Origin: Ensifer adhaerens
GTDB lineage: Bacteria; Pseudomonadota; Alphaproteobacteria; Rhizobiales; Rhizobiaceae
DNA: 64,000 nt
Direction of reading: 5' to 3'
Assembly (NCBI GenBank): GCA_900215285.1
Contig: OCMG01000002.1
Span: 1-64,000, forward strand
Shown piece by piece: positions 1-64,000 of this stretch (position 1 is its first letter; every line of letters begins with the position of its first letter). The notes under the pieces are model-generated. The model had not been told where the DNA came from, did no database searches, and saw nothing but the letters and a program-made list of their open reading frames with translations. The position numbers were made by a program, and so were the translations under genes.

Positions 1-326
1 TCCGGCAATATCCTCTGACCCAGCGACAGCGGCGCATTGATGCGGATGTGACCCGAAACGCGGTCGGTCTGCGCCCTGACCTCGTCGGCGACTGCCTCGA
101 ACTGATCAAGCAGCGGTGAAATTCGTGCCGCATAGACCGCGCCCGCAGAGGTCAGCGAAACCTGCCGCGTGGTGCGCAGGAGAAGCTGGACGCCCAATTC
201 GGTCTCCAGCGCACTCACTGCTCGCGTCACGGACGGCGCAGTCATCGACAGTTGGCGTGCCGCGGCGACGAAGCTGCGCTGTTTGGCGACGGCCAGAAAG
301 ATCCGGATCGTGTTCAAATCACTCAT
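1..326 (-). CDS. LysR-family transcriptional regulator, N-terminal part (cut by window edge)
   Basis: Reading the minus strand from the ATG at 324-326 gives an open frame to the window edge that begins MSDLNTIRIFLAVAKQRSF and continues with a LysR-type winged HTH (VAAARQLSMTAPSVTRAVSAL, then LGVQLLLRTTRQVSLTSAG). About 108 residues are visible; the effector-binding domain lies outside the window. It diverges from the ring-cleaving dioxygenase gene at 453, with a 126-base spacer holding a perfect palindrome, so it probably regulates the dioxygenase/esterase pair and itself. The HTH family is clear; the ligand is unknown, with quinones or hydroquinones a guess from the neighbours. Confidence 0.85.
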   Translation of the reverse strand, partial: MSDLNTIRIFLAVAKQRSFVAAARQLSMTAPSVTRAVSALETELGVQLLLRTTRQVSLTSAGAVYAARISPLLDQFEAVADEVRAQTDRVSGHIRINAPLSLGQRILP

Positions 327-347
327 GTCGATAATTTCATATTCTGC

Positions 348-368
348 AATAATATTGTCAATATTATT
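348..368. promoter_or_regulatory. Perfect inverted repeat, likely LysR operator
   Basis: Two 9-base arms, AATAATATT at 348-356 and AATATTATT at 360-368, are exact reverse complements around a GTC spacer. The element sits in the AT-rich spacer between the divergent LysR gene and the dioxygenase gene. It suits a dyad LysR site (T-N11-A type), but binding is inferred. Confidence 0.55.
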
Positions 369-452
369 TCTATTCAAAAAGTTCCGGTCCGGGGCCATCT
401 TCTGCCCATCGGAGGACGCCGACACCGCGTCCCGCAACAAAGGACCAAGGCA

Positions 453-1385
453 ATGCTGACACAGATCAAGGGCTTGCATCATGTGACCTCGATGGCCGCC
501 GATGCGCAGGTCAACAGCGATTTCTTCACCAAGACGCTCGGATTGCGCCGCGTCAAGAAGACAGTCAACTTCGACGCCCCAGAGGTTTACCACCTCTATT
601 ATGGCGATGAAGTCGGTACGCCTGGCTCGGTCATGACCTATTTCCCCTTCCCGCATATCGCGGCCGGCAAGGCCGGCGTCGGCGAAGTGGGCGAAACCTA
701 TTTCGCGGTGCCCAAAGGTTCGCTCGGCTACTGGCGCGAGCGCCTTGGAAAGCTTGGCGTTCAGGGCCTTGGCGAAACGGAAGCCTTCGGCGAAAAGCGC
801 CTGCGCTTTGCCGGTCCCGACCATGACGGCTTCTCGCTGATCGAGGTCGATGGCGACGAGCGCACCGGCTGGCTGCATGACGAGATCGGCGCTGCCGAGG
901 CGATCAAGGGCTTTCACGGCGCCAGCATGCGCCTGAAGGATTCCGGCGCCACTCGCGAACTTCTCGGCTTCATGGGCTACCAGAAGATCGATGAGAAGAA
1001 CGAATGGGCGCGCTACGCCATTCCCGGCGGCAACGGTGCCGATTTCATCGACATCGAAACACTGCCCGATGGCCGGTTTGCCAGCCAGGGCGCGGGTTCG
1101 GTACATCACATCGCCTTCGCGGTGGAAGACCGGGCAGCACAGCTCGAAGTGCGCAAGGCGCTTCTCGACACCGGCTACCAGGTCACGCCTGTCATCGATC
1201 GCGATTACTTCTGGGCGATCTACTTCCGCACCCCCGGCGGCGTTCTCTTCGAGATTGCCACCAACGAACCGGGCTTCGATCGCGACGAGGATACGGCCCA
1301 TCTCGGCCAGGCACTCAAGCTGCCGACCCGCTACGAGCCGCATCGCCAGCAGATCGAAACCCTGCTGAAGCCGATCACTGACTGA
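453..1385 (+). CDS. Ring-cleaving dioxygenase, VOC superfamily (MhqO-like)
   Basis: A 310-residue protein with two vicinal-oxygen-chelate modules. The metal-binding triad of this family is visible: a His in the N-terminal GLHHVTS (His9/10), a His in GSVHHIAF (residues 218-219) and a Glu in GVLFEIAT (Glu267). Family members such as MhqO and PcpA-like enzymes open hydroquinone or chlorohydroquinone rings with Fe(II). The ATG at 453 has an AAGGACCAAGG purine tract upstream; the frame is open further upstream but that stretch is not protein-like. It is followed by an esterase gene, the mhqO-mhqD arrangement known from quinone-detoxification loci. The exact substrate cannot be read from sequence. 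Confidence 0.85.
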   Translation: MLTQIKGLHHVTSMAADAQVNSDFFTKTLGLRRVKKTVNFDAPEVYHLYYGDEVGTPGSVMTYFPFPHIAAGKAGVGEVGETYFAVPKGSLGYWRERLGKLGVQGLGETEAFGEKRLRFAGPDHDGFSLIEVDGDERTGWLHDEIGAAEAIKGFHGASMRLKDSGATRELLGFMGYQKIDEKNEWARYAIPGGNGADFIDIETLPDGRFASQGAGSVHHIAFAVEDRAAQLEVRKALLDTGYQVTPVIDRDYFWAIYFRTPGGVLFEIATNEPGFDRDEDTAHLGQALKLPTRYEPHRQQIETLLKPITD

Positions 1386-1447
1386 GGTTCAACTTCAACA
1401 GGAAGACAGCGGGACTGGCACACGGTCCCGTCTGTCGGAGATGTGAC

Positions 1448-2050
1448 ATGACGAACACCTATCATGCCTTCACGAAAGCGCCCGCCCCCGGCGCGCCGCT
1501 GATTTTCGCCTTTCACGGTACGGGCGGCAACGAGTTTCAATTCAACGAACTGATCGCGGAAATCCGCCCCGATGCCGGCATTGTCGCACCGCGCGGCGAT
1601 GTCAGCGAACATGGCGCGCTGCGCTTTTTCCGCCGCACCGGCGAAGGCGTCTATGACATGGACGACCTGAAGATGCGGACGGAGCGGATGGCAGCTTATA
1701 TCGCCGACCGCAAGGCGGAAAATCCCGGCCACCCGGTCTACGGCCTCGGCTATTCGAACGGCGCAAACATTCTCGCCTCGGTCGTCTTCCAGCAGCCCGA
1801 CCTCTTCGAAAAGATCGTCCTGCTGCATCCCCTGATCCCCTGGAGGCCCGAGGACAACGCGAGCCTGAAGGACAAGGAGATCCTGATCACGGCTGGCGAG
1901 AGGGACCCGATCTGCCCGCTTCCCCTGACGGAGCAGTTGGCGTCCTATTTCAGCCGGCAGGGCAGCCGGCTCGACACATTTTACCACCCCGGCGGACATG
2001 AAATCCGCCAGGGCGAATTGCAGGCGCTTGCGCAGTATTTTACGGTGTGA
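1448..2050 (+). CDS. Alpha/beta-hydrolase, carboxylesterase/phospholipase family (MhqD-like)
   Basis: A 200-residue compact esterase. The oxyanion region FAFHGTGGNE comes first, then the nucleophile elbow GLGYSNGAN (Ser), an Asp in AGERDPICPL and the catalytic His in HPGGHE near the C terminus, giving a full Ser-Asp-His triad. MhqD-type hydrolases commonly accompany MhqO-type ring-cleaving dioxygenases in quinone stress loci. It lies 62 bases downstream of the dioxygenase on the same strand, so the two are probably co-transcribed. The substrate is unassigned. Confidence 0.85.
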   Translation: MTNTYHAFTKAPAPGAPLIFAFHGTGGNEFQFNELIAEIRPDAGIVAPRGDVSEHGALRFFRRTGEGVYDMDDLKMRTERMAAYIADRKAENPGHPVYGLGYSNGANILASVVFQQPDLFEKIVLLHPLIPWRPEDNASLKDKEILITAGERDPICPLPLTEQLASYFSRQGSRLDTFYHPGGHEIRQGELQALAQYFTV

Positions 2051-2074
2051 GCAGTTGTCGCCCAACGGTGTGGA

Positions 2075-2094
2075 GAGCGGCCTCGCAGCCGCTC
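2075..2094. terminator. Possible bidirectional hairpin between convergent genes
   Basis: GAGCGGC (2075-2081) pairs with GCCGCTC (2088-2094) around a 6-base loop, in the 61-base gap between the convergent esterase and DapA-like genes. There is no clear T-run, so this is a weak terminator candidate. Confidence 0.35.
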
Positions 2095-2111
2095 CCCCCT
2101 CATGGCTCTGA

Positions 2112-3014
2112 TCAACCTCCGGCCGCCGCCTTTGTCCTCTGTGGCTCCAGAAGAGCCATGACGCCGGCAAGCTTTGCGCGTTGATCTACATCGACTGGCA
2201 GGAAAGGTGGCATGACGCGAGCCCACACCGGATCACCGGTGCGGGCGCCAACGAGATACTTGACCGAGGCAACCAGCGTCGGCCCGGCGATCGCCCCACG
2301 GATGGCAGCAAGTTCATCGAGATCGGCTTTTGCGGGGGCCAGACGATTGCGCCATACCTTGCCCGCCGGCCTGGAGGTCTGATTTGTCGTGGCAGAGATG
2401 CAGCCGGCAAAGCCAGACTGCGCTGCTTCACCCAGCGACACTTCCGAGCTCGGGAACACGGCAAAGCCCGGAAAAGCGGTGGCAAGCGCGCGGCAGTAGG
2501 CGAGATCGCCGGAGGAGTCCTTGATGCCGGTGAAACGGGCTGGCGCAAGCTGGCGCAGCCGCGCAATGACTTCGGCAGTGATCGTGATCCCAGTCATCTG
2601 CGGGTAATTGTAGAAATAGATTTCAAGCGTGCTGTCGCCCAGCGCTTCATGCACCGCCATGTACCAGGCGACCAGCCCGTCATCCGTCAGCGGCTTGTAA
2701 TAATAGGGCGGCAGGACGAGGGAGATCGGGTAGCCCAGGCTTGCGGCATGACGCGTCAGTGCGATGGTTTCAAACAGCGAAGGCGTGCCGGTTCCGACCA
2801 TCAGGCGCGTGCGCGGCAGGTCCTCCGCCGCCCAGTGCATGACGGTGCGGCGTGTCTCGCCATCGAAGAGATTGGCCTCCCCCGTCGAACCCAGGATGTT
2901 CAGCCCGTCGCAGCCGTTGTCGAGCAACCAGCGGCAATGGGCGATGAAAGGTGCCCGAACAGGCTCGTAGCGTTCGGAAAGCGGTGTGGGAACGGCTGCA
3001 ATGACGCCTTGCAT
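2112..3014 (-). CDS. Dihydrodipicolinate synthase/N-acetylneuraminate lyase family protein
   Basis: A 300-residue TIM-barrel class I aldolase of the DapA family. The N terminus reads GVIAAVPTPLSE, with the GSTGEA loop, the catalytic Tyr in YFYNYP and the Schiff-base Lys165 in TGIKDSSGD. It is the last gene of the eight-gene operon running from 9411 down to here and starts 18 bases after the ferredoxin gene, behind a GAGAGGA ribosome site. Members include pyruvate-dependent lyases, dehydratases and hydratase-aldolases. Its place after CoA-pathway genes suggests a catabolic C-C lyase or dehydratase rather than lysine biosynthesis; the reaction is unknown. Confidence 0.85.
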   Translation of the reverse strand: MQGVIAAVPTPLSERYEPVRAPFIAHCRWLLDNGCDGLNILGSTGEANLFDGETRRTVMHWAAEDLPRTRLMVGTGTPSLFETIALTRHAASLGYPISLVLPPYYYKPLTDDGLVAWYMAVHEALGDSTLEIYFYNYPQMTGITITAEVIARLRQLAPARFTGIKDSSGDLAYCRALATAFPGFAVFPSSEVSLGEAAQSGFAGCISATTNQTSRPAGKVWRNRLAPAKADLDELAAIRGAIAGPTLVASVKYLVGARTGDPVWARVMPPFLPVDVDQRAKLAGVMALLEPQRTKAAAGG

Positions 3015-3032
3015 GGGGTTTTCCTCTCGAAA

Positions 3033-3362
3033 TCAGTTTCTTCTGGCCCGCGCGGCGACGGCGGGATGATCGGGGATCGGCGGGCTCTTGCGGCTCCAGC
3101 CGCCGGGCGAAGTGAGCGCGCCTGCCGCGTCGGAAAAGACATCGCGATTGATGGCGATGAAGGCCTTTGCCTCTTCTCCGATCTCGTCTTCGAACCGGAT
3201 CGCATCGACCGGACACACACTCTCGCAGACGCCGCACTCGATGCATTCGCTCGGGTGGATGTAGAACATCCGCTCGCCTTCATAGATGCAGTCGACCGGG
3301 CAGACCGCGGCGCAGGCTCCGTCCTTCACATCAATGCATTCGCTTTTGATGACGAGGGTCAT
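3033..3362 (-). CDS. Ferredoxin, 7Fe-8S type (FdxA-like)
   Basis: A 109-residue small ferredoxin. The first cluster region has Cys9, Cys17, Cys21 and Cys25 (CIDVKDGACAAVCPVDC), lacking the second Cys of a CxxC and so resembling the [3Fe-4S] site of Azotobacter FdI-type proteins. The second has the classic CIECGVCESVCPVDA [4Fe-4S] motif. It sits inside the CoA-transferase operon, so it probably moves electrons for the FAD oxidoreductase encoded three genes upstream. The C-terminal 30 residues are basic and not conserved-looking. Confidence 0.9.
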   Translation of the reverse strand: MTLVIKSECIDVKDGACAAVCPVDCIYEGERMFYIHPSECIECGVCESVCPVDAIRFEDEIGEEAKAFIAINRDVFSDAAGALTSPGGWSRKSPPIPDHPAVAARARRN

Positions 3363-3369
3363 GTTTCGC

Positions 3370-4146
3370 CTACCTGCCGGTCCATTGCGGCGCGCGCTTC
3401 TCGCGGAAGGCTGCCACGCCTTCCTGTGAATCGGCAGAGGTCAGCGCCGCGACCAGTTCCGGCGTCTTCAGCCCGCGCGCATCGGCACTGGCGAGATGGG
3501 CCGTGGCCCGGATCGAACGCTTGATGGCCTTCAGCGACAGCGGCGCGCACGTGAGGATATCGGCAACCCAGCGCTCGATTTCCGCATCAAGCTCTGCTTC
3601 GGGCACGACGGCGTTGACGAGGCCGAGCCTTGCAGCCTCTGGCGCACTCAGCATCCGCCCGGTCATCATCAGGCCCGCCGCGATATTGCGCGGGATCAGC
3701 CGTTGCAGCATCACCATGCCGCCATCGAGCGGCAGCCGACCGACCTTGGCCTCCGGCAGGCCGAAGCGGGCATGCTCTGCGGCAATCACGATATCGGCGC
3801 CCAGCACCATTTCCATGCCGCCGCCGAGCGCCAGACCGTTGACGCGGGCAATCACCGGAACCATCAGGCTTTCGCGGCAGGCAATACCGCCGAAGCCGGC
3901 CGGATTGGCCTCCGCCCAATATTCCAGGCCGCTCTTGCCGGTGTCGGATTTCATATCGGCCCCCGCCGAGAAGGCGCGATTGCCCGCGCCCGTCAGCACG
4001 ACGCAGCGAACGCTGTCATCCGCCTCGATTAACGACCAGATGCGCTCCAGCTCAGCGGATGTTGCGAGATCGACGGAGTTCATGCGGTCGGGGCGATCGA
4101 TCGTCACCCGGGCGACGCCGCCGGCGAGGGTAAAGCCGACCGTCAT
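3370..4146 (-). CDS. Enoyl-CoA hydratase/isomerase family protein
   Basis: A 258-residue crotonase-fold enzyme. Both oxyanion-hole segments are visible (NRAFSAGADM and NGLALGGGMEMVLGAD). The two Glu positions used by classical hydratases are present, in GGGMEM and FGLPEAKVG. The C terminus REKRAPQWTGR is typical of the family. Its start overlaps the end of the CoA-transferase gene by 4 bases (ATGA), indicating translational coupling. It probably hydrates or isomerises the acyl-CoA made by that transferase. Product specificity is not assignable. Confidence 0.9.
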   Translation of the reverse strand: MTVGFTLAGGVARVTIDRPDRMNSVDLATSAELERIWSLIEADDSVRCVVLTGAGNRAFSAGADMKSDTGKSGLEYWAEANPAGFGGIACRESLMVPVIARVNGLALGGGMEMVLGADIVIAAEHARFGLPEAKVGRLPLDGGMVMLQRLIPRNIAAGLMMTGRMLSAPEAARLGLVNAVVPEAELDAEIERWVADILTCAPLSLKAIKRSIRATAHLASADARGLKTPELVAALTSADSQEGVAAFREKRAPQWTGR

Positions 4147-5303
4147 ACCGCCGCCCTCCGCTTGTCGCGGGCGAGGCCGAATTCGGCGATCACCTCATCG
4201 GTATGCTCACCAAGACGCGGCGGGACATGGCGAAGCTCGACCGGGGCGTCGCTCAAATGAACCGGAGACCCGAGAAGCCTGAGCCCCCCGAGAACCGGGT
4301 GGTCGATATCGATGAACATGCCGTTGATCGCCGTCTGCGGATCGTCGAGCGCGACGCCCAGAGAGCGCACCGGCGCGCAGAGGAGGTCCTGCTCCTCCAG
4401 CCGCGCCAGCCAATGGGCCACGGTGTTCGTCGCGATCTGCTTGCGGAACGTGTCCTGCAGGAATGGCTTGTTGGCGCGCTGGCTGGCGAGATCGGGATAT
4501 TGCGGCGACAGATCCTCAAGGCCGAGTGCGGCGCAGATGTCGCGCAGCGGGTTCTGCTTGAACGCGCCGACAATCACCAGCGGGCCATCAATCGCATCGA
4601 ACAGGCCCGTCAGCGGCATGGCAGCCCAATTGAGGATCTCGCGATGCTTCGACCATTGCGCGGCTTCCTGCATCTGCATGGCGATGATGGAATCGTAGAG
4701 CGAAACGGAAACCTTCTGGCCGTGGCCCGTCTTCTCGCGTGCAAGAAGGGCGGCAAGCACGCCCTGAACGAGGTGCATGCCGGCGGTGTAGTCGCAGAGC
4801 GTCGTCGGATAGATGGAGCGCGGGATGGAGGGATCGGAGGTCTTTTCCATGACGCCCGTCATCGCCTGCGCGAGCACGTCCTGTCCGCCCTTGTGGGCAT
4901 AGGGACCCTTCTCGCCAAAACCGGTGCCGGAGGCGCAGATGATGCGCGGGTTGATCGTCTTCAGGGTCTCATAGCCGAAACCGAGCCGGTCCATGACACC
5001 GGCGCGGAAATTGTCGACCACCACATCCGACACGCGCACCAGATCATAGACCATCTGCCGCCCGGCCTCCGACTTGGTGTCGATCTCGACCGAACGCTTG
5101 TTGCGGTTGAGCGAGCAGAAGACGGCGTTGTTCTGCCCGGCCTCGCTCGCGTCGCCCATGAAGTTGCGCGACAGATCGCCAGCACCCGGCCGTTCGATCT
5201 TGATCACGTCGGCGCCGAAATCGGCCAGCATCTGGGTGGCGCAGGGACCGAGCATGACCTGCGTGAAATCGATGACGCGCACGCCTTCAAGTGGATGGAC
5301 CAT
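4143..5303 (-). CDS. Family III CoA-transferase (CaiB/BaiF)
   Basis: A 386-residue protein with the family N terminus (PLEGVRVIDFTQVMLGPCAT), the AD(F)GADVIKIERP motif and the SLNRNKRSVEID and VVVDNFRAGVMDRLG segments. These enzymes move CoA from an acyl-CoA donor onto a carboxylic acid. It lies 15 bases after the FAD oxidoreductase gene and overlaps the enoyl-CoA hydratase gene, so activation of a carboxylate followed by beta-oxidation-like chemistry is the likely job. Donor and acceptor are unknown. Confidence 0.92.
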   Translation of the reverse strand: MVHPLEGVRVIDFTQVMLGPCATQMLADFGADVIKIERPGAGDLSRNFMGDASEAGQNNAVFCSLNRNKRSVEIDTKSEAGRQMVYDLVRVSDVVVDNFRAGVMDRLGFGYETLKTINPRIICASGTGFGEKGPYAHKGGQDVLAQAMTGVMEKTSDPSIPRSIYPTTLCDYTAGMHLVQGVLAALLAREKTGHGQKVSVSLYDSIIAMQMQEAAQWSKHREILNWAAMPLTGLFDAIDGPLVIVGAFKQNPLRDICAALGLEDLSPQYPDLASQRANKPFLQDTFRKQIATNTVAHWLARLEEQDLLCAPVRSLGVALDDPQTAINGMFIDIDHPVLGGLRLLGSPVHLSDAPVELRHVPPRLGEHTDEVIAEFGLARDKRRAAV

Positions 5304-5318
5304 GGTGTTTTCCTTCTG

Positions 5319-6686
5319 TCAGACGGCGACGGAGCGCGGTTCGATGAGCGCATTTGCGGAGGGGCGGTCGCCGGGGTCGGCACCTTGCGCCCGCATCCGC
5401 GCCTGGATCTTCGCCGCATCGACATGGCGAAGCGCATGGCCGCCTTCGAGCGCGAGCGACACGGCAACGCCGGCGGCCTCACCTTGCGCCATGCAGGGTG
5501 GAATTTCGCGGGAAAGCTTTTGCGCCTCACTTTCCGCCGAGTAATGGCGGCCGGCGACGATAAGGTTGTCGAGCCCGCGCGGCAGCAGCGCGCGATAGGG
5601 CGTGTAATAGTCGCGGCCGCGGCAGACGGTGTCGTCGAAATAGCGGCGGTTCTTTACGTCGTCGCGGGTGACGACATATTCGCCCTGCAGAAGCCGCGTC
5701 TGGCGGATGCCGATCTGCTCGGCGGCACCCAGCATCTTCGCCTTCTCGAAGCCCGGCAGGTTGGCGCGGGCGAATTCCAGAAGCGCCATCATCCGGTCGC
5801 GGCCCTGGATTTCGGCCGCCACCATGTCTTCCGGCGAAAGCCCGTCAAAGCCCGGCATATGCGGGCAATTGCACCAGACAATGCCCGGCAGCGGCGTCTT
5901 CAGCCACCACATGCCCCAAGCCCCGCCGATGATGCGGCGCGCCTTGCGGTCGAGTTCCTTGTAGGCCTCCGGATTTTCATATTCGAAGGCTTCCGCCGCA
6001 TCCGTGTCCACATCGCAGAGCCGGAAGACGGTCGTCACGATATACTGGCCGTTGAGGAAGGAGGCGCCGGCGGAGGATGCGACATCGAGATCGCCCGAGG
6101 CGTCGATCACCATCCTGGCGCGGATCGCCTGACGGCCGAGCTTGGTCTGGCAGATGACGGCCTTGACCTCGCCCCCCTCGACCACCGTGCCGCAGAACCA
6201 GCTGTGCAGGCGCAGGTGAATACTCGTCTCGCGCACCAGATCGAGGCTCACGCGCTTCCAGCCATCGGGATCGAAGGCGACAGCGTGAATGATGGGTTGC
6301 GGCATGCCGGTCTTGTGGAAGTCGATGCAGCCCCAGCGCGACCATTTACGCCACATGTCCCAGTTCGTCAGGCAATCTTCCGGCGGCGGACAGACGGCGG
6401 CGTCCTGGCGCTTGAGCCGGTCGACGAATTCGCTGACAATGCCGGTCGTGACGATTTCGGTGCCTTCATTGACCATGTCGTCGAGGACCAGAACCATGCC
6501 GCCGGAGGCCATGCCGCCGAGATGATGGTAGCGCTCGATCAGCACGACCTTGCAGCCGTTGCGCGCGGCCGAAACGGCGGCGGAAAGGCCGGCCGGCCCC
6601 GCGCCGACGACAACCACGTCGCAATCGGCCACGACGGGCACGTTCTCGCTCTGGAGGGTGATGTGATCGATAGCTTTGTCGGTCAT
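5319..6686 (-). CDS. FAD-dependent oxidoreductase (FAD_oxidored type)
   Basis: A 455-residue flavoprotein. The N-terminal Rossmann motif is DVVVVGAGPAGLSAAVSAAR, followed by the E-R dinucleotide-binding pair in VVLIERY and the loop HHLGGMASGG. The C-terminal GLDNLIVAGRHYSAE segment is typical of fumarate-reductase/HdrA-like FAD_oxidored proteins. The chosen ATG at 6686 has GGGAGAAAG just upstream; the longer open frame overlaps the permease gene and is not protein-like. It sits between the ABC transporter genes and the CoA-transferase gene. With the ferredoxin it could form an electron-transfer pair that oxidises or reduces the imported compound. Confidence 0.87.
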   Translation of the reverse strand: MTDKAIDHITLQSENVPVVADCDVVVVGAGPAGLSAAVSAARNGCKVVLIERYHHLGGMASGGMVLVLDDMVNEGTEIVTTGIVSEFVDRLKRQDAAVCPPPEDCLTNWDMWRKWSRWGCIDFHKTGMPQPIIHAVAFDPDGWKRVSLDLVRETSIHLRLHSWFCGTVVEGGEVKAVICQTKLGRQAIRARMVIDASGDLDVASSAGASFLNGQYIVTTVFRLCDVDTDAAEAFEYENPEAYKELDRKARRIIGGAWGMWWLKTPLPGIVWCNCPHMPGFDGLSPEDMVAAEIQGRDRMMALLEFARANLPGFEKAKMLGAAEQIGIRQTRLLQGEYVVTRDDVKNRRYFDDTVCRGRDYYTPYRALLPRGLDNLIVAGRHYSAESEAQKLSREIPPCMAQGEAAGVAVSLALEGGHALRHVDAAKIQARMRAQGADPGDRPSANALIEPRSVAV

Positions 6687-6754
6687 GGTCTTTCTCCCAT
6701 AGCTCCGCCCGCCCTCTGTCGAAGGTTTCAGGCAGCCTGTGCGGTTGCGTTGCG

Positions 6755-7570
6755 TTATTTGTGTTCCCAGCGGATGAGCAGCTTTTCGGCGATGGCGACG
6801 CTGGCGAACATCACAACCGAGAGGCCGGACGACATCAGCACCGTCGCGTAGAGCTGCGCGGAGCGAAAGTTGAAGGTCGCATCGATGATCAGCGTGCCGA
6901 GCCCCTTGTCCGCGCCGACCCATTCGCCGACGATCGCGCCGATGACGCTGGTCGTTGCGGCAATCTTGAGCGCGGCGAAGAGGAAGGGCAGCGACGAGGG
7001 TAGCCGGATCTTCCAGAATATTTCCCACTTGGATGCCGAGAGAATGCGCGCCAGTTCCATCACCTGCGGCGTCACCGCCTCCAGCCCGCGCACCATGTTG
7101 ACGAGCGTGGGGAAGAAGCAGATCAGCGCCGCAATCACCACCTTGGCCGTCAGCCCGCCGCCGAAGATCAGCACCAGGATTGGCGCGATCGCCAGGATCG
7201 GCACGGTGTTGATGAAAACGGCGATGGGAAAGAAGGCCTTTTCCACCGTCTTGTTATGGACGAAGGCAATGGCGATCAGCACGGCACCGATATTGCCGAC
7301 CGCAAAGCCCAGCAGGCTTTCGAACAGCGTCGGCCAGAAATTGCGCATCAGCAGCGGGAAATCGCTGACCAGCGTGCGGGCAATGTCGCTGGGTGCGGGC
7401 GCGATATAGGACGGCACGGAAAACCCGCGCACGCCGGCTTCCCAGAGCAGGATGAGCCCGACGGCCGTCAGGAGAGGAAGCGGTACGCCGCCGCCGAATT
7501 TATGCATCGGAGTGCTCCTCGGGCGCAGCGGGATCGGCCGGGTCGTGTCTTGGGTCGCAGCCATCAGCAT
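6755..7570 (-). CDS. ABC transporter permease, SsuC/TauC family
   Basis: A 271-residue inner-membrane protein with about six hydrophobic segments and the BPD permease loop (residues around MELARILSASKWEIFWKIRLP). It is the membrane partner of the ATPase and binding protein encoded just upstream. Two starts are possible: ATG at 7570, or ATG at 7564, which overlaps the ATPase stop as TGATG. SsuC/TauC-type systems import sulfonates, nitrate, pyrimidine precursors or aromatic and short organic acids. Confidence 0.9.
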   Translation of the reverse strand: MLMAATQDTTRPIPLRPRSTPMHKFGGGVPLPLLTAVGLILLWEAGVRGFSVPSYIAPAPSDIARTLVSDFPLLMRNFWPTLFESLLGFAVGNIGAVLIAIAFVHNKTVEKAFFPIAVFINTVPILAIAPILVLIFGGGLTAKVVIAALICFFPTLVNMVRGLEAVTPQVMELARILSASKWEIFWKIRLPSSLPFLFAALKIAATTSVIGAIVGEWVGADKGLGTLIIDATFNFRSAQLYATVLMSSGLSVVMFASVAIAEKLLIRWEHK

Positions 7571-8358
7571 GTCTCCAGAAGCTGGCGCAGACGCGCGGAA
7601 TAGCGGGTGAATTCGAGCGTATCGCGCAGCGCGATCTCGCGCGGATAGGGAAAGTCGATATCGACGATTTCCCGCACCCGGCCGGGATTGGCCTTCAGCA
7701 TCAGCACCTTCTGGCCGAGGAAGATGGCCTCCGGGATCGAATGGGTCACGAAGAGGATCGTCACGCCGGTCTCCTGCCAGATGCGCAGCAGTTCGAGGTT
7801 CATGTGGTCGCGCGTCATCTCATCCAGCGCGCCGAAGGGCTCGTCCATCAGAAGGAGTTTCGGCTTGCAGACGAGCGCGCGGGCAATTGCCACGCGCTGA
7901 CGCATGCCACCCGAAAGCTCATGCGGAAGGGCATTCTCGCGCCCCTTGAGGCCGACAAGCTCCAGTAGCTCTGCCGGCGAGCGCTCGCTGACCGGCAGTT
8001 TCAGGCCGCGGCTGCGGCCGATTTCCAGCGGCAGGCGAACATTGTCGATGGCGCTGCGCCAGGGAAGCAGGGTTGCCTCCTGAAACACGAACGCGAATTC
8101 ACGCGCCAACCGCGCCTCTTCGGTCGACTTGCCGAAGACGGTGACTTCGCCCTCTGCGGCCGGGATGAGATCCGAGATCAGCCGCAGAAGCGTGGACTTG
8201 CCGCATCCGGAGGGGCCGAGGATGGAGTAGAAGGCTCCATCTTCGATATCGAGGCTGATCTTGTCGATCGCCGTGAAGGTCGCGAACCGGACGGTCGCAT
8301 TGCGCAGGGATGCCGCTATCGGCACTGGACCTGCGGCGGGAGCGGAGGCCGTTTGCAT
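7564..8358 (-). CDS. ABC transporter ATP-binding protein, SsuB/TauB family
   Basis: A 264-residue nucleotide-binding subunit with Walker A GPSGCGKST, Q-loop VFQEATLLPW, signature LSGGMRQRVAIARAL, Walker B LLLMDEPFGALD and the switch His in FVTHSIPEA. It starts 9 bases after the binding-protein gene and overlaps the permease gene, so the three are one transporter unit. Confidence 0.93.
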   Translation of the reverse strand: MQTASAPAAGPVPIAASLRNATVRFATFTAIDKISLDIEDGAFYSILGPSGCGKSTLLRLISDLIPAAEGEVTVFGKSTEEARLAREFAFVFQEATLLPWRSAIDNVRLPLEIGRSRGLKLPVSERSPAELLELVGLKGRENALPHELSGGMRQRVAIARALVCKPKLLLMDEPFGALDEMTRDHMNLELLRIWQETGVTILFVTHSIPEAIFLGQKVLMLKANPGRVREIVDIDFPYPREIALRDTLEFTRYSARLRQLLETC

Positions 8359-8367
8359 GTCCCCACC

Positions 8368-9411
8368 TCAGCCATACGCCGGACGTTGGGCGGCCGTTGC
8401 CTCCAGCACCGACAGGGTCATGACGTCATCGACCTTCGGCGCCCCCTTCTCGAACTGGGCGAGTTCGTTGTAGGTGTCGATCTGGGCCTGCCAGTTCTCG
8501 CGGGTCATCGCCCCCCAGCCGGCCTTGGCCGTCGTTTCATTGAACGAGTAGGCGACGATGGGGCGCACGGCCTTCATCTCGCTGTCCTTGTTGAGATTGG
8601 GGAAGCGCTCGACCAGGTATTCGACGGCCTTTTCCGGATTGTCGTGGACAAAGCCCCAGCCCTTGGCAATGGCGCGGATCGTGGCCTGCAGCTTGTCCGG
8701 ATGATCCTTCAGGGTCTGGTCGGAAACATAATACGGGTTAGCATAAAGGTGGATACCGGCATCCCAAAGCGTGAGATCAACGCGCTGGTCACCGAGGATC
8801 GCGAGCGCATCGATATTCGTCAGCCAGCCGGTGATCGCATCGACCTGACCGGTCATCAAGGGCGTCATGTCGCTGCCGATGATCTTCATCTCGACGTCCT
8901 TCTCGGCGATGCCGTTCTTGGCGAGAAGGGCGCGGAGCAGAATGCGGCCGGTGGCCTGCGTACCGATCACTTTACCGACCATGTCCTGCGGCGTGCTGAT
9001 CGGCTTCTTCTTCAGCGAGAAATAGGTATAGGGGTGCTTCTGGTAGCCGGCCGCGATGCACTTGACCGGAATCCCTTGAGAACGCGCCATCATCAGGGAT
9101 GGGCTCGATGAGAGCTGCCCGAGATTGGCGGCGCCGCTGGCAATCGCGGCAACGCCATCGATATTCGGGCCGCCCGGCACGATTTCGAGCTTCAGCCCCT
9201 CATCGGCAAAATAGCCGAGCTTGTCGGCCGCGACTTCGCCAAGGATGCCGTTGCTGGCGAGCCAACCCAGTTGCATGCGAACCGTGAACGGATCGGCGGC
9301 GCGGGCGGCCGGTGCGAATGAAAAGGATGTTCCGGAAAATGCGCCGGCGGCGGCAAGGCCCAGACCTTTGAGAACGGAACGGCGGGATGCTTGCGGAATG
9401 AATGTCGTCAT
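8368..9411 (-). CDS. ABC transporter substrate-binding protein, NMT1/SsuA-like
   Basis: A 347-residue periplasmic protein. The N terminus has a twin-arginine-like signal (SRRSVLKGLGLAAAGAFSG) ending in an AARAAD cleavage region. The mature part begins FTVRMQLGWLASNG, typical of the NMT1/ABC-type nitrate/sulfonate/thiamine-precursor binding fold. It is the first gene of the operon running down to 2112 and diverges from the LysR gene at 9563. The ligand is not evident; an organic acid matching the downstream CoA-transferase is likely. Confidence 0.88.
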   Translation of the reverse strand: MTTFIPQASRRSVLKGLGLAAAGAFSGTSFSFAPAARAADPFTVRMQLGWLASNGILGEVAADKLGYFADEGLKLEIVPGGPNIDGVAAIASGAANLGQLSSSPSLMMARSQGIPVKCIAAGYQKHPYTYFSLKKKPISTPQDMVGKVIGTQATGRILLRALLAKNGIAEKDVEMKIIGSDMTPLMTGQVDAITGWLTNIDALAILGDQRVDLTLWDAGIHLYANPYYVSDQTLKDHPDKLQATIRAIAKGWGFVHDNPEKAVEYLVERFPNLNKDSEMKAVRPIVAYSFNETTAKAGWGAMTRENWQAQIDTYNELAQFEKGAPKVDDVMTLSVLEATAAQRPAYG

Positions 9412-9562
9412 TGATCAGTCTCCACAGTTTTTGCGATGGGCTTCGGAGTTCCCCGTTTTGTTTTTGCCATCTGCTTGACACTAAGCCCGGCTGCAGTGAC
9501 ACAAGAAGAGCTAAATTTCGCCAACAGTGGTGCGATTTTCGCTCCACATCGGAGGTGCCTGA
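9412..9562. promoter_or_regulatory. Divergent promoter region, LysR gene versus ABC/CoA-transferase operon
   Basis: This 151-base spacer separates the divergently transcribed LysR gene and the eight-gene operon. It holds AT-rich stretches and related segments AATTTCGC and ATTTTCGC around 9513-9541. The LysR ribosome site CGGAGGTG lies at its right edge. A LysR operator is expected here, but I could not fix one convincing dyad. Confidence 0.4.
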
Positions 9563-10465
9563 ATGCACACGGTTTTCCTGCGCTATCTGGACGAGGTCGC
9601 CCGGCAAGGTTCGATCCGCAAGGCGGCCAGCGTTCTCAATGTCACGTCGACATCGGTGAACCGGAAGATCATCCAGGTGGAGGAACAGCTGGGCGTTCGG
9701 CTTCTGGACCGCACGCCGGAGGGCGTGGAGCTCACCACCTCAGGCCGCATCATTCTCGAACATTGCCGCAAGACGCTCTATGATTTTGAACAGGCGCAGG
9801 CGTTGCTCGGCGACATTCGCGGTCTCAAGACCGGGCATCTGAGCATCCAGGCCATCGATTCAGCCGCCTTCAGCTTCCTGCCCAAGATATTGGAACAGTT
9901 CAGCAGCGCGCATCCGGGTATATCGCTGTCGATCAATGTGGGCATGCATGACGAAGTGATGCAATGCGTGGTCAATGGCGAAGCGGATATCGGCATCGGC
10001 TTCACGAAGATGATGCACCCCGATTTGCGTATCATTGCCCAGAAGCCAGCGCCCTTCGGAGCCGTCTTGTCGATCGACCACCCGCTCGCCGAACGCAGCA
10101 GCATCACGGTGGAAGATCTCTCTCACTATGCCCTGGTTGCGACACCCAGAGCGCGGGGCCGCAACTCCATCGTCGATCAGGAGATCGCCTCCGTATCGTC
10201 CATGCTCAAGACGCAGATCTTCACGAACACGCTATCGATCGCCAAACAGGCGATCCTTTCCAAACAGGTGGTGGGAATCTACACCAAGATCGGCTTCCTG
10301 GATGAGATCGAGGAAAAGAAGCTAAAATTCGTGCCCATTGCCGACACCGCGCTGAGTAGCTACCGCATGGGTGTTTTTGTCTCCGCGTCATCCAGCGTCG
10401 ACCTCCTGAAAGGCCTCTTTCTCGGGACGACCGAACGCGTCCTCAGGACCGTCGATTTCGCCTGA
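9563..10465 (+). CDS. LysR-family transcriptional regulator
   Basis: A 300-residue regulator. The N-terminal winged HTH is visible (SIRKAASVLNVTSTSVNRKI, then QLGVRLLDRTPEGVELTTSGR), followed by a linker helix and a periplasmic-binding-like effector domain from about residue 90. It diverges from the substrate-binding-protein gene at 9411, the usual geometry for a LysR activator of the adjacent operon. Start at 9563 follows CGGAGGTG by 5 bases. The inducer is probably the substrate or first intermediate of the CoA-transferase operon. Confidence 0.9.
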   Translation: MHTVFLRYLDEVARQGSIRKAASVLNVTSTSVNRKIIQVEEQLGVRLLDRTPEGVELTTSGRIILEHCRKTLYDFEQAQALLGDIRGLKTGHLSIQAIDSAAFSFLPKILEQFSSAHPGISLSINVGMHDEVMQCVVNGEADIGIGFTKMMHPDLRIIAQKPAPFGAVLSIDHPLAERSSITVEDLSHYALVATPRARGRNSIVDQEIASVSSMLKTQIFTNTLSIAKQAILSKQVVGIYTKIGFLDEIEEKKLKFVPIADTALSSYRMGVFVSASSSVDLLKGLFLGTTERVLRTVDFA

Positions 10466-11046
10466 TGCCCTTGGGCTCTTGCGTGAATCCCCTCGATCGC
10501 ACCCATCACACGCTCAGCCTGAACCACCGCCTCGGTTTCCTGGATGATGCGGATGGGCCGTATCTCCGGCAAGCCCATGGCAGCAGGTTTCCGATGGCCT
10601 TCGCGGCGGAGATCGGGAGAGACCGCCCGTCGCGCCTATGTTGCAGGCAGGGTGTCACGGCGGTCCCTGCCCCCTGAACCCGCAAGTTCTCCTCCGAGTC
10701 CAGCGTCGCGAAATCCAGACGGCCCCCTAACGCGTAAGGCAGCTGGAGGAGCAACAGATCCTGCCATTTTTTGTCACCTCCACCTGTCAGATTTACAGCG
10801 AGGAGGATGGAAGTTTTCTGGATCTATCGACCGGTATTCCATGGCGATACGGAGCCGAGCACGAACACCACGAGAAAATTTGGAACATTCCCCTCCCTCA
10901 TTCATTTCCTTGTCGGCGAGGTCCGGGATTATGACACTGGAAACGACAGCCATACGGCAGCCGTAAAAAGGACAACGATCGCAATGCCAGGAGCGCGGCG
11001 CGCGCCCGACCTTAAACTCGCTTCAGGCCGGAGAAAGGGACAATCC
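10466..11046. other. Non-coding interval, 581 bases; promoter region of the osmoprotectant operon at its right end
   Basis: I find no convincing gene here. A short minus-strand frame around 10360-10578 (GLPEIRPIRIIQETEAVVQAE) looks protein-like but overlaps the LysR end and has no intact extension, so at best it is a remnant. The last 30 bases carry GAGAAAGGGA, the ribosome site of the binding-protein gene at 11047. The frame is open from 10771 in phase with that gene, but the extra N terminus lacks a signal peptide. Confidence 0.45.
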
Positions 11047-11964
11047 ATGCAGGGGCTTTTCAAGTTTGCCGCCGTCGCGGCAATCAGCATTTTAACTGCG
11101 GTTGAGGCGGCAGCTTCCGACAGCGTGACCGTATCTTCCAAAATCGATACCGAAGGGGGTGTGCTCGGCAACATCATCCTTCTCGCCCTGAAGGCAAACG
11201 ACATCCCTGTTGAAAGCAAGATTCAGCTCGGCGCCACACCGATCGTTCGCCAGGCCATCACGCAGGGGCAGATTGACATCTATCCGGAATATACGGGTAA
11301 CGCCGCCTTCTTCTTCAACAAGGGTGACCTGCCTGTCTGGAACAATCCGCAGCAGGGCTACGAGAAGGCCAAGGAACTCGATTATGCGGCCAACAAGATC
11401 GTCTGGCTGACGCCGGCGAAAGCCAACAACACCTGGGCCATTGCCCTTCGCAATGATGTAGCTGACGCCAACAAGCTGGCGACCCTGACGGACTTCGGCG
11501 CTTTCGTTGCGAAAGGCGGGCAGGTCAAGCTTGCTGCGTCGTCGGAATTCGTGACATCACCCTCCGCCTTGCCCGCTTTTGAGAAAGCGTACGATTTCAA
11601 GCTCAAGCCCGACCAACTGATTACCCTGTCCGGCGGGGACACTGCGGCGACCATCGCAGCGGCAGCCCAACAAACCTCCGGGGCCAATGCGGCCATGGTC
11701 TATGGCACGGACGGAGGGATCGCCCCATCCGGGTTGAAGGTCATGGAAGACGACAAGGGCGTCCAGCCGGTCTATCTGCCGACGCCGATCATCCGGGAGG
11801 CGAAGCTCAAGCAATATCCGAAGATTGCGGATATCCTGAAACCGATCTTCGAGGCTTTGGATCTTGAAACACTGCAGAAACTGAACGGACGCGTGCAGGT
11901 TGGCGGCGAACCGGCAAATGCAGTCGCTGCGGACTTCCTGAAATCGCATGGGTTCGTCAAGTGA
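11047..11964 (+). CDS. osmF: Osmoprotectant ABC transporter substrate-binding protein (OsmF/YehZ-like)
   Basis: A 305-residue periplasmic protein. The N-terminal signal peptide MQGLFKFAAVAAISILTAVEAAASD fixes the start at 11047, behind GAGAAAGGG. The mature domain is OpuAC/ProX-like: SKIDTEGGVLGNIILLAL, and GQIDIYPEYTGNA, a hallmark segment of glycine-betaine/choline binding proteins of the ProX/OsmF type. Gene order binding protein, large permease, ATPase, small permease matches the E. coli yehZYXW locus. The ligand is probably a quaternary ammonium compound; YehZ-type proteins can have low betaine affinity, so the real ligand is open. Confidence 0.85.
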   Translation: MQGLFKFAAVAAISILTAVEAAASDSVTVSSKIDTEGGVLGNIILLALKANDIPVESKIQLGATPIVRQAITQGQIDIYPEYTGNAAFFFNKGDLPVWNNPQQGYEKAKELDYAANKIVWLTPAKANNTWAIALRNDVADANKLATLTDFGAFVAKGGQVKLAASSEFVTSPSALPAFEKAYDFKLKPDQLITLSGGDTAATIAAAAQQTSGANAAMVYGTDGGIAPSGLKVMEDDKGVQPVYLPTPIIREAKLKQYPKIADILKPIFEALDLETLQKLNGRVQVGGEPANAVAADFLKSHGFVK

Positions 11965-11965
11965 G

Positions 11966-13222
11966 ATGACGGTGCAGAGACGGCCGGGTGTCTCGGCAGA
12001 GCAGACTGTTGCAGTCGAAACCCCGCATGCCGGGAAGCAGAGCGCGACGGCCCGGCTGCCACGCGGAATAGACAAGCTGGGCCTGATCCTCATGGCGATT
12101 GCCCTGGCCGGTTTCTTCACGCAGCCTTTCTGTCTTTTCCGCGCCAATCGCATTGTCGCCGCAAAGCCGATTGCCATGTTGTCCGCGCTGCCGCCGGCAG
12201 AGGCCATCACGGCCATGGGGCTCGTGCTCGCAGCCGGCCTGCTTCTGCTGTTTCGCACGCATGCGACACTGCGTCTGCTCGTCTCGTGCCTTGCGCTCGC
12301 GGTGCTCGCCCTGGCGATAGGGCGGGCAGCCTTTCATCTCACGCCGCCTGAGAATGCCTATGCGCGTGTTTCGCCCGGCGGCGGCTTCTGGTTGGCGATC
12401 TTCGGCTTCGCAGTCTGTCTCGCTGACGCAACAATTCGCCTGCGCATGACGCCCTTGAAACGCGTCGCCCTTCTGGCGGTGATAGCGGCTCTGTCCTGGG
12501 CGCTGTTGTGGTCCGGAGCCTGGGATGCGTTGTCCATTCTGCGCGAATACGCCAACCGGACAGACGTTTTCTGGCGCGAGGCGCGCGTGCATCTCATGCT
12601 GGCGACCGGATCCCTGTCATTGGCCGCGTTGGTCGGCATCCCGCTGGGCGTTCTCTGCTACCGGGTAAGGCCAGTGCGGATGCCCCTTCTCGGAAGCTTG
12701 AACATCCTGCAGACCATTCCCTCGATGGCGCTGTTCGGCCTCTTGATTGCGCCACTCGCCTGGATTGCGGTGCACGTACCCGGCGCGGCGGCACTTGGCA
12801 TCGCCGGTATCGGTTTTGCGCCCGCCTTTATCGCGCTGTTTGTCTATTCGCTGCTGCCAATGGTCGCGAATACCCTCGCAGGGCTCGAATCCGTACCGCG
12901 CGAGGCGCGTGAAGCGGCCAGAGGCATGGGCATGACGGCGCGCCAAAGGTTCTTGCGGGTCGAAATGCCACTCGCCTTCCCTGTCATCCTCACCGGAATC
13001 CGCATCGTCCTGGTGCAAAATCTTGGCCTTGCCGTCATTGCGGGACTGATCGGCGGGGGCGGTTTTGGTACGTTCGTCTTTCAGGGCATCAGCCAGACTG
13101 CGACCGATCTGGTCCTGCTCGGGGCCTTGCCGGTCGTCGCCCTCGCGTTTGCCGCCGCCATCATTCTTGATGCCGTGGTGGAGTTGCTGAACCCACTGGC
13201 CAACCGGAGAGTGCAGGAATGA
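11966..13222 (+). CDS. yehY: Osmoprotectant ABC transporter permease, YehY-like, with extended N terminus
   Basis: About 418 residues. The N-terminal half (to about residue 190) carries several extra hydrophobic segments (for example AITAMGLVLAAGLLLLFRTH) not found in simple permeases. The C-terminal half is a BPD permease with the loop EAREAARGMGMTARQRFLRVEMP. This two-part layout is that of E. coli YehY. An in-frame ATG at 11948 would overlap the binding-protein gene; the ATG at 11966 begins one base after that gene's stop and is preferred. Confidence 0.87.
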   Translation: MTVQRRPGVSAEQTVAVETPHAGKQSATARLPRGIDKLGLILMAIALAGFFTQPFCLFRANRIVAAKPIAMLSALPPAEAITAMGLVLAAGLLLLFRTHATLRLLVSCLALAVLALAIGRAAFHLTPPENAYARVSPGGGFWLAIFGFAVCLADATIRLRMTPLKRVALLAVIAALSWALLWSGAWDALSILREYANRTDVFWREARVHLMLATGSLSLAALVGIPLGVLCYRVRPVRMPLLGSLNILQTIPSMALFGLLIAPLAWIAVHVPGAAALGIAGIGFAPAFIALFVYSLLPMVANTLAGLESVPREAREAARGMGMTARQRFLRVEMPLAFPVILTGIRIVLVQNLGLAVIAGLIGGGGFGTFVFQGISQTATDLVLLGALPVVALAFAAAIILDAVVELLNPLANRRVQE

Positions 13223-14154
13223 TCGAAATCCAATCGGTCACAAAAATCTATGAGGGCATGCGTGCCGTCGATGACGTGTCACTCAGGGTGGAAAGCGGCG
13301 AGATCGTCGCCGTCGTTGGCACCTCCGGCTCCGGCAAGACAACATTGTTGCGGATGATCAATCGCCTCGTCGAGCCAAGTTCCGGTGCAATCCTGATTGA
13401 TGGACGCGACAATCGCGATCTTCCCGGCCATGAACTGCGCCGGGCGATTGGTTATGCCATCCAGGGTCACGGCCTCTTCCCCCATCGCACGGTCGCCGAA
13501 AATATTGCGACCGTGCCGAAGCTTCTGGGCTGGGACAAAAAGCGCATCGACAAGCGCGTCGACGAATTGCTTACGCTTTTCCATCTCGACCCGGCCCGGT
13601 TCCGGCAACGCATGCCGCATGAACTGTCGGGCGGGCAACAGCAGAGGATCGGCGTCGCCCGCGCGCTTGCGGCGGAGCCCGCTGTCCTGCTGATGGATGA
13701 GCCTTTCGGCGCGCTTGACCCGATTATCCGCGGCAAAGCGCAGGAAGACCTGCTCGCCATACAGCGCCGGTTCGCAACGACCGTGGTTCTCGTAACGCAT
13801 GACATGGACGAGGCCATCCGCCTCGGAGACAGGATTGCCGTGATGGACAAGGGCCGGATGCTTCAGTTCGCGACTCCCGCCGACACCATCACGAACCCCG
13901 CAAACGACTTCGTCAACGCGCTGGTCGGCAGCTCGGATCGCGCGTTCCGATTGCTATCCCTGTTGTCCGTTGGCGATTTCCTGGAAGCCGGCGAGGCCTC
14001 AGGTCAACCGATCAGCGCGGCTGCGTCGCTGAAGGATGCGCTTGCGGAAGCGCTCTGGTCGGGACGCGCAAGCCTGCCGGTGACACGCGATGGAGTCCTG
14101 ATCGGTCGTGTGAGCCGTGAAACGTTGATCGCGCAGGCGGGAAGGCCGCAATGA
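13219..14154 (+). CDS. yehX: Osmoprotectant ABC transporter ATP-binding protein (YehX/OpuCA-like)
   Basis: A 311-residue ATPase with Walker A GTSGSGKTT, signature ELSGGQQQRIGVARAL, Walker B VLLMDEPFGALDP and switch LVTHDMDEA. After about residue 240 a C-terminal extension with one CBS-like stretch (LSVGDFLEAG to GVLIGRVSRETLI) follows, as in osmoregulated OpuCA/YehX proteins. It overlaps both flanking permease genes by 4 bases, so the four-gene operon is tightly coupled. Confidence 0.9.
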   Translation: MIEIQSVTKIYEGMRAVDDVSLRVESGEIVAVVGTSGSGKTTLLRMINRLVEPSSGAILIDGRDNRDLPGHELRRAIGYAIQGHGLFPHRTVAENIATVPKLLGWDKKRIDKRVDELLTLFHLDPARFRQRMPHELSGGQQQRIGVARALAAEPAVLLMDEPFGALDPIIRGKAQEDLLAIQRRFATTVVLVTHDMDEAIRLGDRIAVMDKGRMLQFATPADTITNPANDFVNALVGSSDRAFRLLSLLSVGDFLEAGEASGQPISAAASLKDALAEALWSGRASLPVTRDGVLIGRVSRETLIAQAGRPQ

Positions 14155-14906
14155 ACCTTGGCATTATCATCCGCGTTGCGCTTTACGCGTTGTTCCTGGC
14201 CTTCCTGCTCTCGCCGCAAAGCTTCGAAGGGGTCTTCGCGCCTTTTGCTGCGAATGGCGCCCCGGCAATCTACACGCAGACAAGCCTGCTCGCGCTCACC
14301 TTGAGCCATATCGCCCTTGTGGGCATAGCCACGGTGGCGGCCACGGCAGTGTCGCTTTGCCTCGCGATTATCGTCACGCGCCCGTCAGGTCGCGAATTCC
14401 TGCCGCTTTCGCGCTCGATCGCCAATATTGGCCAGACATTTCCACCGGTCGCCGTGCTGGCGCTGGCCGTCCCGGTTTTCGGTTTCGGGCCCGTTCCCAC
14501 GCTGATCGCGCTTTTTCTCTACGGCCTGCTGCCGATCTTCGAGAATGCCCTCACGGGTCTCACTGCACTCCCGCCATCCGTTCAGGAAGCAGCGCGCGGC
14601 GCGGGCATGACCAATCTGCAGCGGCTTGTGAATGTGGAGTTTCCGCTTGCCCTTCCCGTCATCATCACCGGGATTCGCCTATCGGCTGTCATTTCGCTGG
14701 GCACGGCAACCGTGGGCTCGACCGTGGCGGCCAAGACGCTCGGCGAAGTCATCATTGCGGGCCTGATCTCGAACAACACCGCTTTCGTGTTACAAGGTGG
14801 CCTCATCGTCGGAGCGCTGGCGCTCGCCATTCACGACGGTTTCACACTGATCGAAAACAGACTGACAAGGCGCACACGCGCGCCGGTACCTGCCGCCGTA
14901 GCGTAG
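14151..14906 (+). CDS. yehW: Osmoprotectant ABC transporter permease (YehW-like)
   Basis: A 251-residue inner-membrane permease with about six hydrophobic helices and the loop QEAARGAGMTNLQRLVNVEFPLALP. It starts inside the end of the ATPase gene (ATGA overlap) and is the last gene of the operon. With the YehY-like subunit it would form the heterodimeric channel. Confidence 0.88.
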   Translation: MNLGIIIRVALYALFLAFLLSPQSFEGVFAPFAANGAPAIYTQTSLLALTLSHIALVGIATVAATAVSLCLAIIVTRPSGREFLPLSRSIANIGQTFPPVAVLALAVPVFGFGPVPTLIALFLYGLLPIFENALTGLTALPPSVQEAARGAGMTNLQRLVNVEFPLALPVIITGIRLSAVISLGTATVGSTVAAKTLGEVIIAGLISNNTAFVLQGGLIVGALALAIHDGFTLIENRLTRRTRAPVPAAVA

Positions 14907-15030
14907 CCCGAGCGTGCCGATCCACTTTTTTGCATGATTTTTTCAATTTGAGGCCATACGGCCTTGATCAACAGCTTTCTCCTCGAGCGAGTGCAGCCGA
15001 TCTCACCAAACATAGGCAGCAATGTCGCGC

Positions 15031-15054
15031 CGCCTCTCCGGGAGGGATGAGGCG
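15031..15054. terminator. Possible hairpin between convergent operons
   Basis: CGCCTC (15031-15036) pairs with GAGGCG (15049-15054) in the 188-base gap between the convergent YehW-like and sugar-binding-protein genes. T-rich patches lie nearby at about 14928-14945. The stem is short, so this is a weak call. Confidence 0.3.
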
Positions 15055-15094
15055 ACGCGGGGCACGGCCGGGGCCGTATCGCGAAATCTGGAAA

Positions 15095-16414
15095 TCAGAG
15101 ATTGGAGAGCAGATCGTTGACGCGGCTTTCCATATCGGCGAGAGCCTGGTCCACTGGTTTCTGGCCCGTAATCGCGGCGCTCATTTCTTCGCCCACAATG
15201 TCCTGAATTGCAAATTGACGCTGCACGGCAGATGGAAGCGGTTTGCCGAGGGTCGCGATGGCCGCGATCGTGTCACGATGGGGCAGAGCCTTGAACTTGG
15301 CGGAGTCAATGACAGCCTTGTAGGCCGGCAGATGTCCCGTGCGCGACCACTCGAAATCGTTGTCCGCGAAGAACTTCAGGAACTTGCCGATGGCGGCCGT
15401 CTGTTCCGGCGTGCGATCCTTCTTGGAGACAGCCCATGTGTGCCCATCCGCATATTGCGCCTTGGCGCCAGAGAAGAGCTGCGGATAGGGATAGACGGCG
15501 TAGCCGCCCTTGTTGAGCGCTGTCCCGGGCTTTTCCGACTGCGCATTATAGTCGCCGACGACCCAGGTGCCGTTCAGCTGGACGCCGCCCTCTCCGGCAA
15601 GAAACGCATTGATGGCACCGCCGTAATCAAGGTCCTTGGTGGTGTAACCCTTGTCGAAGATGGTCTTGTACATCTCTACGACCTTTTTGGCCTCGGGCGT
15701 ATTGAACTTCACATGTTTGGGGTCGGCAAAGAAGTCGGAATTCTGCTGGAAGAGATAGGTATAGAGATTGCGTGTATAGAGCGCGGTCTCATTGGCAAGG
15801 TTCTGCACGAAATAGGGCTTGCCCGTCTTCTGCTTGAACTGTTCGGCCTGCGCCAGCAGCTCGTCAACGGATTTGGGAAGCTTCGGTGTTCCGTCAGCGT
15901 TGACCAGGCCAGCCTGTTTGAACAGGTCCATGTTGATGTGATAGAGCATCGTCCAGTTATCGAGCGGCAGACCATAAATCTTGCCGTCCTTGGTTGCGCC
16001 CTGCTTGGCCGCATCGGTGAACTGGTCCGGCGTGACGCCAACACTCTTCAGCAGATCGTCGAGCGGCATCAGCAGGCCCTTCGACTGGTAGTCGGACAGG
16101 GCCGACTCGTGGATGGTGACGATGTCTGGCGCGTCGCCGGAGGCAAACTGTGCCGTCAGCTGGTCATAGCCTGGCCATTCGACGGTTGTGACATTAACCT
16201 TGATGTCCGGATTGTCGGCGGCAAACTTGTTGATCAGCGACGTCATGATGCCGCATTCACCGACGGCCTTGCTGACATCGGTGTTCTTGCCGAAATCGGC
16301 GTCGCAGGCGCCAAAGAAGCGCTGCACCTGCAATTCGGTCGCCGCGAAGCTCGGCGATGCCATCATGACCGCCGCAGCGGAGATGGTGGCGAGAAACAGT
16401 TTCCTCATGCTCAT
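15095..16414 (-). CDS. Sugar ABC transporter substrate-binding protein (family 1, CUT1)
   Basis: A 439-residue extracellular solute-binding protein. The ATG at 16414 follows AGGAGGA, and the N terminus MSMRKLFLATISAAAVMMASPSFAA is a clear signal peptide. The mature region has family-1 features: VTTVEWPGYDQLTAQFASGD, DIVTIHESALSDY and GEGGVQLNGTWVVGDY. It is the last gene of the GH51 operon. By context it should bind arabinose-containing oligosaccharides released from plant arabinan or arabinogalactan. Confidence 0.9.
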   Translation of the reverse strand: MSMRKLFLATISAAAVMMASPSFAATELQVQRFFGACDADFGKNTDVSKAVGECGIMTSLINKFAADNPDIKVNVTTVEWPGYDQLTAQFASGDAPDIVTIHESALSDYQSKGLLMPLDDLLKSVGVTPDQFTDAAKQGATKDGKIYGLPLDNWTMLYHINMDLFKQAGLVNADGTPKLPKSVDELLAQAEQFKQKTGKPYFVQNLANETALYTRNLYTYLFQQNSDFFADPKHVKFNTPEAKKVVEMYKTIFDKGYTTKDLDYGGAINAFLAGEGGVQLNGTWVVGDYNAQSEKPGTALNKGGYAVYPYPQLFSGAKAQYADGHTWAVSKKDRTPEQTAAIGKFLKFFADNDFEWSRTGHLPAYKAVIDSAKFKALPHRDTIAAIATLGKPLPSAVQRQFAIQDIVGEEMSAAITGQKPVDQALADMESRVNDLLSNL

Positions 16415-16503
16415 GTCATTTCCTCCTGTTTGATTTTCGCCGCCCACCTCCGGACGACGCCGTTCCCTCAATCGCCGGACATTTGCGTGCCCGCCTTACT
16501 GCC

Positions 16504-17352
16504 TCACCGGACCGCCGCGCCTGAGACGGCGGTGACGATATATTTCTGGAAAAACAGATAGATGATCAGAATGGGCGCGCCGGCGAAGACTGCCTGCGCC
16601 ATCAGAAAGCCGATGCCTTGCGACTGCGCGAAGTTCATTTGCGTTGAAGCAATGCCCACCGTCAGCGTGAACATTTCCTTCTTGGTCGCTGAAATCAGCG
16701 GCCAGAAATAGTCGTTCCAGGCCCCGAGAAAGGTGAAGATGCCGAGCGTCGCCTGTGCCGGCACGGTCAAGGGCAGCAACACCTTCCAGAAGACGCGGAA
16801 ACGGCTGGCATTATCGAGAATGGCCGCTTCATCGAGTTCCCGGGGAATGGCGCGGAAATACTGCGTCATCAGGAAGACGCCGAAGGCGCTCGAGAGACCA
16901 GGCAGGATCAGGCCCGGATAGGTATTGTGCAGGCCGAGCCAGCTGAAAATCTGGTGGCGGGCGATCAGTACCGCCTGTTCCGGCACGGCAAGCCCCAGAA
17001 GCACGATGACGAAGAGCGCGTCCCGGCCGGGAAAGTTCAATCGCGCAAACCCGTAGCCGGCGAGCGACGACAGGATGAGCGTGAGGACGGTCAGGCCGCC
17101 CGCGACGATGATGCTGTTCAGCACCCAGGAGAAGACATTCGACGTACCGATCGTATCGACATAGTTCTTGAGCGTATAGGGCAGGTGGAACACCGAATGC
17201 GGGTCCACCATCAGCTCCTTGTTATCCTTCAAGGACAGCGCCACCACGTAAAGCACCGGCGCGGCCATGGCGAGCGCGAGAAGGATCACGAGACCGAAAA
17301 GGACACGGTCGCCGAAGGATCTGCCGCGGATGTCGGAATTGTGGGAGGCCAT
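16504..17352 (-). CDS. Sugar ABC transporter permease (MalG-like)
   Basis: A 282-residue carbohydrate permease with a long first transmembrane segment (RVLFGLVILLALAMAAPVLY) and the cytoplasmic EAA loop ELDEAAILDNASRFRVFWKV. The ATG at 17352 overlaps the stop of the preceding permease gene by one base (TGATG). The open frame extends further upstream but only antisense to that gene's phase. It pairs with the MalF-like subunit. Confidence 0.9.
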   Translation of the reverse strand: MASHNSDIRGRSFGDRVLFGLVILLALAMAAPVLYVVALSLKDNKELMVDPHSVFHLPYTLKNYVDTIGTSNVFSWVLNSIIVAGGLTVLTLILSSLAGYGFARLNFPGRDALFVIVLLGLAVPEQAVLIARHQIFSWLGLHNTYPGLILPGLSSAFGVFLMTQYFRAIPRELDEAAILDNASRFRVFWKVLLPLTVPAQATLGIFTFLGAWNDYFWPLISATKKEMFTLTVGIASTQMNFAQSQGIGFLMAQAVFAGAPILIIYLFFQKYIVTAVSGAAVR

Positions 17353-18276
17353 CACGCATCTGCCTTTCTGCGGGTGACGAAATATTGCGCCATGGCCGCA
17401 ATGAGGATCAGCAGGAACAGGATTTCCGACGCCGCGGCCCCCAGGCCGAGATCCCAGCGCTGGAACGCCGTGTTGTAAATGTAGAGAACAATCGGCTTGG
17501 TGACATTGTTGGGACCGCCGCGCGTCATCAGCCAGGCCTGGCCGAAAAGCTGGAACTGCAGCACGATCTGGATGATGACCACCAGAACGAAGGTCCGCTT
17601 GATCGAAGGCAGCGTGATGGAGCGAAGCGTCTGCCACCGATTGGCGTTGTCGAGCGCCGCCGCTTCATAGATGTCCTGCGGAATTTGCTGCAGGGCGGAG
17701 AGAAAGAGCATCATCGGCAGGCCGATACACCACCAGACAGTGGCAATCGCGATTCCGGCCATCGCCAGATCCGGATCGGAAATGAAGGCCGGAGCCTTCG
17801 CGCCGAACAGGCCGAAGATCATCGAAAGAAGGCCGATATCGGGGATGTAGACGATACGCCAGATCAGAGTGACGATCGTGACCGAAAGCACGGAGGAGGA
17901 AAAGAACAGCGTTCGCAGCACCGCGGCGCTGCGGGTGCGCCTGTTCAGGCAGAGCGCAAGAAACAGCCCGATCAGGGCAAGCGCCGGGACTGTGAGGAAC
18001 ACGAAATAGAAGGTGTTCCAGATCGACTGAATGAAAATCTTGTCGCGGAAGAGCCGGGCGTAATTCTCGAGGCCGATGAAATGACCCGACGAAAAGGTGT
18101 CGGCCTTGTGAACGGAAAGCCACATGCCCCAGAAGAGCGGGAAGACGAGAAAAAGGACGAAGATCGTCAAATAAGGCGCAACGAACAGGAAATTGCGCCA
18201 CTGAGGCGCGTAGATGTCGACGCTTTTCGTCCGCGGACCGGGGCCGCGGGCATGGGCTGTATAGGCGCTAGTCGAC

Positions 18277-18284
<8 letters not shown>
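17352..18284 (-). CDS. Sugar ABC transporter permease (MalF-like)
   Basis: A 310-residue permease with hydrophobic helices (FLFVAPYLTIFVLFLVFPLF first) and the EAA-type loop IYEAAALDNANRWQTLRSITLP. The ATG at 18284 overlaps the ATPase gene's end by 8 bases. It is the first membrane subunit of the arabino-oligosaccharide importer. Confidence 0.9.
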
Positions 18285-19377
<1,093 letters not shown>

Positions 19378-19412
19378 TGTCTCTCCTCCCATGACCGGAC
19401 CGGCGACCCGGA

Positions 19413-20924
19413 TCAGACCTTGATCCGGATCATCTGGTAGGAATAGGGGGCAAACCTGGCCGAGAGGCTGCCATTCGCGAGGGATGCCGTGTCGGCCTTC
19501 TTCGGCGCGACATTCATCATGTCGGCTTCCGTGTTGACCGCTTTGATGTCGGCATGCGTCATGACCTGATGGTCGATGATGCTCGCATTCTTGCCGAAGG
19601 CGGCAATGTCGAACTCGGCTTCAACGTCCTTGTCCGAACGGTTGACGATGAAGAAGCTGACGGCGCCAGTCTTGTCGTCGTGAACGGCCGAGACGTCGAG
19701 GCAGGAAACGTCGCCTGCGACATCGCTCTTGTAGGTCGGGCCGGCGACCTTGAGATCGAGCGCCTTGCCGCGGCCATAGCGCGAGGCAAACATGTAGGGG
19801 TAGAAAATGGTCTGCCGCCAGGCAGCACCATTCGGCGAGGTCATGATGGGCGCAATCACGTTGACGAGCTGCGCGAGGCAGGCAATGCGCACGACATGCG
19901 AGCGGCGGATGAAGGTGTTCAGGATCAGGCCGACCTGAAGCACATCCTCGAAATTATAGATATCTTCGAGCAGCGGCGGGGCGAAGGGCCAGCCGTCTGC
20001 ACCTTCCAGCGTCTTCTTGTCCTGTTCCTTGGAATGATACCAGACGTTCCATTCGTCGAAGGAAATATAGACCTGCTTGGACGAACGCTTCTTGGCCTTG
20101 ATGTAATCGATGACGCCGGCCACCGACATGATGTAGTCGTCGAGCTTCTGGTTCATCGCCAGATAGTTCGGCGTGTTGTTGGCGTGGTTGTCGAAATACA
20201 TGTGCAGCGAGATGTAATCGACTTCGTTGTACGTATGGTCGAGAACGGTCGCTTCCCATTCCGGATAGGTCGGCATCTTCGCATTCGACGACCCGCAAAC
20301 GACGAGCTCCAGCGACTTGTCGAAGGCGCGCATGGCCTTTGCGGTTTCATGCGCAAGGCGGCCATATTCGTCGGCCGTCTTGTGGCCGATCTGCCAGGGG
20401 CCGTCCATCTCGTTGCCGAGGCACCAGAGCTTGACGTCGAAGGGCTCCTTGCGGCCGTTGGCAATGCGCTTGTCGCTCCATTCGGAGCCACCGGGATGGT
20501 TGGCATATTCGAGGAGATTGCGGGCTTCGTCGAGGCCGCGCGAGCCAAGGTTCACGGCGAGCATCATCTCAGTATTGGCGGAAACGCACCAGTCGGCGAA
20601 TTCATGAAGGCCGACTTCGTTGCTTTCGGACGTGTGCCAGGCGAGGTCGAGACGAACCGGGCGCCCTTCCTTCGGGCCGACGCCGTCTTCCCAGTTATAG
20701 GCCGAGACGAAGTTGCCACCGGGATAACGCACGATCGGAACGTCGATTTCCTTGATGAGATCGATCACGTCCTGACGCATGCCGCTTTCGTCGGCGGTGG
20801 CATGGCCGGGCTCGTAAATGCCCGTGTAAACCGCGCGGCCAAGATGCTCGATGAACGAGCCATAGAGCCTCGGGTCGATATCCGCGACAACAAACTGCGG
20901 ATGCGCCACAACGGACACCTTCAT
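19413..20924 (-). CDS. abfA: Alpha-L-arabinofuranosidase, GH51
   Basis: A 503-residue glycosidase with the GH51 layout. The acid/base is Glu172 in LWCLGNEMDGPWQ and the nucleophile is Glu291 in ISFDEWNVW. The N terminus DIDPRLYGSFIEHLGRAVY and the VRYPGGNFVSAYNWEDGVG block are family signatures. There is no signal peptide, so it acts in the cytoplasm on imported arabino-oligosaccharides. The start follows GGGAGGA. It is the first enzyme gene of the operon, 172 bases after the ArsR-type regulator. Confidence 0.95.
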   Translation of the reverse strand: MKVSVVAHPQFVVADIDPRLYGSFIEHLGRAVYTGIYEPGHATADESGMRQDVIDLIKEIDVPIVRYPGGNFVSAYNWEDGVGPKEGRPVRLDLAWHTSESNEVGLHEFADWCVSANTEMMLAVNLGSRGLDEARNLLEYANHPGGSEWSDKRIANGRKEPFDVKLWCLGNEMDGPWQIGHKTADEYGRLAHETAKAMRAFDKSLELVVCGSSNAKMPTYPEWEATVLDHTYNEVDYISLHMYFDNHANNTPNYLAMNQKLDDYIMSVAGVIDYIKAKKRSSKQVYISFDEWNVWYHSKEQDKKTLEGADGWPFAPPLLEDIYNFEDVLQVGLILNTFIRRSHVVRIACLAQLVNVIAPIMTSPNGAAWRQTIFYPYMFASRYGRGKALDLKVAGPTYKSDVAGDVSCLDVSAVHDDKTGAVSFFIVNRSDKDVEAEFDIAAFGKNASIIDHQVMTHADIKAVNTEADMMNVAPKKADTASLANGSLSARFAPYSYQMIRIKV

Positions 20925-21096
20925 GCATTCCTCCCATAAATATCATAAAAGACGATATGGATCGTCATTGCGGATACTAAACCGAAAAATCCGATGAAGG
21001 TCAAGGCATCGGCGCCAAAACTGGCCTCTCAAAATGCCAAAAACAAAGCAATATATTGATATATAGACATTATTTTAAATATCGGAAGATCTGATA
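20925..21096. promoter_or_regulatory. AT-rich regulatory spacer of the arabinofuranosidase operon
   Basis: This spacer is far more AT-rich than its surroundings (20940-21100). It contains AATATC (21078-21083) and GATATT (21093-21098) as an inverted pair that runs into the stop codon of the regulator gene. The enclosed ATCGGAA matches the TTCCGAT motif found twice in front of the regulator gene, and a partial copy (ATCCGAT) lies near 20989. An ArsR operator and the GH51 promoter are the likely content. Confidence 0.5.
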
Positions 21097-22023
21097 TTAT
21101 TCGATCTTCAGACGCAGGACGATGTCCTGATCGTAATTGCCGAAGCCCTTGCCGAAAATGTTGATGCCGCCGGGATGGGAGGCGTCGTCCTCAATACCTA
21201 TACGCACGCGCACCGAATGATGACCGGCGAGATCGAGATCGGCGAGTGTGACGTTGGAGATCTGCACACCGTCTACAAAAGTGCCGTCCGGACCGACGCG
21301 CCAGTTTTTCAGCTTGCCGTATTGCGACCCTTTGAGCTTCCACCAGTCCGGTGTGTAGACCCCACGCTTGTCGCCAAAATCGCCAGGCGAGGTCCATACG
21401 CCAACCTTTTTGCCGTTGATCGTCAGCGTGATGTCGGAAGGCCAGTCAGCGCTGGTGCCGGGGACTTCCGAACTCAATTCCACCGCCACTTCGAGTTCCT
21501 TGACGGCCGCATTGGAAAGCTTCGCATTGTTGGGAAACTGGTATTCCACGTAGCCCCGTGTGAACCAGATGAGCCCGGCCTTCATCCGATCCGGATCAAG
21601 AAGCGCATTGGGCACATCGAGCAAACCGATGATCCCGTCCGGCGAACAAAGCCCGCACGGCGCGGTGACTTCGAAGCTCGTGTAGAGACCCACAGGCATC
21701 GCCACTTCGATGAGATCCTTGCGCGGCTCGCGCACTTCGCTCTTGAAGACGACGATAACCTCCTCGACGGTAGCGCGACAGATTTTCTGGTTCCCTTTGC
21801 GCGCCTTTTGGGTCTCGCTCTGCAACAGACCCGCATCTTCAAGAATCTGGATATGCGTCGAGACGGTAGACTGGGGCAAATCAAGCAGAGCGGCAATGTC
21901 GTTCACATTCATCGGCCCGCGATCATGCAGCATTTTCAATATTGTAGCGCGCGCGGGCGAGGCAATGCCCTTCAAAACGGCATGATCGGTCTCAGGATCG
22001 ATGATGAGGAAATTCTTCGTCAT
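21097..22023 (-). CDS. ArsR-type HTH regulator with long C-terminal domain
   Basis: A 308-residue protein. Residues 1-90 form an ArsR-like winged HTH (VLKGIASPARATILKMLHDRG, then DIAALLDLPQSTVSTHIQIL). The remaining 200 residues form a soluble, beta-rich domain of unknown fold with CGLCSPDG, GYVEYQFPN and DITLTINGKKVGVWTSPGDF. Classic ArsR proteins are only about 100 residues, so the extra domain is probably the effector sensor. No metal-binding Cys pair of the ArsR type is seen in the HTH. It lies upstream of the GH51 operon on the same strand and probably represses it. Confidence 0.82.
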   Translation of the reverse strand: MTKNFLIIDPETDHAVLKGIASPARATILKMLHDRGPMNVNDIAALLDLPQSTVSTHIQILEDAGLLQSETQKARKGNQKICRATVEEVIVVFKSEVREPRKDLIEVAMPVGLYTSFEVTAPCGLCSPDGIIGLLDVPNALLDPDRMKAGLIWFTRGYVEYQFPNNAKLSNAAVKELEVAVELSSEVPGTSADWPSDITLTINGKKVGVWTSPGDFGDKRGVYTPDWWKLKGSQYGKLKNWRVGPDGTFVDGVQISNVTLADLDLAGHHSVRVRIGIEDDASHPGGINIFGKGFGNYDQDIVLRLKIE

Positions 22024-22038
22024 GGCGCTCTTTTATTA

Positions 22039-22070
22039 CGGAATTTCCGATTTGTATCCCGGTTTCCGAT
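22039..22070. promoter_or_regulatory. Candidate operator with repeated TTCCGAT
   Basis: Upstream of the ArsR-type gene, TTCCGAT occurs at 22045-22051 and 22064-22070, 19 bases apart (about two helical turns). The first copy is part of the inverted pair CGGAA-T-TTCCG (22039-22049). The same heptamer appears inverted at 21082-21088 before the GH51 gene, so it is the best candidate for this regulator's site. Confidence 0.45.
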
Positions 22071-22501
22071 GTTTGGAAAGCAGATTTGAAGGACAAAGAA
22101 CGGCCTCTTGCTTGGCAGACGTAGGAGGGAAAGGTCCCTGGCGGGCCCGTTTCGCCGTTGACATGTAACCCATCAGAGAGAGCCAATCCTCCGGCGAATG
22201 AGGGTTCGCGGCCGCTTCATGTCGGCTTCTTTACAATTCTAGTTTTTACTATATATTCGCTCCAACAAAAATCGAGGGAACCTGATGTGACATTGTCTAG
22301 AGCTGCGCGGCCCTTTGGCGGTGGCGCCTGTCCTGCTGATCGCTCGCCGGATGCTCTGGCGAAACCGGCTACACCCCAACCTCCCCTTGCCGCCATGCAA
22401 ACGCGTCTTGAGCACTGCACTCGTAACACCGCATCAGAACCGATCAGCATGCGGGGCGTGTCAGTCAATCGATCCTTCAACTCAAACACGGAACCGACGC
22501 C
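22071..22501. other. Non-coding interval before the esterase gene
   Basis: About 430 bases with no supported gene. Short open frames on both strands lack ribosome sites and family features. An AT-rich patch at 22228-22270 may hold the esterase promoter. Confidence 0.4.
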
Positions 22502-23521
22502 ATGAGTTCGTCTCCCTTGAAATGGATAGCCCGCGCCGCATGCCGGCTCCCGATCCCGATCATAAAGCTTCTCGGCGGCAAACCTTTCGAAATAGATGGC
22601 CAGCGCCTCGATCCCGTTGTCCAGTTCATGGTCCGCTTTTTCGCTGACCCGCCCGGCAAGCTGGCCTCGGTGGAAGAGACCCGCCATGGTTTCGACCTGC
22701 AGGGTAACTGGCTGACGCATCCGCCGGAGCCCAGCGTGACGATAGAGCCGTGGCTCATCGAAGGCCCAGCCGGACCGGTGCGCTGCGAGATCCACAGACC
22801 GGCTTCCCTGCCCCGCAGCAACGCGCCCGTTCTACTATTCTTCCATGGTGGCGGACATGTCGCCGGCTCGCTCGATTCTCACCGTGATGTCTGCCGACAG
22901 CTTGCGCATGACGGGCACTGCGGCGTCGTGGCCGTGGATTACCGCCTGGCACCTGAACATCGCTTTCCGGTTGGCATCAGGGATTGTCTGGCTGCCTATG
23001 ACGCTGTTGTCACGCAAGCCGCTTCCCTGGGCTTTGATCCACGCAGGATCGGCGTGGGCGGCGACAGCGCTGGCGGCAACGCGGCGGCCGTCGTTGCCCA
23101 GCAGCGCCGTACGGCAGACTATCCGCCGCGGCTGCAAATGCTCTGGGTTCCATGGTTGGACATGAGCAAGCAGTCGCGTTCCTATCAGCTTTTCGCGGAG
23201 GGGTTCTTTCTCGAGAAAGCGAAGATGGAGTGGTATACGGACCTTTACCTGAGTAAGCCGGACGACGCACTCGACCCTCTTGCCTCGCCGCTGCTGGGAA
23301 ACGTCGAGGGTGTCTGCCCTGCCGTGCTTCTGATTGCCGGCTTCGATCCCTTGCGGGATGAAGGCATTGCCTATGGCGAGAAGCTGAAGGCTGCGGGCGT
23401 GGCGACCCATGTGCAAGTCTTTACCGGTCTCGTGCATCCGTTCGTCAATGTCGCCGGCTTCGTTCCGGCGGCCAATGCCGCCTTCGTCGAAGCAACGCGC
23501 CTTCTGCGAGAGCGTCTCTGA
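22502..23521 (+). CDS. Alpha/beta-hydrolase, HSL-type esterase/lipase
   Basis: A 339-residue hormone-sensitive-lipase-like esterase. The HGGG oxyanion motif is in LFFHGGGHVAGSLDSH, the nucleophile Ser in GGDSAGGNAAA, the acidic residue in AGFDPLRDEG and the His in GLVHPFVNVAG. YRLAPEHRFP is a further family mark. There is no obvious signal peptide. The ribosome site before ATG 22502 is weak. It is followed by a TetR gene that may control it; the ester substrate is unknown, and hydroxycinnamate esters are a guess from nearby genes. Confidence 0.88.
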   Translation: MSSSPLKWIARAACRLPIPIIKLLGGKPFEIDGQRLDPVVQFMVRFFADPPGKLASVEETRHGFDLQGNWLTHPPEPSVTIEPWLIEGPAGPVRCEIHRPASLPRSNAPVLLFFHGGGHVAGSLDSHRDVCRQLAHDGHCGVVAVDYRLAPEHRFPVGIRDCLAAYDAVVTQAASLGFDPRRIGVGGDSAGGNAAAVVAQQRRTADYPPRLQMLWVPWLDMSKQSRSYQLFAEGFFLEKAKMEWYTDLYLSKPDDALDPLASPLLGNVEGVCPAVLLIAGFDPLRDEGIAYGEKLKAAGVATHVQVFTGLVHPFVNVAGFVPAANAAFVEATRLLRERL

Positions 23522-23817
23522 ACACTCGCTGGAAACCCGAACGTGCCACCAGCCCGCTTTTCGGGAATCGGTGGGGCTTGCGCCAATACGCATGTTCACC
23601 GGCACCAGTCATGGACTTTACTCCGACGCGCGACGCCCCGCCGAGAAGGCGCCGCGGCCTTTATGCTCGAAGTCACGCAATCGGAGCCGCCTCATGACCT
23701 TTGACCGCCGAGGCGGTACGATATAAGGGTCGCGCATTGCCCATCCGAAGCGCCGGACACGGCGCACGCAATTGCGCGCTTGCGTCCATCGTCCGAGGCA
23801 GTCCCTGGAACCCGCTC
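23522..23817. other. Non-coding interval between esterase and TetR genes
   Basis: 296 bases in which I see no gene, hairpin or repeat that stands out. The TetR frame is open from 23701, but the added residues look random. Confidence 0.4.
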
Positions 23818-24477
23818 ATGACCACCAAAGCAGCCGGCAAGACTCCGAAACACCAGAGCAAGGTCCGCCGTCCGACCAATGCGCGCGCCGTGGCGAGTTT
23901 CGAGAAGCTGTTGCAGGCCGCGTCGGATGTGCTGGCGGACACGGGTTTTGAGCGCCTCACGTCAAACGAGATCTGCGCGCGCGCGGGCCTCACGCCGCCG
24001 GCCTTCTATCATTACTTCAACAACAAATATGAAATCCTGGAAGAGCTGGCCGATCGGCTGATGCGCAAGCAGTACGACAGCTTTTCTGCCTGGTTTGCGG
24101 AGTTCTCCGAGAGTGGCAGTCGGCTGCCCTCGACCGACGCCCTTGAAAAGCTGTTCGAGGCGGCGGTTCAGATAGCGGCGCAGGAGCCGAGCGGCATGTG
24201 GACGATCCGTGCGCTGCGTGCATTGCCCAATCTGACGCATCTGAGACTGAAGTGGCAACGGATTTATGCCGACCAGATATTCGAAGCCGCGAAGCAGTTG
24301 GCGCCGGATGTTCCCGCCGACATCCTTTGGATGCGCGTCCGCATCATCGTAGAATTCGCCTATATCGTCGGCGAACTGGCGATCGAGGAAGACCGGATAC
24401 CGCAGGACATGCTCTTCAAGCAGGTCGGCCTTCTGTTTGGCGGAATCCTCGACAAGCTGGTCCTTCCGCAATCGTGA
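23818..24477 (+). CDS. TetR-family transcriptional regulator
   Basis: A 219-residue regulator. The N-terminal HTH is visible at about residues 20-65 (LLQAASDVLADTGFERLTSN, then ICARAGLTPPAFYHYFNNKYEIL). The C-terminal ligand domain is all-helical. The ATG at 23818 is chosen because family homology starts shortly after it. Its stop is 10 bases from the convergent aldehyde dehydrogenase stop. It may regulate the upstream esterase or the dehydrogenase. Confidence 0.85.
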   Translation: MTTKAAGKTPKHQSKVRRPTNARAVASFEKLLQAASDVLADTGFERLTSNEICARAGLTPPAFYHYFNNKYEILEELADRLMRKQYDSFSAWFAEFSESGSRLPSTDALEKLFEAAVQIAAQEPSGMWTIRALRALPNLTHLRLKWQRIYADQIFEAAKQLAPDVPADILWMRVRIIVEFAYIVGELAIEEDRIPQDMLFKQVGLLFGGILDKLVLPQS

Positions 24478-24487
24478 CACCCCAGCC

Positions 24488-25885
24488 TTATCGGGTCATG
24501 AACCGCGCCAGCCACCTTGCTGCCGCTCCGAAGGGCGGCGAAGCGAGGATGGATGGGTTGAATATCCGAATTTTTGCGATGCCACGCGCATGGGAAAAGC
24601 GCTTGAAGCCATCAAATCCGTGGTACGCCCCCAGACCCGACGGGCCGACCCCGCCGAAGGGCAGGTCGGTCTGCGCGATGTGTAGCAAGGTTCCGTTGAT
24701 GGTGACGTTGCCGGAAATGGTCTCCCGCAAGAGCCGTTTCTCCGCCTTGCGGTCATGCGTGAAGATATAGAGTGCCAGCGGACGATCCTTTCCGGCGACA
24801 AAGGCCATGGCATCTTCGAGTGTGTCGTAAGGGACAATGGGTAGAACAGGTCCGAAAATCTCCTCTCGCATCAAAAGGCAATCAGCCGGAGGGTTGATGA
24901 CCAGCGTCGGCGCGAGACGGCAACCGTCGCCCGACAGGTCGATCTTGCAGTTGAAGATCTCGGCGCCTCGTTCGCGCACTTCCTCAATTGCGCCCAGAAG
25001 ACGCGCCTGGAAGCGCTGGGCGATGAGGCTGGAGAAATCTGCGGCCTTCTTGTCAGCCGGGTAGAATCTCTCGATATCCGACACGAGAGCCTGTGTCAGC
25101 TGCGGCATCTTTTCGCGAGGGACCAGTACGTAATCGGGTGCAATACAGGTCTGACCGGCGTTCATCATCTTGCCGAAAGCGATGTCTCGGGCCGCCGCTT
25201 CCACCGGATAATCCGGCGCGATCACCGCCGGAGATTTCCCGCCCAGTTCCAGCGTCAGCGGCGTCAAGTGCTCTGCGGCGGCCACCATTACGCGCTTGCC
25301 GACAGCGGTGGAGCCGGTGAAGATCAGATGATCGAACGGCAGCGCCGAGAAGGCCTGTGCCACATCGACACCGCCTTCCATGACCGTCACCTCGGCAGGA
25401 GCGAAATATTTGGGAATGACACGCGCAAGCAGTGCGGAGGTTCTGGGCACGAGTTCCGAAGGCTTGATCATCGCGCGGTTCCCGGCTGCGAGTACATCAA
25501 CCAGGGGCCCCAGCGCCAGAAGGATCGGGTAATTCCACGGAACCATGATCCCCACGACCCCAAGCGGCTGGTACTGCACCCAATTGGATACCTGGAGGAA
25601 CTCGAGCGAACTGCCTCGCCGCCGGGGCCGCATCCAGCTCCGCAGATGCGCTCGGGCATGACGCAGCTCCGCCAGAAGCGGGGCAATTTCGAGAAGCGTT
25701 GTCTCATGCGGCGAACGCGTGCCGAAATCCTCCGCCACAGAAGCGCAGAACGAGCCGCCTTGTTCCTTGATCATCCGCCGCAAACGATCAAGCCTGTCGC
25801 GGCGAACCTCAAGGGAAGGGCAAGGCTCGGTCTGAAATGCGCTTCGCTGTCGTTCAAGCGCCGTTGTCAGTCTTTCGATTTCCAA
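24488..25885 (-). CDS. calB: Coniferyl-aldehyde-dehydrogenase-like NAD(P)-dependent aldehyde dehydrogenase
   Basis: A 465-residue aldehyde dehydrogenase. The general base Glu213 is in TLELGGKSPAV and the catalytic Cys247 in NAGQTCIAPDYV. GVVGIMVPWNYPILLALGPL and LPFGGVGPSGLGAYHG match the CALDH subgroup, which oxidises coniferyl and related aromatic aldehydes to ferulate-type acids. The start is uncertain: a TTG at 25885 with GGGAGC upstream gives a normal length, while an ATG at 26011 adds 42 residues that do not look like protein. It diverges from an AraC-type gene. Confidence 0.82.
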   Translation of the reverse strand: MEIERLTTALERQRSAFQTEPCPSLEVRRDRLDRLRRMIKEQGGSFCASVAEDFGTRSPHETTLLEIAPLLAELRHARAHLRSWMRPRRRGSSLEFLQVSNWVQYQPLGVVGIMVPWNYPILLALGPLVDVLAAGNRAMIKPSELVPRTSALLARVIPKYFAPAEVTVMEGGVDVAQAFSALPFDHLIFTGSTAVGKRVMVAAAEHLTPLTLELGGKSPAVIAPDYPVEAAARDIAFGKMMNAGQTCIAPDYVLVPREKMPQLTQALVSDIERFYPADKKAADFSSLIAQRFQARLLGAIEEVRERGAEIFNCKIDLSGDGCRLAPTLVINPPADCLLMREEIFGPVLPIVPYDTLEDAMAFVAGKDRPLALYIFTHDRKAEKRLLRETISGNVTINGTLLHIAQTDLPFGGVGPSGLGAYHGFDGFKRFSHARGIAKIRIFNPSILASPPFGAAARWLARFMTR

Positions 25886-26104
25886 ATTCTTGCTCCCAGA
25901 GCTCCGTTTGACGCAACGCTCTCCTTCAGCAGGCGGCGTGCGACCTCCATTTGCGAAGATAGCCCCCCAACGAGCAATGACAAGGGACCGGGAAGGACAG
26001 AGAGGGATCAATTCCGGCCAGATCAGCTTGTCATGCCTCAGTTATCGTGGTCTCCTTGCCCGAAGGAAGACAGAGCTTTCTGGAGTCGAACAGAGGGGGT
26101 CCCT

Positions 26105-27145
26105 GTGAAATCGGTCGATGCGCGCTATGTCACGGCAAACATACCCGCCTTCCTGATCCGCAGCCTGATGGCAACGCTTGAGGATTTCGGGCTCAATCCC
26201 TCGCGCCTGACCGTCGGGCTGGGGGTGACGACCGAGGACCTGGCCGATCCTGCCTGCCGAATCTCCTTTAGACAGGGACGCGAGATCGTTGTGAGAGCCA
26301 TTGCGATGGCCAAAGGCCGCGCGCTGGGACTCGAAACCGGCATCCGCGAGAAAATTACGTCTGTCGGCATGGTCGGTTATGCCATGTTGACGGCAGCGAC
26401 GGTGGGCGATGCGGTCAATGTCGGTCTTGAGCTGCAAAAGGACACCGGCAGCATGCTGGAATTCGACACGCGGGTTACGGCCGACTGCGTCGCCTACACG
26501 GCAGCCAGCCGTTTTCACGACCCCGAGATTTACACTTTTCTGGTGGAGGAGGCCTTTGCCAGCTTCATGGGCATAGGGCGCGAACTCGCGGGCGAAGGCT
26601 TTCGGCCGCTGCGCGTCGATCTCGCCTATGCGCCACCGCCCTACGCCGATGACTACGAACGGATCTTCGGCTGCCCAATCCGCTTCGGGCAGTTGGAAAA
26701 CGCGTTTGTCTGCGAGTCGGGACTGTACCGCATGCCCCTTCCCAGCGCCGACCCCTTCAGCCATCGTCAAGTGCTCGAATTCCTCGCCTATAGTAGCCGT
26801 CGCACACGGGTCGCGGTCGAAATCATTGAGTCGGTCGAGCGCGTTCTGCGGCAGAAGCTGCGCGAGCGCAACCACATCACGGACGTGGCGAAGGAACTGG
26901 GGATGAGCGAGCGATCGCTGCGCCGGCGGCTCGCCGAAAGCGGCGTCTCGTTCCAACTGCTTCTCGATGGTATTCGCAAGGCACGCGCACTGGAGCTTTT
27001 GGCCAATCCGGCCATGTCGGTAGAGCAGATTGCCTATGCGGTAGGTTTCACAGACCCCCATAATTTTCGCCGCGCTTTCCGGCGGTGGACAGGCTCTACC
27101 CCGGGCGCCATGCGGACCGACGTTGCGGCGATTTGGCCGGAATAG
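26105..27145 (+). CDS. AraC-family regulator with Arabinose_bd-type N-terminal domain
   Basis: About 346 residues from a GTG at 26105, preceded by AGAGGGGG. The N-terminal two thirds resemble the PF12625 sensor domain (LMATLEDFGLNPSRLTVGLG). The C-terminal 90 residues are an AraC double HTH (VAKELGMSERSLRRRLAESG and IAYAVGFTDPHNFRRAFRRW, ending TGSTPGAMR). An ATG at 26033 in frame is the alternative start. It diverges from the CALDH-like gene and precedes the kinase-aldolase operon, so it could act on either. Confidence 0.86.
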   Translation: MKSVDARYVTANIPAFLIRSLMATLEDFGLNPSRLTVGLGVTTEDLADPACRISFRQGREIVVRAIAMAKGRALGLETGIREKITSVGMVGYAMLTAATVGDAVNVGLELQKDTGSMLEFDTRVTADCVAYTAASRFHDPEIYTFLVEEAFASFMGIGRELAGEGFRPLRVDLAYAPPPYADDYERIFGCPIRFGQLENAFVCESGLYRMPLPSADPFSHRQVLEFLAYSSRRTRVAVEIIESVERVLRQKLRERNHITDVAKELGMSERSLRRRLAESGVSFQLLLDGIRKARALELLANPAMSVEQIAYAVGFTDPHNFRRAFRRWTGSTPGAMRTDVAAIWPE

Positions 27146-27246
27146 ACCCCATATCGGACACATCCGCCGCTTCATGGCCCCGGCTTTTCCCGTTAGCTTC
27201 ATGACAATTGGGTGAATGCGCGGGAAAGCGCTGACCTGCGGGAACG

Positions 27247-28836
27247 ATGATGCAAAAGTCCGATCCACATATTCTGGCGATCGATCTGGGAACAAGCGGC
27301 TGCAAGGTCGGACTGGTCTCAGCGACGGGGCATATCGCCGCCTGGGCCTTTCGCCCTGTGGAATTGCTGGTCGTGGATCACATCGGGGCCGAACAGCGGC
27401 CGCAAGACTGGTGGAACGCCTTTATCGAGGCAAGCCGGGAGGCGTTGTCGCAAGGCACCGTCTCACCCGAAAAGATCGTGGGCATCTGTGCATCGACGCA
27501 GGGCGAAGGCACGATTGCGGTGGATCGCAATCGCCAACCGCTGACCAACGGCATCACCTGGCTCGACATGCGCGGCGCGCGGCATCTGAAGAAATCCATG
27601 CGCGGGGCGTTGAAGGTCGCTGGCTACAATGCGGTCAAGCTGCAAAAATGGCTGCGGCTCTGCGGCGGCGCGCCGGCCCTGTCCGGCAAGGACCCCGCCG
27701 CCCATATGCTCTTCGTCCGTAATGAACTGCCCGGCATCTACGAGAAGACCTACAAGTTCCTCAATGTTCTCGACTTCTTCAATCTGCGTCTCACCGGTCG
27801 ATTCTGCGCGACGCAGGATTCCATCCTGACCTCATGGGTCACCGACAATCGAAACGTAGACAATATCCGCTATGACGACGGCCTGATCGCCGCGAGCGGC
27901 ATCGACAAGTCGAAGTTTCCCGATCTCGTGCGCTGCACCGATGTCATCGGCACGCTGTTGCCCGAGGTCGCCCACCAAATCGGCCTGTCTCCCAAGACCC
28001 CGGTCGTCGCGGGTGCGATCGATAACTCGGCCGCCGCCATCGGCGCCGGAGCCTATGAGGACTTTCAGGCGCATCTCTACATGGGCTCATCTTCCTGGAT
28101 CGGTGCGCACGTGCCCTTCAAGAAAACGAGCGTCTTCGATCAGATCGCTTCCATTCCATGCCCCGCACCGTCGAAATATCTGATGATGGCTATGCAATCG
28201 AGTGGCGCGGCCAATATCGCCTTCCTCAAGGATCGCATGGTCTACCACGACGATGGGCTTTACAGGGGCGAGCCGACACCGGATGTCTATGCCGTGCTGG
28301 ACGAGATTGCAGCTCGCACGCCGGCCGGCGCACAAGGCATGGTTTATCTCCCTTGGCTCTTCGGCGAGCGCAGCCCCGTCGACGACGCGTCCCTCCGCGC
28401 CGGCATTTTCAACATGAGCATCGAGCATAATCGCGAGACGCTGGTGCGCGCGGTGTTCGAAGGCGTGGCGCTCAACACGCGCTGGATGATGCGCCCGGTC
28501 AACAAGTTCCTAGGCCGCAAGATCGAGGAACTGACCATTATCGGCGGCGGAGCCATGTCCAATGCCTGGTGCCAGATTTTCGCGGATGTGCTGAATGTCG
28601 GCATTCGCCAGCCCCGCGATCCGATGAAGGCCAATGCGCTTGGCGCAACCTTCATCGCCCTGCACGGGCTGAACATCATGGATATGCGCGAGACAACCAA
28701 ATCCGTCGTCATCGACCGCATCTATGAACCGCAGGTGGCCAATCGCCAGCTTTACGACGAACGCTTCGGAATTTTCACCGAATTGCACAAGCGCCTAGCC
28801 CCACTCTACCGCCGCCTCAATGGCGCGAAAGGATGA
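27247..28836 (+). CDS. FGGY-family carbohydrate kinase
   Basis: A 529-residue sugar/polyol kinase of the ASKHA fold. The phosphate-1 loop is ILAIDLGTSGCKVGL, and the FGGY C-terminal part shows EELTIIGGGAMSNAWCQI and RQPRDPMKANALGATF. It resembles xylulokinases but is not clearly any one type. It is the first gene of a tight unit: class II aldolase (5 bases on), class III aminotransferase, and an aldolase-like protein. A kinase followed by a class II aldolase usually means phosphorylation of a ketose or polyol and cleavage to a C2/C3 pair. Confidence 0.88.
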   Translation: MMQKSDPHILAIDLGTSGCKVGLVSATGHIAAWAFRPVELLVVDHIGAEQRPQDWWNAFIEASREALSQGTVSPEKIVGICASTQGEGTIAVDRNRQPLTNGITWLDMRGARHLKKSMRGALKVAGYNAVKLQKWLRLCGGAPALSGKDPAAHMLFVRNELPGIYEKTYKFLNVLDFFNLRLTGRFCATQDSILTSWVTDNRNVDNIRYDDGLIAASGIDKSKFPDLVRCTDVIGTLLPEVAHQIGLSPKTPVVAGAIDNSAAAIGAGAYEDFQAHLYMGSSSWIGAHVPFKKTSVFDQIASIPCPAPSKYLMMAMQSSGAANIAFLKDRMVYHDDGLYRGEPTPDVYAVLDEIAARTPAGAQGMVYLPWLFGERSPVDDASLRAGIFNMSIEHNRETLVRAVFEGVALNTRWMMRPVNKFLGRKIEELTIIGGGAMSNAWCQIFADVLNVGIRQPRDPMKANALGATFIALHGLNIMDMRETTKSVVIDRIYEPQVANRQLYDERFGIFTELHKRLAPLYRRLNGAKG

Positions 28837-28840
28837 TGTG

Positions 28841-29494
28841 ATGATCAGTTTCGCCAGGGAAAGACAGTATGTCGCCGACATGTGCCGCACACTCGCCGAT
28901 GCTGGCTATTTCGCCGGCACGGGCGGCAATCTCGGCCTGCGTCTCAACGACAGGCTGATGGCTGTGACACCGTCTGCGCTCGACTACTACCTGATCCATG
29001 CCGAAGACGTCGTCGTCCTCGATATCGACACGCTCGCGATCGTGGAAGGCGAAAGAACCCCGACAGTCGAAAAGGCGCTGCATGCCGCAATGCTGAAAGC
29101 ACACCCTGCTCATGGCGTCAGCATCCACACCCACCAGCCGGTGGCGAGCGCGGTTGCGCTGTCACACGAGGTTCTGCCCTGGCCAGCTGGCATGGATCGA
29201 ACCGGACTCGGCCCCCATATCGCCGTCATCCCCTATCGCCCCTCGGGCACCGGCATGTTGGCGAAGGTCTTCCGCAAGAACCTGCGCTCCGACATCAACG
29301 CCTATCTGATGGCCAGCCATGGCGCGATCTGCTCGGCGCCGGACTTTCAGGCGGGGCTTGGCGTCATCCGCAAGATCGATGCGGCTGCAGCCGCATTCCT
29401 CCGCGCGCGACTGGAGAGCCGCGCAAACCTCGACAAGCAGGTTCAGGCGAGCCTTCTGAAGACTTTGAACAAGATTGAAATGATGGGAGCTTGA
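28841..29494 (+). CDS. Class II aldolase/adducin family protein
   Basis: A 217-residue zinc aldolase of the fuculose/rhamnulose-phosphate type. The phosphate-loop-like GTGGNLGLRL, the catalytic Glu in TPTVEKALHAAM, the metal His pair in SIHTHQP and the third His in MASHGAI are all present, so it should be active. An in-frame ATG at 28820 overlaps the kinase gene; the ATG at 28841 follows AAAGGATGATG and is preferred. It probably cleaves the product of the upstream kinase. Confidence 0.87.
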   Translation: MISFARERQYVADMCRTLADAGYFAGTGGNLGLRLNDRLMAVTPSALDYYLIHAEDVVVLDIDTLAIVEGERTPTVEKALHAAMLKAHPAHGVSIHTHQPVASAVALSHEVLPWPAGMDRTGLGPHIAVIPYRPSGTGMLAKVFRKNLRSDINAYLMASHGAICSAPDFQAGLGVIRKIDAAAAAFLRARLESRANLDKQVQASLLKTLNKIEMMGA

Positions 29495-29497
29495 GAC

Positions 29498-30961
29498 ATG
29501 AACATGAGCGCAGACATCTCCACCAACGCCTATTCGATCAGCGCCTGGCCGGACTATGCAGACCTGATGGACCGTCTCAACGCCCTGCTGAAGCAGCCGG
29601 TGCGCGGTATTGCGCGGCAGAACATGCCGCAAGTGCTCGACTATTTCGAAGAGAAGTGCAAGACCTCGAAGGCGCTGGCCGAGCGCGCCCAGGAGGTCAT
29701 TCCCGGTGGCGTGCAGCACAATCTCGCCTTCAACTATCCCTTCGCCATCGCCGCCGCCAAGGTGGACGGCGCCTATATGTGGGACGAGGACGGCAACCGC
29801 TATATCGACTTTCTTCAGGCCGGCGGCCCGACCATTCTGGGTTCGAACTATCAGCCGGTTAGGCAGAAGGTTCACGAAATCGTCGAAAGCTGCGGCCCGG
29901 TGACCGGCCTGCTGCACGAATACGAGATCAAGCTCGCCGAGATCATCCGCAAGTACATGCCCGGCATCGAAATGTTCCGCATGCTGGGTTCGGGCACTGA
30001 GGCGGTCATGGGCGCAATCCGCCTCGCCCGCGCCCATACCGGCAAGAAATGGGTGATCAAGGTCGGCGGCGATTATCACGGCTGGTCGGATCAGATGGTC
30101 TATGGCATGCGCGTCCCCGGCACCGGCCGCCGCGAGGCTCACGGCATTCCGAAGGGCTCGACGGCCTACACGCAGGAGGTCTTTCCCAACGAACTCGGGT
30201 CGCTGCGCCGCAAGCTGATGCTCAACAAGATCCGCGGCGGCACCGCCGCCGTCATCGTCGAGCCACTCGGCCCCGAAAGCGGCACGCGCCCAGTCACGCC
30301 TGAATACAATCGCGAAGTCCGCAAGCTCTGCGACGAATTCGGCGCGCTGCTGATCTTCGACGAAGTCGTCACTGGCTTCCGCGTCGGCATGGGCGGCGGC
30401 CAGGGCTATTTCAAGGTGAAGCCCGACATCACCGTTTTCGGCAAGGCGATTACCGGCGGTTACCCGATGGCCGGCGGCATCGGCGGCGCCAAGGAGATCA
30501 TGATGACGCTCGCCGGCGGCATCGGCGGCAAGGGCGGCAAGCGCGCCTTTGTCGGCGGCACGCTCTCGGCCAATCCGCTCTCCTGCGTCGCCGGCTATTA
30601 CGCCATTGAGGAAATGGCCCGCACGGGCGCTCCTGTTCTCGCCGGTCGCGCCGGCGACAGGCTGACTGCCGGGCTCAAGGAGATCATGAACCGGCTCGGC
30701 CTGCCTTACGTCGTCTACAACATGGGCTCCATCGTCCACCTGCAGACCTCGGCCGTGCTGCTCATGAGCATGCGAAACCCGATCAAGCTGATGCGGGAAG
30801 CGAATGCCCGCAAGCATCTGATGGAAGAGATGGGCGCCGCCTATCTTTCCCGCGGTATCCTGACGCTCGCTGGCAGCCGCATCTATACGAGCATGGCCGA
30901 CACGGATGACGTCATCGACGATGCACTCAACCGTTTCGAAGACGTTTTCAAGCTGGTGTGA
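29498..30961 (+). CDS. Class III PLP aminotransferase, glutamate-1-semialdehyde aminomutase-like
   Basis: A 487-residue PLP enzyme. The Schiff-base Lys316 lies in DITVFGKAITGGYP, the phosphate-binding SGTEAVMGAIRLARAHTG is present and LIFDEVVTGFRVG carries the Asp that contacts the pyridine ring. The protein is about 50 residues longer at the N terminus than HemL, so it is not the housekeeping enzyme. It begins three bases after the aldolase stop. In this operon it may aminate or deaminate an aldehyde produced by aldol cleavage. Confidence 0.88.
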   Translation: MNMSADISTNAYSISAWPDYADLMDRLNALLKQPVRGIARQNMPQVLDYFEEKCKTSKALAERAQEVIPGGVQHNLAFNYPFAIAAAKVDGAYMWDEDGNRYIDFLQAGGPTILGSNYQPVRQKVHEIVESCGPVTGLLHEYEIKLAEIIRKYMPGIEMFRMLGSGTEAVMGAIRLARAHTGKKWVIKVGGDYHGWSDQMVYGMRVPGTGRREAHGIPKGSTAYTQEVFPNELGSLRRKLMLNKIRGGTAAVIVEPLGPESGTRPVTPEYNREVRKLCDEFGALLIFDEVVTGFRVGMGGGQGYFKVKPDITVFGKAITGGYPMAGGIGGAKEIMMTLAGGIGGKGGKRAFVGGTLSANPLSCVAGYYAIEEMARTGAPVLAGRAGDRLTAGLKEIMNRLGLPYVVYNMGSIVHLQTSAVLLMSMRNPIKLMREANARKHLMEEMGAAYLSRGILTLAGSRIYTSMADTDDVIDDALNRFEDVFKLV

Positions 30962-30965
30962 CACG

Positions 30966-31616
30966 ATGAAGCCCGACCGCATGACGATCGAAGAGACCCT
31001 GGGGCTGGCCGCAACGCGCCTTGCCGGCAAAGGATTGCTGAAACCCGGCGACACGCTGTCCCAGCGCATTCCAGAGCAGAACGCCATGGTCCTGACCCGG
31101 ATCAAGGCCGGTCAGGACGTATCGGAAGAGTTCCTATGGTCGCCCCTGACGGGTTCATCCACGGACCTGCATCAGGCCATCTACACCGCACGCCCCGATG
31201 TCGGGGCGATTGCGGCAGGTCAATTCACATGGACGAGCATGCTTACCCGCCTCGACCTCACCATGCCGCCGATCTTCGATGAACAGATCCGCCAACTCGG
31301 CGTCGAGACCCGCCGCGTCGGCCGCCGCTCGACCGATGGCGGCGCATTTCCGGCGCTTCAAAACGGCGCCAACGGCTATTGTCTCGACGACGTCTCGATC
31401 TGCCTCGGCATGGGGCTCGAGCGTCTCCTGCTCAATATCGAAATTCTCGAGAAGTCCGCAGAGAGCTTCGTTCTGGCCGCGAGCGCGGGTCTGAAGGTCA
31501 GGCGCATTCCGTGGCTGATCAAATATATCGCCAACGGACGCCTGAAGAGGGACCAGAAGGACGCCGCAGCGCGGCATTTACGCGGCGAGCGCTCGATCAT
31601 GAAGGCGGGCTACTAG
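30966..31616 (+). CDS. Class II aldolase-fold protein lacking the metal ligands
   Basis: A 216-residue relative of the aldolase at 28841. The fold landmarks are recognisable (KGLLKPGDTLSQRIP, TGSSTDLHQAIYTARPDVGAI). Where the active enzyme has HTH, this one has AAG before QFTW; where it has SHGAI, this one has NGANG; and the catalytic Glu region reads SSTDLH. All three metal-binding histidines are therefore missing. It begins four bases after the aminotransferase gene and is surely co-expressed. It may be a regulatory partner or a repurposed enzyme. Confidence 0.75.
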   Translation: MKPDRMTIEETLGLAATRLAGKGLLKPGDTLSQRIPEQNAMVLTRIKAGQDVSEEFLWSPLTGSSTDLHQAIYTARPDVGAIAAGQFTWTSMLTRLDLTMPPIFDEQIRQLGVETRRVGRRSTDGGAFPALQNGANGYCLDDVSICLGMGLERLLLNIEILEKSAESFVLAASAGLKVRRIPWLIKYIANGRLKRDQKDAAARHLRGERSIMKAGY

Positions 31617-31743
31617 GCGCAAGGTTTCGCAAAAGTGGGAAACGGCCTCGCGTCTGCGCGACGTCAAAACAAAAAGGAAGATCGTCCGCGAGCCGGCATG
31701 CAGGAGCAACTTTAGCCAAGATATAAAAAGGGGATCGACGCAT

Positions 31744-32796
31744 ATGGAAGAAACAGTTCTGATTACCGGTGGCACAGGCTTTGTCGCCAGCCACATCATC
31801 CTCCAGCTTCTCGCCGACGGCACAACGGTTCATGCCACCGCCCGAAGTCTCAAAAACAAATCCAAGGTCCAGCCTCTCCTTGATCTACAGGCACGCTACC
31901 CCGGACGGCTGAAACTGTTCGAGGCGGATCTGCTGAAGGAAGGCTCGTTCGACGCGGCGATGGCCGGATGCTCGGTCGTCTATCACGTCGCCTCGCCGTT
32001 CAAGCTGCCTGAGAAGATCAAGGACGGGCAGACCGAAATGGTCGAGCCGGCTCTCAACGGTAGCCGCAATGTGCTGACCTCGGTCAACCGCACGGAGAGC
32101 GTCAAGCGCGTGGTCATGACGTCGACCATCGGCGCCATTTTCGGCGACTACATCGATGTCTACGCGATGAAGAACCGTACGCTTTCGGAGGACTATTTCA
32201 ACACGACGAGCAATGTCAAAAACAATCCCTACCATTATTCCAAGGTGCTTGCCGAAAAGGAAGCCTGGAAGATGAACGAGGCGCAGAGCCGCTGGTCGCT
32301 GGTTGCGATCAACCCGGGGATGGTGCTCGGCCCGTCCATCACACCGGCCTCGGAATCCGGGTCGCTTTTCCTGCTGGACGAAATGTTCAAGGGCTATTTC
32401 TTCTACGGCATGCCGGACCTGTCGCTTGCCTGCGTCGACGTTCGCGAAGTGGCAGCAGCCCATATTCGCGCAGCGAGAAATCCGAACGCCCACGGCCGCT
32501 ACATCGTCGCGGAGGATCACACCCGCAGCTTCGTGGAAATCGCGGGCTATGCTCGGCAGGTTCATTCCCGGCCCTATATGCTCCCGTCTTGGCAGATCCC
32601 GAATGCTGTCGTTCGTATCATAGGACCGCTGTTCGGGCTGACGCAGGAATACATGTCGCACCACCTCGGCATCCGCTTCGCGCTCGACAATAGGCGCAGC
32701 CGAACCGAACTCGGCATCGTTTACAGGCCGATTTCGGAGACAATCGAGGATCATTATCGCAGCTGGGCCGCCCAGCGAAACGCATCAAAAGCCTGA
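31744..32796 (+). CDS. NAD(P)-dependent epimerase/dehydratase, dihydroflavonol-reductase-like extended SDR
   Basis: A 350-residue extended short-chain dehydrogenase. The Rossmann motif is VLITGGTGFVASHI and the active-site YHYSK is YxxxK. The segment CSVVYHVASPF and the NPGMVLGPSI loop match cinnamoyl-CoA/dihydroflavonol-reductase-like proteins, many of which reduce aldehydes or ketones. It lies 127 bases after the aldolase-like gene and 16 bases before a classical SDR gene. The substrate is unknown, and an aromatic or aldol-derived aldehyde is possible. Confidence 0.85.
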   Translation: MEETVLITGGTGFVASHIILQLLADGTTVHATARSLKNKSKVQPLLDLQARYPGRLKLFEADLLKEGSFDAAMAGCSVVYHVASPFKLPEKIKDGQTEMVEPALNGSRNVLTSVNRTESVKRVVMTSTIGAIFGDYIDVYAMKNRTLSEDYFNTTSNVKNNPYHYSKVLAEKEAWKMNEAQSRWSLVAINPGMVLGPSITPASESGSLFLLDEMFKGYFFYGMPDLSLACVDVREVAAAHIRAARNPNAHGRYIVAEDHTRSFVEIAGYARQVHSRPYMLPSWQIPNAVVRIIGPLFGLTQEYMSHHLGIRFALDNRRSRTELGIVYRPISETIEDHYRSWAAQRNASKA

Positions 32797-32812
32797 AAGC
32801 GGGGGCCACGTC

Positions 32813-33559
32813 ATGAAGTTCGCCGGCCAGGTCATCCTCATCGTCGGCGCGTCTTCGGGAATGGGGCGCGTTCTAGCCGCTCGGCTTGCCGCCGAAGGCG
32901 CAAAAGTCGTTGTAACGGCGCGACGGCAGACACGTTTCGAGACGCTCGCCAAGGAAATTCGCGACGCCGGCGGCGAATGTCTGCCACTCGCCGCGGATGC
33001 CGCCGACGAGGCTGCCGCTGCGGATGTCGTGTCCGCGACGGTCGCCCGCTATGGCCGGCTCGACATGATCTATCTGAATGCTGGCGGCGCACCCGCGCTT
33101 GACATGCGCACCATGACGGCCGCGGACGTCAACGCATACATGCGCTCCAATTATGACGTCGTGGTCAATTACCTGTTTCCGGCCCTTCAGCAGATGATGA
33201 AACAGGGCGGCGGCTTTGTCGGCCACACCAATTCGCTGGCTGGCTTCCTGGGCGTTCCGCTCCAGGGCCCATACTCGGCAGCCAAAAGCGCTGCCATGAT
33301 CCTGATCGACACCTGCCGCGTCGAATTCAAACGCTACGGCATCAAGTTCATCACCGTCTATCCCGGGTTCGTGGCCACCGAAAAAACGCAGGGCGATGGA
33401 ATGCCGGCGCCCCTGGAAATCTCGGAGGACAAGGCTGTCGATCATATCATGTATGCATTGAGCAGAGAAAAGTCCGATCATCTCTTTCCCTTTTCCATGC
33501 GGGCCCTGATCCGCCTGGCGCAGTTCCTGCCGAAAGCCGTCGTTCTGTGGATTCTGTAA
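32813..33559 (+). CDS. Short-chain dehydrogenase/reductase (classical SDR)
   Basis: A 248-residue protein. Cofactor motif VGASSGMG, the NAG motif LNAGGAP, catalytic Ser in HTNSLAG, and YSAAK at the active site are all visible, followed by the family segment ITVYPGFVATE. The basic residue pattern TARRQTR after beta2 hints at NADP preference. It follows the extended SDR gene and precedes the ABC operon. The substrate is unknown. Confidence 0.88.
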   Translation: MKFAGQVILIVGASSGMGRVLAARLAAEGAKVVVTARRQTRFETLAKEIRDAGGECLPLAADAADEAAAADVVSATVARYGRLDMIYLNAGGAPALDMRTMTAADVNAYMRSNYDVVVNYLFPALQQMMKQGGGFVGHTNSLAGFLGVPLQGPYSAAKSAAMILIDTCRVEFKRYGIKFITVYPGFVATEKTQGDGMPAPLEISEDKAVDHIMYALSREKSDHLFPFSMRALIRLAQFLPKAVVLWIL

Positions 33560-33646
33560 AGGACGCTGCCGAAGGACACGGCGGGTCCGGACGTCCTCTG
33601 AGCTGCCACAACCCTCAAGATGGAGTCTTGTGCACCCTTGATATGT

Positions 33647-33656
33647 ATGTATACAT
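33647..33656. promoter_or_regulatory. GntR operator candidate ATGTATACAT (ABC operon)
   Basis: A perfect 10-base palindrome, ATGTATACAT, 115 bases before the binding-protein gene of the branched-chain-type ABC operon. The same sequence occurs at 39955, 41911 and, with one change, at 40885, all in promoter regions of the folate/demethylase genes, so it is probably the site of the GntR protein encoded at 40083-40814. Confidence 0.7.
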
Positions 33657-33770
33657 TGCTTCCCATTATGGAGTGATCGCTGGAGGAAAGTGCTTGGAGG
33701 AGCGTCCTTTCCGTTACGGCTCTGCCGTCGGCGATCAGGGTGTCGGAATGACAAACGGGAGGAAATGCGC

Positions 33771-34940
33771 ATGATCACGAGACGTCAACTCATTGCAAGC
33801 GCAGCGGCTGTTGCCATGCTGTCGGCTGCGGCACCGTCTTTTGCCGCGGACACGGTCAAGATCGGCCTGATCCTGCCGATGACAGGGCCATTCGCCTCGA
33901 CGGGGCGGCAGGTGGAAGCCGGCGTTCGTGCATACATGGCGCTGAACGGCGATACCGCCGGCGGCAAGAAGATCGAGATCGTCTTACGTGACGATGCGGG
34001 CACTGCCGACCAGACACGCCGGATCGCACAGGAACTTGTTGTGAACGACAAGGTCTCTATGCTGATGGGCTTTGGTCTCACGCCACTTGCGATGGCCGTC
34101 GCACCGGTTTTGAACCAGGCGAAGGTGCCGGCCATCATCACCTCGGCCACGACATCGGCCATCATGTCGAAGTCGGATTACTTCGTACGGACCTCCATGG
34201 CCGGTCCGCAGTCGGCTGTCCCGGTCGCCACCTGGGCCGTCAAGAACGGCCTGAAGCGCGTCGTGACGCTGGTCACGGATTACGGCCCGGGCCACGACAT
34301 CGAGAAGGGCTTCACCGATCAGTTCAAGAAAGACGGCGGCGAGATTGTCGAAGCGGTCAGGGTGCCGCTGCAGAACCCCGACTTCGCCCCCTTCCTCCAG
34401 CGCGTGCGCGACGCAAAGCCCGATGCCGTTTTCGTCTTCGTGCCGTCGGGCGTCGGTTCGCTCTTCATGAAGCAGTTCGTCGACCGGGGCCTCGCTGATG
34501 CCGGTATCAAGCTGATTGCCACCGGCGACGTCACCGACGACGACCTGCTCGGTTCCATCGGTGATCCGGCACTCGGCGTCATCACCGGCCATTTTTATTC
34601 GGCCGACCATGACAGCCCGGAAAACAAGGCTTTCGTGAAACAGGTGAAGGATGCCGCCAAGATGCGGCCGAACTTCATGGCCGTCGGCGGCTATGACGCT
34701 ATGCATCTCGCCTATGCCGCACTTGCCAAGACCAATGGCGACACGGACGGGACGAAGCTGATCAATGCCATGAAGGGCATGGAATGGATGAGCCCACGCG
34801 GCCCGATCTCCATCGATCCCGCCACCCGCGACATCGTGCAGGATATCTATATCCGCAAGGTCGAGAAGAAGGACGGCGAGCTCTACAATGTCGAGTTCGA
34901 TACCTTCAAGAAGATCCACGACCCGTTCGTCGCGAAGTAA
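33771..34940 (+). CDS. Branched-chain-type ABC transporter substrate-binding protein (LivJ family)
   Basis: A 389-residue periplasmic protein. The signal peptide is MITRRQLIASAAAVAMLSAA with cleavage near PSFAAD. The mature part starts VKIGLILPMTGPFASTGRQV, the usual LivJ-type opening. GGGAGGA precedes the ATG; an ATG two codons earlier is too close to it. It heads a five-gene transporter operon. Proteins of this family often bind aromatic acids (benzoate, p-coumarate type), and the shared operator with the O-demethylase gene suggests a methoxylated substrate. Confidence 0.9.
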   Translation: MITRRQLIASAAAVAMLSAAAPSFAADTVKIGLILPMTGPFASTGRQVEAGVRAYMALNGDTAGGKKIEIVLRDDAGTADQTRRIAQELVVNDKVSMLMGFGLTPLAMAVAPVLNQAKVPAIITSATTSAIMSKSDYFVRTSMAGPQSAVPVATWAVKNGLKRVVTLVTDYGPGHDIEKGFTDQFKKDGGEIVEAVRVPLQNPDFAPFLQRVRDAKPDAVFVFVPSGVGSLFMKQFVDRGLADAGIKLIATGDVTDDDLLGSIGDPALGVITGHFYSADHDSPENKAFVKQVKDAAKMRPNFMAVGGYDAMHLAYAALAKTNGDTDGTKLINAMKGMEWMSPRGPISIDPATRDIVQDIYIRKVEKKDGELYNVEFDTFKKIHDPFVAK

Positions 34941-35010
34941 CTTGAGGTCGCCGATCTTTCCAAAACCGGCGGCGGGGCGTGATCGCCCCGTCCCATAACC
35001 GGGAGAGACC

Positions 35011-35871
35011 ATGCTGACGATCCTGTTCGACGGCATCGCCTATGGAATGCTGCTTTTCATTCTGGCCTGCGGCTTGTCGATCACGCTCGGGCTGATGAAT
35101 TTTGTCAACCTCGCCCATGGCGCCTTCGCCATGGCGGGGGGCTATGTCACCGTGATCCTGATGAACCGCTACGGCATCTCCTTCTATTGGTGTCTGCCTG
35201 CGGCCTTTCTCGTCACTGCGTTGATCGGCGCAGCGCTGGAAGTCACGCTCTATCGCCGGCTCTATCGTGCATCGCATCTCGATCAGGTGCTCTTCTCCAT
35301 CGGCCTTGTCTTCATGGCCATTGCGGCCGCGGACTATTTCATGGGCGGACAGCAGCAGCTGATGAACCTTCCGGCGGAACTGCGCGGACGCTTCGAATTT
35401 TTCGGCATCGGCATCGGGCGCAGCCGATTGTTTATCATCGGGATCTGCGCCATTCTGGCGGTAGCGCTTCAGCTCGCGTTGACGCGCACCCGCTTCGGCA
35501 GCCAATTGCGTGCCGCCGTCGATGACGGGCGCGTCGCGCGCGGACTCGGCATCAATGTCTCGACCATCTTCGTTCTGACCTTTGCGCTCGGCTCCGGCCT
35601 TGCCGGTCTCGGCGGCGCCCTCGGCGCGGACATGCTCGGGCTGGATCCGAACTTCCCGCTCAAATTCCTCATCTATTTCATGATCGTCGTCACCGTCGGC
35701 GGCACGTCCTCGATCACGGGACCGTTTATCGCGGCACTTCTTCTCGGCATCGCGGATGTGGCCGGCAAATACTACCTTCCACAGGCCGGCGCCTTCATCA
35801 TCTATGCGGTGATGATCCTCGTACTGATCGTCCGCCCCAATGGCCTCTTCACGCGGGAGGGTGGACGATGA
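35011..35871 (+). CDS. Branched-chain-type ABC transporter permease (LivH family)
   Basis: A 286-residue membrane protein with eight or so hydrophobic helices. It opens with ILFDGIAYGMLLFILACGLS and has the family segment LGLMNFVNLAHGAFAMAGGY. It starts after CCGGGAGAGACC and overlaps the LivM-type gene by 4 bases. It forms half of the membrane channel. Confidence 0.92.
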   Translation: MLTILFDGIAYGMLLFILACGLSITLGLMNFVNLAHGAFAMAGGYVTVILMNRYGISFYWCLPAAFLVTALIGAALEVTLYRRLYRASHLDQVLFSIGLVFMAIAAADYFMGGQQQLMNLPAELRGRFEFFGIGIGRSRLFIIGICAILAVALQLALTRTRFGSQLRAAVDDGRVARGLGINVSTIFVLTFALGSGLAGLGGALGADMLGLDPNFPLKFLIYFMIVVTVGGTSSITGPFIAALLLGIADVAGKYYLPQAGAFIIYAVMILVLIVRPNGLFTREGGR

Positions 35872-36866
35872 GTGATCACACCACGGCGCTCGCACTGCTC
35901 AACACCAGGCGCCGCTGGCGCTTCTGGGAAATTGCCCTTTGGGTCGTCGCGGCTGCTGCAATCTTCGTGTTGCCCTCGCAGTTGCTGATCCTGACGGAAA
36001 TCGCCATCCTGGCACTCTTCGCCGTCTCGCTTGATCTCGTCCTCGGCTATGCGGGGATCGTCTCGCTGGGCCACACCGCCTTTTTCGGGCTGGGGGCCTA
36101 TGCGGCCGGCATTCTGGCGCGAAGCTACATCGCCGAACCCGTTACCGGCCTCGTCTTTGCCGGCATCGTCAGCGGTCTTTTCGGGTTGGCGACCAGCTTC
36201 CTCGTGCTGCGCGGTTCGGACCTCACGCGGTTGATGACAACCTTTGGCGTGGCGATGCTGCTCGCGGAGGTCGGCAATCAGGCAGCCTGGCTCACCGGCG
36301 GCGCAGACGGGCTCTCGGGTATTTCCATGAGCCCCATTCTGGGCCTTTTCGAGTTCGACCTCTGGGGTCGAACCGGTTATGTCTATTGCCTGGTCGTTCT
36401 GGTCGCTCTCACCTATATCGCGAGGCGCATCGTCAACTCACCCTTCGGTCTTTCACTGATGGCGATCAAGCGCAACCCACGCCGCGCCGCGATGCTCGGC
36501 ATATCGCCCAAGCGGCGCATCGTCGTGATCTATGCCGTGTCGGCCGCATATGCCGGCATGGCCGGCGCCCTGCTGGCGCAAACGACAAATTTCGTCTCGC
36601 CCGATGTGCTCGCCTTCCATCGCTCGGCTGACGTTCTGCTCGTCCTCGTCATCGGCGGGGCTGGCTACATCTATGGCGGCATTTTCGGTGCGATCATCTT
36701 CACGCTGCTGCGAGACTGGCTCTCGGTTGCCACCCCTCAATACTGGATGTTCTGGATTGGCCTGATCCTCGTCGCCATCGTCCTGATCGGGCGCGAACGA
36801 CTGACTGGATGGCCCACCCTCCTCGTCGCGCGGCTCAAGCTCAGAACGAAGGAGCGCACGCGATGA
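35868..36866 (+). CDS. Branched-chain-type ABC transporter permease (LivM family)
   Basis: A 332-residue membrane protein. The motif YAGIVSLGHTAFFGLGAYAA is the LivM hallmark, and the cytoplasmic loop SPFGLSLMAIKRNPRRAAMLG follows. It overlaps both neighbours by 4 bases (ATGA), so translation is coupled through the operon. Confidence 0.92.
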   Translation: MSDHTTALALLNTRRRWRFWEIALWVVAAAAIFVLPSQLLILTEIAILALFAVSLDLVLGYAGIVSLGHTAFFGLGAYAAGILARSYIAEPVTGLVFAGIVSGLFGLATSFLVLRGSDLTRLMTTFGVAMLLAEVGNQAAWLTGGADGLSGISMSPILGLFEFDLWGRTGYVYCLVVLVALTYIARRIVNSPFGLSLMAIKRNPRRAAMLGISPKRRIVVIYAVSAAYAGMAGALLAQTTNFVSPDVLAFHRSADVLLVLVIGGAGYIYGGIFGAIIFTLLRDWLSVATPQYWMFWIGLILVAIVLIGRERLTGWPTLLVARLKLRTKERTR

Positions 36867-37606
36867 TGGCGCTCGAGACCCGCAACCTCGTCAAGCGCTT
36901 CGGTGGCTTCACCGCCACGCATGACGTGTCGCTCTCCATTCGGAGGGGCGCGCGCCATGCGCTGATCGGCCCGAATGGCGCCGGCAAGACGACGCTGATC
37001 AATCTCTTCACCGGCGTCTTTGCGCCCACCAGCGGACAGATCCTGCTCGACGGCGAGGATATCACTACACTGCCGGCGCATGCCCGCGTGGCGCGCGGCC
37101 TGTCGCGAACGTTCCAGATCAACCAGCTCTTCGGCGACTTCACGCCGCTCGATTCCATGATGCTCGCCATCGGTGAACGCAAGGGCCATGGGCGCTACTT
37201 CTGGCGCTCCCTTGCTGCCGACCCCGATGTCATCAATGAGGCCGCTACCACGCTGGAGCAGTTTCATCTGGCTGACGTAATGTCGGAAGATACAAGATTG
37301 CTGCCATATGGCAAGCAAAGACTGTTGGAAATCGCCCTTGCGATCGCGTCCAGGCCCAAGGTTCTCCTGCTGGACGAACCCGCTGCCGGCGTCCCGGAGG
37401 AGGAGCGCGAGGAGGTTCTTTCCATCGTTCGGGCCCTTCCCGAAGACGTGACCGTGGTTCTGATCGAGCATGACATGGACCTCGTCTTCTCCTTCGCTGA
37501 CCGCATTTCAGTTCTCGCCGCCGGCGCGCTCATTGCGGAAGGCACAGTCGAGGAGATCGCGCGCGATCCGCAGGTCAAGGCGATTTATCTTGGAGAAGAT
37601 GCCTGA
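36863..37606 (+). CDS. Branched-chain-type ABC transporter ATP-binding protein (LivG family)
   Basis: A 247-residue ATPase with Walker A GPNGAGKTTL and Walker B VLLLDEPAAGVPE. The LivG-specific segment RGLSRTFQINQLF contains the Q-loop. The signature motif is degenerate: LPYGKQRLLEIALAI in place of LSYGQQR-type sequences. The frame is open upstream, but the ATG at 36863 overlapping the LivM stop is the natural start. Confidence 0.91.
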   Translation: MMALETRNLVKRFGGFTATHDVSLSIRRGARHALIGPNGAGKTTLINLFTGVFAPTSGQILLDGEDITTLPAHARVARGLSRTFQINQLFGDFTPLDSMMLAIGERKGHGRYFWRSLAADPDVINEAATTLEQFHLADVMSEDTRLLPYGKQRLLEIALAIASRPKVLLLDEPAAGVPEEEREEVLSIVRALPEDVTVVLIEHDMDLVFSFADRISVLAAGALIAEGTVEEIARDPQVKAIYLGEDA

Positions 37607-38307
37607 TGACGGCCCTCCTTCACATAGAGAAACTGGTGGCAGGCTATGGCGAGGCGAGGGTGCTCTCCCATGTCGATCTCACCCTCAAAGCCGGCCGCTC
37701 GCTTGCGCTTCTCGGGCGCAACGGTGCCGGCAAGACGACGCTGGTCGACACGATCGCAGGCGTGACGACACATCACGCCGGCGCGATTCGATTTGACGGT
37801 CGCGACATCAGCCGCCTTCCTCCAGAGCGGCGCGCGCCTCTCGGCATTGGCTGGGTGCCGCAGGAACGCAATATCTTCCCCTCGCTGACGGTGGAGGAAA
37901 ACCTGACCGCCACCGCCCGGCCAGGCGCCTGGTCGCTGGAACGCGCTTACCAGATGTTCCCCCGCCTGAAGGAACGCCGGCGCAACATGGGCAATCAGCT
38001 TTCGGGCGGCGAACAGCAGATGCTTGCCGTCGCCCGCGCCTTGTTGCTGAACCCGAAACTGCTCTTGCTCGACGAACCGCTGGAAGGCCTCGCTCCGATC
38101 ATCGTGGATGAATTGCTGGCAGCGCTCCGCCGCATCGTCACGGGAGAGGGCATGTCCGCGATCATCATCGAGCAGAAGGCCCGCAAGATCCTGCCACTGA
38201 CCGACGAGGCCGTGGTTCTGGATCGCGGGGCCGTGAGCTATCGGGGAACATCTCAGGCGCTGCTGAACGATCCGGTGCGGCTGGATTCGTTGCTGAGCGT
38301 CGCGTGA
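37606..38307 (+). CDS. Branched-chain-type ABC transporter ATP-binding protein (LivF family)
   Basis: A 233-residue ATPase with Walker A GRNGAGKTTL, signature LSGGEQQMLAVARAL and Walker B LLLLDEPLEGLAP. The ATG overlaps the LivG stop by one base (TGATG). It is the last gene of the operon and is followed by a hairpin terminator. Confidence 0.92.
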   Translation: MTALLHIEKLVAGYGEARVLSHVDLTLKAGRSLALLGRNGAGKTTLVDTIAGVTTHHAGAIRFDGRDISRLPPERRAPLGIGWVPQERNIFPSLTVEENLTATARPGAWSLERAYQMFPRLKERRRNMGNQLSGGEQQMLAVARALLLNPKLLLLDEPLEGLAPIIVDELLAALRRIVTGEGMSAIIIEQKARKILPLTDEAVVLDRGAVSYRGTSQALLNDPVRLDSLLSVA

Positions 38308-38415
38308 GCGGCGTCTCTTGGAGCCGACGCCGGCTGATGCGGACCGCGTCAACCTCGGCGCAAGGTCGGGGAGAGTAGAGGGTCTACGCCAAAGACAGCC
38401 TGACCCAACAATCAA

Positions 38416-38450
38416 AAGACACCGAAAGCGGGTCGCGCCTTCGGTGTCTT
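38416..38450. terminator. Strong hairpin between convergent livF-like and ligM-like genes
   Basis: AAGACACCGAA (38416-38426) pairs perfectly with TTCGGTGTCTT (38440-38450), an 11-base stem with a 13-base loop. The minus strand continues with CTTTTGAT after the stem and the plus strand with TTTGG, so it can serve both converging transcripts. Confidence 0.7.
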
Positions 38451-38512
38451 TGGCTTCCAGTCCATGCAAGCCGGACGGGCGCAGCGCTCTCGCACCGCGC
38501 CAGCACTCCTGA

Positions 38513-39925
38513 TCAGCGCTTCGTACGCCAGCTTTCGGCATAATTCTCGCGGGCCTCGCGCGCGTAAGGCGTAGGCGAAACGCGGACGCGGATCTTGGCC
38601 TGCTTGTGGCGCTCGGTCGAGGTCTTGCCCGAACCGCCGTCGGGTTCACCCCAAACCAGGGTCAGCACATCGCCTTCCTTAATATCCTGGTCGACGATAC
38701 CCAGCGAAAGCAGGCAGCGCTCGTTATAGGAATAGCCGTTGAACATCGACATCCCAACCTGCTTGCCGCTCTGGTCGAGGATCAGGTCCGCGCTCGTCGA
38801 AGCGTAGTTCGGCTGCGGGAAGTCGATCCACTTGTAATGATCTTCGCCCGGCTTGAAGGCGGATGCGATGACGTCCACGACGTCTTCGGCATTCCACTCG
38901 AAGGTCACCTTCTTGCGGTGCTTCTGCTCCTTCATCTTCAGCAGGGCCTGCTTGCCGATGAAGTCGTCCTTCTTCCAGCCGATGTAGAAGTCGTAGCCCA
39001 GCTCGAACGGGTTGACGTAATAGTCTTCGATATTGTTCGAGACATAGCTGCCGCCGATGGCACCAGTCGCCTCATAGGAATCCGCGCCGAGCCATTCTCG
39101 ATAGGCCTGCAGCATACCGTCGCCGGTATAGATGCCCGGCAGAGGAGACGGAATCCAGCCGGATTCGAGCGTGTTGGTCGAATAGGCGCGGCTTCCGCAG
39201 CGCACGAGATCGACATTGGCTTCCTTGGCAGCTTCGAGAATGCAGCTCAGGATATAGTTCTTGTCGTCATAAGGCCCCCAGATTTCGAGGCCTGGCGCGC
39301 CGGACATGCCGTGGCGCAGCGCCTGCACCTTCTTGGAGCCGACATTGATCTGGTCGACATGGAAGAACTTGATCTCCGGGATCGGACCGCGGTTCAGCTT
39401 TTCGAAGATCTTGTAAGCCTCCGGACCCTGAATCTGGTAGCGGTAATGCGTGCGGAACACGCGCTCGCCTTCAGGGCGCGACGGCGAACGCGGGTCGTGC
39501 TTGATGCGCACGTTCCACTTGCCATAGGCAGCGCAGAACATCAGCCAGTTCGACGTCGGCGCGCGACCCACGAGAATGAACTTGTCCTGGCGCTCGCGGA
39601 AGATGATGTGGTCGCCGATGACATGGCCGTTCGGCGTGACCGGAACGAAATGCTTGGCGCGGTTGAGATCGAAATTCGAGAAGGAATTGATGCCGTGATA
39701 GGCAAGAAACGCTTCGGCATCCGGGCCTTCGACGATCAGTTCGTCCATGTGATGCGACTGGTCGAACAAGACTGCGGAGTGGCGCCAGGCGGCCTGCTCA
39801 TCGCGCCAGTTCGCGAATTCCGGCGCGACGACCGGGTATACATACATCCCGATCTTCGAATTGCGCAAACGCCCGACAATGTCGGGGTTTTCTTTCATGA
39901 TGTCGGACAGACTGGAAACAGCCAT
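38513..39925 (-). CDS. ligM: Tetrahydrofolate-dependent aryl O-demethylase, LigM/DesA family (GcvT fold)
   Basis: A 470-residue protein of the aminomethyltransferase (GcvT) fold. Its length and residues such as IGMYVYPVVAPEFANWRDEQ, AVLFDQSHHM, HGMSGAPGLEIWGPY, NTLESGWIPSPLPGIYTGD and SNNIEDYYVNPFELGY closely match what I know of Sphingobium LigM, which moves the methyl group of vanillate or 3-O-methylgallate to tetrahydrofolate. The ATG at 39925 follows GGGAGGA. An ATGTATACAT operator lies 30 bases upstream. MetF-like and formyl-THF-deformylase genes nearby would process the methyl-THF. The substrate could be vanillate, syringate or another methyl ether. Confidence 0.83.
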   Translation of the reverse strand: MAVSSLSDIMKENPDIVGRLRNSKIGMYVYPVVAPEFANWRDEQAAWRHSAVLFDQSHHMDELIVEGPDAEAFLAYHGINSFSNFDLNRAKHFVPVTPNGHVIGDHIIFRERQDKFILVGRAPTSNWLMFCAAYGKWNVRIKHDPRSPSRPEGERVFRTHYRYQIQGPEAYKIFEKLNRGPIPEIKFFHVDQINVGSKKVQALRHGMSGAPGLEIWGPYDDKNYILSCILEAAKEANVDLVRCGSRAYSTNTLESGWIPSPLPGIYTGDGMLQAYREWLGADSYEATGAIGGSYVSNNIEDYYVNPFELGYDFYIGWKKDDFIGKQALLKMKEQKHRKKVTFEWNAEDVVDVIASAFKPGEDHYKWIDFPQPNYASTSADLILDQSGKQVGMSMFNGYSYNERCLLSLGIVDQDIKEGDVLTLVWGEPDGGSGKTSTERHKQAKIRVRVSPTPYAREARENYAESWRTKR

Positions 39926-39954
39926 CGTGGTTCCTCCCATTGGCTAAACGATCT

Positions 39955-39964
39955 ATGTATACAT
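39955..39964. promoter_or_regulatory. GntR operator candidate ATGTATACAT (ligM-like gene)
   Basis: An exact copy of the palindrome ATGTATACAT, 30 bases upstream of the O-demethylase start, where a bound repressor would block the promoter or early elongation. Confidence 0.72.
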
Positions 39965-40082
39965 TCATGCCGATTGACGCGCAGAATGCAAGCCTCTTTT
40001 TCAGAGAGATTGGCGCGAGGAGATGGCAAATGGAAGACGGATTCTTCTCGGCGAGGAACTCGGACTCAAAGTTTTTCAGGCT

Positions 40083-40814
40083 TTAGCGGTGAATCAGCGC
40101 AAGGCCGGGAATCTTGCCGAGAAGATCCGGGTCCTTGTTGAAAATGTATTCAATATTGTGCCGGGCTGTGCGCGCATGCTCGCGCGCCACGAATTCCGCC
40201 CGCGCGCCCTCTCTGCCGATAATCGCATTCAGGATTGCCTTGTGCTGCTCCTGTGCCGAGCGCAGGGAGCGGCGAAAGGCAGCGATTTCCAGCCGGTTCG
40301 GCAGGAAGGCCGAGGGCGAGGCAAAGGGTAGCGCCGAGGCACGCTCGACTTCCCGGCGGATCATTTCACTGCCGCAAAGTCCTGCAAGCTCGCGGTGAAA
40401 ATCCTCGTTGAGATCAGAATAGGCATCGAAATCGACCTCATCTCCCGCCCCAAAACAGGCATCGATCTTTTCGACGATATCCTGCAGCCGCAAAAGCCCT
40501 TCCGGTGACGCGCCGCGTTCGGCAGCAAGGCGTGCGGCCGTCCCTTCCATCACACCGCGCAACTCGATGGAATCGATCACATCCTCATAACCGAAGCGGC
40601 GCACGACGAAGCCGCCATTCGGCAAGCGATCGAGGAGCCCCTCCTCCGCCAGCCGCGACAGCGCCTCACGCACCGGCGTGCGGGAAATCTCCAGCGTTTC
40701 AGCCAGCGACACCTCGAAAAGCCGCATCCCGCCCGGCAATTCGCCGCTGACGATCTTTTCACGCAATTCGATCACGGCCCTGCGGCCATGGGTGGCGGCT
40801 TCGCTGACTTTCAT
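40083..40814 (-). CDS. GntR-family regulator, FadR subfamily (FCD domain)
   Basis: A 243-residue regulator. The N-terminal winged HTH is visible (LREKIVSGELPGGMRLFEVSL, then LEISRTPVREALSRLAEEGL). The C-terminal all-helical FCD ligand domain includes EDFHRELAGLCGSE and the HKAILNAIIGREGARAEF helix with metal-binding His positions. It is flanked by the deformylase and O-demethylase genes. A one-mismatch ATGTATACAT element lies 71 bases upstream, so autoregulation is likely. The ligand is probably the methylated substrate or its demethylated product. Confidence 0.9.
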   Translation of the reverse strand: MKVSEAATHGRRAVIELREKIVSGELPGGMRLFEVSLAETLEISRTPVREALSRLAEEGLLDRLPNGGFVVRRFGYEDVIDSIELRGVMEGTAARLAAERGASPEGLLRLQDIVEKIDACFGAGDEVDFDAYSDLNEDFHRELAGLCGSEMIRREVERASALPFASPSAFLPNRLEIAAFRRSLRSAQEQHKAILNAIIGREGARAEFVAREHARTARHNIEYIFNKDPDLLGKIPGLALIHR

Positions 40815-40884
40815 GATTCAATCCCCCATTCGCACCATCGCTATAGCACTCCGAGAGGCGGCTGCGAAGCGCCTCGGGGTCCGC

Positions 40885-40894
40885 CTGTATACAT
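40885..40894. promoter_or_regulatory. GntR operator candidate CTGTATACAT (gntR promoter)
   Basis: Nine of ten bases match ATGTATACAT. It lies between the deformylase stop and the gntR start, the expected place for an autoregulatory site. Confidence 0.62.
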
Positions 40895-40915
40895 TGGCGA
40901 CGAGGGCTCCCGCGA

Positions 40916-41764
40916 TTATTTGGCGAAGACGACAGTCTTGTTCTTGTTGAGCAGAACGCGATCCTCCAGATGCCAGGTCACGGCTCGCGCCAGGACCCGC
41001 CGCTCGATATCGCGCCCCTTGCCGACCAGTTCCTCAGGCGTGTCGGCGTGGCTCACCGCCTCGACGTCCTGGCAGATGATCGGCCCCTCATCCAGATCGC
41101 CGGTGACATAATGAGCGGTCGCGCCGATCATCTTCACCCCGCGCGCATGCGCCTGGTGATAGGGCTTGGCCCCCTTGAAACCGGGCAGAAAGGAATGGTG
41201 GATGTTGATACAGCGACCGGAAAGAAAGGCAGAGAGCTCGTCGGAAAGCACCTGCATGTAACGCGCCAGAACAACAAGCTCAGCCCCGCTTTCTTCGACG
41301 ATCCGCTGAACTTCGGCTTCCTGCGCCGCCTTGGTCTCCCTGGTAATCGGCAGATGATGATAGGGAATGCCCTCCATCAGGGTGAGGTTCAGCGCCTCGC
41401 GCGGATGATTGCCGATGATCCCGACCACCTCCATGTTCAGTTCGCCGATCCGCATCCGGTAGAGCAGATCCCCGAGGCAATGATCGAAGCGCGACACCAT
41501 CAGCAGCACCTTGCGCCGTATACCCGCAATTCGCAGCGTCAGGTCAAGACCGAAACGCTCCACCTCTTGGCTGATGCCCGCACGGAAGGCAGTTTCCGGT
41601 TCCACCATCGAGAAGGCCACCCGCATGAAGAACATGCCGGTTTCAGGATCGTCGAACTGATGCGCCTCGAAGATGTCGCCGCCATGCGTGGCGATCCGCA
41701 CCGCGACGGCGGCCACGATGCCGCTGCGATTGGCGCAGCGCAGCGTCAGGATGTAGTCGGTCAT
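40916..41764 (-). CDS. purU: Formyltetrahydrofolate deformylase
   Basis: A 282-residue enzyme with an N-terminal ACT domain (TLRCANRSGIVAAVAVRIA) and a C-terminal formyltransferase-fold hydrolase. The catalytic Asn-His-Asp set is visible in INIHHSFLPGFKGAKPYHQA and GATAHYVTGDLDEGPII. It hydrolyses 10-formyl-THF to formate and THF, regenerating the folate acceptor needed by the O-demethylase. The ATG at 41764 has a GGAGGAGAGA purine tract. It diverges from the MetF-like gene across a spacer holding an ATGTATACAT site. Confidence 0.93.
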   Translation of the reverse strand: MTDYILTLRCANRSGIVAAVAVRIATHGGDIFEAHQFDDPETGMFFMRVAFSMVEPETAFRAGISQEVERFGLDLTLRIAGIRRKVLLMVSRFDHCLGDLLYRMRIGELNMEVVGIIGNHPREALNLTLMEGIPYHHLPITRETKAAQEAEVQRIVEESGAELVVLARYMQVLSDELSAFLSGRCINIHHSFLPGFKGAKPYHQAHARGVKMIGATAHYVTGDLDEGPIICQDVEAVSHADTPEELVGKGRDIERRVLARAVTWHLEDRVLLNKNKTVVFAK

Positions 41765-41910
41765 GTTTCTCTCCTCCTGAGGAGCGCTCCCACACCCCTC
41801 GCTTTCTCTCTCTCGCAGCGACTGCGCGTACACATTTCAAAATGCCTTATCGCCAAAAATCAGCTCATAAGGCCATTTTCATCGGCATATTGATTGTTTA
41901 TGCGATATCG

Positions 41911-41920
41911 ATGTATACAT
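41911..41920. promoter_or_regulatory. GntR operator candidate ATGTATACAT (purU/metF divergent promoter)
   Basis: An exact palindrome copy in the 182-base spacer between purU and the MetF-like gene, 26 bases before the latter's start. A weaker related element, GCGTACACAT, lies near 41825-41834. One bound dimer could control both directions. Confidence 0.72.
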
Positions 41921-41946
41921 AACAAGAGGCATCGAGGAGGAGCAAG

Positions 41947-42879
41947 ATGGCTTTTTTGAATTTCGGCAGCCGCACCGACACCAAGGCATCAGCCCCCGAC
42001 CTCGATGCAGAGGCCGCAGGATTTCTCGATAACTGGTCGATCGAGGTCATGCCGCGCACAGCGGCGAAAGTGGAAAACTTCCGTGCGCTACTGCCTGCTG
42101 GAACGCGTGTCTATGTGGCCCATATCGCCGGAACGCCGTTTGAGGATATGCTGGCGACTGCGCAGCGACTGACGAAGGATGGCTTTCCCGTCATGCCGCA
42201 TATCCCGGCCCGCATCATTCCCGATATTGCAACTCTGGAAACCTGGATTCGACGCTATCGCGAAGAGGCCGGCGTGACGCAGGCGCTGTTGCTCGGGGGC
42301 GGACCAACAAAGCCGGAAGGCGCGCTTCACAGCGCCGTCCAGCTCATAGAAACCGGCCTGTTCGACCGCTATGGATACAAGCGCCTGCATGTCGCCGGCC
42401 ATCCGGAGGGCAATCGCGACATTGATGCGGATGGCACGACTGCGCAAGTCGATGCCAGCCTGATGTGGAAGCAGGACTTTTCCTCGCGGACGGATGTCGA
42501 GATGGCCATCGTCACACAATTCGCCTTCGACGCCGCTGCCGTGACAAGCTGGGCGGAACGCATCGCCGATCTGGGCGTCCGTTTGCCCATCCATGTGGGC
42601 ATTGCCGGTCCTGCCAAGCTGCAAACGCTGATCCAGTTCGCCCTCTCCTGCGGGGTCGGCCCGTCGCTGAAGGTCTTGCAGAAACGCGCCATGGACGTGA
42701 CCCGCCTGCTCGCGCCTTACGAGCCGACCGACGTCGTCAGCGGCCTGGCAGCCTACAAGTTAAAAAACCCTGATAGCCTTATCTCGCGGGTTCATGTGTT
42801 TCCGCTGGGTGGTATCCGGACGGCCGCCGACTGGATGAACCGGCAGGTTCCGGCGAAGCCTCGGGCTGCGATGGCATGA
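41947..42879 (+). CDS. metF: Methylenetetrahydrofolate reductase family protein (MetF-like)
   Basis: A 310-residue flavin-dependent TIM-barrel protein of the MetF family. Features include WSIEVMPRTAAKVENF, ALLLGGGPTKPEG, TQFAFDAAAVTSWAERI and PIHVGIAGPAKLQTL. It starts after AGGAGGAGCAAG. In vanillate-type O-demethylation the reductase runs in reverse, oxidising 5-methyl-THF to methylene-THF. The sequence is divergent from housekeeping MetF, which fits a dedicated catabolic copy. No FolD gene is present in the window to complete the oxidation. Confidence 0.85.
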   Translation: MAFLNFGSRTDTKASAPDLDAEAAGFLDNWSIEVMPRTAAKVENFRALLPAGTRVYVAHIAGTPFEDMLATAQRLTKDGFPVMPHIPARIIPDIATLETWIRRYREEAGVTQALLLGGGPTKPEGALHSAVQLIETGLFDRYGYKRLHVAGHPEGNRDIDADGTTAQVDASLMWKQDFSSRTDVEMAIVTQFAFDAAAVTSWAERIADLGVRLPIHVGIAGPAKLQTLIQFALSCGVGPSLKVLQKRAMDVTRLLAPYEPTDVVSGLAAYKLKNPDSLISRVHVFPLGGIRTAADWMNRQVPAKPRAAMA

Positions 42880-42891
42880 CGCGCTAGCAGT

Positions 42892-43950
42892 TCATCCACC
42901 CGCAAACACCCTTCCGTCAAACAGCTTGCGGGCCGTGCGGATCGATCCGGCACCCTTGACGCCGCCCTCTGCATCGAGGTCGAGAAAGACCTCCATCGAT
43001 CCCGTTGGGTGCTCGATGAAATAGACCCTGCCCTCAGGCTGCACGGCCAGTGTAGCGGCCGGTCCCGTCTTCAGCCGCGTCGCCGTCGCCACGGTGATTG
43101 CGGCAAAGACCCCAATAGTGGCGTGGACGCGATGCGGGATGAAACATCGAGTTGAAATCACGCCGCCTGAACTTGGCGGTGAAACGAGCACCATTTTTGG
43201 CACGGACGCTGTCGTGACATCACCAAGCCCCATCAGCGGACCCGCCCGAAGCCGGATGGCCTCAACACGCGCCTTCAATAGGGCATTCTCTTCAAGTTCC
43301 TCCCGGCTCTCTTTCCCCGTCACACCGAGATCGGAGGCGCGCAGGATGACACAGGGCATGCCGTTGTCGATCAAAGTTGTCTCAATACCGTCAATTATGT
43401 CCACCAGATTGCCAGTTGGCAGCAGCGCGCCGCACATCGAGCCCGCGATATTGGCGAATATCAAAGGCACGGCGGCATGTCGTCCGGGAACGCCCGCAAT
43501 CTCAGCCTCTCCGCGATAGGTGACCCGGCCGCCTGGGGTCGCGACGCGCGCCACGGCGACCTCGCCCGTATTCACCATGTGGATGCGCACTTCCGTCTCG
43601 GCGTCCATCGCCGCCACCAGCCCGCGTTCAATGGCCGCCGGCCCGACGCCCGCGAGAATGTTGCCGCAGCCCTGCGCATCACTGACAAGCGCCTGATCGA
43701 CAAAGACTTGCAGGAAGAGATAGTCGACATCGGCGTCAGGGCGGGCCGATTTTGAAAGGACCGCCACCTTGGAGGTCAGCGGGTCAGCCCCGCCGATACC
43801 GTCAATTTGGCGTGGATCGGGCGAGCCCATGACCGAGAGCAGGAGCCGGTCGCGTTGAGCCGGGTCGGCAGGCAGGTCTTCCGCCAGAAAATAGGCCCCT
43901 TTCGACGTGCCGCCGCGCATCCAGAGACAGGGGATGCCGTTCTCAAACAT
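42892..43950 (-). CDS. galD: 4-Oxalomesaconate tautomerase (GalD/PrpF family)
   Basis: A 352-residue PrpF-fold isomerase. It opens [17 protein letters not shown] and has [18 protein letters not shown], both typical of the GalD/LigU branch. The enzyme converts keto and enol forms of 4-oxalomesaconate in the gallate and protocatechuate 4,5-cleavage routes. Its start overlaps the aldolase gene by 8 bases; the four genes galB-like, dioxygenase, galC-like and galD-like form one overlapping operon. Confidence 0.87.
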
Positions 43951-44614
43951 ATTTCAGCCCCTTGGCCGCGAGGACGCCCCGCATGTCATACATGTCCAGG
44001 CCGAGTTCGCCGGCGGCGAGACGCTTTCGCTTCATTTCCTCGTTGGCCAGCCGCTTTTCGGCTGCTTTCAACACCAACTCGGCTTCCGCACAGCGGACGA
44101 CGCAGACGCCATCATCATCAGCGACGACCACATCGCCTGCCTCGATCAGCGCACCGGCGCAGACGATCGGCACATTGACCGAGCCCAGCGTTTCCTTGAC
44201 CGTGCCCTGCGCCGAAATCGCCTTCGACCACACCGGGAAGCCCATGGCTGTCAGATCACGGATATCCCGCACGCCGGCATCGATGATCAGCCCCCGGCAG
44301 CCGCGCGCCTTGGCCGAGGTCGCCAGCAAATCACCGAAATAGCCGTTATCGCAAGGCGAAGTTGGGGCGAGCACCAGAAGATCGCCGTCCCGTACCTGTT
44401 CGATCGCCACATGCAGCATCCAGTTATCGCCGGGTGGCGCGGAAATGGTGATCGCCGAGCCTGCAACGGACGCCCCAGCATAGATCGGCCGCATATAGCT
44501 CGCCAGCATGCCCTTGCGCCCCTGCGCCTCATGCACAGTCGCTACGCCCGCCCGGGCGAGCCGGTCGATAACGGCGGGATCGGCGCGCGGAATGTTCTGC
44601 ACCACGATGCCCAT
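43943..44614 (-). CDS. galC: 4-Carboxy-4-hydroxy-2-oxoadipate aldolase/oxaloacetate decarboxylase
   Basis: A 223-residue RraA-fold aldolase. [20 protein letters not shown] at the N terminus and [14 protein letters not shown] with the metal-site Asp are family landmarks shared with LigK, ProA and GalC. It cleaves 4-carboxy-4-hydroxy-2-oxoadipate to pyruvate and oxaloacetate. It starts two bases after the dioxygenase stop. Annotation as an aldolase, not an RraA regulator, rests on the operon. Confidence 0.87.
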
Positions 44615-44616
44615 GC

Positions 44617-45582
44617 TCAGTGATCCTTCTTCACGGCAGGCGGTGTGCCATGGGTGTGGAAGGTCTCGATCGTCTTCAGACCCCAGGCCTGACCCTTCTT
44701 GCGCTCGGTCTCCGTCCAGCAGACCGGCTTCCAGTCGGGCGCGAGGATGAGCCGCGCGCCGGAATTGGCAAGCTCCACTCGGTTGCCGGCCGGCTCCCAG
44801 ACATAGAGGAAGAAAGTACCCTGGATCGCATGCTTGTGCGGCCCGGTTTCGATGTGCACGCCGTTCTCGAGGAAGATGTCGGCCGCGCGCAGGATGTCCT
44901 CGCGCGTGTCGGTCGCATAGGTCACGTGATGCAGCCGACCGGATGCGCCGCCATGCTCTTCCGTGCAGGCGAGATCATAGGTCTTGTTGTTGATGGTGAA
45001 CCAGCAGCCACCGATGCGGCCATTGTCGAGCTGGATATATTCCGTCACCCGCGAGCCCAGGCAGGTGATCATGAAATCACGGAACTTGCTGACGTCTTCA
45101 GCCAGAAGATTGAGATGATCGAAGCGACGCGGATTGGCGCCGCGCCCGTGATAGCGCTGGGCGATGTTTTTCAGCGCCGGACGTTCGCCATCGGGTGCCG
45201 CGTAGCGCACCGTGTCCCAGTATATTTCGAAGACATGGCCGAACGGGTCTTCGAACCGGAAGGCGCGGCCGTGGCCCTTGTCGCCATCGACCCAGCCGAC
45301 CACCTTGTAGTCGCTCGCCTCAATGGCCTTCACCCGTCGCTCCAGCGCTTCCGGCGAGGAGGCGCGGTAGGCGATATGGCCGACGCCGGTCGTGTGATGG
45401 CGGGTGAGTTTCAGCGTATGGAACTCATAGTCGTCATAAGCCCGCAGATATGCGGAATTCTCGTCCTGACCGGACACGGTCAGGCCGTAGACATTGACGA
45501 AGAAGGCCAGGCTTTCCTCGAATTTGTCGGTATACATCTCGACATGGGCGAGATGGGCGATATCGAAGCAGGGTTCGGTCAT
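44617..45582 (-). CDS. Type I extradiol dioxygenase, VOC superfamily, in gallate-type operon
   Basis: A 321-residue two-module extradiol dioxygenase of the catechol-2,3-dioxygenase/BphC fold. The N-terminal module starts [20 protein letters not shown]. The catalytic module has [12 protein letters not shown] (His), [11 protein letters not shown] (His) and NRVELANSG (Glu), a complete 2-His-1-carboxylate set. The ATG overlaps the galB-like gene (ATGA). Gallate and protocatechuate 4,5-dioxygenases (GalA, DesB, LigAB) belong to a different fold, the LigB superfamily, and none is encoded here. This enzyme therefore probably supplies the ring cleavage for the pathway, perhaps on gallate, methylgallate or protocatechuate. 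Confidence 0.85.
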
Positions 45583-46313
45583 AGCGTATCCACCGTGCGC
45601 GGGAAAACGGATTGAAAGCCCTCGGCATACTGGGCGGCGCGTCCGCCCGACTGTCCGCCGGAATTGCGCTGGAAATGATTGGCGCGGTTCTGCGCCACGC
45701 GGGTGTAGAAGTCCCAGAGATGCTCCTGGCCTTCCATGCATTCGATCGCCGCGCGCTTCTTGTCCCAGACCGTCGTGATATCGAGGAAGACATCAGGCTT
45801 CCAGCCCATCTGCTCTGTCTGGTGTGGCTCGAAGAGATAGAGCTGCGGCGCGCCGAGTACCTTTTCGCCCGGCTTGTGACCCCAGGCCTGCGCAATCATC
45901 CGCGCTTCCAGAGCAACCTGGGTCGCATACATGTGGTCGGTGTTATAGGGGTCATATTGAGAATGGCTCATCATGAAGGCAGGCTGCACGGAGCGGATGA
46001 CATCGACAAGCCGAAACTTGTCATCATCGGTCAACCGCAGCGGATAGTCGCCGAGATCGAAGGAGATCAGATCATGGACGCCGAGTGCCTCGGCAGCCCT
46101 CTCCGCCTCCGCGCGGCGCGCCGCCTTGACGCGCTCCAATGTCATGTCCTTCTGCTTCCAGAGCTTGGCGGATTCACCGCGCTCGCCAAAGGAGAGGCAG
46201 ACAACCGTCACCTCGTAGCCTTGGCTTGCGTGAAGAGCGATTGCCCCGCCGCAACGCCAGACGAAATCGGCGGCATGCGCGCTGATCACCAGCGCGGTCT
46301 TCTTCTCTCCCAT
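45579..46313 (-). CDS. galB: 4-Oxalomesaconate hydratase, PIG-L family (GalB-like)
   Basis: A 244-residue LmbE/PIG-L-fold protein. The zinc-site motif reads ISAHAADFVWRCGGAIALH and CLSFGERGESAKLW follows, as in Pseudomonas GalB. The second ligand region HSQYDPYNTDHMYA supplies further His/Asp. Most PIG-L proteins are deacetylases, but the GalB branch hydrates 4-oxalomesaconate. Its position with galC- and galD-like genes supports that role. It is the first gene of the operon and diverges from the DUF1932 dehydrogenase gene. Confidence 0.87.
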   Translation of the reverse strand: MGEKKTALVISAHAADFVWRCGGAIALHASQGYEVTVVCLSFGERGESAKLWKQKDMTLERVKAARRAEAERAAEALGVHDLISFDLGDYPLRLTDDDKFRLVDVIRSVQPAFMMSHSQYDPYNTDHMYATQVALEARMIAQAWGHKPGEKVLGAPQLYLFEPHQTEQMGWKPDVFLDITTVWDKKRAAIECMEGQEHLWDFYTRVAQNRANHFQRNSGGQSGGRAAQYAEGFQSVFPRTVDTL

Positions 46314-46475
46314 CAGGTCCTCCCGGGACTAAGTTTTCAGGACTAATCTCCTCCCGAATAGCCCGCTTGCCAATTTCAAAGCGCGTGAACTTCCATAAGT
46401 TTTTGCTATAGGGACTGGATTTGACTGGCGGGCCGGCGCATCTTCGGACTGGGAAAAAGGATGGGTGGAGGAGAC
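46314..46475. promoter_or_regulatory. Divergent promoter region, gal-type operon versus dehydrogenase/LysR
   Basis: A 162-base spacer with an AT-rich core around 46368-46415 and a strong ribosome site GGTGGAGGAG at its right end. The adjacent LysR protein is the expected binder; no clear dyad was fixed by eye, and there is no ATGTATACAT copy here. Confidence 0.4.
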
Positions 46476-47384
46476 ATGCAAACTCACGATTTAAAGCTTG
46501 CCGTCATCGGCTTCGGAGAAGCCGGCCGCGCCTTCGCCTCAGGCTGGACAAGGCAGAATGGCGCGGAGATCTTCGTCTATGATCGGCAAGCGATCGACCC
46601 CGCCACGCGCGCGTCTTTCGAAGCCGCCGCCGAGGCAGCGCGGGTAACCCTTGCTGCTTCCAACAGCGATGCAGTGGAGCGCGCCGGGGCAATCTTCAGC
46701 CTCGTGACGGCCGACAGGGCGCATGAGGCGGCGCGGGAAAGTGCGACCCGGATCGCACCCGGCGCATTCTTCTTCGACTGCAATTCCTGCTCGCCGGCCA
46801 CCAAGTCGGCCTCGGCAGCGGCCATCGAGCAGGCCGGCGCCCACTATGTCGATGTCGCCGTCATGGCCCCGGTCCATCCGAAGCGACATGAAACACCAAT
46901 CCTTTTGAGCGGGCCGGCGGCGGAGGCAGCGGTTCCGTTCCTCGCCCGCCTGGGGATGCAGCCGCGTGTCGCCGGCGAACGGATCGGGGAGGCCTCGTCG
47001 ATCAAGATGCTGCGCTCCGTGATGATCAAGGGGCTCGAAGCGCTGACGGCGGAAGCCATGCTCGCCGCCCGCAAGGCGGGGGTCGAGGCGGCGGTCATCG
47101 CGTCCCTGCAAGCCTCCGATCCCGGCATCGATTGGGAGAAACGCAGCGCCTACAATCTCGAACGCATGATGGTTCACGGCGAGCGCCGCGCCGCCGAGAT
47201 GCGCGAAGTGGCTGCAACGCTCAGGGAACTCGGGCTGTCCGATCGCATGTCGGCGGCAATTGTGGAGTGGGAGTCTGATATTGCCGGCCTGAAGCTCGAA
47301 GCAGGCGATGCTTCACTGGCAGGACGCGCCGACAGGATTCTCGGGGCGATGGCAGACTCAACGCGGGATGCGGATGCGGTATAA
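46476..47384 (+). CDS. NAD(P)-dependent oxidoreductase, 6PGDH-like with DUF1932 domain
   Basis: A 302-residue protein. The N-terminal Rossmann domain begins LKLAVIGFGEAGRAFASGW, and the beta-hydroxyacid-dehydrogenase-like segment FFDCNSCSPATK follows. The C-terminal half (SSIKMLRSVMIKGLEALTAEAM) matches the DUF1932 all-helical domain. The ATG at 46476 follows GGAGGAG; an ATG at 46461 is upstream of that site. It diverges from the gal-type operon and overlaps the LysR start. It may oxidise a hydroxy- or semialdehyde intermediate of ring cleavage. Confidence 0.82.
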   Translation: MQTHDLKLAVIGFGEAGRAFASGWTRQNGAEIFVYDRQAIDPATRASFEAAAEAARVTLAASNSDAVERAGAIFSLVTADRAHEAARESATRIAPGAFFFDCNSCSPATKSASAAAIEQAGAHYVDVAVMAPVHPKRHETPILLSGPAAEAAVPFLARLGMQPRVAGERIGEASSIKMLRSVMIKGLEALTAEAMLAARKAGVEAAVIASLQASDPGIDWEKRSAYNLERMMVHGERRAAEMREVAATLRELGLSDRMSAAIVEWESDIAGLKLEAGDASLAGRADRILGAMADSTRDADAV

Positions 47385-48534
47385 CTTCAGGCATCTGCGC
47401 ATCTTTCTGACCACGGCAGAAACCGGCTCCCTGACGCGTGCTGCCGAGGCAGCTCATGTGTCGCAGCCGGCCGCCACGCAAGCACTCACCAGGTTGGAAG
47501 CGTCCTTGGGGACTGCATTGTTCACGCGTTCTTCGCAGGGGCTCCTTTTGAATGACGCGGGCCACATCTTCCGGCTTCGCGTCGAGCGCGCCGTGACGCT
47601 GTTGGACCGCGTCCTGACCGATATAGCTCCTCGCCTTAAACTGACAGTGACGTCTGCGCAGATCGAAGCGCTGATCGCTGTGGCCGATGCAGAAAATTTC
47701 ACGCTTGCAGCCCATCGGCTGGGCCTGGCGCAGCCGACGGTGCATCGCGCCATCGCACAGCTGGAGGAGGGTGCCGGGCGGGCGCTTTTCGAACGTTCCG
47801 CCTATGGCACGATACCGACCCGTCCGGGCCAGAGCCTTGCCCAGGCCGCGCGTCTTGCTCTTGCGGAATTGGCTCAGGCAGAAACGGAACTGGCAGAAGC
47901 CCGCGCGGAAAGCGCCGGAAAAATCGTGATCGGGGCTATGCCCCTCTCCCGCTCGCACCTTCTGCCCATGGCCATCGTGAAGTTTCAGCAGGAAAGGCCG
48001 ATGCAGACCATAGCAGTGACGGAGGGTCCTTATGCCGAACTCCTGTCGGGGCTGCGCCGGGGCGATATCGATTTCCTCATCGGCGCGTTGCGAGAACCAC
48101 CTCCGATCGATGATGTGGAACAAATCACGCTGTTTCACGACACGGCGGTCATTGTGGCGCGACCCGATCACCCCGTTTTCCAGCTGGTCCCGCCCGGGCT
48201 TGCGGAGCTCGCGAGGTACAGCTGGATCGTTGCAGCGCCCGAGACGCCGATCCGCGATCACTTCGACATGCTGTTCGGCAGGCACGGCTTGCAGCCGCGG
48301 AACCTGGTCGAGTCCGGTTCGTTGATCCTGATGCGCGAAATTCTCAGCCGAACCGATTACCTCGGCTTCACCTCCGGCGGCCAGGTCAGCGCAGAAATCG
48401 CGCGCGGCCTGTTGAAAACTGTCCGTTTCGACCTCAGCACGACGAGACGTCCCATAGGGCTGACCATGCGCGTGGGATGGTTGCCCACCCCAGCACAACG
48501 GCAGCTCATCCGCATCATCAAAGAGGTAACCTGA
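47368..48534 (+). CDS. LysR-family regulator with two tandem HTH domains
   Basis: A 388-residue protein, about 80 residues longer than standard LysR proteins. Two HTH units are visible. The first is LRIFLTTAETGSLTRAAEAA then SQPAATQALTRLEASLGTAL. The second begins near residue 90 with IEALIAVADAENFTLAAHRL then QPTVHRAIAQLEEGAGRALF. The effector domain starts near residue 180. Start ATG 47368 overlaps the dehydrogenase gene by 17 bases; ATG 47374 is an alternative. It probably regulates the divergent gal-type operon. Confidence 0.87.
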   Translation: MRMRYNFRHLRIFLTTAETGSLTRAAEAAHVSQPAATQALTRLEASLGTALFTRSSQGLLLNDAGHIFRLRVERAVTLLDRVLTDIAPRLKLTVTSAQIEALIAVADAENFTLAAHRLGLAQPTVHRAIAQLEEGAGRALFERSAYGTIPTRPGQSLAQAARLALAELAQAETELAEARAESAGKIVIGAMPLSRSHLLPMAIVKFQQERPMQTIAVTEGPYAELLSGLRRGDIDFLIGALREPPPIDDVEQITLFHDTAVIVARPDHPVFQLVPPGLAELARYSWIVAAPETPIRDHFDMLFGRHGLQPRNLVESGSLILMREILSRTDYLGFTSGGQVSAEIARGLLKTVRFDLSTTRRPIGLTMRVGWLPTPAQRQLIRIIKEVT

Positions 48535-48866
48535 TCTTCCGGAGACCTGGCTGCCACCCTCACGCGAAAACTCTCGAGGCCGCCCCGCCCGAACGGAAAA
48601 TGGAATCCAAATGGCATTAACTCGAGAAATAAGTGCCAAAAATCTCCAAAATCAGGCTCTTTTGAACCTGTATATACCGTAGTAGATGTCTGTCGCGGTT
48701 CCGACTGGTCTCCCGACCCTCGAAGGGCTCGCTTTGGCTTGACCAGCAAGTTAGGGCGTCAAACCTGCTGGTCTGAACCTTTTGTCGACTAAGATTATAC
48801 TGTTTGCGATGCTGACGCTATTTCGCTACTGATTTTCATCGAACCGCGAGAACCAAGGGACAAGGC
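48535..48866. promoter_or_regulatory. Regulatory interval before gntR, with operator and inverted repeat
   Basis: 332 bases without a gene. TTGTCGACTA at 48782-48791 matches the FadR-type half-site pattern and a fuller copy at 49658. GACCAGCA (48741-48748) and TGCTGGTC (48766-48773) form an 8-base inverted repeat with a 17-base spacer. An AT-rich stretch around 48660-48685 may hold a promoter. Confidence 0.5.
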
Positions 48867-49568
48867 GTGGAAGAGACTGAAAAGATCACCCACCGAAGAG
48901 GCTACGGCGTGTCGACGGTCTACGAGACACTGCGCAACGAGATCATCGAGTTGAAACTCGCGCCCGGTAGCCCGATCGATGAACAGCAGTTGTCGGATCG
49001 GTTTTCGCTTTCGAGGACACCCATCCGGGAAGCCCTGGTGCGGCTGTCAGCCGACGGGTTGATCACCACATTGACCAATCGGGCCACAATCGTTTCGAAT
49101 ATCGACTTTCTCGGCCTTTCCGAGTTTTTCGACGCCCTAACCCTGATGTATCGCGTGACGACGCGTTTGGGCGCGATGAACCGGACGACCGAGGACATTG
49201 CCAGGATTCGTGAATTGCAGAAGGATTTCGCGTTGGCTGTCGCGGAACGCGATGTTCTCGGCATGATTTCCACAAACCGCGACTTTCATCTCGCGATCGC
49301 CTCTGCAGGCAGGAATCGCTATTATGTCGACCTTTTCACCCGTCTCCTCGATGAAGGACGGCGGATGCTGAGGCTCTACTATTCCTCCTTCAACGACGTC
49401 CTTCCCCGCCAGTATGTGAGTGAACACGAGGACATAATCCAGGCTGTCATCAACCGCGACGCTGACCTGGCGGACCGCTTGGCGGCCGCGCATGCCGATC
49501 AGATCGTTCGGCAGATCCGCTCCTACATCGCGACGGATGGACGGCAGAACGTCGACTTCAAAATCTGA
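48867..49568 (+). CDS. GntR-family regulator, FadR subfamily
   Basis: A 233-residue protein from a GTG start with AAGGGA upstream. The winged HTH spans VYETLRNEIIELKLAPGSP and LSDRFSLSRTPIREALVRLS. The C-terminal FCD domain includes RDFHLAIASAGRNRYYVDLF and YVSEHEDIIQAVINRDADLA, with the usual His positions. It lies just before a DapA-like gene on the same strand, with TTGTCGAC-type elements in front of both genes, so it probably controls both. Confidence 0.89.
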   Translation: MEETEKITHRRGYGVSTVYETLRNEIIELKLAPGSPIDEQQLSDRFSLSRTPIREALVRLSADGLITTLTNRATIVSNIDFLGLSEFFDALTLMYRVTTRLGAMNRTTEDIARIRELQKDFALAVAERDVLGMISTNRDFHLAIASAGRNRYYVDLFTRLLDEGRRMLRLYYSSFNDVLPRQYVSEHEDIIQAVINRDADLADRLAAAHADQIVRQIRSYIATDGRQNVDFKI

Positions 49569-49657
49569 AGGAGATGCAGGCCCGCCGGGCTTACCGCAAC
49601 TGCACCGGACGTAAATTTCCGGGTGGAGGAGTCGAAGCCTGACTAACTGTATTTTAT

Positions 49658-49667
49658 TTGTCGACAA
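49658..49667. promoter_or_regulatory. GntR operator candidate TTGTCGACAA
   Basis: A perfect 10-base palindrome that fits the FadR-type GT-N-AC half-site pattern. It lies 85 bases before the DapA-like start. A related copy (8 of the first bases identical) lies before gntR at 48782, and a half site ACCGACAAG follows at 49697. Confidence 0.6.
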
Positions 49668-49751
49668 GAAGCGCGCCGACTGTTACAAGCGTTTTTACCG
49701 ACAAGATGGCAGCCGGAAACACCGAGCCTGCACATGAACCATGGAGCTGAA

Positions 49752-50687
49752 ATGACCGTTTCCGTATTCAAGGGCTGCATTCCGGCCCTGATGACGCCCT
49801 GCAACACCGACCGCACGCCCAACTTCGACGCCCTCGTGAGCAAGGGACGCGAGTTGATCGACCTGGGCATGTCGGCTGTCGTCTATTGCGGCTCGATGGG
49901 CGATTGGCCGCTTCTGACGGATGCAGAACGCCAGGAGGGCGTCCGGCGGCTCGCTGAAGCCGGTGTGCCGGTGATCGTGGGAACGGGGGCCGTTAACACG
50001 AAATCGGCCGCCGCCCATGCCGCTCACGCCGCTGCCGTCGGTGCAGCGGGGCTGATGGTCATCCCCCGCGTGCTGTCGCGCGGCACGTCGGTCAGCGCAC
50101 AAAAGCACCATTTCTCCGCTGTTCTGGAAGCGGCCAAGGGCCTTCCGGCCGTGATCTACAACAGCCCCTATTATGGCTTCGCCACCCGCGCCGATCTTTT
50201 CTTCGAGTTGCGCGCCAAATATTCGAACCTGATCGGGTTCAAGGAATTCGGCGGCAAGGCCGACATGACCTACGCGGCCGAACATATCACGTCGGGTGAC
50301 GATAACCTGACGCTGATGGTTGGTGTGGACACCGGCGTTTACCACGGCTTTGTCAATTGTGGCGCGGGTGGCGCCATCACTGGCGTCGGCAATGCACTGC
50401 CTAAGGAAGTGCTGCACTTGATCTCGCTGTGTGAAAAGGCGGCCGCCGGCGACGCCGCGGCACGCGCGGAAGCCCGCGAACTTGAGGAAGCCCTCATGGT
50501 GCTCTCGTCTTATGACGAAGGCGCCGATCTCGTCCTGCACTACAAGTATCTTATGGTGCTGAACGGGGACGCCGACTACGAGCTCCACTTCAACGAAACC
50601 GACAAGCTGAGCACCTCGCAGCAGCGCCAGATCGAAAGCCAGTACAAGCTGTTCAAGTCCTGGTATCGTCACCGCTACGGCGCCTGA
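49752..50687 (+). CDS. Dihydrodipicolinate synthase family protein
   Basis: A 311-residue TIM-barrel aldolase. The catalytic Lys164 lies in LIGFKEFGG, the Tyr in VIYNSPYYG, and the substrate loop reads YCGSMGDWPLL rather than GTTGE, so it is not a lysine-pathway DapA. The ATG at 49752 has GGAGCTGAA just before it. It is paired with the GntR gene. Paralogues of this kind include sugar-acid dehydratases and hydroxyproline-pathway deaminases; the substrate is not determined. It is distinct from the DapA-like protein at 2112. Confidence 0.86.
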   Translation: MTVSVFKGCIPALMTPCNTDRTPNFDALVSKGRELIDLGMSAVVYCGSMGDWPLLTDAERQEGVRRLAEAGVPVIVGTGAVNTKSAAAHAAHAAAVGAAGLMVIPRVLSRGTSVSAQKHHFSAVLEAAKGLPAVIYNSPYYGFATRADLFFELRAKYSNLIGFKEFGGKADMTYAAEHITSGDDNLTLMVGVDTGVYHGFVNCGAGGAITGVGNALPKEVLHLISLCEKAAAGDAAARAEARELEEALMVLSSYDEGADLVLHYKYLMVLNGDADYELHFNETDKLSTSQQRQIESQYKLFKSWYRHRYGA

Positions 50688-50704
50688 TGGCATCCCGAGT
50701 ACGG

Positions 50705-50731
50705 ACGCCCGCCGCTCGACGCGGCGGGCGT
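50705..50731. terminator. Strong GC hairpin between convergent genes
   Basis: ACGCCCGCCG (50705-50714) pairs perfectly with CGGCGGGCGT (50722-50731) over a 7-base loop, in the 48-base gap between the DapA-like gene and the convergent ATPase gene. The T-run is poor, but the position and symmetry suggest a shared terminator. Confidence 0.6.
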
Positions 50732-50735
50732 TGTC

Positions 50736-52394
<1,659 letters not shown>

Positions 52395-52412
52395 CGTGAT
52401 CTCCTTTTCCGA

Positions 52413-53534
52413 TCAGTATGGGTCGATGGCGTCGCGCAGACCGTCACCCAGTGCATTGAAGGCGAAGACGGTGACGAGGACGAATCCGACGGGGGCCAGA
52501 ATCCACGGGTAGGAACCGATGACGGAGTAGTTCGCTGTATCCTGCAACATCAGACCCCAGGAGATTAGCGGCGGCTTCACGGCAAAGCCGAGAAAGCCGA
52601 GGAAAGACTCCAGCAGCACGATCGTCGGGATGTTGAGTGTGACCGCCACGATCACATGGCTCATCACATTGGGAAATATATGCTGGAAGATGATGCGGCG
52701 GTCGGTGGCGCCAATGGCGATCGCCGCCTTCACATATTCGATTCGGGCCAGCGCCAGCGTCTTGCCGCGCACCTCGCGCGACATCTGCGCCCAGCCGAGA
52801 ACCGACATGACCAGAATGACGAAGCCGAGGAAGACGTTTGTCGGCGCCGTCACGGGAATCAGCGAGGTCAGCGCCAGATAGAGCGGCAATTGCGGGAACG
52901 CGAGTACCAGTTCGACGAAGCGCTGCACCCAGGTATCAAATGCACCGCCCCGATAGCCGGACACCATGCCGACAGTCGCGCCGATCACGGTCACGATCAT
53001 GACAACCGTCAGCGCAATCATCAGTGAGATGCGCGATCCATAGATAGCCCGGGCGAGAATGTCGCGACCAAGCTTGTCCGTTCCCAGGAAATGCACCGGC
53101 TTGCCATCGGTCGAGCCAAAGAGATGGATAGTGGCCGGTATGATGCCGAAGAGCCTGTATTCAAAACCGGATACAAAGAAACCCAGCGTGCGCGGATTGT
53201 CGTAGTCGGGTCCGCTGACGGGCTGGAATGTCACGGGGTCCAGCTTGTCGGAATCGACCAGCGGATAGATACGCGGCATGGTGAGACCGCCGTCCTTGTC
53301 ATGAATGGAAATGCTTTCCGGCGGCATGAAGGAGGCGTCCGACTGCATCGGGTCGACCGGGGCGAAGAAGCCCGCGAAGACGGCCATGATCAGAAGAAGG
53401 CAGACGAGCCCGAGACCCAGCATGCCGGTGAAGGAGCGTTTCAGGCGGCGCCAGACGAGGGCCTGATAGCTTTCATTCCCGGCGGGTGCGGGCCTGGCGG
53501 CCGGTTCGATCGTGGTTTCGGCTGGCACAAGCAT
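52413..53534 (-). CDS. Oligopeptide-type ABC transporter permease (DppC-like)
   Basis: A 373-residue permease, longer than usual DppC because of an insert of about 80 residues between the first and second transmembrane helices (MQSDASFMPPESISIHDKDG and following), a feature of alpha-galactoside and related systems. The permease core has FLGTDKLGRDILARAIYGSR. The ATG at 53534 overlaps the DppB-like stop by one base (TGATG); the TTG just upstream is less likely. Confidence 0.9.
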   Translation of the reverse strand: MLVPAETTIEPAARPAPAGNESYQALVWRRLKRSFTGMLGLGLVCLLLIMAVFAGFFAPVDPMQSDASFMPPESISIHDKDGGLTMPRIYPLVDSDKLDPVTFQPVSGPDYDNPRTLGFFVSGFEYRLFGIIPATIHLFGSTDGKPVHFLGTDKLGRDILARAIYGSRISLMIALTVVMIVTVIGATVGMVSGYRGGAFDTWVQRFVELVLAFPQLPLYLALTSLIPVTAPTNVFLGFVILVMSVLGWAQMSREVRGKTLALARIEYVKAAIAIGATDRRIIFQHIFPNVMSHVIVAVTLNIPTIVLLESFLGFLGFAVKPPLISWGLMLQDTANYSVIGSYPWILAPVGFVLVTVFAFNALGDGLRDAIDPY

Positions 53535-54541
53535 CAATGCGCCCCTCCCAGTCTGACGCGCGGATCAAGCGCAGCCAGCAGCATGTCCGCGATGATATTG
53601 CCGATGATGAGCGTGGTGGCGAGCACCAGCATGAAGGTTGCCGTGACATAGACGTCGCCGACATGCATGGAACCGACAATGGCAGGCCCTACGGTCGGAA
53701 GCGCGAAGATGATGGCCACCTCGATTTCCCCTGTCAGCATGTAGGGCAGGACCACACCCTGATACATGATCAACGGATGCAGCGCATTGGGCACGGCATG
53801 GCGCATGATCACGGCCCTCTCGCGCAAGCCTTTGGCACGGGCGGTTTCGATATATTGGGCGTTCAGTGTGTCGAGGAGATTTCCGCGCATGACGCGCATG
53901 TTGTAGGCGAGCCCGCCAAAGGTCGCGATCGCGACCACCGGCCAGACATGTTTTACGAGATCGATAAACTTGTCCCAAGACCAAGGTGCGCCGCCATAGC
54001 GGGAGGAGAAGAAATTGCCGATGTCGCTCATGTTGAACTGGAAGACGAGGAGATAGACCATGATGAGCGCCATCAGGAAGCGCGGCACTGTCATGCCGAG
54101 AAAGGCGACGCCGGACAGAAGCGTATCGACCCAGCTATATTGTCTCGTCGCTGCCAGCACGCCGAAAGTGATGCCGAGAACGGATGCCAAGATGTGGCAC
54201 ACGAGTGCGAGGAGAAGCGTACGCGGCAGGCGTTCGGCGACAATTTCGCCGACCGGCCTGTTGTAATACATGCTGTAGCCGAAATCGCCCTTCGTCACCA
54301 TCGCGCCGATCCAGTTGAAATACTGGACGATCATCGGCTTATCGAGGCCATGGGCGACTGCATAGGCCTTGGCTTGTGCGTCGGCCTGCTCATAGGATGC
54401 CCCGCCCTGATTGATGAGCTGGGAGCGGATGTAGTCCGCGTAGTTGCCGGGCGGCGCCTGGATGATCGCAAAGGTGACGACGCTGAGGATCAGCAGCACA
54501 GGAATTGCGGACAGAAGGCGGGAAACCAGAAACCTCAACAT
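53534..54541 (-). CDS. Oligopeptide-type ABC transporter permease (DppB-like)
   Basis: A 335-residue membrane protein that opens LRFLVSRLLSAIPVLLILSV, the usual DppB start, and has the loop YIETARAKGLRERAVIMRHA. GAGGAG precedes the ATG. It follows the binding-protein gene after a 114-base spacer with two hairpins. Confidence 0.92.
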   Translation of the reverse strand: MLRFLVSRLLSAIPVLLILSVVTFAIIQAPPGNYADYIRSQLINQGGASYEQADAQAKAYAVAHGLDKPMIVQYFNWIGAMVTKGDFGYSMYYNRPVGEIVAERLPRTLLLALVCHILASVLGITFGVLAATRQYSWVDTLLSGVAFLGMTVPRFLMALIMVYLLVFQFNMSDIGNFFSSRYGGAPWSWDKFIDLVKHVWPVVAIATFGGLAYNMRVMRGNLLDTLNAQYIETARAKGLRERAVIMRHAVPNALHPLIMYQGVVLPYMLTGEIEVAIIFALPTVGPAIVGSMHVGDVYVTATFMLVLATTLIIGNIIADMLLAALDPRVRLGGAH

Positions 54542-54562
54542 GGCATTTCTCCTCAGAAGATC

Positions 54563-54638
54563 GGTGGCGGCTTCGGGCTTGCAGGCCCCAAACCGCCACC
54601 TTTTGCGTTCCGCGCGCTTCCTGGAGACAAGCGCGCGG
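54563..54638. other. Two stem-loops between binding-protein and permease genes
   Basis: GGTGGCGG (54563-54570) pairs with CCGCCACC (54593-54600), and CCGCGCGCTT (54610-54619) pairs with AAGCGCGCGG (54629-54638, 9-base loop). Both stems are perfect and fill the gap between the binding protein and DppB-like genes. Such structures often stabilise the upstream mRNA or partly terminate it, giving more binding protein than permease. Confidence 0.6.
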
Positions 54639-54655
54639 ATCCGGGAGGATCGATT

Positions 54656-56737
54656 TTACTTCTGCGGACCGTCACCGCCCGGCTTGCCCGGCAGCGTGTC
54701 CTTGAAGAGTTGGTAGTCACCCTGCTCGGCGGTGGGCACATAGAGGCGCTCGCGAATGACCGAGTCTTCAGCCCAGTTGAACATGTAGATCGGCGTCCCG
54801 GGCGGCACGTTCTTGAAGCGCTTGTTGACGATCAGCGCGCCCGGATATTCCACAAGGCCCACGGTGTTGATGTTCGTCGTGTAGATCTTCTGGTACTGCT
54901 TCATCAGCTCAGCCTGCTCCTTCGGGTCGCTCGAGACGATGAACTTGTTGACCGTGTCGGCAAGCTCCTTCTCGAACGGCATCAGGTCCAGCTCGTTCTT
55001 GCTGTTGGCGCGGTGGAACCAGCTGGTGCGCGGACCCGTAGCGGCAAGCTGTGGCGTGTTCTGGACCACCGAGGCAAGCTCTGCCTGCGTGCGGTGAACC
55101 TGCCAGTCGAATTTGCCCGCATAGTTGGCCGCATCGCGATCCTTGCCACTCTGGGCATTGAGCACGACACGGATTCCAAGCTTCTGCATCTGGGCAATGA
55201 CGCCTTCCGCCAGGCTCTTGTCGGTGTTGTAGTCGTTGCTGACCAGGAGCGAAACTTCGACATCCTTCCCGCCGGCCGTGCCTGCGGGGAAGTTGACGAT
55301 CCCGTCGCCGTCCGTATCCTTCAGACCGGCCGCTGCCAGTTCCTTCTTGGCCCCCTCAAGATCAAAGGGATAATACATGGTCGACTGGCGATCATAAAAG
55401 TTCGAGCCCGACAGGATACCGCCCGGGTAGGTGGCTACGAACGGGCCCTTGACGAGCGAGTCCCCCAGCTCCTTGCGGTTCAGAGCCATCGTCACGGCCT
55501 TGCGGAAATGCTCGTTGCGGTTCAGCTCTCGGATTGCCTGAGCCCGTTCGTCCGGATCGCCCCAGCCGTTTGCGGAAAAGTTCATTTCGAGATTATAGCC
55601 GATCAGACGCGGACCGAAGGCAAGACGGGCGGGTGCATCCTTCTGCGCCGCGCGCTTCAGCGATTCCACAAAGTTCTCCGGCTGTTCGAGATTTGAAAAG
55701 TCGCCCGAGCCGGCAACAGCCTGAACGTCGCGGTCCGCCCAGGTCGAAAGCTTGTAGTGCATCTCGTCCAGATAAGGCAGCTGGTTGCCCTTTTCGTCGA
55801 CCTTCCAGTAATACGGATTGCGGCGCAGGACGATAATGTCATCCGGCCGGTAGGCCACAGGAACCCAGGCCCCCATGACGGGGAAGTTCAAATAGCTGGG
55901 CGGAAAGGCGTTCTTGTACTGATCGTAGGTATTCTTGGAATATTTGGGATGTTGCGGCTTCAGAACATGCGCCGGGCCGGGGCAGAACGTGCCATAGGCC
56001 ATGTTGTAGATGAACTGCTTTGGGAATGCGTCCTTGAAGGTCCATTCCACCGTGTATTTGTCGAGCGCCTTCAGGGTCGTGCCGGCGCCAAATGTCTCGG
56101 GCGTAGCGCCATTGAGAGGCGACACATTCCTGTCGAGCACGTTGTCGTTCCAGTAGAACATGACGTCATCGGAGGTAAACTCGACACCGTCGGACCATTT
56201 CGCGCCCTCTATGAGGTGCATGGTCAGCGTGTGGCCATCCTTCGACCATTCCCAGCTCTTGGCCAGATTTGGCAAGGGCTTCAGATCCTCCGCCTTGACC
56301 TGGAACAGCGGACCGGTGCGCGTCAGGCATTCATAGAGACCGATATCGATGCCGCCCCAGCCCTGGTTCTGCCCGGCCCAGTAGTTCCAGCCTTCCGGCC
56401 GACCGCCAATGACATGGCGCATCGTTCCGCCATAGACCCCGATACCGTCAACCATGTTGCCGGTCTTGTAGACCATCGGTTCCTTGGGCAGACGATCCTT
56501 GACCGGCGGCAGCTTGCCCTTGTCGACGAAATCTTTCGTGACCCAGGCTGGCTCGTGATACTCGGGCAGCGCCTTGTATTCGAGGATATCCTTGCCATCC
56601 ACATATTTGACCTTGGTCTGCGCCGGGAAGTCCGGCGGTTGCGGCACGACCGTCAGGTCGGACGCCACAGCGCTCGCTGCGAAGACCGACACGCCCACCA
56701 TCAGGGCGGCCGTTCGCAAAAGATATCGGTTAGTCAT
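54656..56737 (-). CDS. Family 5 extracellular solute-binding protein, probably for alpha-galactosides
   Basis: A 693-residue periplasmic protein with signal peptide MTNRYLLRTAALMVGVSVFA and cleavage near ASAVASD. The fold is SBP_bac_5 (AKSWEWSKDGHTLTMHLIEG, KWSDGVEFTSDDVMFYWND). The size is well above peptide-binding DppA (about 530), matching the AgpA-like group of rhizobia. The ATG at 56737 has GGGGAGTGAGG before it; a GTG two codons up is the alternative. It is encoded between the GH4 and permease genes, so galactosides such as melibiose or raffinose are the expected ligands. Confidence 0.87.
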   Translation of the reverse strand: MTNRYLLRTAALMVGVSVFAASAVASDLTVVPQPPDFPAQTKVKYVDGKDILEYKALPEYHEPAWVTKDFVDKGKLPPVKDRLPKEPMVYKTGNMVDGIGVYGGTMRHVIGGRPEGWNYWAGQNQGWGGIDIGLYECLTRTGPLFQVKAEDLKPLPNLAKSWEWSKDGHTLTMHLIEGAKWSDGVEFTSDDVMFYWNDNVLDRNVSPLNGATPETFGAGTTLKALDKYTVEWTFKDAFPKQFIYNMAYGTFCPGPAHVLKPQHPKYSKNTYDQYKNAFPPSYLNFPVMGAWVPVAYRPDDIIVLRRNPYYWKVDEKGNQLPYLDEMHYKLSTWADRDVQAVAGSGDFSNLEQPENFVESLKRAAQKDAPARLAFGPRLIGYNLEMNFSANGWGDPDERAQAIRELNRNEHFRKAVTMALNRKELGDSLVKGPFVATYPGGILSGSNFYDRQSTMYYPFDLEGAKKELAAAGLKDTDGDGIVNFPAGTAGGKDVEVSLLVSNDYNTDKSLAEGVIAQMQKLGIRVVLNAQSGKDRDAANYAGKFDWQVHRTQAELASVVQNTPQLAATGPRTSWFHRANSKNELDLMPFEKELADTVNKFIVSSDPKEQAELMKQYQKIYTTNINTVGLVEYPGALIVNKRFKNVPPGTPIYMFNWAEDSVIRERLYVPTAEQGDYQLFKDTLPGKPGGDGPQK

Positions 56738-56812
56738 CCTCACTCCCCTTTGAAATGGCGACTTCCTGCGCCGTCTTCACTGGTTTTGACCGGGCCTCCC
56801 GCCCGGCTTATC

Positions 56813-56834
56813 GACGGCCCGTAGAAGGGCCGTC
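56813..56834. other. Hairpin between GH4 and binding-protein genes
   Basis: GACGGCCC (56813-56820) pairs with GGGCCGTC (56827-56834) over a 6-base loop. A T-run follows only on the plus strand (AAATTTTT), so for the minus-strand operon it is more likely a processing or stabilising element than a terminator. Confidence 0.45.
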
Positions 56835-56876
56835 AAATTTTTCGCAGCCATGTCCGGGACCGGCTGGATGCTGGCC

Positions 56877-58328
56877 TCAACTTGCCTGCTTGATGGCGCG
56901 CAGTTCCTCGATCGAGCGCACCTCGCGACGAGCAGAACCCTGCCAGTCGCGCGTTTTGACGGTCGACGTTTTCAGCCGCTCCCGCGCTGCCGGAACGGCA
57001 TCGGCATATTGCGGCAGCCATTCGGCCTGCGCGACCAGCATCTCGTCCACCATCTGCCACACCTCCTCCGGCGTGCAGATTGCACCGACCAGCGGATCGT
57101 GCATCACCGCCTGCTTCAGAAGATCGACATCGCCGGTGACAGCCGCATGCACCGACATGCGCTGCACATTGATGGAGGCGATGCAGGTCGCAGCTGCGGC
57201 TTCGGGAAGCGTGATGCCTGCCGCCATGTTGATGCCGAAGCGGTCGACGAAGCCGGGCGATTCGATGATCGCGTCCGAAGGCAGATTGGTGATCACACCG
57301 TTGTTCTTCTGGTTGAAGTGGCCACGATAGACGCGACCGGTCTCGATTGCCTCAAGGATATAGCTCGCATGTTCGCTGGACCGCTTGTAGGCCGAGAGCG
57401 GACGCTTCGCGCGGTCGAGCACTGTCGGAAACTCGGTCTCGAACCAGTTGCGGTTCTCGGTCGTATAGCGCAGGTAACCGCCCGTTTCGCCGTGGATCCA
57501 GTCCGACATATCGATCCACTTGACGATCTCGTCTGGCCGTTTGCGATACCAGGGCAGATATTCCGACAGATGGCCGTTGCTCTCAGTCGAATAGACCCCG
57601 AAGCGCTTCAGGACGTCGATTCGGACCTTTTCCTGCTGGCTGATAACCGGATGGCGCTCGAAAGCGGCAACCAGTTCCTCCTTGCCGATCCTGCGACCCT
57701 TGACGCGGACATCGACATACCAGGTCTGGTGGTTGATGCCCGAGCAGATGAAATCGAGATCTTCATGCGCAACGCCGAGAACCTCCGCGATCTGTTCGCC
57801 ACCATGCTGAACACCATGGCAGAGGCCGATCGTGTCGACCTTTCCGTAATCGATCGCCGCCCAGGTGTTCATCGCCATCGGATTGGCGTAGTTGAGGAAC
57901 CTGGCGCCCGTCTCCGCCACCTCACGAATGTCCCTGCAGAAGTCAAGAATGACCGGGATGTTTCGCTGGCCGTAAAAGATACCGCCGGCGCAAATTGTGT
58001 CGCCGACGCACTGATCGACGCCGTATTTCAAAGGGATGCGAATATCATCGGCATAGGCTTCAAGACCGCCCACGCGGACGCAGGAAACCACATAACGGGC
58101 CCCTTCGACCGCCTTCCGACGATCTGTCGTGGCGGTAATGCGGACCTTGAGCCCGTTCGCCTCCTTGATCGTCGTCAATACCTTTTCGATAAGGGAGAGA
58201 TTGTGCTCCGAGGTATCCGTCAGCGCAAATTCGACATTCTCGAACTCGCTCACCTTTAGAATATCGGAGAACAATTTGCGCGTAAACTCGACGCTGCCCG
58301 CCCCAATGATTGCAATCTTGAAACTCAC
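56877..58328 (-). CDS. melA: Alpha-galactosidase/alpha-glucosidase family, GH4 (MelA-like)
   Basis: A 483-residue NAD- and metal-dependent glycosidase. The N-terminal Rossmann motif is IAIIGAGSVEFTRKL. The catalytic metal region is TIGLCHGVQHGGEQ (Cys/His), and FLNYANPMAMNTWA and CSGINHQTWYVDV are MelA-type signatures. GH4 enzymes act through a 3-keto intermediate, not by Glu/Asp acid-base chemistry. The start is a GTG with GGGAGAGA upstream. It is the first gene of the operon with an oligopeptide-type importer, so it hydrolyses imported alpha-galactosides in the cytoplasm. Confidence 0.92.
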   Translation of the reverse strand: MSFKIAIIGAGSVEFTRKLFSDILKVSEFENVEFALTDTSEHNLSLIEKVLTTIKEANGLKVRITATTDRRKAVEGARYVVSCVRVGGLEAYADDIRIPLKYGVDQCVGDTICAGGIFYGQRNIPVILDFCRDIREVAETGARFLNYANPMAMNTWAAIDYGKVDTIGLCHGVQHGGEQIAEVLGVAHEDLDFICSGINHQTWYVDVRVKGRRIGKEELVAAFERHPVISQQEKVRIDVLKRFGVYSTESNGHLSEYLPWYRKRPDEIVKWIDMSDWIHGETGGYLRYTTENRNWFETEFPTVLDRAKRPLSAYKRSSEHASYILEAIETGRVYRGHFNQKNNGVITNLPSDAIIESPGFVDRFGINMAAGITLPEAAAATCIASINVQRMSVHAAVTGDVDLLKQAVMHDPLVGAICTPEEVWQMVDEMLVAQAEWLPQYADAVPAARERLKTSTVKTRDWQGSARREVRSIEELRAIKQAS

Positions 58329-58493
58329 CGCTCTCTCCCATGCATTTCAGTGCCTAAGCACAAAAGGCCCGACAAAAACGACGCATGCTGGAATCGCCTC
58401 GACCCGCCTTGCCTGCGCAATTTCGCTCTGTTGATGAATGATTATCCCGATGGTCCCGACACTGAAAAGAGAAGCGTTATGCTATTGAGGGTA

Positions 58494-58509
58494 AAATTGT
58501 GCTCAATTT
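58494..58509. promoter_or_regulatory. Inverted repeat upstream of the alpha-galactosidase gene
   Basis: AAATTG (58494-58499) and CAATTT (58504-58509) form a perfect 6-base dyad with a 4-base spacer, about 165 bases before the GH4 start. On the minus strand TTGAGC within it could be a -35 box. It is a candidate operator for a regulator encoded elsewhere. Confidence 0.4.
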
Positions 58510-59946
58510 CACGACTTGAGGCAGGCCTTTAGAAGCCGCTTCAGAGCCGCCCCCCCTTCAACGAGGGCGAAATTCAGCCGAAACGTCGAGGGAGAGTAGA
58601 AGCTGGCTTTATGTCCCGTTCGCCGGACGCGACTAAGAGGTCTCCCACCACCTCCTAGAACTCAGGAATCCGCGCTTAAGGCCGACGCCGAGGGCCTTGG
58701 AGCCACTGTTTCAAGAAAACACTATGCGGTTGAGACAAAGCCTCAAAAGTCTCAAATGAAACAAATAGCGACATTTACTTTCGTCAAACGTATTCAGGGA
58801 AAATATGTCGCGCGGCCCTGTTGAGCGACATCGAGCCGGCACCGCCCGTTTAAAACCCACAGCACGACGTTGGAAACCCGGAAAACCTAGCCATTCGTGA
58901 GGAAGCGCGCCCGTGGGAAAGGCCCCTACCCCTCCCTTGCCGCCATCTTGATCAGCCTATGCTAGGGCTGTTGAACAAAAGCAGGTGCGGCATTGCGCCC
59001 GTTTTTGCCCGACGCGCCGCACCCGATCTGGAGCGCCACTGATCACGGTGTCGGCAGGCCCTGGACTCAATCAGCCAGGAGGGCTGGACGATAACGCATG
59101 CCGTCCCTGAGAGCTGGCCATTAAAAGCTCGCTCAAGTGATTTCCAAGAGGCAGACCGCTGTAGGCGTCCAACTGTAGGGGGCACGATTCCGCTGCGGGG
59201 CAACCAGCATTTTCCGAGATTTGATAAGCCTCATCCGCCCTCGAGATCCCCGTCCCGGAACGCGAGCCGCTCTATCGCAGATCGTGGCGCTACTCCGACA
59301 TCGAGACAAGCCTTGACCGGCACAGAAGATTACCAGAAAAAGGGCAGGCATGCGCAAAGTTTCATGCGCCCCCTCCCGTCCATTGCGGTGAGCACCAGTC
59401 ACCTGGACCCGCATTGCCCCGCAGGAGCCCGCGCAAAAGCTTCAGCGCAGACGAACGGGCGTCATTGATGGCATATGCTTCTAGAGCGCCGGGAAGGCCT
59501 CGTGAGAGGATTCCGGTGCCCGGCGATGGATGCGAAGTGACCATTTCAAATTCGGCCACCCGCGCCTTTTGAAGGCCATCGAAAACCGGGCCGAACAGGC
59601 AGTCAGATTGCAGTCTTCTCGCAGCCAGAAGTCACCGTTAGCCCGCTGAAAGGGATCGATGGCCTTCAGCTCCCCTCCCCTGCATCGGGCACTTGCGAAA
59701 ACCCCGGGGCGGCCACCAAATTATTCACCATATTCAAACTGACGCCTTGCCCCCACCCAAGAGCAACTCCCGCGTTCTTTACGCCGCTTCACCGACCGTC
59801 ATCTCCTCGCAGAGCCACCAAACCACGCGAAAGGGCCCAGGCAAATTCATCGACACACCGCCAAGGGTCGCCGCGTCGACAGGATCTAGAACGTGATTCC
59901 TCCTGCCAGAACGCCCCGGCGACCGAGGCCCGCAGGCGGACGAACC

Positions 59947-59987
59947 AAAAAAAATAGTCCGCATCGGCGCGAAAACCGATGCGGACT
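59947..59987 (-). terminator. Rho-independent terminator/attenuator after repB
   Basis: On the minus strand AGTCCGCATCGG (59987-59976) pairs with CCGATGCGGACT (59967-59956), a perfect 12-base stem with an 8-base loop, followed by A and then eight T. It lies 89 bases after the repB stop. In repABC plasmids a similar hairpin in the repB-repC spacer (the S-element) attenuates repC under control of a small antisense RNA. Here it would simply end the repAB transcript. Confidence 0.85.
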
Positions 59988-60075
59988 CTTGACGTCGATT
60001 CGAGGACGTGCGACCCATAAGCTGCGACACTTAGAGAGGGGCTTCCACGACGGCGACGTCTGGGGGCCTTTCTTT

Positions 60076-61056
60076 TTATCGGCCCCGCTTCTCCGACAGA
60101 TATTCCGAATACAGCCTGTCGAGATTTTCTGCGACGAAACGACCGAAGTCGGGACCGCTCTTTGCTTTCAGCGTCATTGAGAAGGCACCGGCCGATTGCG
60201 AGAACTGGGCAGACACGAGCTTGTCCTTCGTCTGCCACCCTTCCAGCTTCGCGGCTGGCTTGCTCTTCCTGACAGGCCTGTCCCCCTGCTTGAGCGCAAG
60301 ATAAAGACCGTTAAATCTTTCATCGCTGGATTGACCGCGGAATGAAGGATCGGAAACGATCTCCTCGATCCGTTCCGCATTGGATTCCTTGCCGGCTAAC
60401 AATGACAGCTCCACCCAGCGTTCGCGACCCACGCCGCGCGCGGGCCCGATTGCCGACAAAATGCCTTCACCGATGCGGGAGGTCACGGACACCATCTTCG
60501 AGAGGGCTGCGGCATTTGCCGCGAGCGCCGATCCGATGACATCGCGACCATAGCCGAGTTCCTCAAGCCTCTTGGCAAAGAGTGCACGCTCGATGAAGCT
60601 GAGGTTGGCGCGGGCGGAATTCTCCTGACCTTGCGCGATGACGTGAGAGCGGTCGTCGATCGCCTTCACGACAGCCCTGACCGCCCGTCCCAACTCACGT
60701 GCGGCCCGGACGCGTCGGTGACCGAAGACGATCTGATACCGTCCGTCGCGATCGGGATGCGGCCGCAGCAGGACAGGGGAGTCCTGGCCCCGCTCCGCGA
60801 TTGCGGATTTCAGAGCCTCAAACTGCTCTTCATCGTCTTCCAGCCGATCTGATACAAAGGAACCGTCGATATCGGCGGGGTCGATCTCGATGACAGCTTC
60901 GCCCTCCAGGAACTTGTCCGCCTGACGCGCCAACTCGTCGAGAGACCGTATCATGGTCTTTGAAGCACCGCGCATCGGATATGTACCCGCCGAAGCGGGG
61001 GCCGCCTCCTCCGTATCCGCCAAACCGGCGAGAAGATTCTTACGCGCCATTGTCAT
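60076..61056 (-). CDS. repB: Plasmid partitioning protein RepB (ParB family)
   Basis: A 326-residue centromere-binding protein. It opens MARKNLLAGLAD, the usual RepB start. The ParB/Srx nuclease-like domain is seen in DSPVLLRPHPDRDGRYQIVFGHRRVRAARELG, and the HTH follows (LNFIERALFAKRLEELGY-type region, then SALAANAAALSKMVSVTSRI). The C-terminal dimerisation region ends SEYLSEKRGR. It follows repA by 56 bases on the same strand. Confidence 0.95.
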   Translation of the reverse strand: MTMARKNLLAGLADTEEAAPASAGTYPMRGASKTMIRSLDELARQADKFLEGEAVIEIDPADIDGSFVSDRLEDDEEQFEALKSAIAERGQDSPVLLRPHPDRDGRYQIVFGHRRVRAARELGRAVRAVVKAIDDRSHVIAQGQENSARANLSFIERALFAKRLEELGYGRDVIGSALAANAAALSKMVSVTSRIGEGILSAIGPARGVGRERWVELSLLAGKESNAERIEEIVSDPSFRGQSSDERFNGLYLALKQGDRPVRKSKPAAKLEGWQTKDKLVSAQFSQSAGAFSMTLKAKSGPDFGRFVAENLDRLYSEYLSEKRGR

Positions 61057-61112
61057 TCATCCTATATCACTGGAAATATTCGATATTTCCGCGTTTTTGT
61101 CAGCCGACAACT

Positions 61113-62324
61113 TCAACGTCCCCACGCGGTATGCACCAGTTGGGTGATTTCCGCATTCACGGCCTCCAACGCCTCCATCGCACGGTCGTAGGTCGAACGC
61201 GTCATCTGGGTCCGCTCCACCTCGTAAAGCGTCTGCTTTGTGATGCCCGCGTCGGAAACCGCCGTCGATTTCAGCATCTGGTTCTTCAGCATGAACTCGT
61301 TGAAAAGCGTCTGCATGAAACCCACCATCTGCGCCTGTGGCACATCCGTCGGCTCGTAGCGGGTGACAAGATAGCGATACCACGAGAGATTGACCTCAGC
61401 ACCGGCCTGACGGATCGGCTTCAGAATGCCGCCCAGCATCAACAGGAACTGTCCCATGGACATGACGTCCAACATCTGGGGATGAATCGTGATCAGGACG
61501 CTCGTCGCGGCCACCAGAGCGGTGATTGTGAGATAGCCCAACTGCGGCGGGCAGTCGATGACGACCACATCATACTGCTCGTCAACCTCCGCCAGGGCAC
61601 GAGATATGCGCGTGAAAAACGTCTTTCCCTCATTCGAGTTCCGATTGGCCATCGCCAGGGGCGTGTCATACTCGAATTCCTGAAGCTCCAGATTTGCCGG
61701 AACGATATCGAGCCCCGGAAAATTAGTGGGCCGAATGACGTCGGAGATGGACTTGCGCTCGTCGTCGTAGCGGATGGCTTCATAAAGCGACTGCGTCTGA
61801 TCCAACTCGGGCTGAAAACCATGCAATGATGTCAACGAGGCCTGCGGATCGAGGTCAATTGCCAGTACGCGATGACCAGTCAATGCCAGATGCTGGGCGA
61901 GATGGGCTGCGGTGGTGGTCTTGGCTGAACCGCCCTTGAAATTGACGACGGCGATAACCTGAAGCTTCTCTCCCGGCCTGCGGCGCGGAGAGTAATCCTT
62001 TACCTCGGTTCGACCATGCTGGTTCAGATAGTCCCGAAGCTCCGCCATCTGCTGAGCCGTATAGGACCGGCGGCCTGACGGCGAAGTCTGGGGCAGGGGG
62101 CCTTTGCCTTCCAGATGCAGCTTCTTCAATGTGCTTTGTGACACGCCGAGGAAATGTGCAACCTCGGCCAGCGAAAACGGCCGCAGCGTCTTGTGGGCGG
62201 TCGGCGGAAACCGCTGCAGGCTGAGCAGGTGCAGCTTCTTCGAGATCAGGTCACCCTGTTCGAGAATCTCGTCCTCAAAGTGAAAGGCTGCGCGTTCTGT
62301 CGCTCTTGAGGTGACGGCGTTCAT
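61113..62324 (-). CDS. repA: Plasmid partitioning ATPase RepA (ParA family)
   Basis: A 403-residue protein. An N-terminal HTH region (FSLAEVAHFLGVSQSTLKKLH) serves operator binding. The deviant Walker A motif, VVNFKGGSAKTTTAAHLAQH with Lys130 and Lys135, and the Walker B-like VVVIDCPPQLGYLT mark a ParA ATPase. RepA of repABC systems both segregates the replicon and represses its own operon, consistent with the inverted repeat just upstream. Confidence 0.96.
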   Translation of the reverse strand: MNAVTSRATERAAFHFEDEILEQGDLISKKLHLLSLQRFPPTAHKTLRPFSLAEVAHFLGVSQSTLKKLHLEGKGPLPQTSPSGRRSYTAQQMAELRDYLNQHGRTEVKDYSPRRRPGEKLQVIAVVNFKGGSAKTTTAAHLAQHLALTGHRVLAIDLDPQASLTSLHGFQPELDQTQSLYEAIRYDDERKSISDVIRPTNFPGLDIVPANLELQEFEYDTPLAMANRNSNEGKTFFTRISRALAEVDEQYDVVVIDCPPQLGYLTITALVAATSVLITIHPQMLDVMSMGQFLLMLGGILKPIRQAGAEVNLSWYRYLVTRYEPTDVPQAQMVGFMQTLFNEFMLKNQMLKSTAVSDAGITKQTLYEVERTQMTRSTYDRAMEALEAVNAEITQLVHTAWGR

Positions 62325-62339
62325 CGAGGCTGAATTCCA

Positions 62340-62380
62340 AATAACGATTTTCGGACGAGGTGGAATGAATAATCGTTATT
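62340..62380. promoter_or_regulatory. RepA operator candidate, 10-base inverted repeat
   Basis: AATAACGATT (62340-62349) and AATCGTTATT (62371-62380) are exact reverse complements separated by 21 bases, immediately upstream of repA. The size and place fit the autorepression operator of repABC operons. Confidence 0.72.
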
Positions 62381-62428
62381 ATCGCAGATTCGGGCGATAG
62401 CGCAAGAGAACAGGGTTAATGATCCTTG

Positions 62429-62449
62429 ACGGCCCGCATCCTGGGCCGT
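62429..62449. terminator. Hairpin between fucU and repA
   Basis: ACGGCCC (62429-62435) pairs with GGGCCGT (62443-62449) over a 7-base loop. It lies after the fucU stop on the minus strand and before the repA promoter, so it may insulate the rep operon, though the T-run on the minus side is poor. Confidence 0.5.
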
Positions 62450-62501
62450 TTCTTATCCGGCTGAACAAGTCGGCAAACGTTGCAGCAATCCGAGCGATCG
62501 T

Positions 62502-62930
62502 CTACTTGATAACACCCTTCTTCAAAATGATATTCCCATAAAGACGCCGCTCGCCGGTCTGTACTACGGCATAGGCCTTCCGCGCGCGATCATAAAATGC
62601 GAAGCGCTCCAAGCTATCAATCTTAGCCGGGTTATCCGCCGCGCGATCAATGATGGCCTGGAATTCGGCAACCACCTCGGGAACCGCACTGGGGTCGCCC
62701 ACGACCTGCATGACCAGAGCCGGGTCGGGAACATAGCTGTCGAGGGGCAAAAGCGTCAAAATAGCTTCCAGAGCCTCGGTCGCATAAATACCGTCGAGCC
62801 GAATACACGGGACACCTGAGCTTTCCGCCGGAAAATTGGCATCAGCAATGACGATATCATCACCATGGCCCATGGCAGCGAGAGCATGAAGCAGGTCTGG
62901 GGAAAGAATAGGCGGGATGTTGCGAAGCAT
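62502..62930 (-). CDS. fucU: RbsD/FucU family mutarotase, probably L-fucose mutarotase
   Basis: A 142-residue protein. HALAAMGHGDDIVIADANFP carries the conserved His and Asp of the family, and the length and C terminus (RLYGNIILKKGVIK) match FucU more than RbsD. It interconverts sugar anomers to feed catabolism. It starts one base after the stop of the aldo/keto reductase gene, so the two are co-transcribed. Confidence 0.92.
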   Translation of the reverse strand: MLRNIPPILSPDLLHALAAMGHGDDIVIADANFPAESSGVPCIRLDGIYATEALEAILTLLPLDSYVPDPALVMQVVGDPSAVPEVVAEFQAIIDRAADNPAKIDSLERFAFYDRARKAYAVVQTGERRLYGNIILKKGVIK

Positions 62931-62931
62931 G

Positions 62932-63972
62932 TCAGTTCTCCATGGGGACAGGTGAGTCGGCGCGAATCAGGCCTTCGCCTTTCAGATCGGTCCAAAGGGC
63001 AGGGGGAATGTCCGTGCCAAGAAGCGCTACATTCGCCAGGAGCTCCGCCCGGTTCGTCGCGCCGGGAATGACGGTTTTGACGCAGTCAGGTCCGAAAACG
63101 AACTGAAGGGCTGCCGCAATCAGCGGCGTCGCATGCGCTCTGCAAACGGCTTCAATCTTCCGGACACGCTCCAGGATGTCGGGCGAAGCGGCTTCATAAT
63201 TATAGCGCGCACCCTCCACGGCGCCCGTCGCCAGGATGCCCGAATTATACGGCCCGCCCAGTATGATCCCGACATCACGCTTGTCGCAAAGTGGCAGAAA
63301 GCTCTCCAACGCATCCTGTTCAAGAAGCGTATAGCGGCCGGCGAGCAGAAAGCAGTCGAAATCTCCGAGCGCAAGAAGCCTCTCGCAAACCTGCCACTCG
63401 TTCACGCCTGCGCCGATCGCGGAGATGTCACCCGCCTCGCGCAGTTCCACAAGAGCTCGATACCCCCCGCCATCGAAGAGCTCCCGCACCTTCGCGTCAC
63501 TCTCTTCCACCGATCCTTGAGAAAAGGCGCATACATCATGAACCAGAAGAATCTCGGCGTGATCTCTCCGAAGGCGCATCTTGCTTGCCTCGTAGCTGCG
63601 CATCACGCCGTCATAGGTATAGTCAAAGACGATACGCTTCTGCGGCACATCCACAAAACTCTCGGGCGTCACCTCGTCCGGCTCGCAATCCAGAAGCAGC
63701 CGGCCTACCTTTGTCGAGAGGATGACGTCATTGCCATCGAACAACGCCAAGGCCTTGCCGAAACGCTCCTCTGATCGACCCAACCCATATTGAGGGGCGG
63801 TGTCAAAGTAGCGGATCCCCACATCATAAGCAGCGCACAACGCCGCATGCGCGTCCGCGTCGGAAACTCTGCGATAAAGATTGCCAAGCGGGGCGCCCCC
63901 AAACCCCATGCGTGTCAAACGAACACGCTCTCCCGTGCGCCCGTTCAAGGGAATCAGATCATTCGGCTTCAT
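62932..63972 (-). CDS. Aldo/keto reductase, L-fucose dehydrogenase-like
   Basis: A 346-residue AKR. The catalytic tetrad is visible: Asp and Tyr in RYFDTAPQYGLGRSEE, Lys in ILSTKVGR and His in ILLVHDV. It resembles D-threo-aldose/L-fucose 1-dehydrogenases (also pyridoxal dehydrogenase relatives). Paired with FucU it would oxidise L-fucose to the lactone, the non-phosphorylative route. The ATG at 63972 has CCCCTTTC (GAAAGGGG on the minus strand) upstream. Further operon genes probably lie beyond the window. Confidence 0.88.
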   Translation of the reverse strand: MKPNDLIPLNGRTGERVRLTRMGFGGAPLGNLYRRVSDADAHAALCAAYDVGIRYFDTAPQYGLGRSEERFGKALALFDGNDVILSTKVGRLLLDCEPDEVTPESFVDVPQKRIVFDYTYDGVMRSYEASKMRLRRDHAEILLVHDVCAFSQGSVEESDAKVRELFDGGGYRALVELREAGDISAIGAGVNEWQVCERLLALGDFDCFLLAGRYTLLEQDALESFLPLCDKRDVGIILGGPYNSGILATGAVEGARYNYEAASPDILERVRKIEAVCRAHATPLIAAALQFVFGPDCVKTVIPGATNRAELLANVALLGTDIPPALWTDLKGEGLIRADSPVPMEN

Positions 63973-64000
63973 GCGGCACGCTCATCTGAAAGGGGAGGGC

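Follow-up and report, generated by a model that had tools for sequence, protein, structure and literature searches.

A palindrome shared by four promoters probably places aromatic acid uptake, O-demethylation and one-carbon recycling under a GntR-type repressor in Ensifer adhaerens

Genes and palindromes of the locus

The window analyzed here is the whole 64,000-nucleotide stretch of Ensifer adhaerens DNA that begins contig OCMG01000002.1. Based on ORF calls and profile matches, a Liv/Urt-type ABC importer operon was placed at 33690-38307 on the forward strand, with genes for a binding protein (33690-34940), two permeases (35011-35871 and 35868-36866) and two ATPases (36809-37606 and 37606-38307). 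On the reverse strand, ligM (38513..39940, ATG probably at 39925) encodes a tetrahydrofolate-dependent vanillate/3-O-methylgallate O-demethylase, whose product scored 651 bits against NCBIfam model NF047885 (cut-off 580) and 567 bits against 5x1i. Also on the reverse strand are gntR (40083..40814), encoding an FCD-GntR repressor with Pfam GntR and FCD matches and 363 bits to 6z74, and purU (40916..41833, ATG probably at 41764, a start judged by eye), encoding a formyltetrahydrofolate deformylase with 318 bits against TIGR00655 versus a cut-off of 286. The metF-like gene (41947..42879) is on the forward strand; its product had no Pfam match in the profile search, scored 161 bits to 7xg9 and 23 bits to the classical MetF 1v93, and by these comparisons is closer kin to the SYK-6-type methylenetetrahydrofolate reductase than to classical MetF. 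Genes for ring cleavage by the 4-oxalomesaconate route adjoin these genes, coupling them to the catabolism of methoxylated benzoates, and a second FCD-GntR protein of the window (GntR2) is encoded at 48867-49568.

The original prediction was that one palindrome, in three exact copies and one copy with 9/10 bases, precedes the ABC operon, the LigM-like gene, the purU/metF pair and gntR itself, and both the window scan and the gene calls agreed with it. Exact copies of ATGTATACAT, the predicted operators, lie at 33647..33656, 33 bp 5' of the ABC operon GTG at 33690; at 39955..39964, 29 bp 5' of the ligM ATG; and at 41911..41920, between purU and metF and 26 bp 5' of the metF ATG. The operator-like CTGTATACAT, matching ATGTATACAT at 9/10 bases, lies at 40885..40894, 70 bp 5' of the gntR ATG.

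Distribution of the palindrome in the genome

The whole-genome scan (G000; 5,190,151 bases or 5.19 Mb in 6 contigs) found the exact decamer only at the three positions given above, with no copy inside unrelated genes. When up to one mismatch was allowed, the window had five matches, while 100 shuffles averaged 0.25 and never exceeded 2. The fifth match, ATGTATGCAT at 33449, had not been mentioned in the original prediction; it is located inside a short-chain dehydrogenase ORF (32813-33559) and its GTATAC core is broken. The one-mismatch decamer was found at 25 places in the genome and its reversed control at 13, while the core TGTATACA had 5 copies versus 10 for the reversed control, and four of these five copies are the four sites named above. 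Base composition alone would give roughly 1.2 decamers and 30 octamers genome-wide, and the chance of at least four of five octamers landing within this 8.3 kb is about 3e-11. Near-sites which keep GTATAC were found elsewhere as AGGTATACAT on contig C2, outside every frame of at least 80 residues, and as ATGTATACGT on contig C4, within such frames; the surrounding about 4 kb of either site contained no homologue of 20 window reference proteins.

Conservation of the site in related genomes

The core was then counted in 116 loci picked for gntR, in which genes were placed by tblastn with the window proteins; many of these loci are close kin, and the counts are not independent. There were 284 copies of TGTATACA across the 116 loci, in comparison to a median of 7 and a largest value of 89 for 63 control palindromes of equal G+C count in the same loci, and the core was present in 112 of them, so that the motif does recur in orthologous loci. 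The shuffles, the genome scans, the octamer clustering and these control palindromes rule out a chance origin of the sites.

The site preceded 83 of 87 LigM genes, 27 of 37 ABC binding-protein genes, 73 of 117 GntR genes, 40 of 66 MetF genes and 7 of 22 PurU genes, and none of the permease and ATPase genes (0/36, 0/39, 0/45 and 0/47). The MetF and GntR cases without a site of their own (26/66 and 44/117) are in part explained by these genes then sitting inside operons. LigM copies located away from gntR carried the site in 3 of 3 cases, while in five genomes that lack a close gntR the LigM locus never carried it (0 of 5). LigM with at least 58% identity was found in 13 of 397 genomes, all 13 of which have the regulator. 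Among seven loci of LigM-like paralogues with 40-48% identity, five (L171-L175) contained no TGTATACA, which rules out that the site accompanies LigM-like genes in general; the other two (L169 and L170) have TTGTATACAT near the start of purU, which there forms a divergent pair with metF. The site follows the regulator, not LigM as such.

This pattern also bears on whether the palindrome is a promoter element rather than an operator, as it contains TATACA, a possible -10 hexamer, and has TTGATT 18 bp before it at metF. Overlap with -10 boxes is also reported for Atu1419 of Agrobacterium fabrum (PMC7797058). We nevertheless regard this explanation as hardly credible, since both palindrome arms are conserved across the gntR loci, outer bases included, and the core occurs only 5 times in the genome; this arm conservation and the absence of the site at LigM loci without a close gntR rule out a plain -10 element. 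A sigma-70 scan showed no promoter over the operators under a rule (second hexamer ending in T) which could not match TATACA.

The GntR protein as an Atu1419 orthologue

The GntR protein is 72.4% identical to Atu1419 over 239 residues, and a quick tree with 68 rows placed the two proteins in a common 11-row group with support 86; on this sequence evidence, it is the Atu1419 orthologue. The reported DNA-contact residues of Atu1419 are H9, R31, E34, S44, R45, T46 and R49, and its citrate/effector pocket is made up of R86, Y133, N137, H141, S169, K175, R183, H214 and N221 (PMC7797058). All seven contact positions are unchanged in the GntR protein, and eight of the nine pocket positions are identical, with K175 replaced by R. 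H192 of Atu1419, which we take to be a zinc ligand, is likewise unchanged.

According to the same source, Atu1419 is a tetramer with published binding to an operator that is exactly 5'-ATGTATACAT-3', and the genes under its repression are its own, a metF-like one and one for a LigM-type demethylase; methylene-tetrahydrofolate (methylene-THF) is the proposed inducer, freeing it from DNA where THF and methyl-THF did not (PMC7797058). The prediction that the GntR protein binds the decamer thus gains support from orthology. The A. fabrum C58 regulon, as described there, resembles the window in its orthologous repressor, identical decamer and shared targets (metF-like gene, gntR and a THF-dependent demethylase gene), and has, within a ferulate cluster, a pair of exact palindromes in atu1418-1419, separated by 190 bp, and another one ahead of atu1420. 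Unlike that regulon, the window has the ABC importer and purU as predicted targets and the 4-oxalomesaconate-route genes alongside.

Another FCD-GntR protein, either GntR2 or one encoded on contig C3, could in principle bind the four sites, and a TGTATACA site does lie beside the gene of the C3 protein. This is very unlikely, since Atu1419 itself binds the decamer (PMC7797058), the C3 protein is 30% identical and its site has different flanks (CTTGTATACAAG), and the 116 loci and the window together contain only 4 GntR2 homologues, versus the core in 112 of 116 loci.

The importer and its probable substrate

The ABC binding protein shares 59.9% identity with 4ey3 across 362 residues, and is about 60% identical to 4ey3, 4eyg and 4eyk as a group, whose ligands we take to be aromatic (hydroxybenzoate, vanillate and protocatechuate). 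All five ABC subunits scored under the cut-offs of the NCBIfam Urt models, and urea was therefore dropped as a substrate. The original prediction tied an uptake system of unknown substrate to O-demethylation and folate recycling; the tie is supported, while "unknown" was too strong given the kinship of the binding protein, whose substrate is probably a vanillate-like acid. CouPSTU of Rhodopseudomonas palustris is likewise an ABC importer for lignin-derived aromatic acids, and its CouP is described as preferring phenylpropenoids, with no response to 4-hydroxybenzoate (PMC3610893); the window binding protein is nearer to 4ey3, 4eyg and 4eyk than to CouP. Judged by its site, the ABC importer should belong to the regulon here, as should purU.

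Proposed mechanism and the identity of the effector

We consider it likely that the GntR-FCD repressor uses the four palindromes as its operators, through which uptake, demethylation and C1 recycling are co-controlled via methylene-THF; by analogy, we infer the same action of the protein at all four sites, with the ABC operon and purU as targets and the importer substrate as proposed above. With little O-demethylation, the repressor would sit on the operators near the ABC, ligM, metF/purU and gntR starts and block transcription. The importer would take up vanillate or a related methoxybenzoate, LigM would transfer its methyl group to THF, and the metF-like enzyme would oxidise methyl-THF to methylene-THF, which would free the repressor so that uptake, demethylation and C1 recycling increase together, while purU would convert formyl-THF to formate and regenerate THF.

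Some observations count against this scheme: the 9/10 match at the gntR promoter, R instead of K at pocket position 175, and a site at PurU in 7/22 cases only. In addition, the A. fabrum report gives a rise of only 1.58-fold at the atu1420 promoter upon atu1419 deletion, and ferulate induction that persists without atu1418 (PMC7797058).

With the same regulator and operators, the effector might instead be one of the aromatic acids vanillate, syringate and 3-O-methylgallate. Another GntR-type repressor of syringate/vanillate O-demethylation, VanR2 of Pseudomonas sp. NGC7, has syringate and 3-O-methylgallate as its inducers; its operator, GGGATCCC, differs and its demethylase is an oxygenase rather than a methyltransferase (PMC12314914). 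Pocket position 175 also varies: of 82 LigM-linked regulators 71 have K or R there, and of 21 VanAB-linked ones 18 have Q. An aromatic effector nevertheless seems unlikely, given that other VanR2 operator and the reported release of the 72%-identical Atu1419 by methylene-THF, not by THF or methyl-THF (PMC7797058). The LigM/DesA system of Sphingobium SYK-6 shares LigM and the same kind of MetF with the window, and differs in its MarR-type DesR and IclR-type DesX, with vanillate and syringate as effectors (PMC12314914).

Among more distant GntR homologues, this core also precedes the Rieske demethylase gene vanA in 19 of 22 cases, with a second, intragenic core copy in six of the vanA loci and similar ABC sets in 5 of 22. 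The vanA Rieske demethylase is unrelated to LigM. It is possible, if only tentatively proposed, that TGTATACA and a VanR-group repressor form a portable O-demethylation control module that outlives a swap of chemistry and senses C1 load. On this reading, the core and the same DNA-contact residues would stand at vanA (oxygenase) or at ligM (folate methyltransferase) according to lineage. C1 load rather than the aromatic compound would then be read, and in the window the readout would reach substrate uptake; VanAB too may raise methylene-THF as released formaldehyde meets THF, and the second operator in the vanA frame of one group might be used by a looping tetramer.

Significance

Already known from A. 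fabrum are the operator, its regulator and three targets (ligM, metF and the regulator's own gene); what is added is that the core follows the regulator through relatives, together with the predicted ABC and purU targets, the LigM-site pattern and the vanA link. A one-species regulon is thus extended to a clade of Hyphomicrobiales, with an exact predicted operator for the control of C1 recycling and of vanillate-type uptake and demethylation, and the likely substrate of the ABC importer is indicated. In general, the analysis suggested that a palindrome nearly confined to one stretch of the genome probably controls how a lignin-derived aromatic acid is taken up and how its methyl group is removed and recycled. 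If C1 sensing is true, a folate intermediate would gate substrate uptake, which would be relevant to the engineering of lignin-converting bacteria.

Operator sites and associated genes

The original prediction held that a single palindrome marks four promoters of a transport, demethylation and folate regulon, and a scan of the window confirmed all four sites, with exact copies of the decamer ATGTATACAT at 33647, 39955 and 41911 and the one-mismatch form CTGTATACAT at 40885; an extra one-mismatch match at 33449 lies within a dehydrogenase open reading frame and has a broken core. The distance from operator to start codon is 33 bp for the Liv/Urt-type ABC operon (33690-38307), 29 bp for ligM, encoding a THF-dependent O-demethylase (38513-39940; NF047885, 651 bits against a cut-off of 580; 5x1i, 567 bits), 70 bp for gntR (40083-40814; GntR and FCD domains) and 26 bp for the metF-like gene (41947-42879), which is divergent from purU (ATG probably at 41764; TIGR00655 above cut-off). 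The metF-like protein had no Pfam match, and its best solved relative was 7xg9 (161 bits), which we take to be the SYK-6 enzyme.

The whole-genome scan found no exact decamer beyond these three, and hence none inside unrelated genes, while the octamer core TGTATACA occurred five times, four of them within the regulon region. Base composition predicts about 1.2 decamers and 30 octamers per genome, and the probability of at least four of five octamers falling within this 8.3 kb is near 3e-11. The fifth octamer, on another contig (C3:823607; loci L015 and L176), has different flanks (CTTGTATACAAG) and adjoins two genes, one for a further FCD-GntR protein and one for the DctP-type binding protein of a TRAP transporter.

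Adjoining the regulon at 42892-46313 are a gene for a 4-oxalomesaconate tautomerase, one for a LigK-type aldolase and one for a protein of the PIG-L family, to which GalB belongs. Also present is a gene for an extradiol dioxygenase resembling catechol 2,3-dioxygenase (VOC kind), with a score below its model's cut-off, which might cleave gallate or 3-O-methylgallate. The genes of the 4-oxalomesaconate route are here paired with this VOC-kind enzyme and not with a LigB-type one; a LigB-type gene is located elsewhere in the genome, on C3.

Relationship to Atu1419

Among PDB entries, the GntR protein matched 6z74 best (full length, 363 bits); this entry is taken to be Agrobacterium fabrum Atu1419, the protein whose structures are reported in PMC7797058. 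That paper describes a tetramer which binds the 10-mer 5'-ATGTATACAT-3', as established by EMSA and two DNA co-crystals, with binding abolished by changing G3 and C8, and which is released from DNA by N5,N10-methylene-THF, not by THF or methyl-THF. It further describes repression of atu1418 (metF-like), atu1419 and atu1420 (THF-dependent demethylase), for which reporter activity rose 3.67-, 3.92- and 1.58-fold, respectively, in the atu1419 deletion. The GntR protein of the window is 72.4% identical to Atu1419 (239 residues) and has the same residue at all seven DNA-contact positions named in the paper and at eight of nine pocket positions, with K175 replaced by R. A quick 68-row tree, containing 32 of the 82 LigM-linked loci, placed the two proteins in one 11-row group (support 86) within a starred 17-row group. 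As the two are orthologous and the contacts are kept, the core finding is a further case of the described regulon, and the regulator and operator are already known from Atu1419.

Distribution of the site among relatives

We collected 120 loci of gntR homologues, namely the best 80 of at least 475 confirmed relatives in named genomes and 40 of 76 matches in other genomes of the order, and removed four duplicates. The motif is present in the relatives, with 284 copies of TGTATACA in 112 of the 116 loci, in comparison to a median of 7 (maximum 89) for 63 control palindromes of the same G+C count. The next commonest palindromes of like composition, ATGATCAT (89) and ATCATGAT (84), also lie far over that median. 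When sites up to 350 bp upstream were counted in the 116 loci and the window, the site preceded LigM in 83/87 cases, GntR in 73/117, MetF in 40/66, the ABC binding protein (SBP) in 27/37, the extradiol dioxygenase in 15/44 and PurU in 7/22, and it preceded none of the permeases (0/36 and 0/39), ATPases (0/45 and 0/47), LigJ-like (0/42), LigK (0/43) or tautomerase (0/44) genes. For LigM of at least 50% identity, the window excluded, the figure is 82/83; these counts are not independent, because gntR guided the choice of loci and many of these are closely related.

Three further tests go beyond neighbourhood: distant LigM copies, genomes lacking a close gntR, and co-occurrence in genomes. The octamer lies upstream of each of three LigM copies set apart from gntR, one on the contig of gntR at a distance of some 20 kb (L166) and two on other contigs (L167 and L168). 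Within the class, a 385-genome sample contained six further genomes with LigM of at least 54% identity; in G512 a 48% identical gntR adjoins LigM and has two TGTATACA copies upstream, and a close gntR is missing in the other five (G580, G638 and G718 have none, and those of G673 and G750 are 34% identical), whose LigM loci contain no copy, 1.5 kb on each side included. Across the order, 70 of 397 genomes have the regulator at E up to 1e-30, and among these are all 13 with LigM of at least 58% identity; a fourteenth genome, with a 44% LigM-like protein, lacks it. The reading of a GntR-controlled regulon is thus supported at the sequence level by orthology to Atu1419, the published operator and a site that follows the regulator.

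Two side observations were made in these loci. In L169 and L170, a cluster with a LigM-like paralogue (46% identical) contains a divergent purU/metF pair, and TTGTATACAT stands 54 bp before purU. In Agrobacterium vitis genomes (L083, L090 and L095), two open frames, each about 1030 residues long, lie ahead of the gntR-ligM pair and share its strand.

The same core upstream of vanA

Regulators 39-56% identical to the GntR protein adjoin an oxygenase gene. Pfam identified VanA_C and Rieske domains in the oxygenases of L057 and L147 and Fer2 in their reductases, and the remaining vanA genes were recognised by their tblastn matches to this pair (53-89% identity). NCBIfam matched four of these proteins to a sterol monooxygenase model alone, below threshold, so that vanillate is proposed as substrate from family and context. 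In 19 of 22 vanA loci the octamer coincides with the vanA start or lies shortly before it, the others being L152, L164 and the fragment L065.

A second copy lies inside vanA in six loci (L057-L060, L062 and L161), about 300 bp from the upstream one, and is encoded by the invariant codons TGT GTA TAC ATG, with variable adjacent third positions. Fifteen other vanA genes spanning this site have GTA in none and TGT in one (L150), and in the six genes, which are related, 6 of 10 GTA and 6 of 9 TGT codons fall at the site. Such a pattern suggests selection for an operator within the reading frame, with the caveat that these genes are kin to one another, and would be compatible with tetramer-mediated looping.

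The LigM- and VanAB-linked labels require at least two changes on the tree when the other rows are disregarded, and the LigM-linked L061 was placed among VanAB-linked regulators. In a pocket alignment excluding three loci, 71 of the 82 LigM-linked regulators have K or R at position 175 and 18 of the 21 VanAB-linked ones have Q, and the other pocket residues are largely common to both; given this difference, pocket likeness falls short of indicating a common effector.

Importer and proposed mechanism

The SBP is 59.9% identical (362 residues) to 4ey3/4eyg/4eyk, whose ligands we take to be of the hydroxybenzoate type, vanillate among them. Independently of this likeness, ABC sets with subunits 58-73% identical to those of the window occur in 5 of 22 vanA loci (L062, L147, L148, L155 and L156), which suggests that the importer accompanies vanillate demethylation, whichever enzyme performs it. 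The importer and purU are predicted targets of the regulator; in the open-access literature, searched by title and abstract start, none of the matches listed placed either under an Atu1419-type operator.

Most likely, the repressor would block the promoters through operators near the start codons; a vanillate-type acid would be imported and demethylated by LigM, the metF-like enzyme would oxidise methyl-THF, and methylene-THF would free the genes for uptake, demethylation and C1 recycling from repression. The mechanism draws here on sequence facts, and binding and effector are those published for the orthologue Atu1419. The effector is its weakest part, because VanR2 of Pseudomonas NGC7, a GntR repressor of like function, responds to syringate and 3-O-methylgallate, though through a different operator (PMC12314914).

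Significance

The observation of the four sites is confirmed and the interpretation, with the GntR protein as natural binder, is supported, the regulator and operator being previously known. What is new is the enlarged regulon, a clade-wide footprint that is missing where the regulator is missing, the probable substrate class of the importer, and an operator core shared with vanA.
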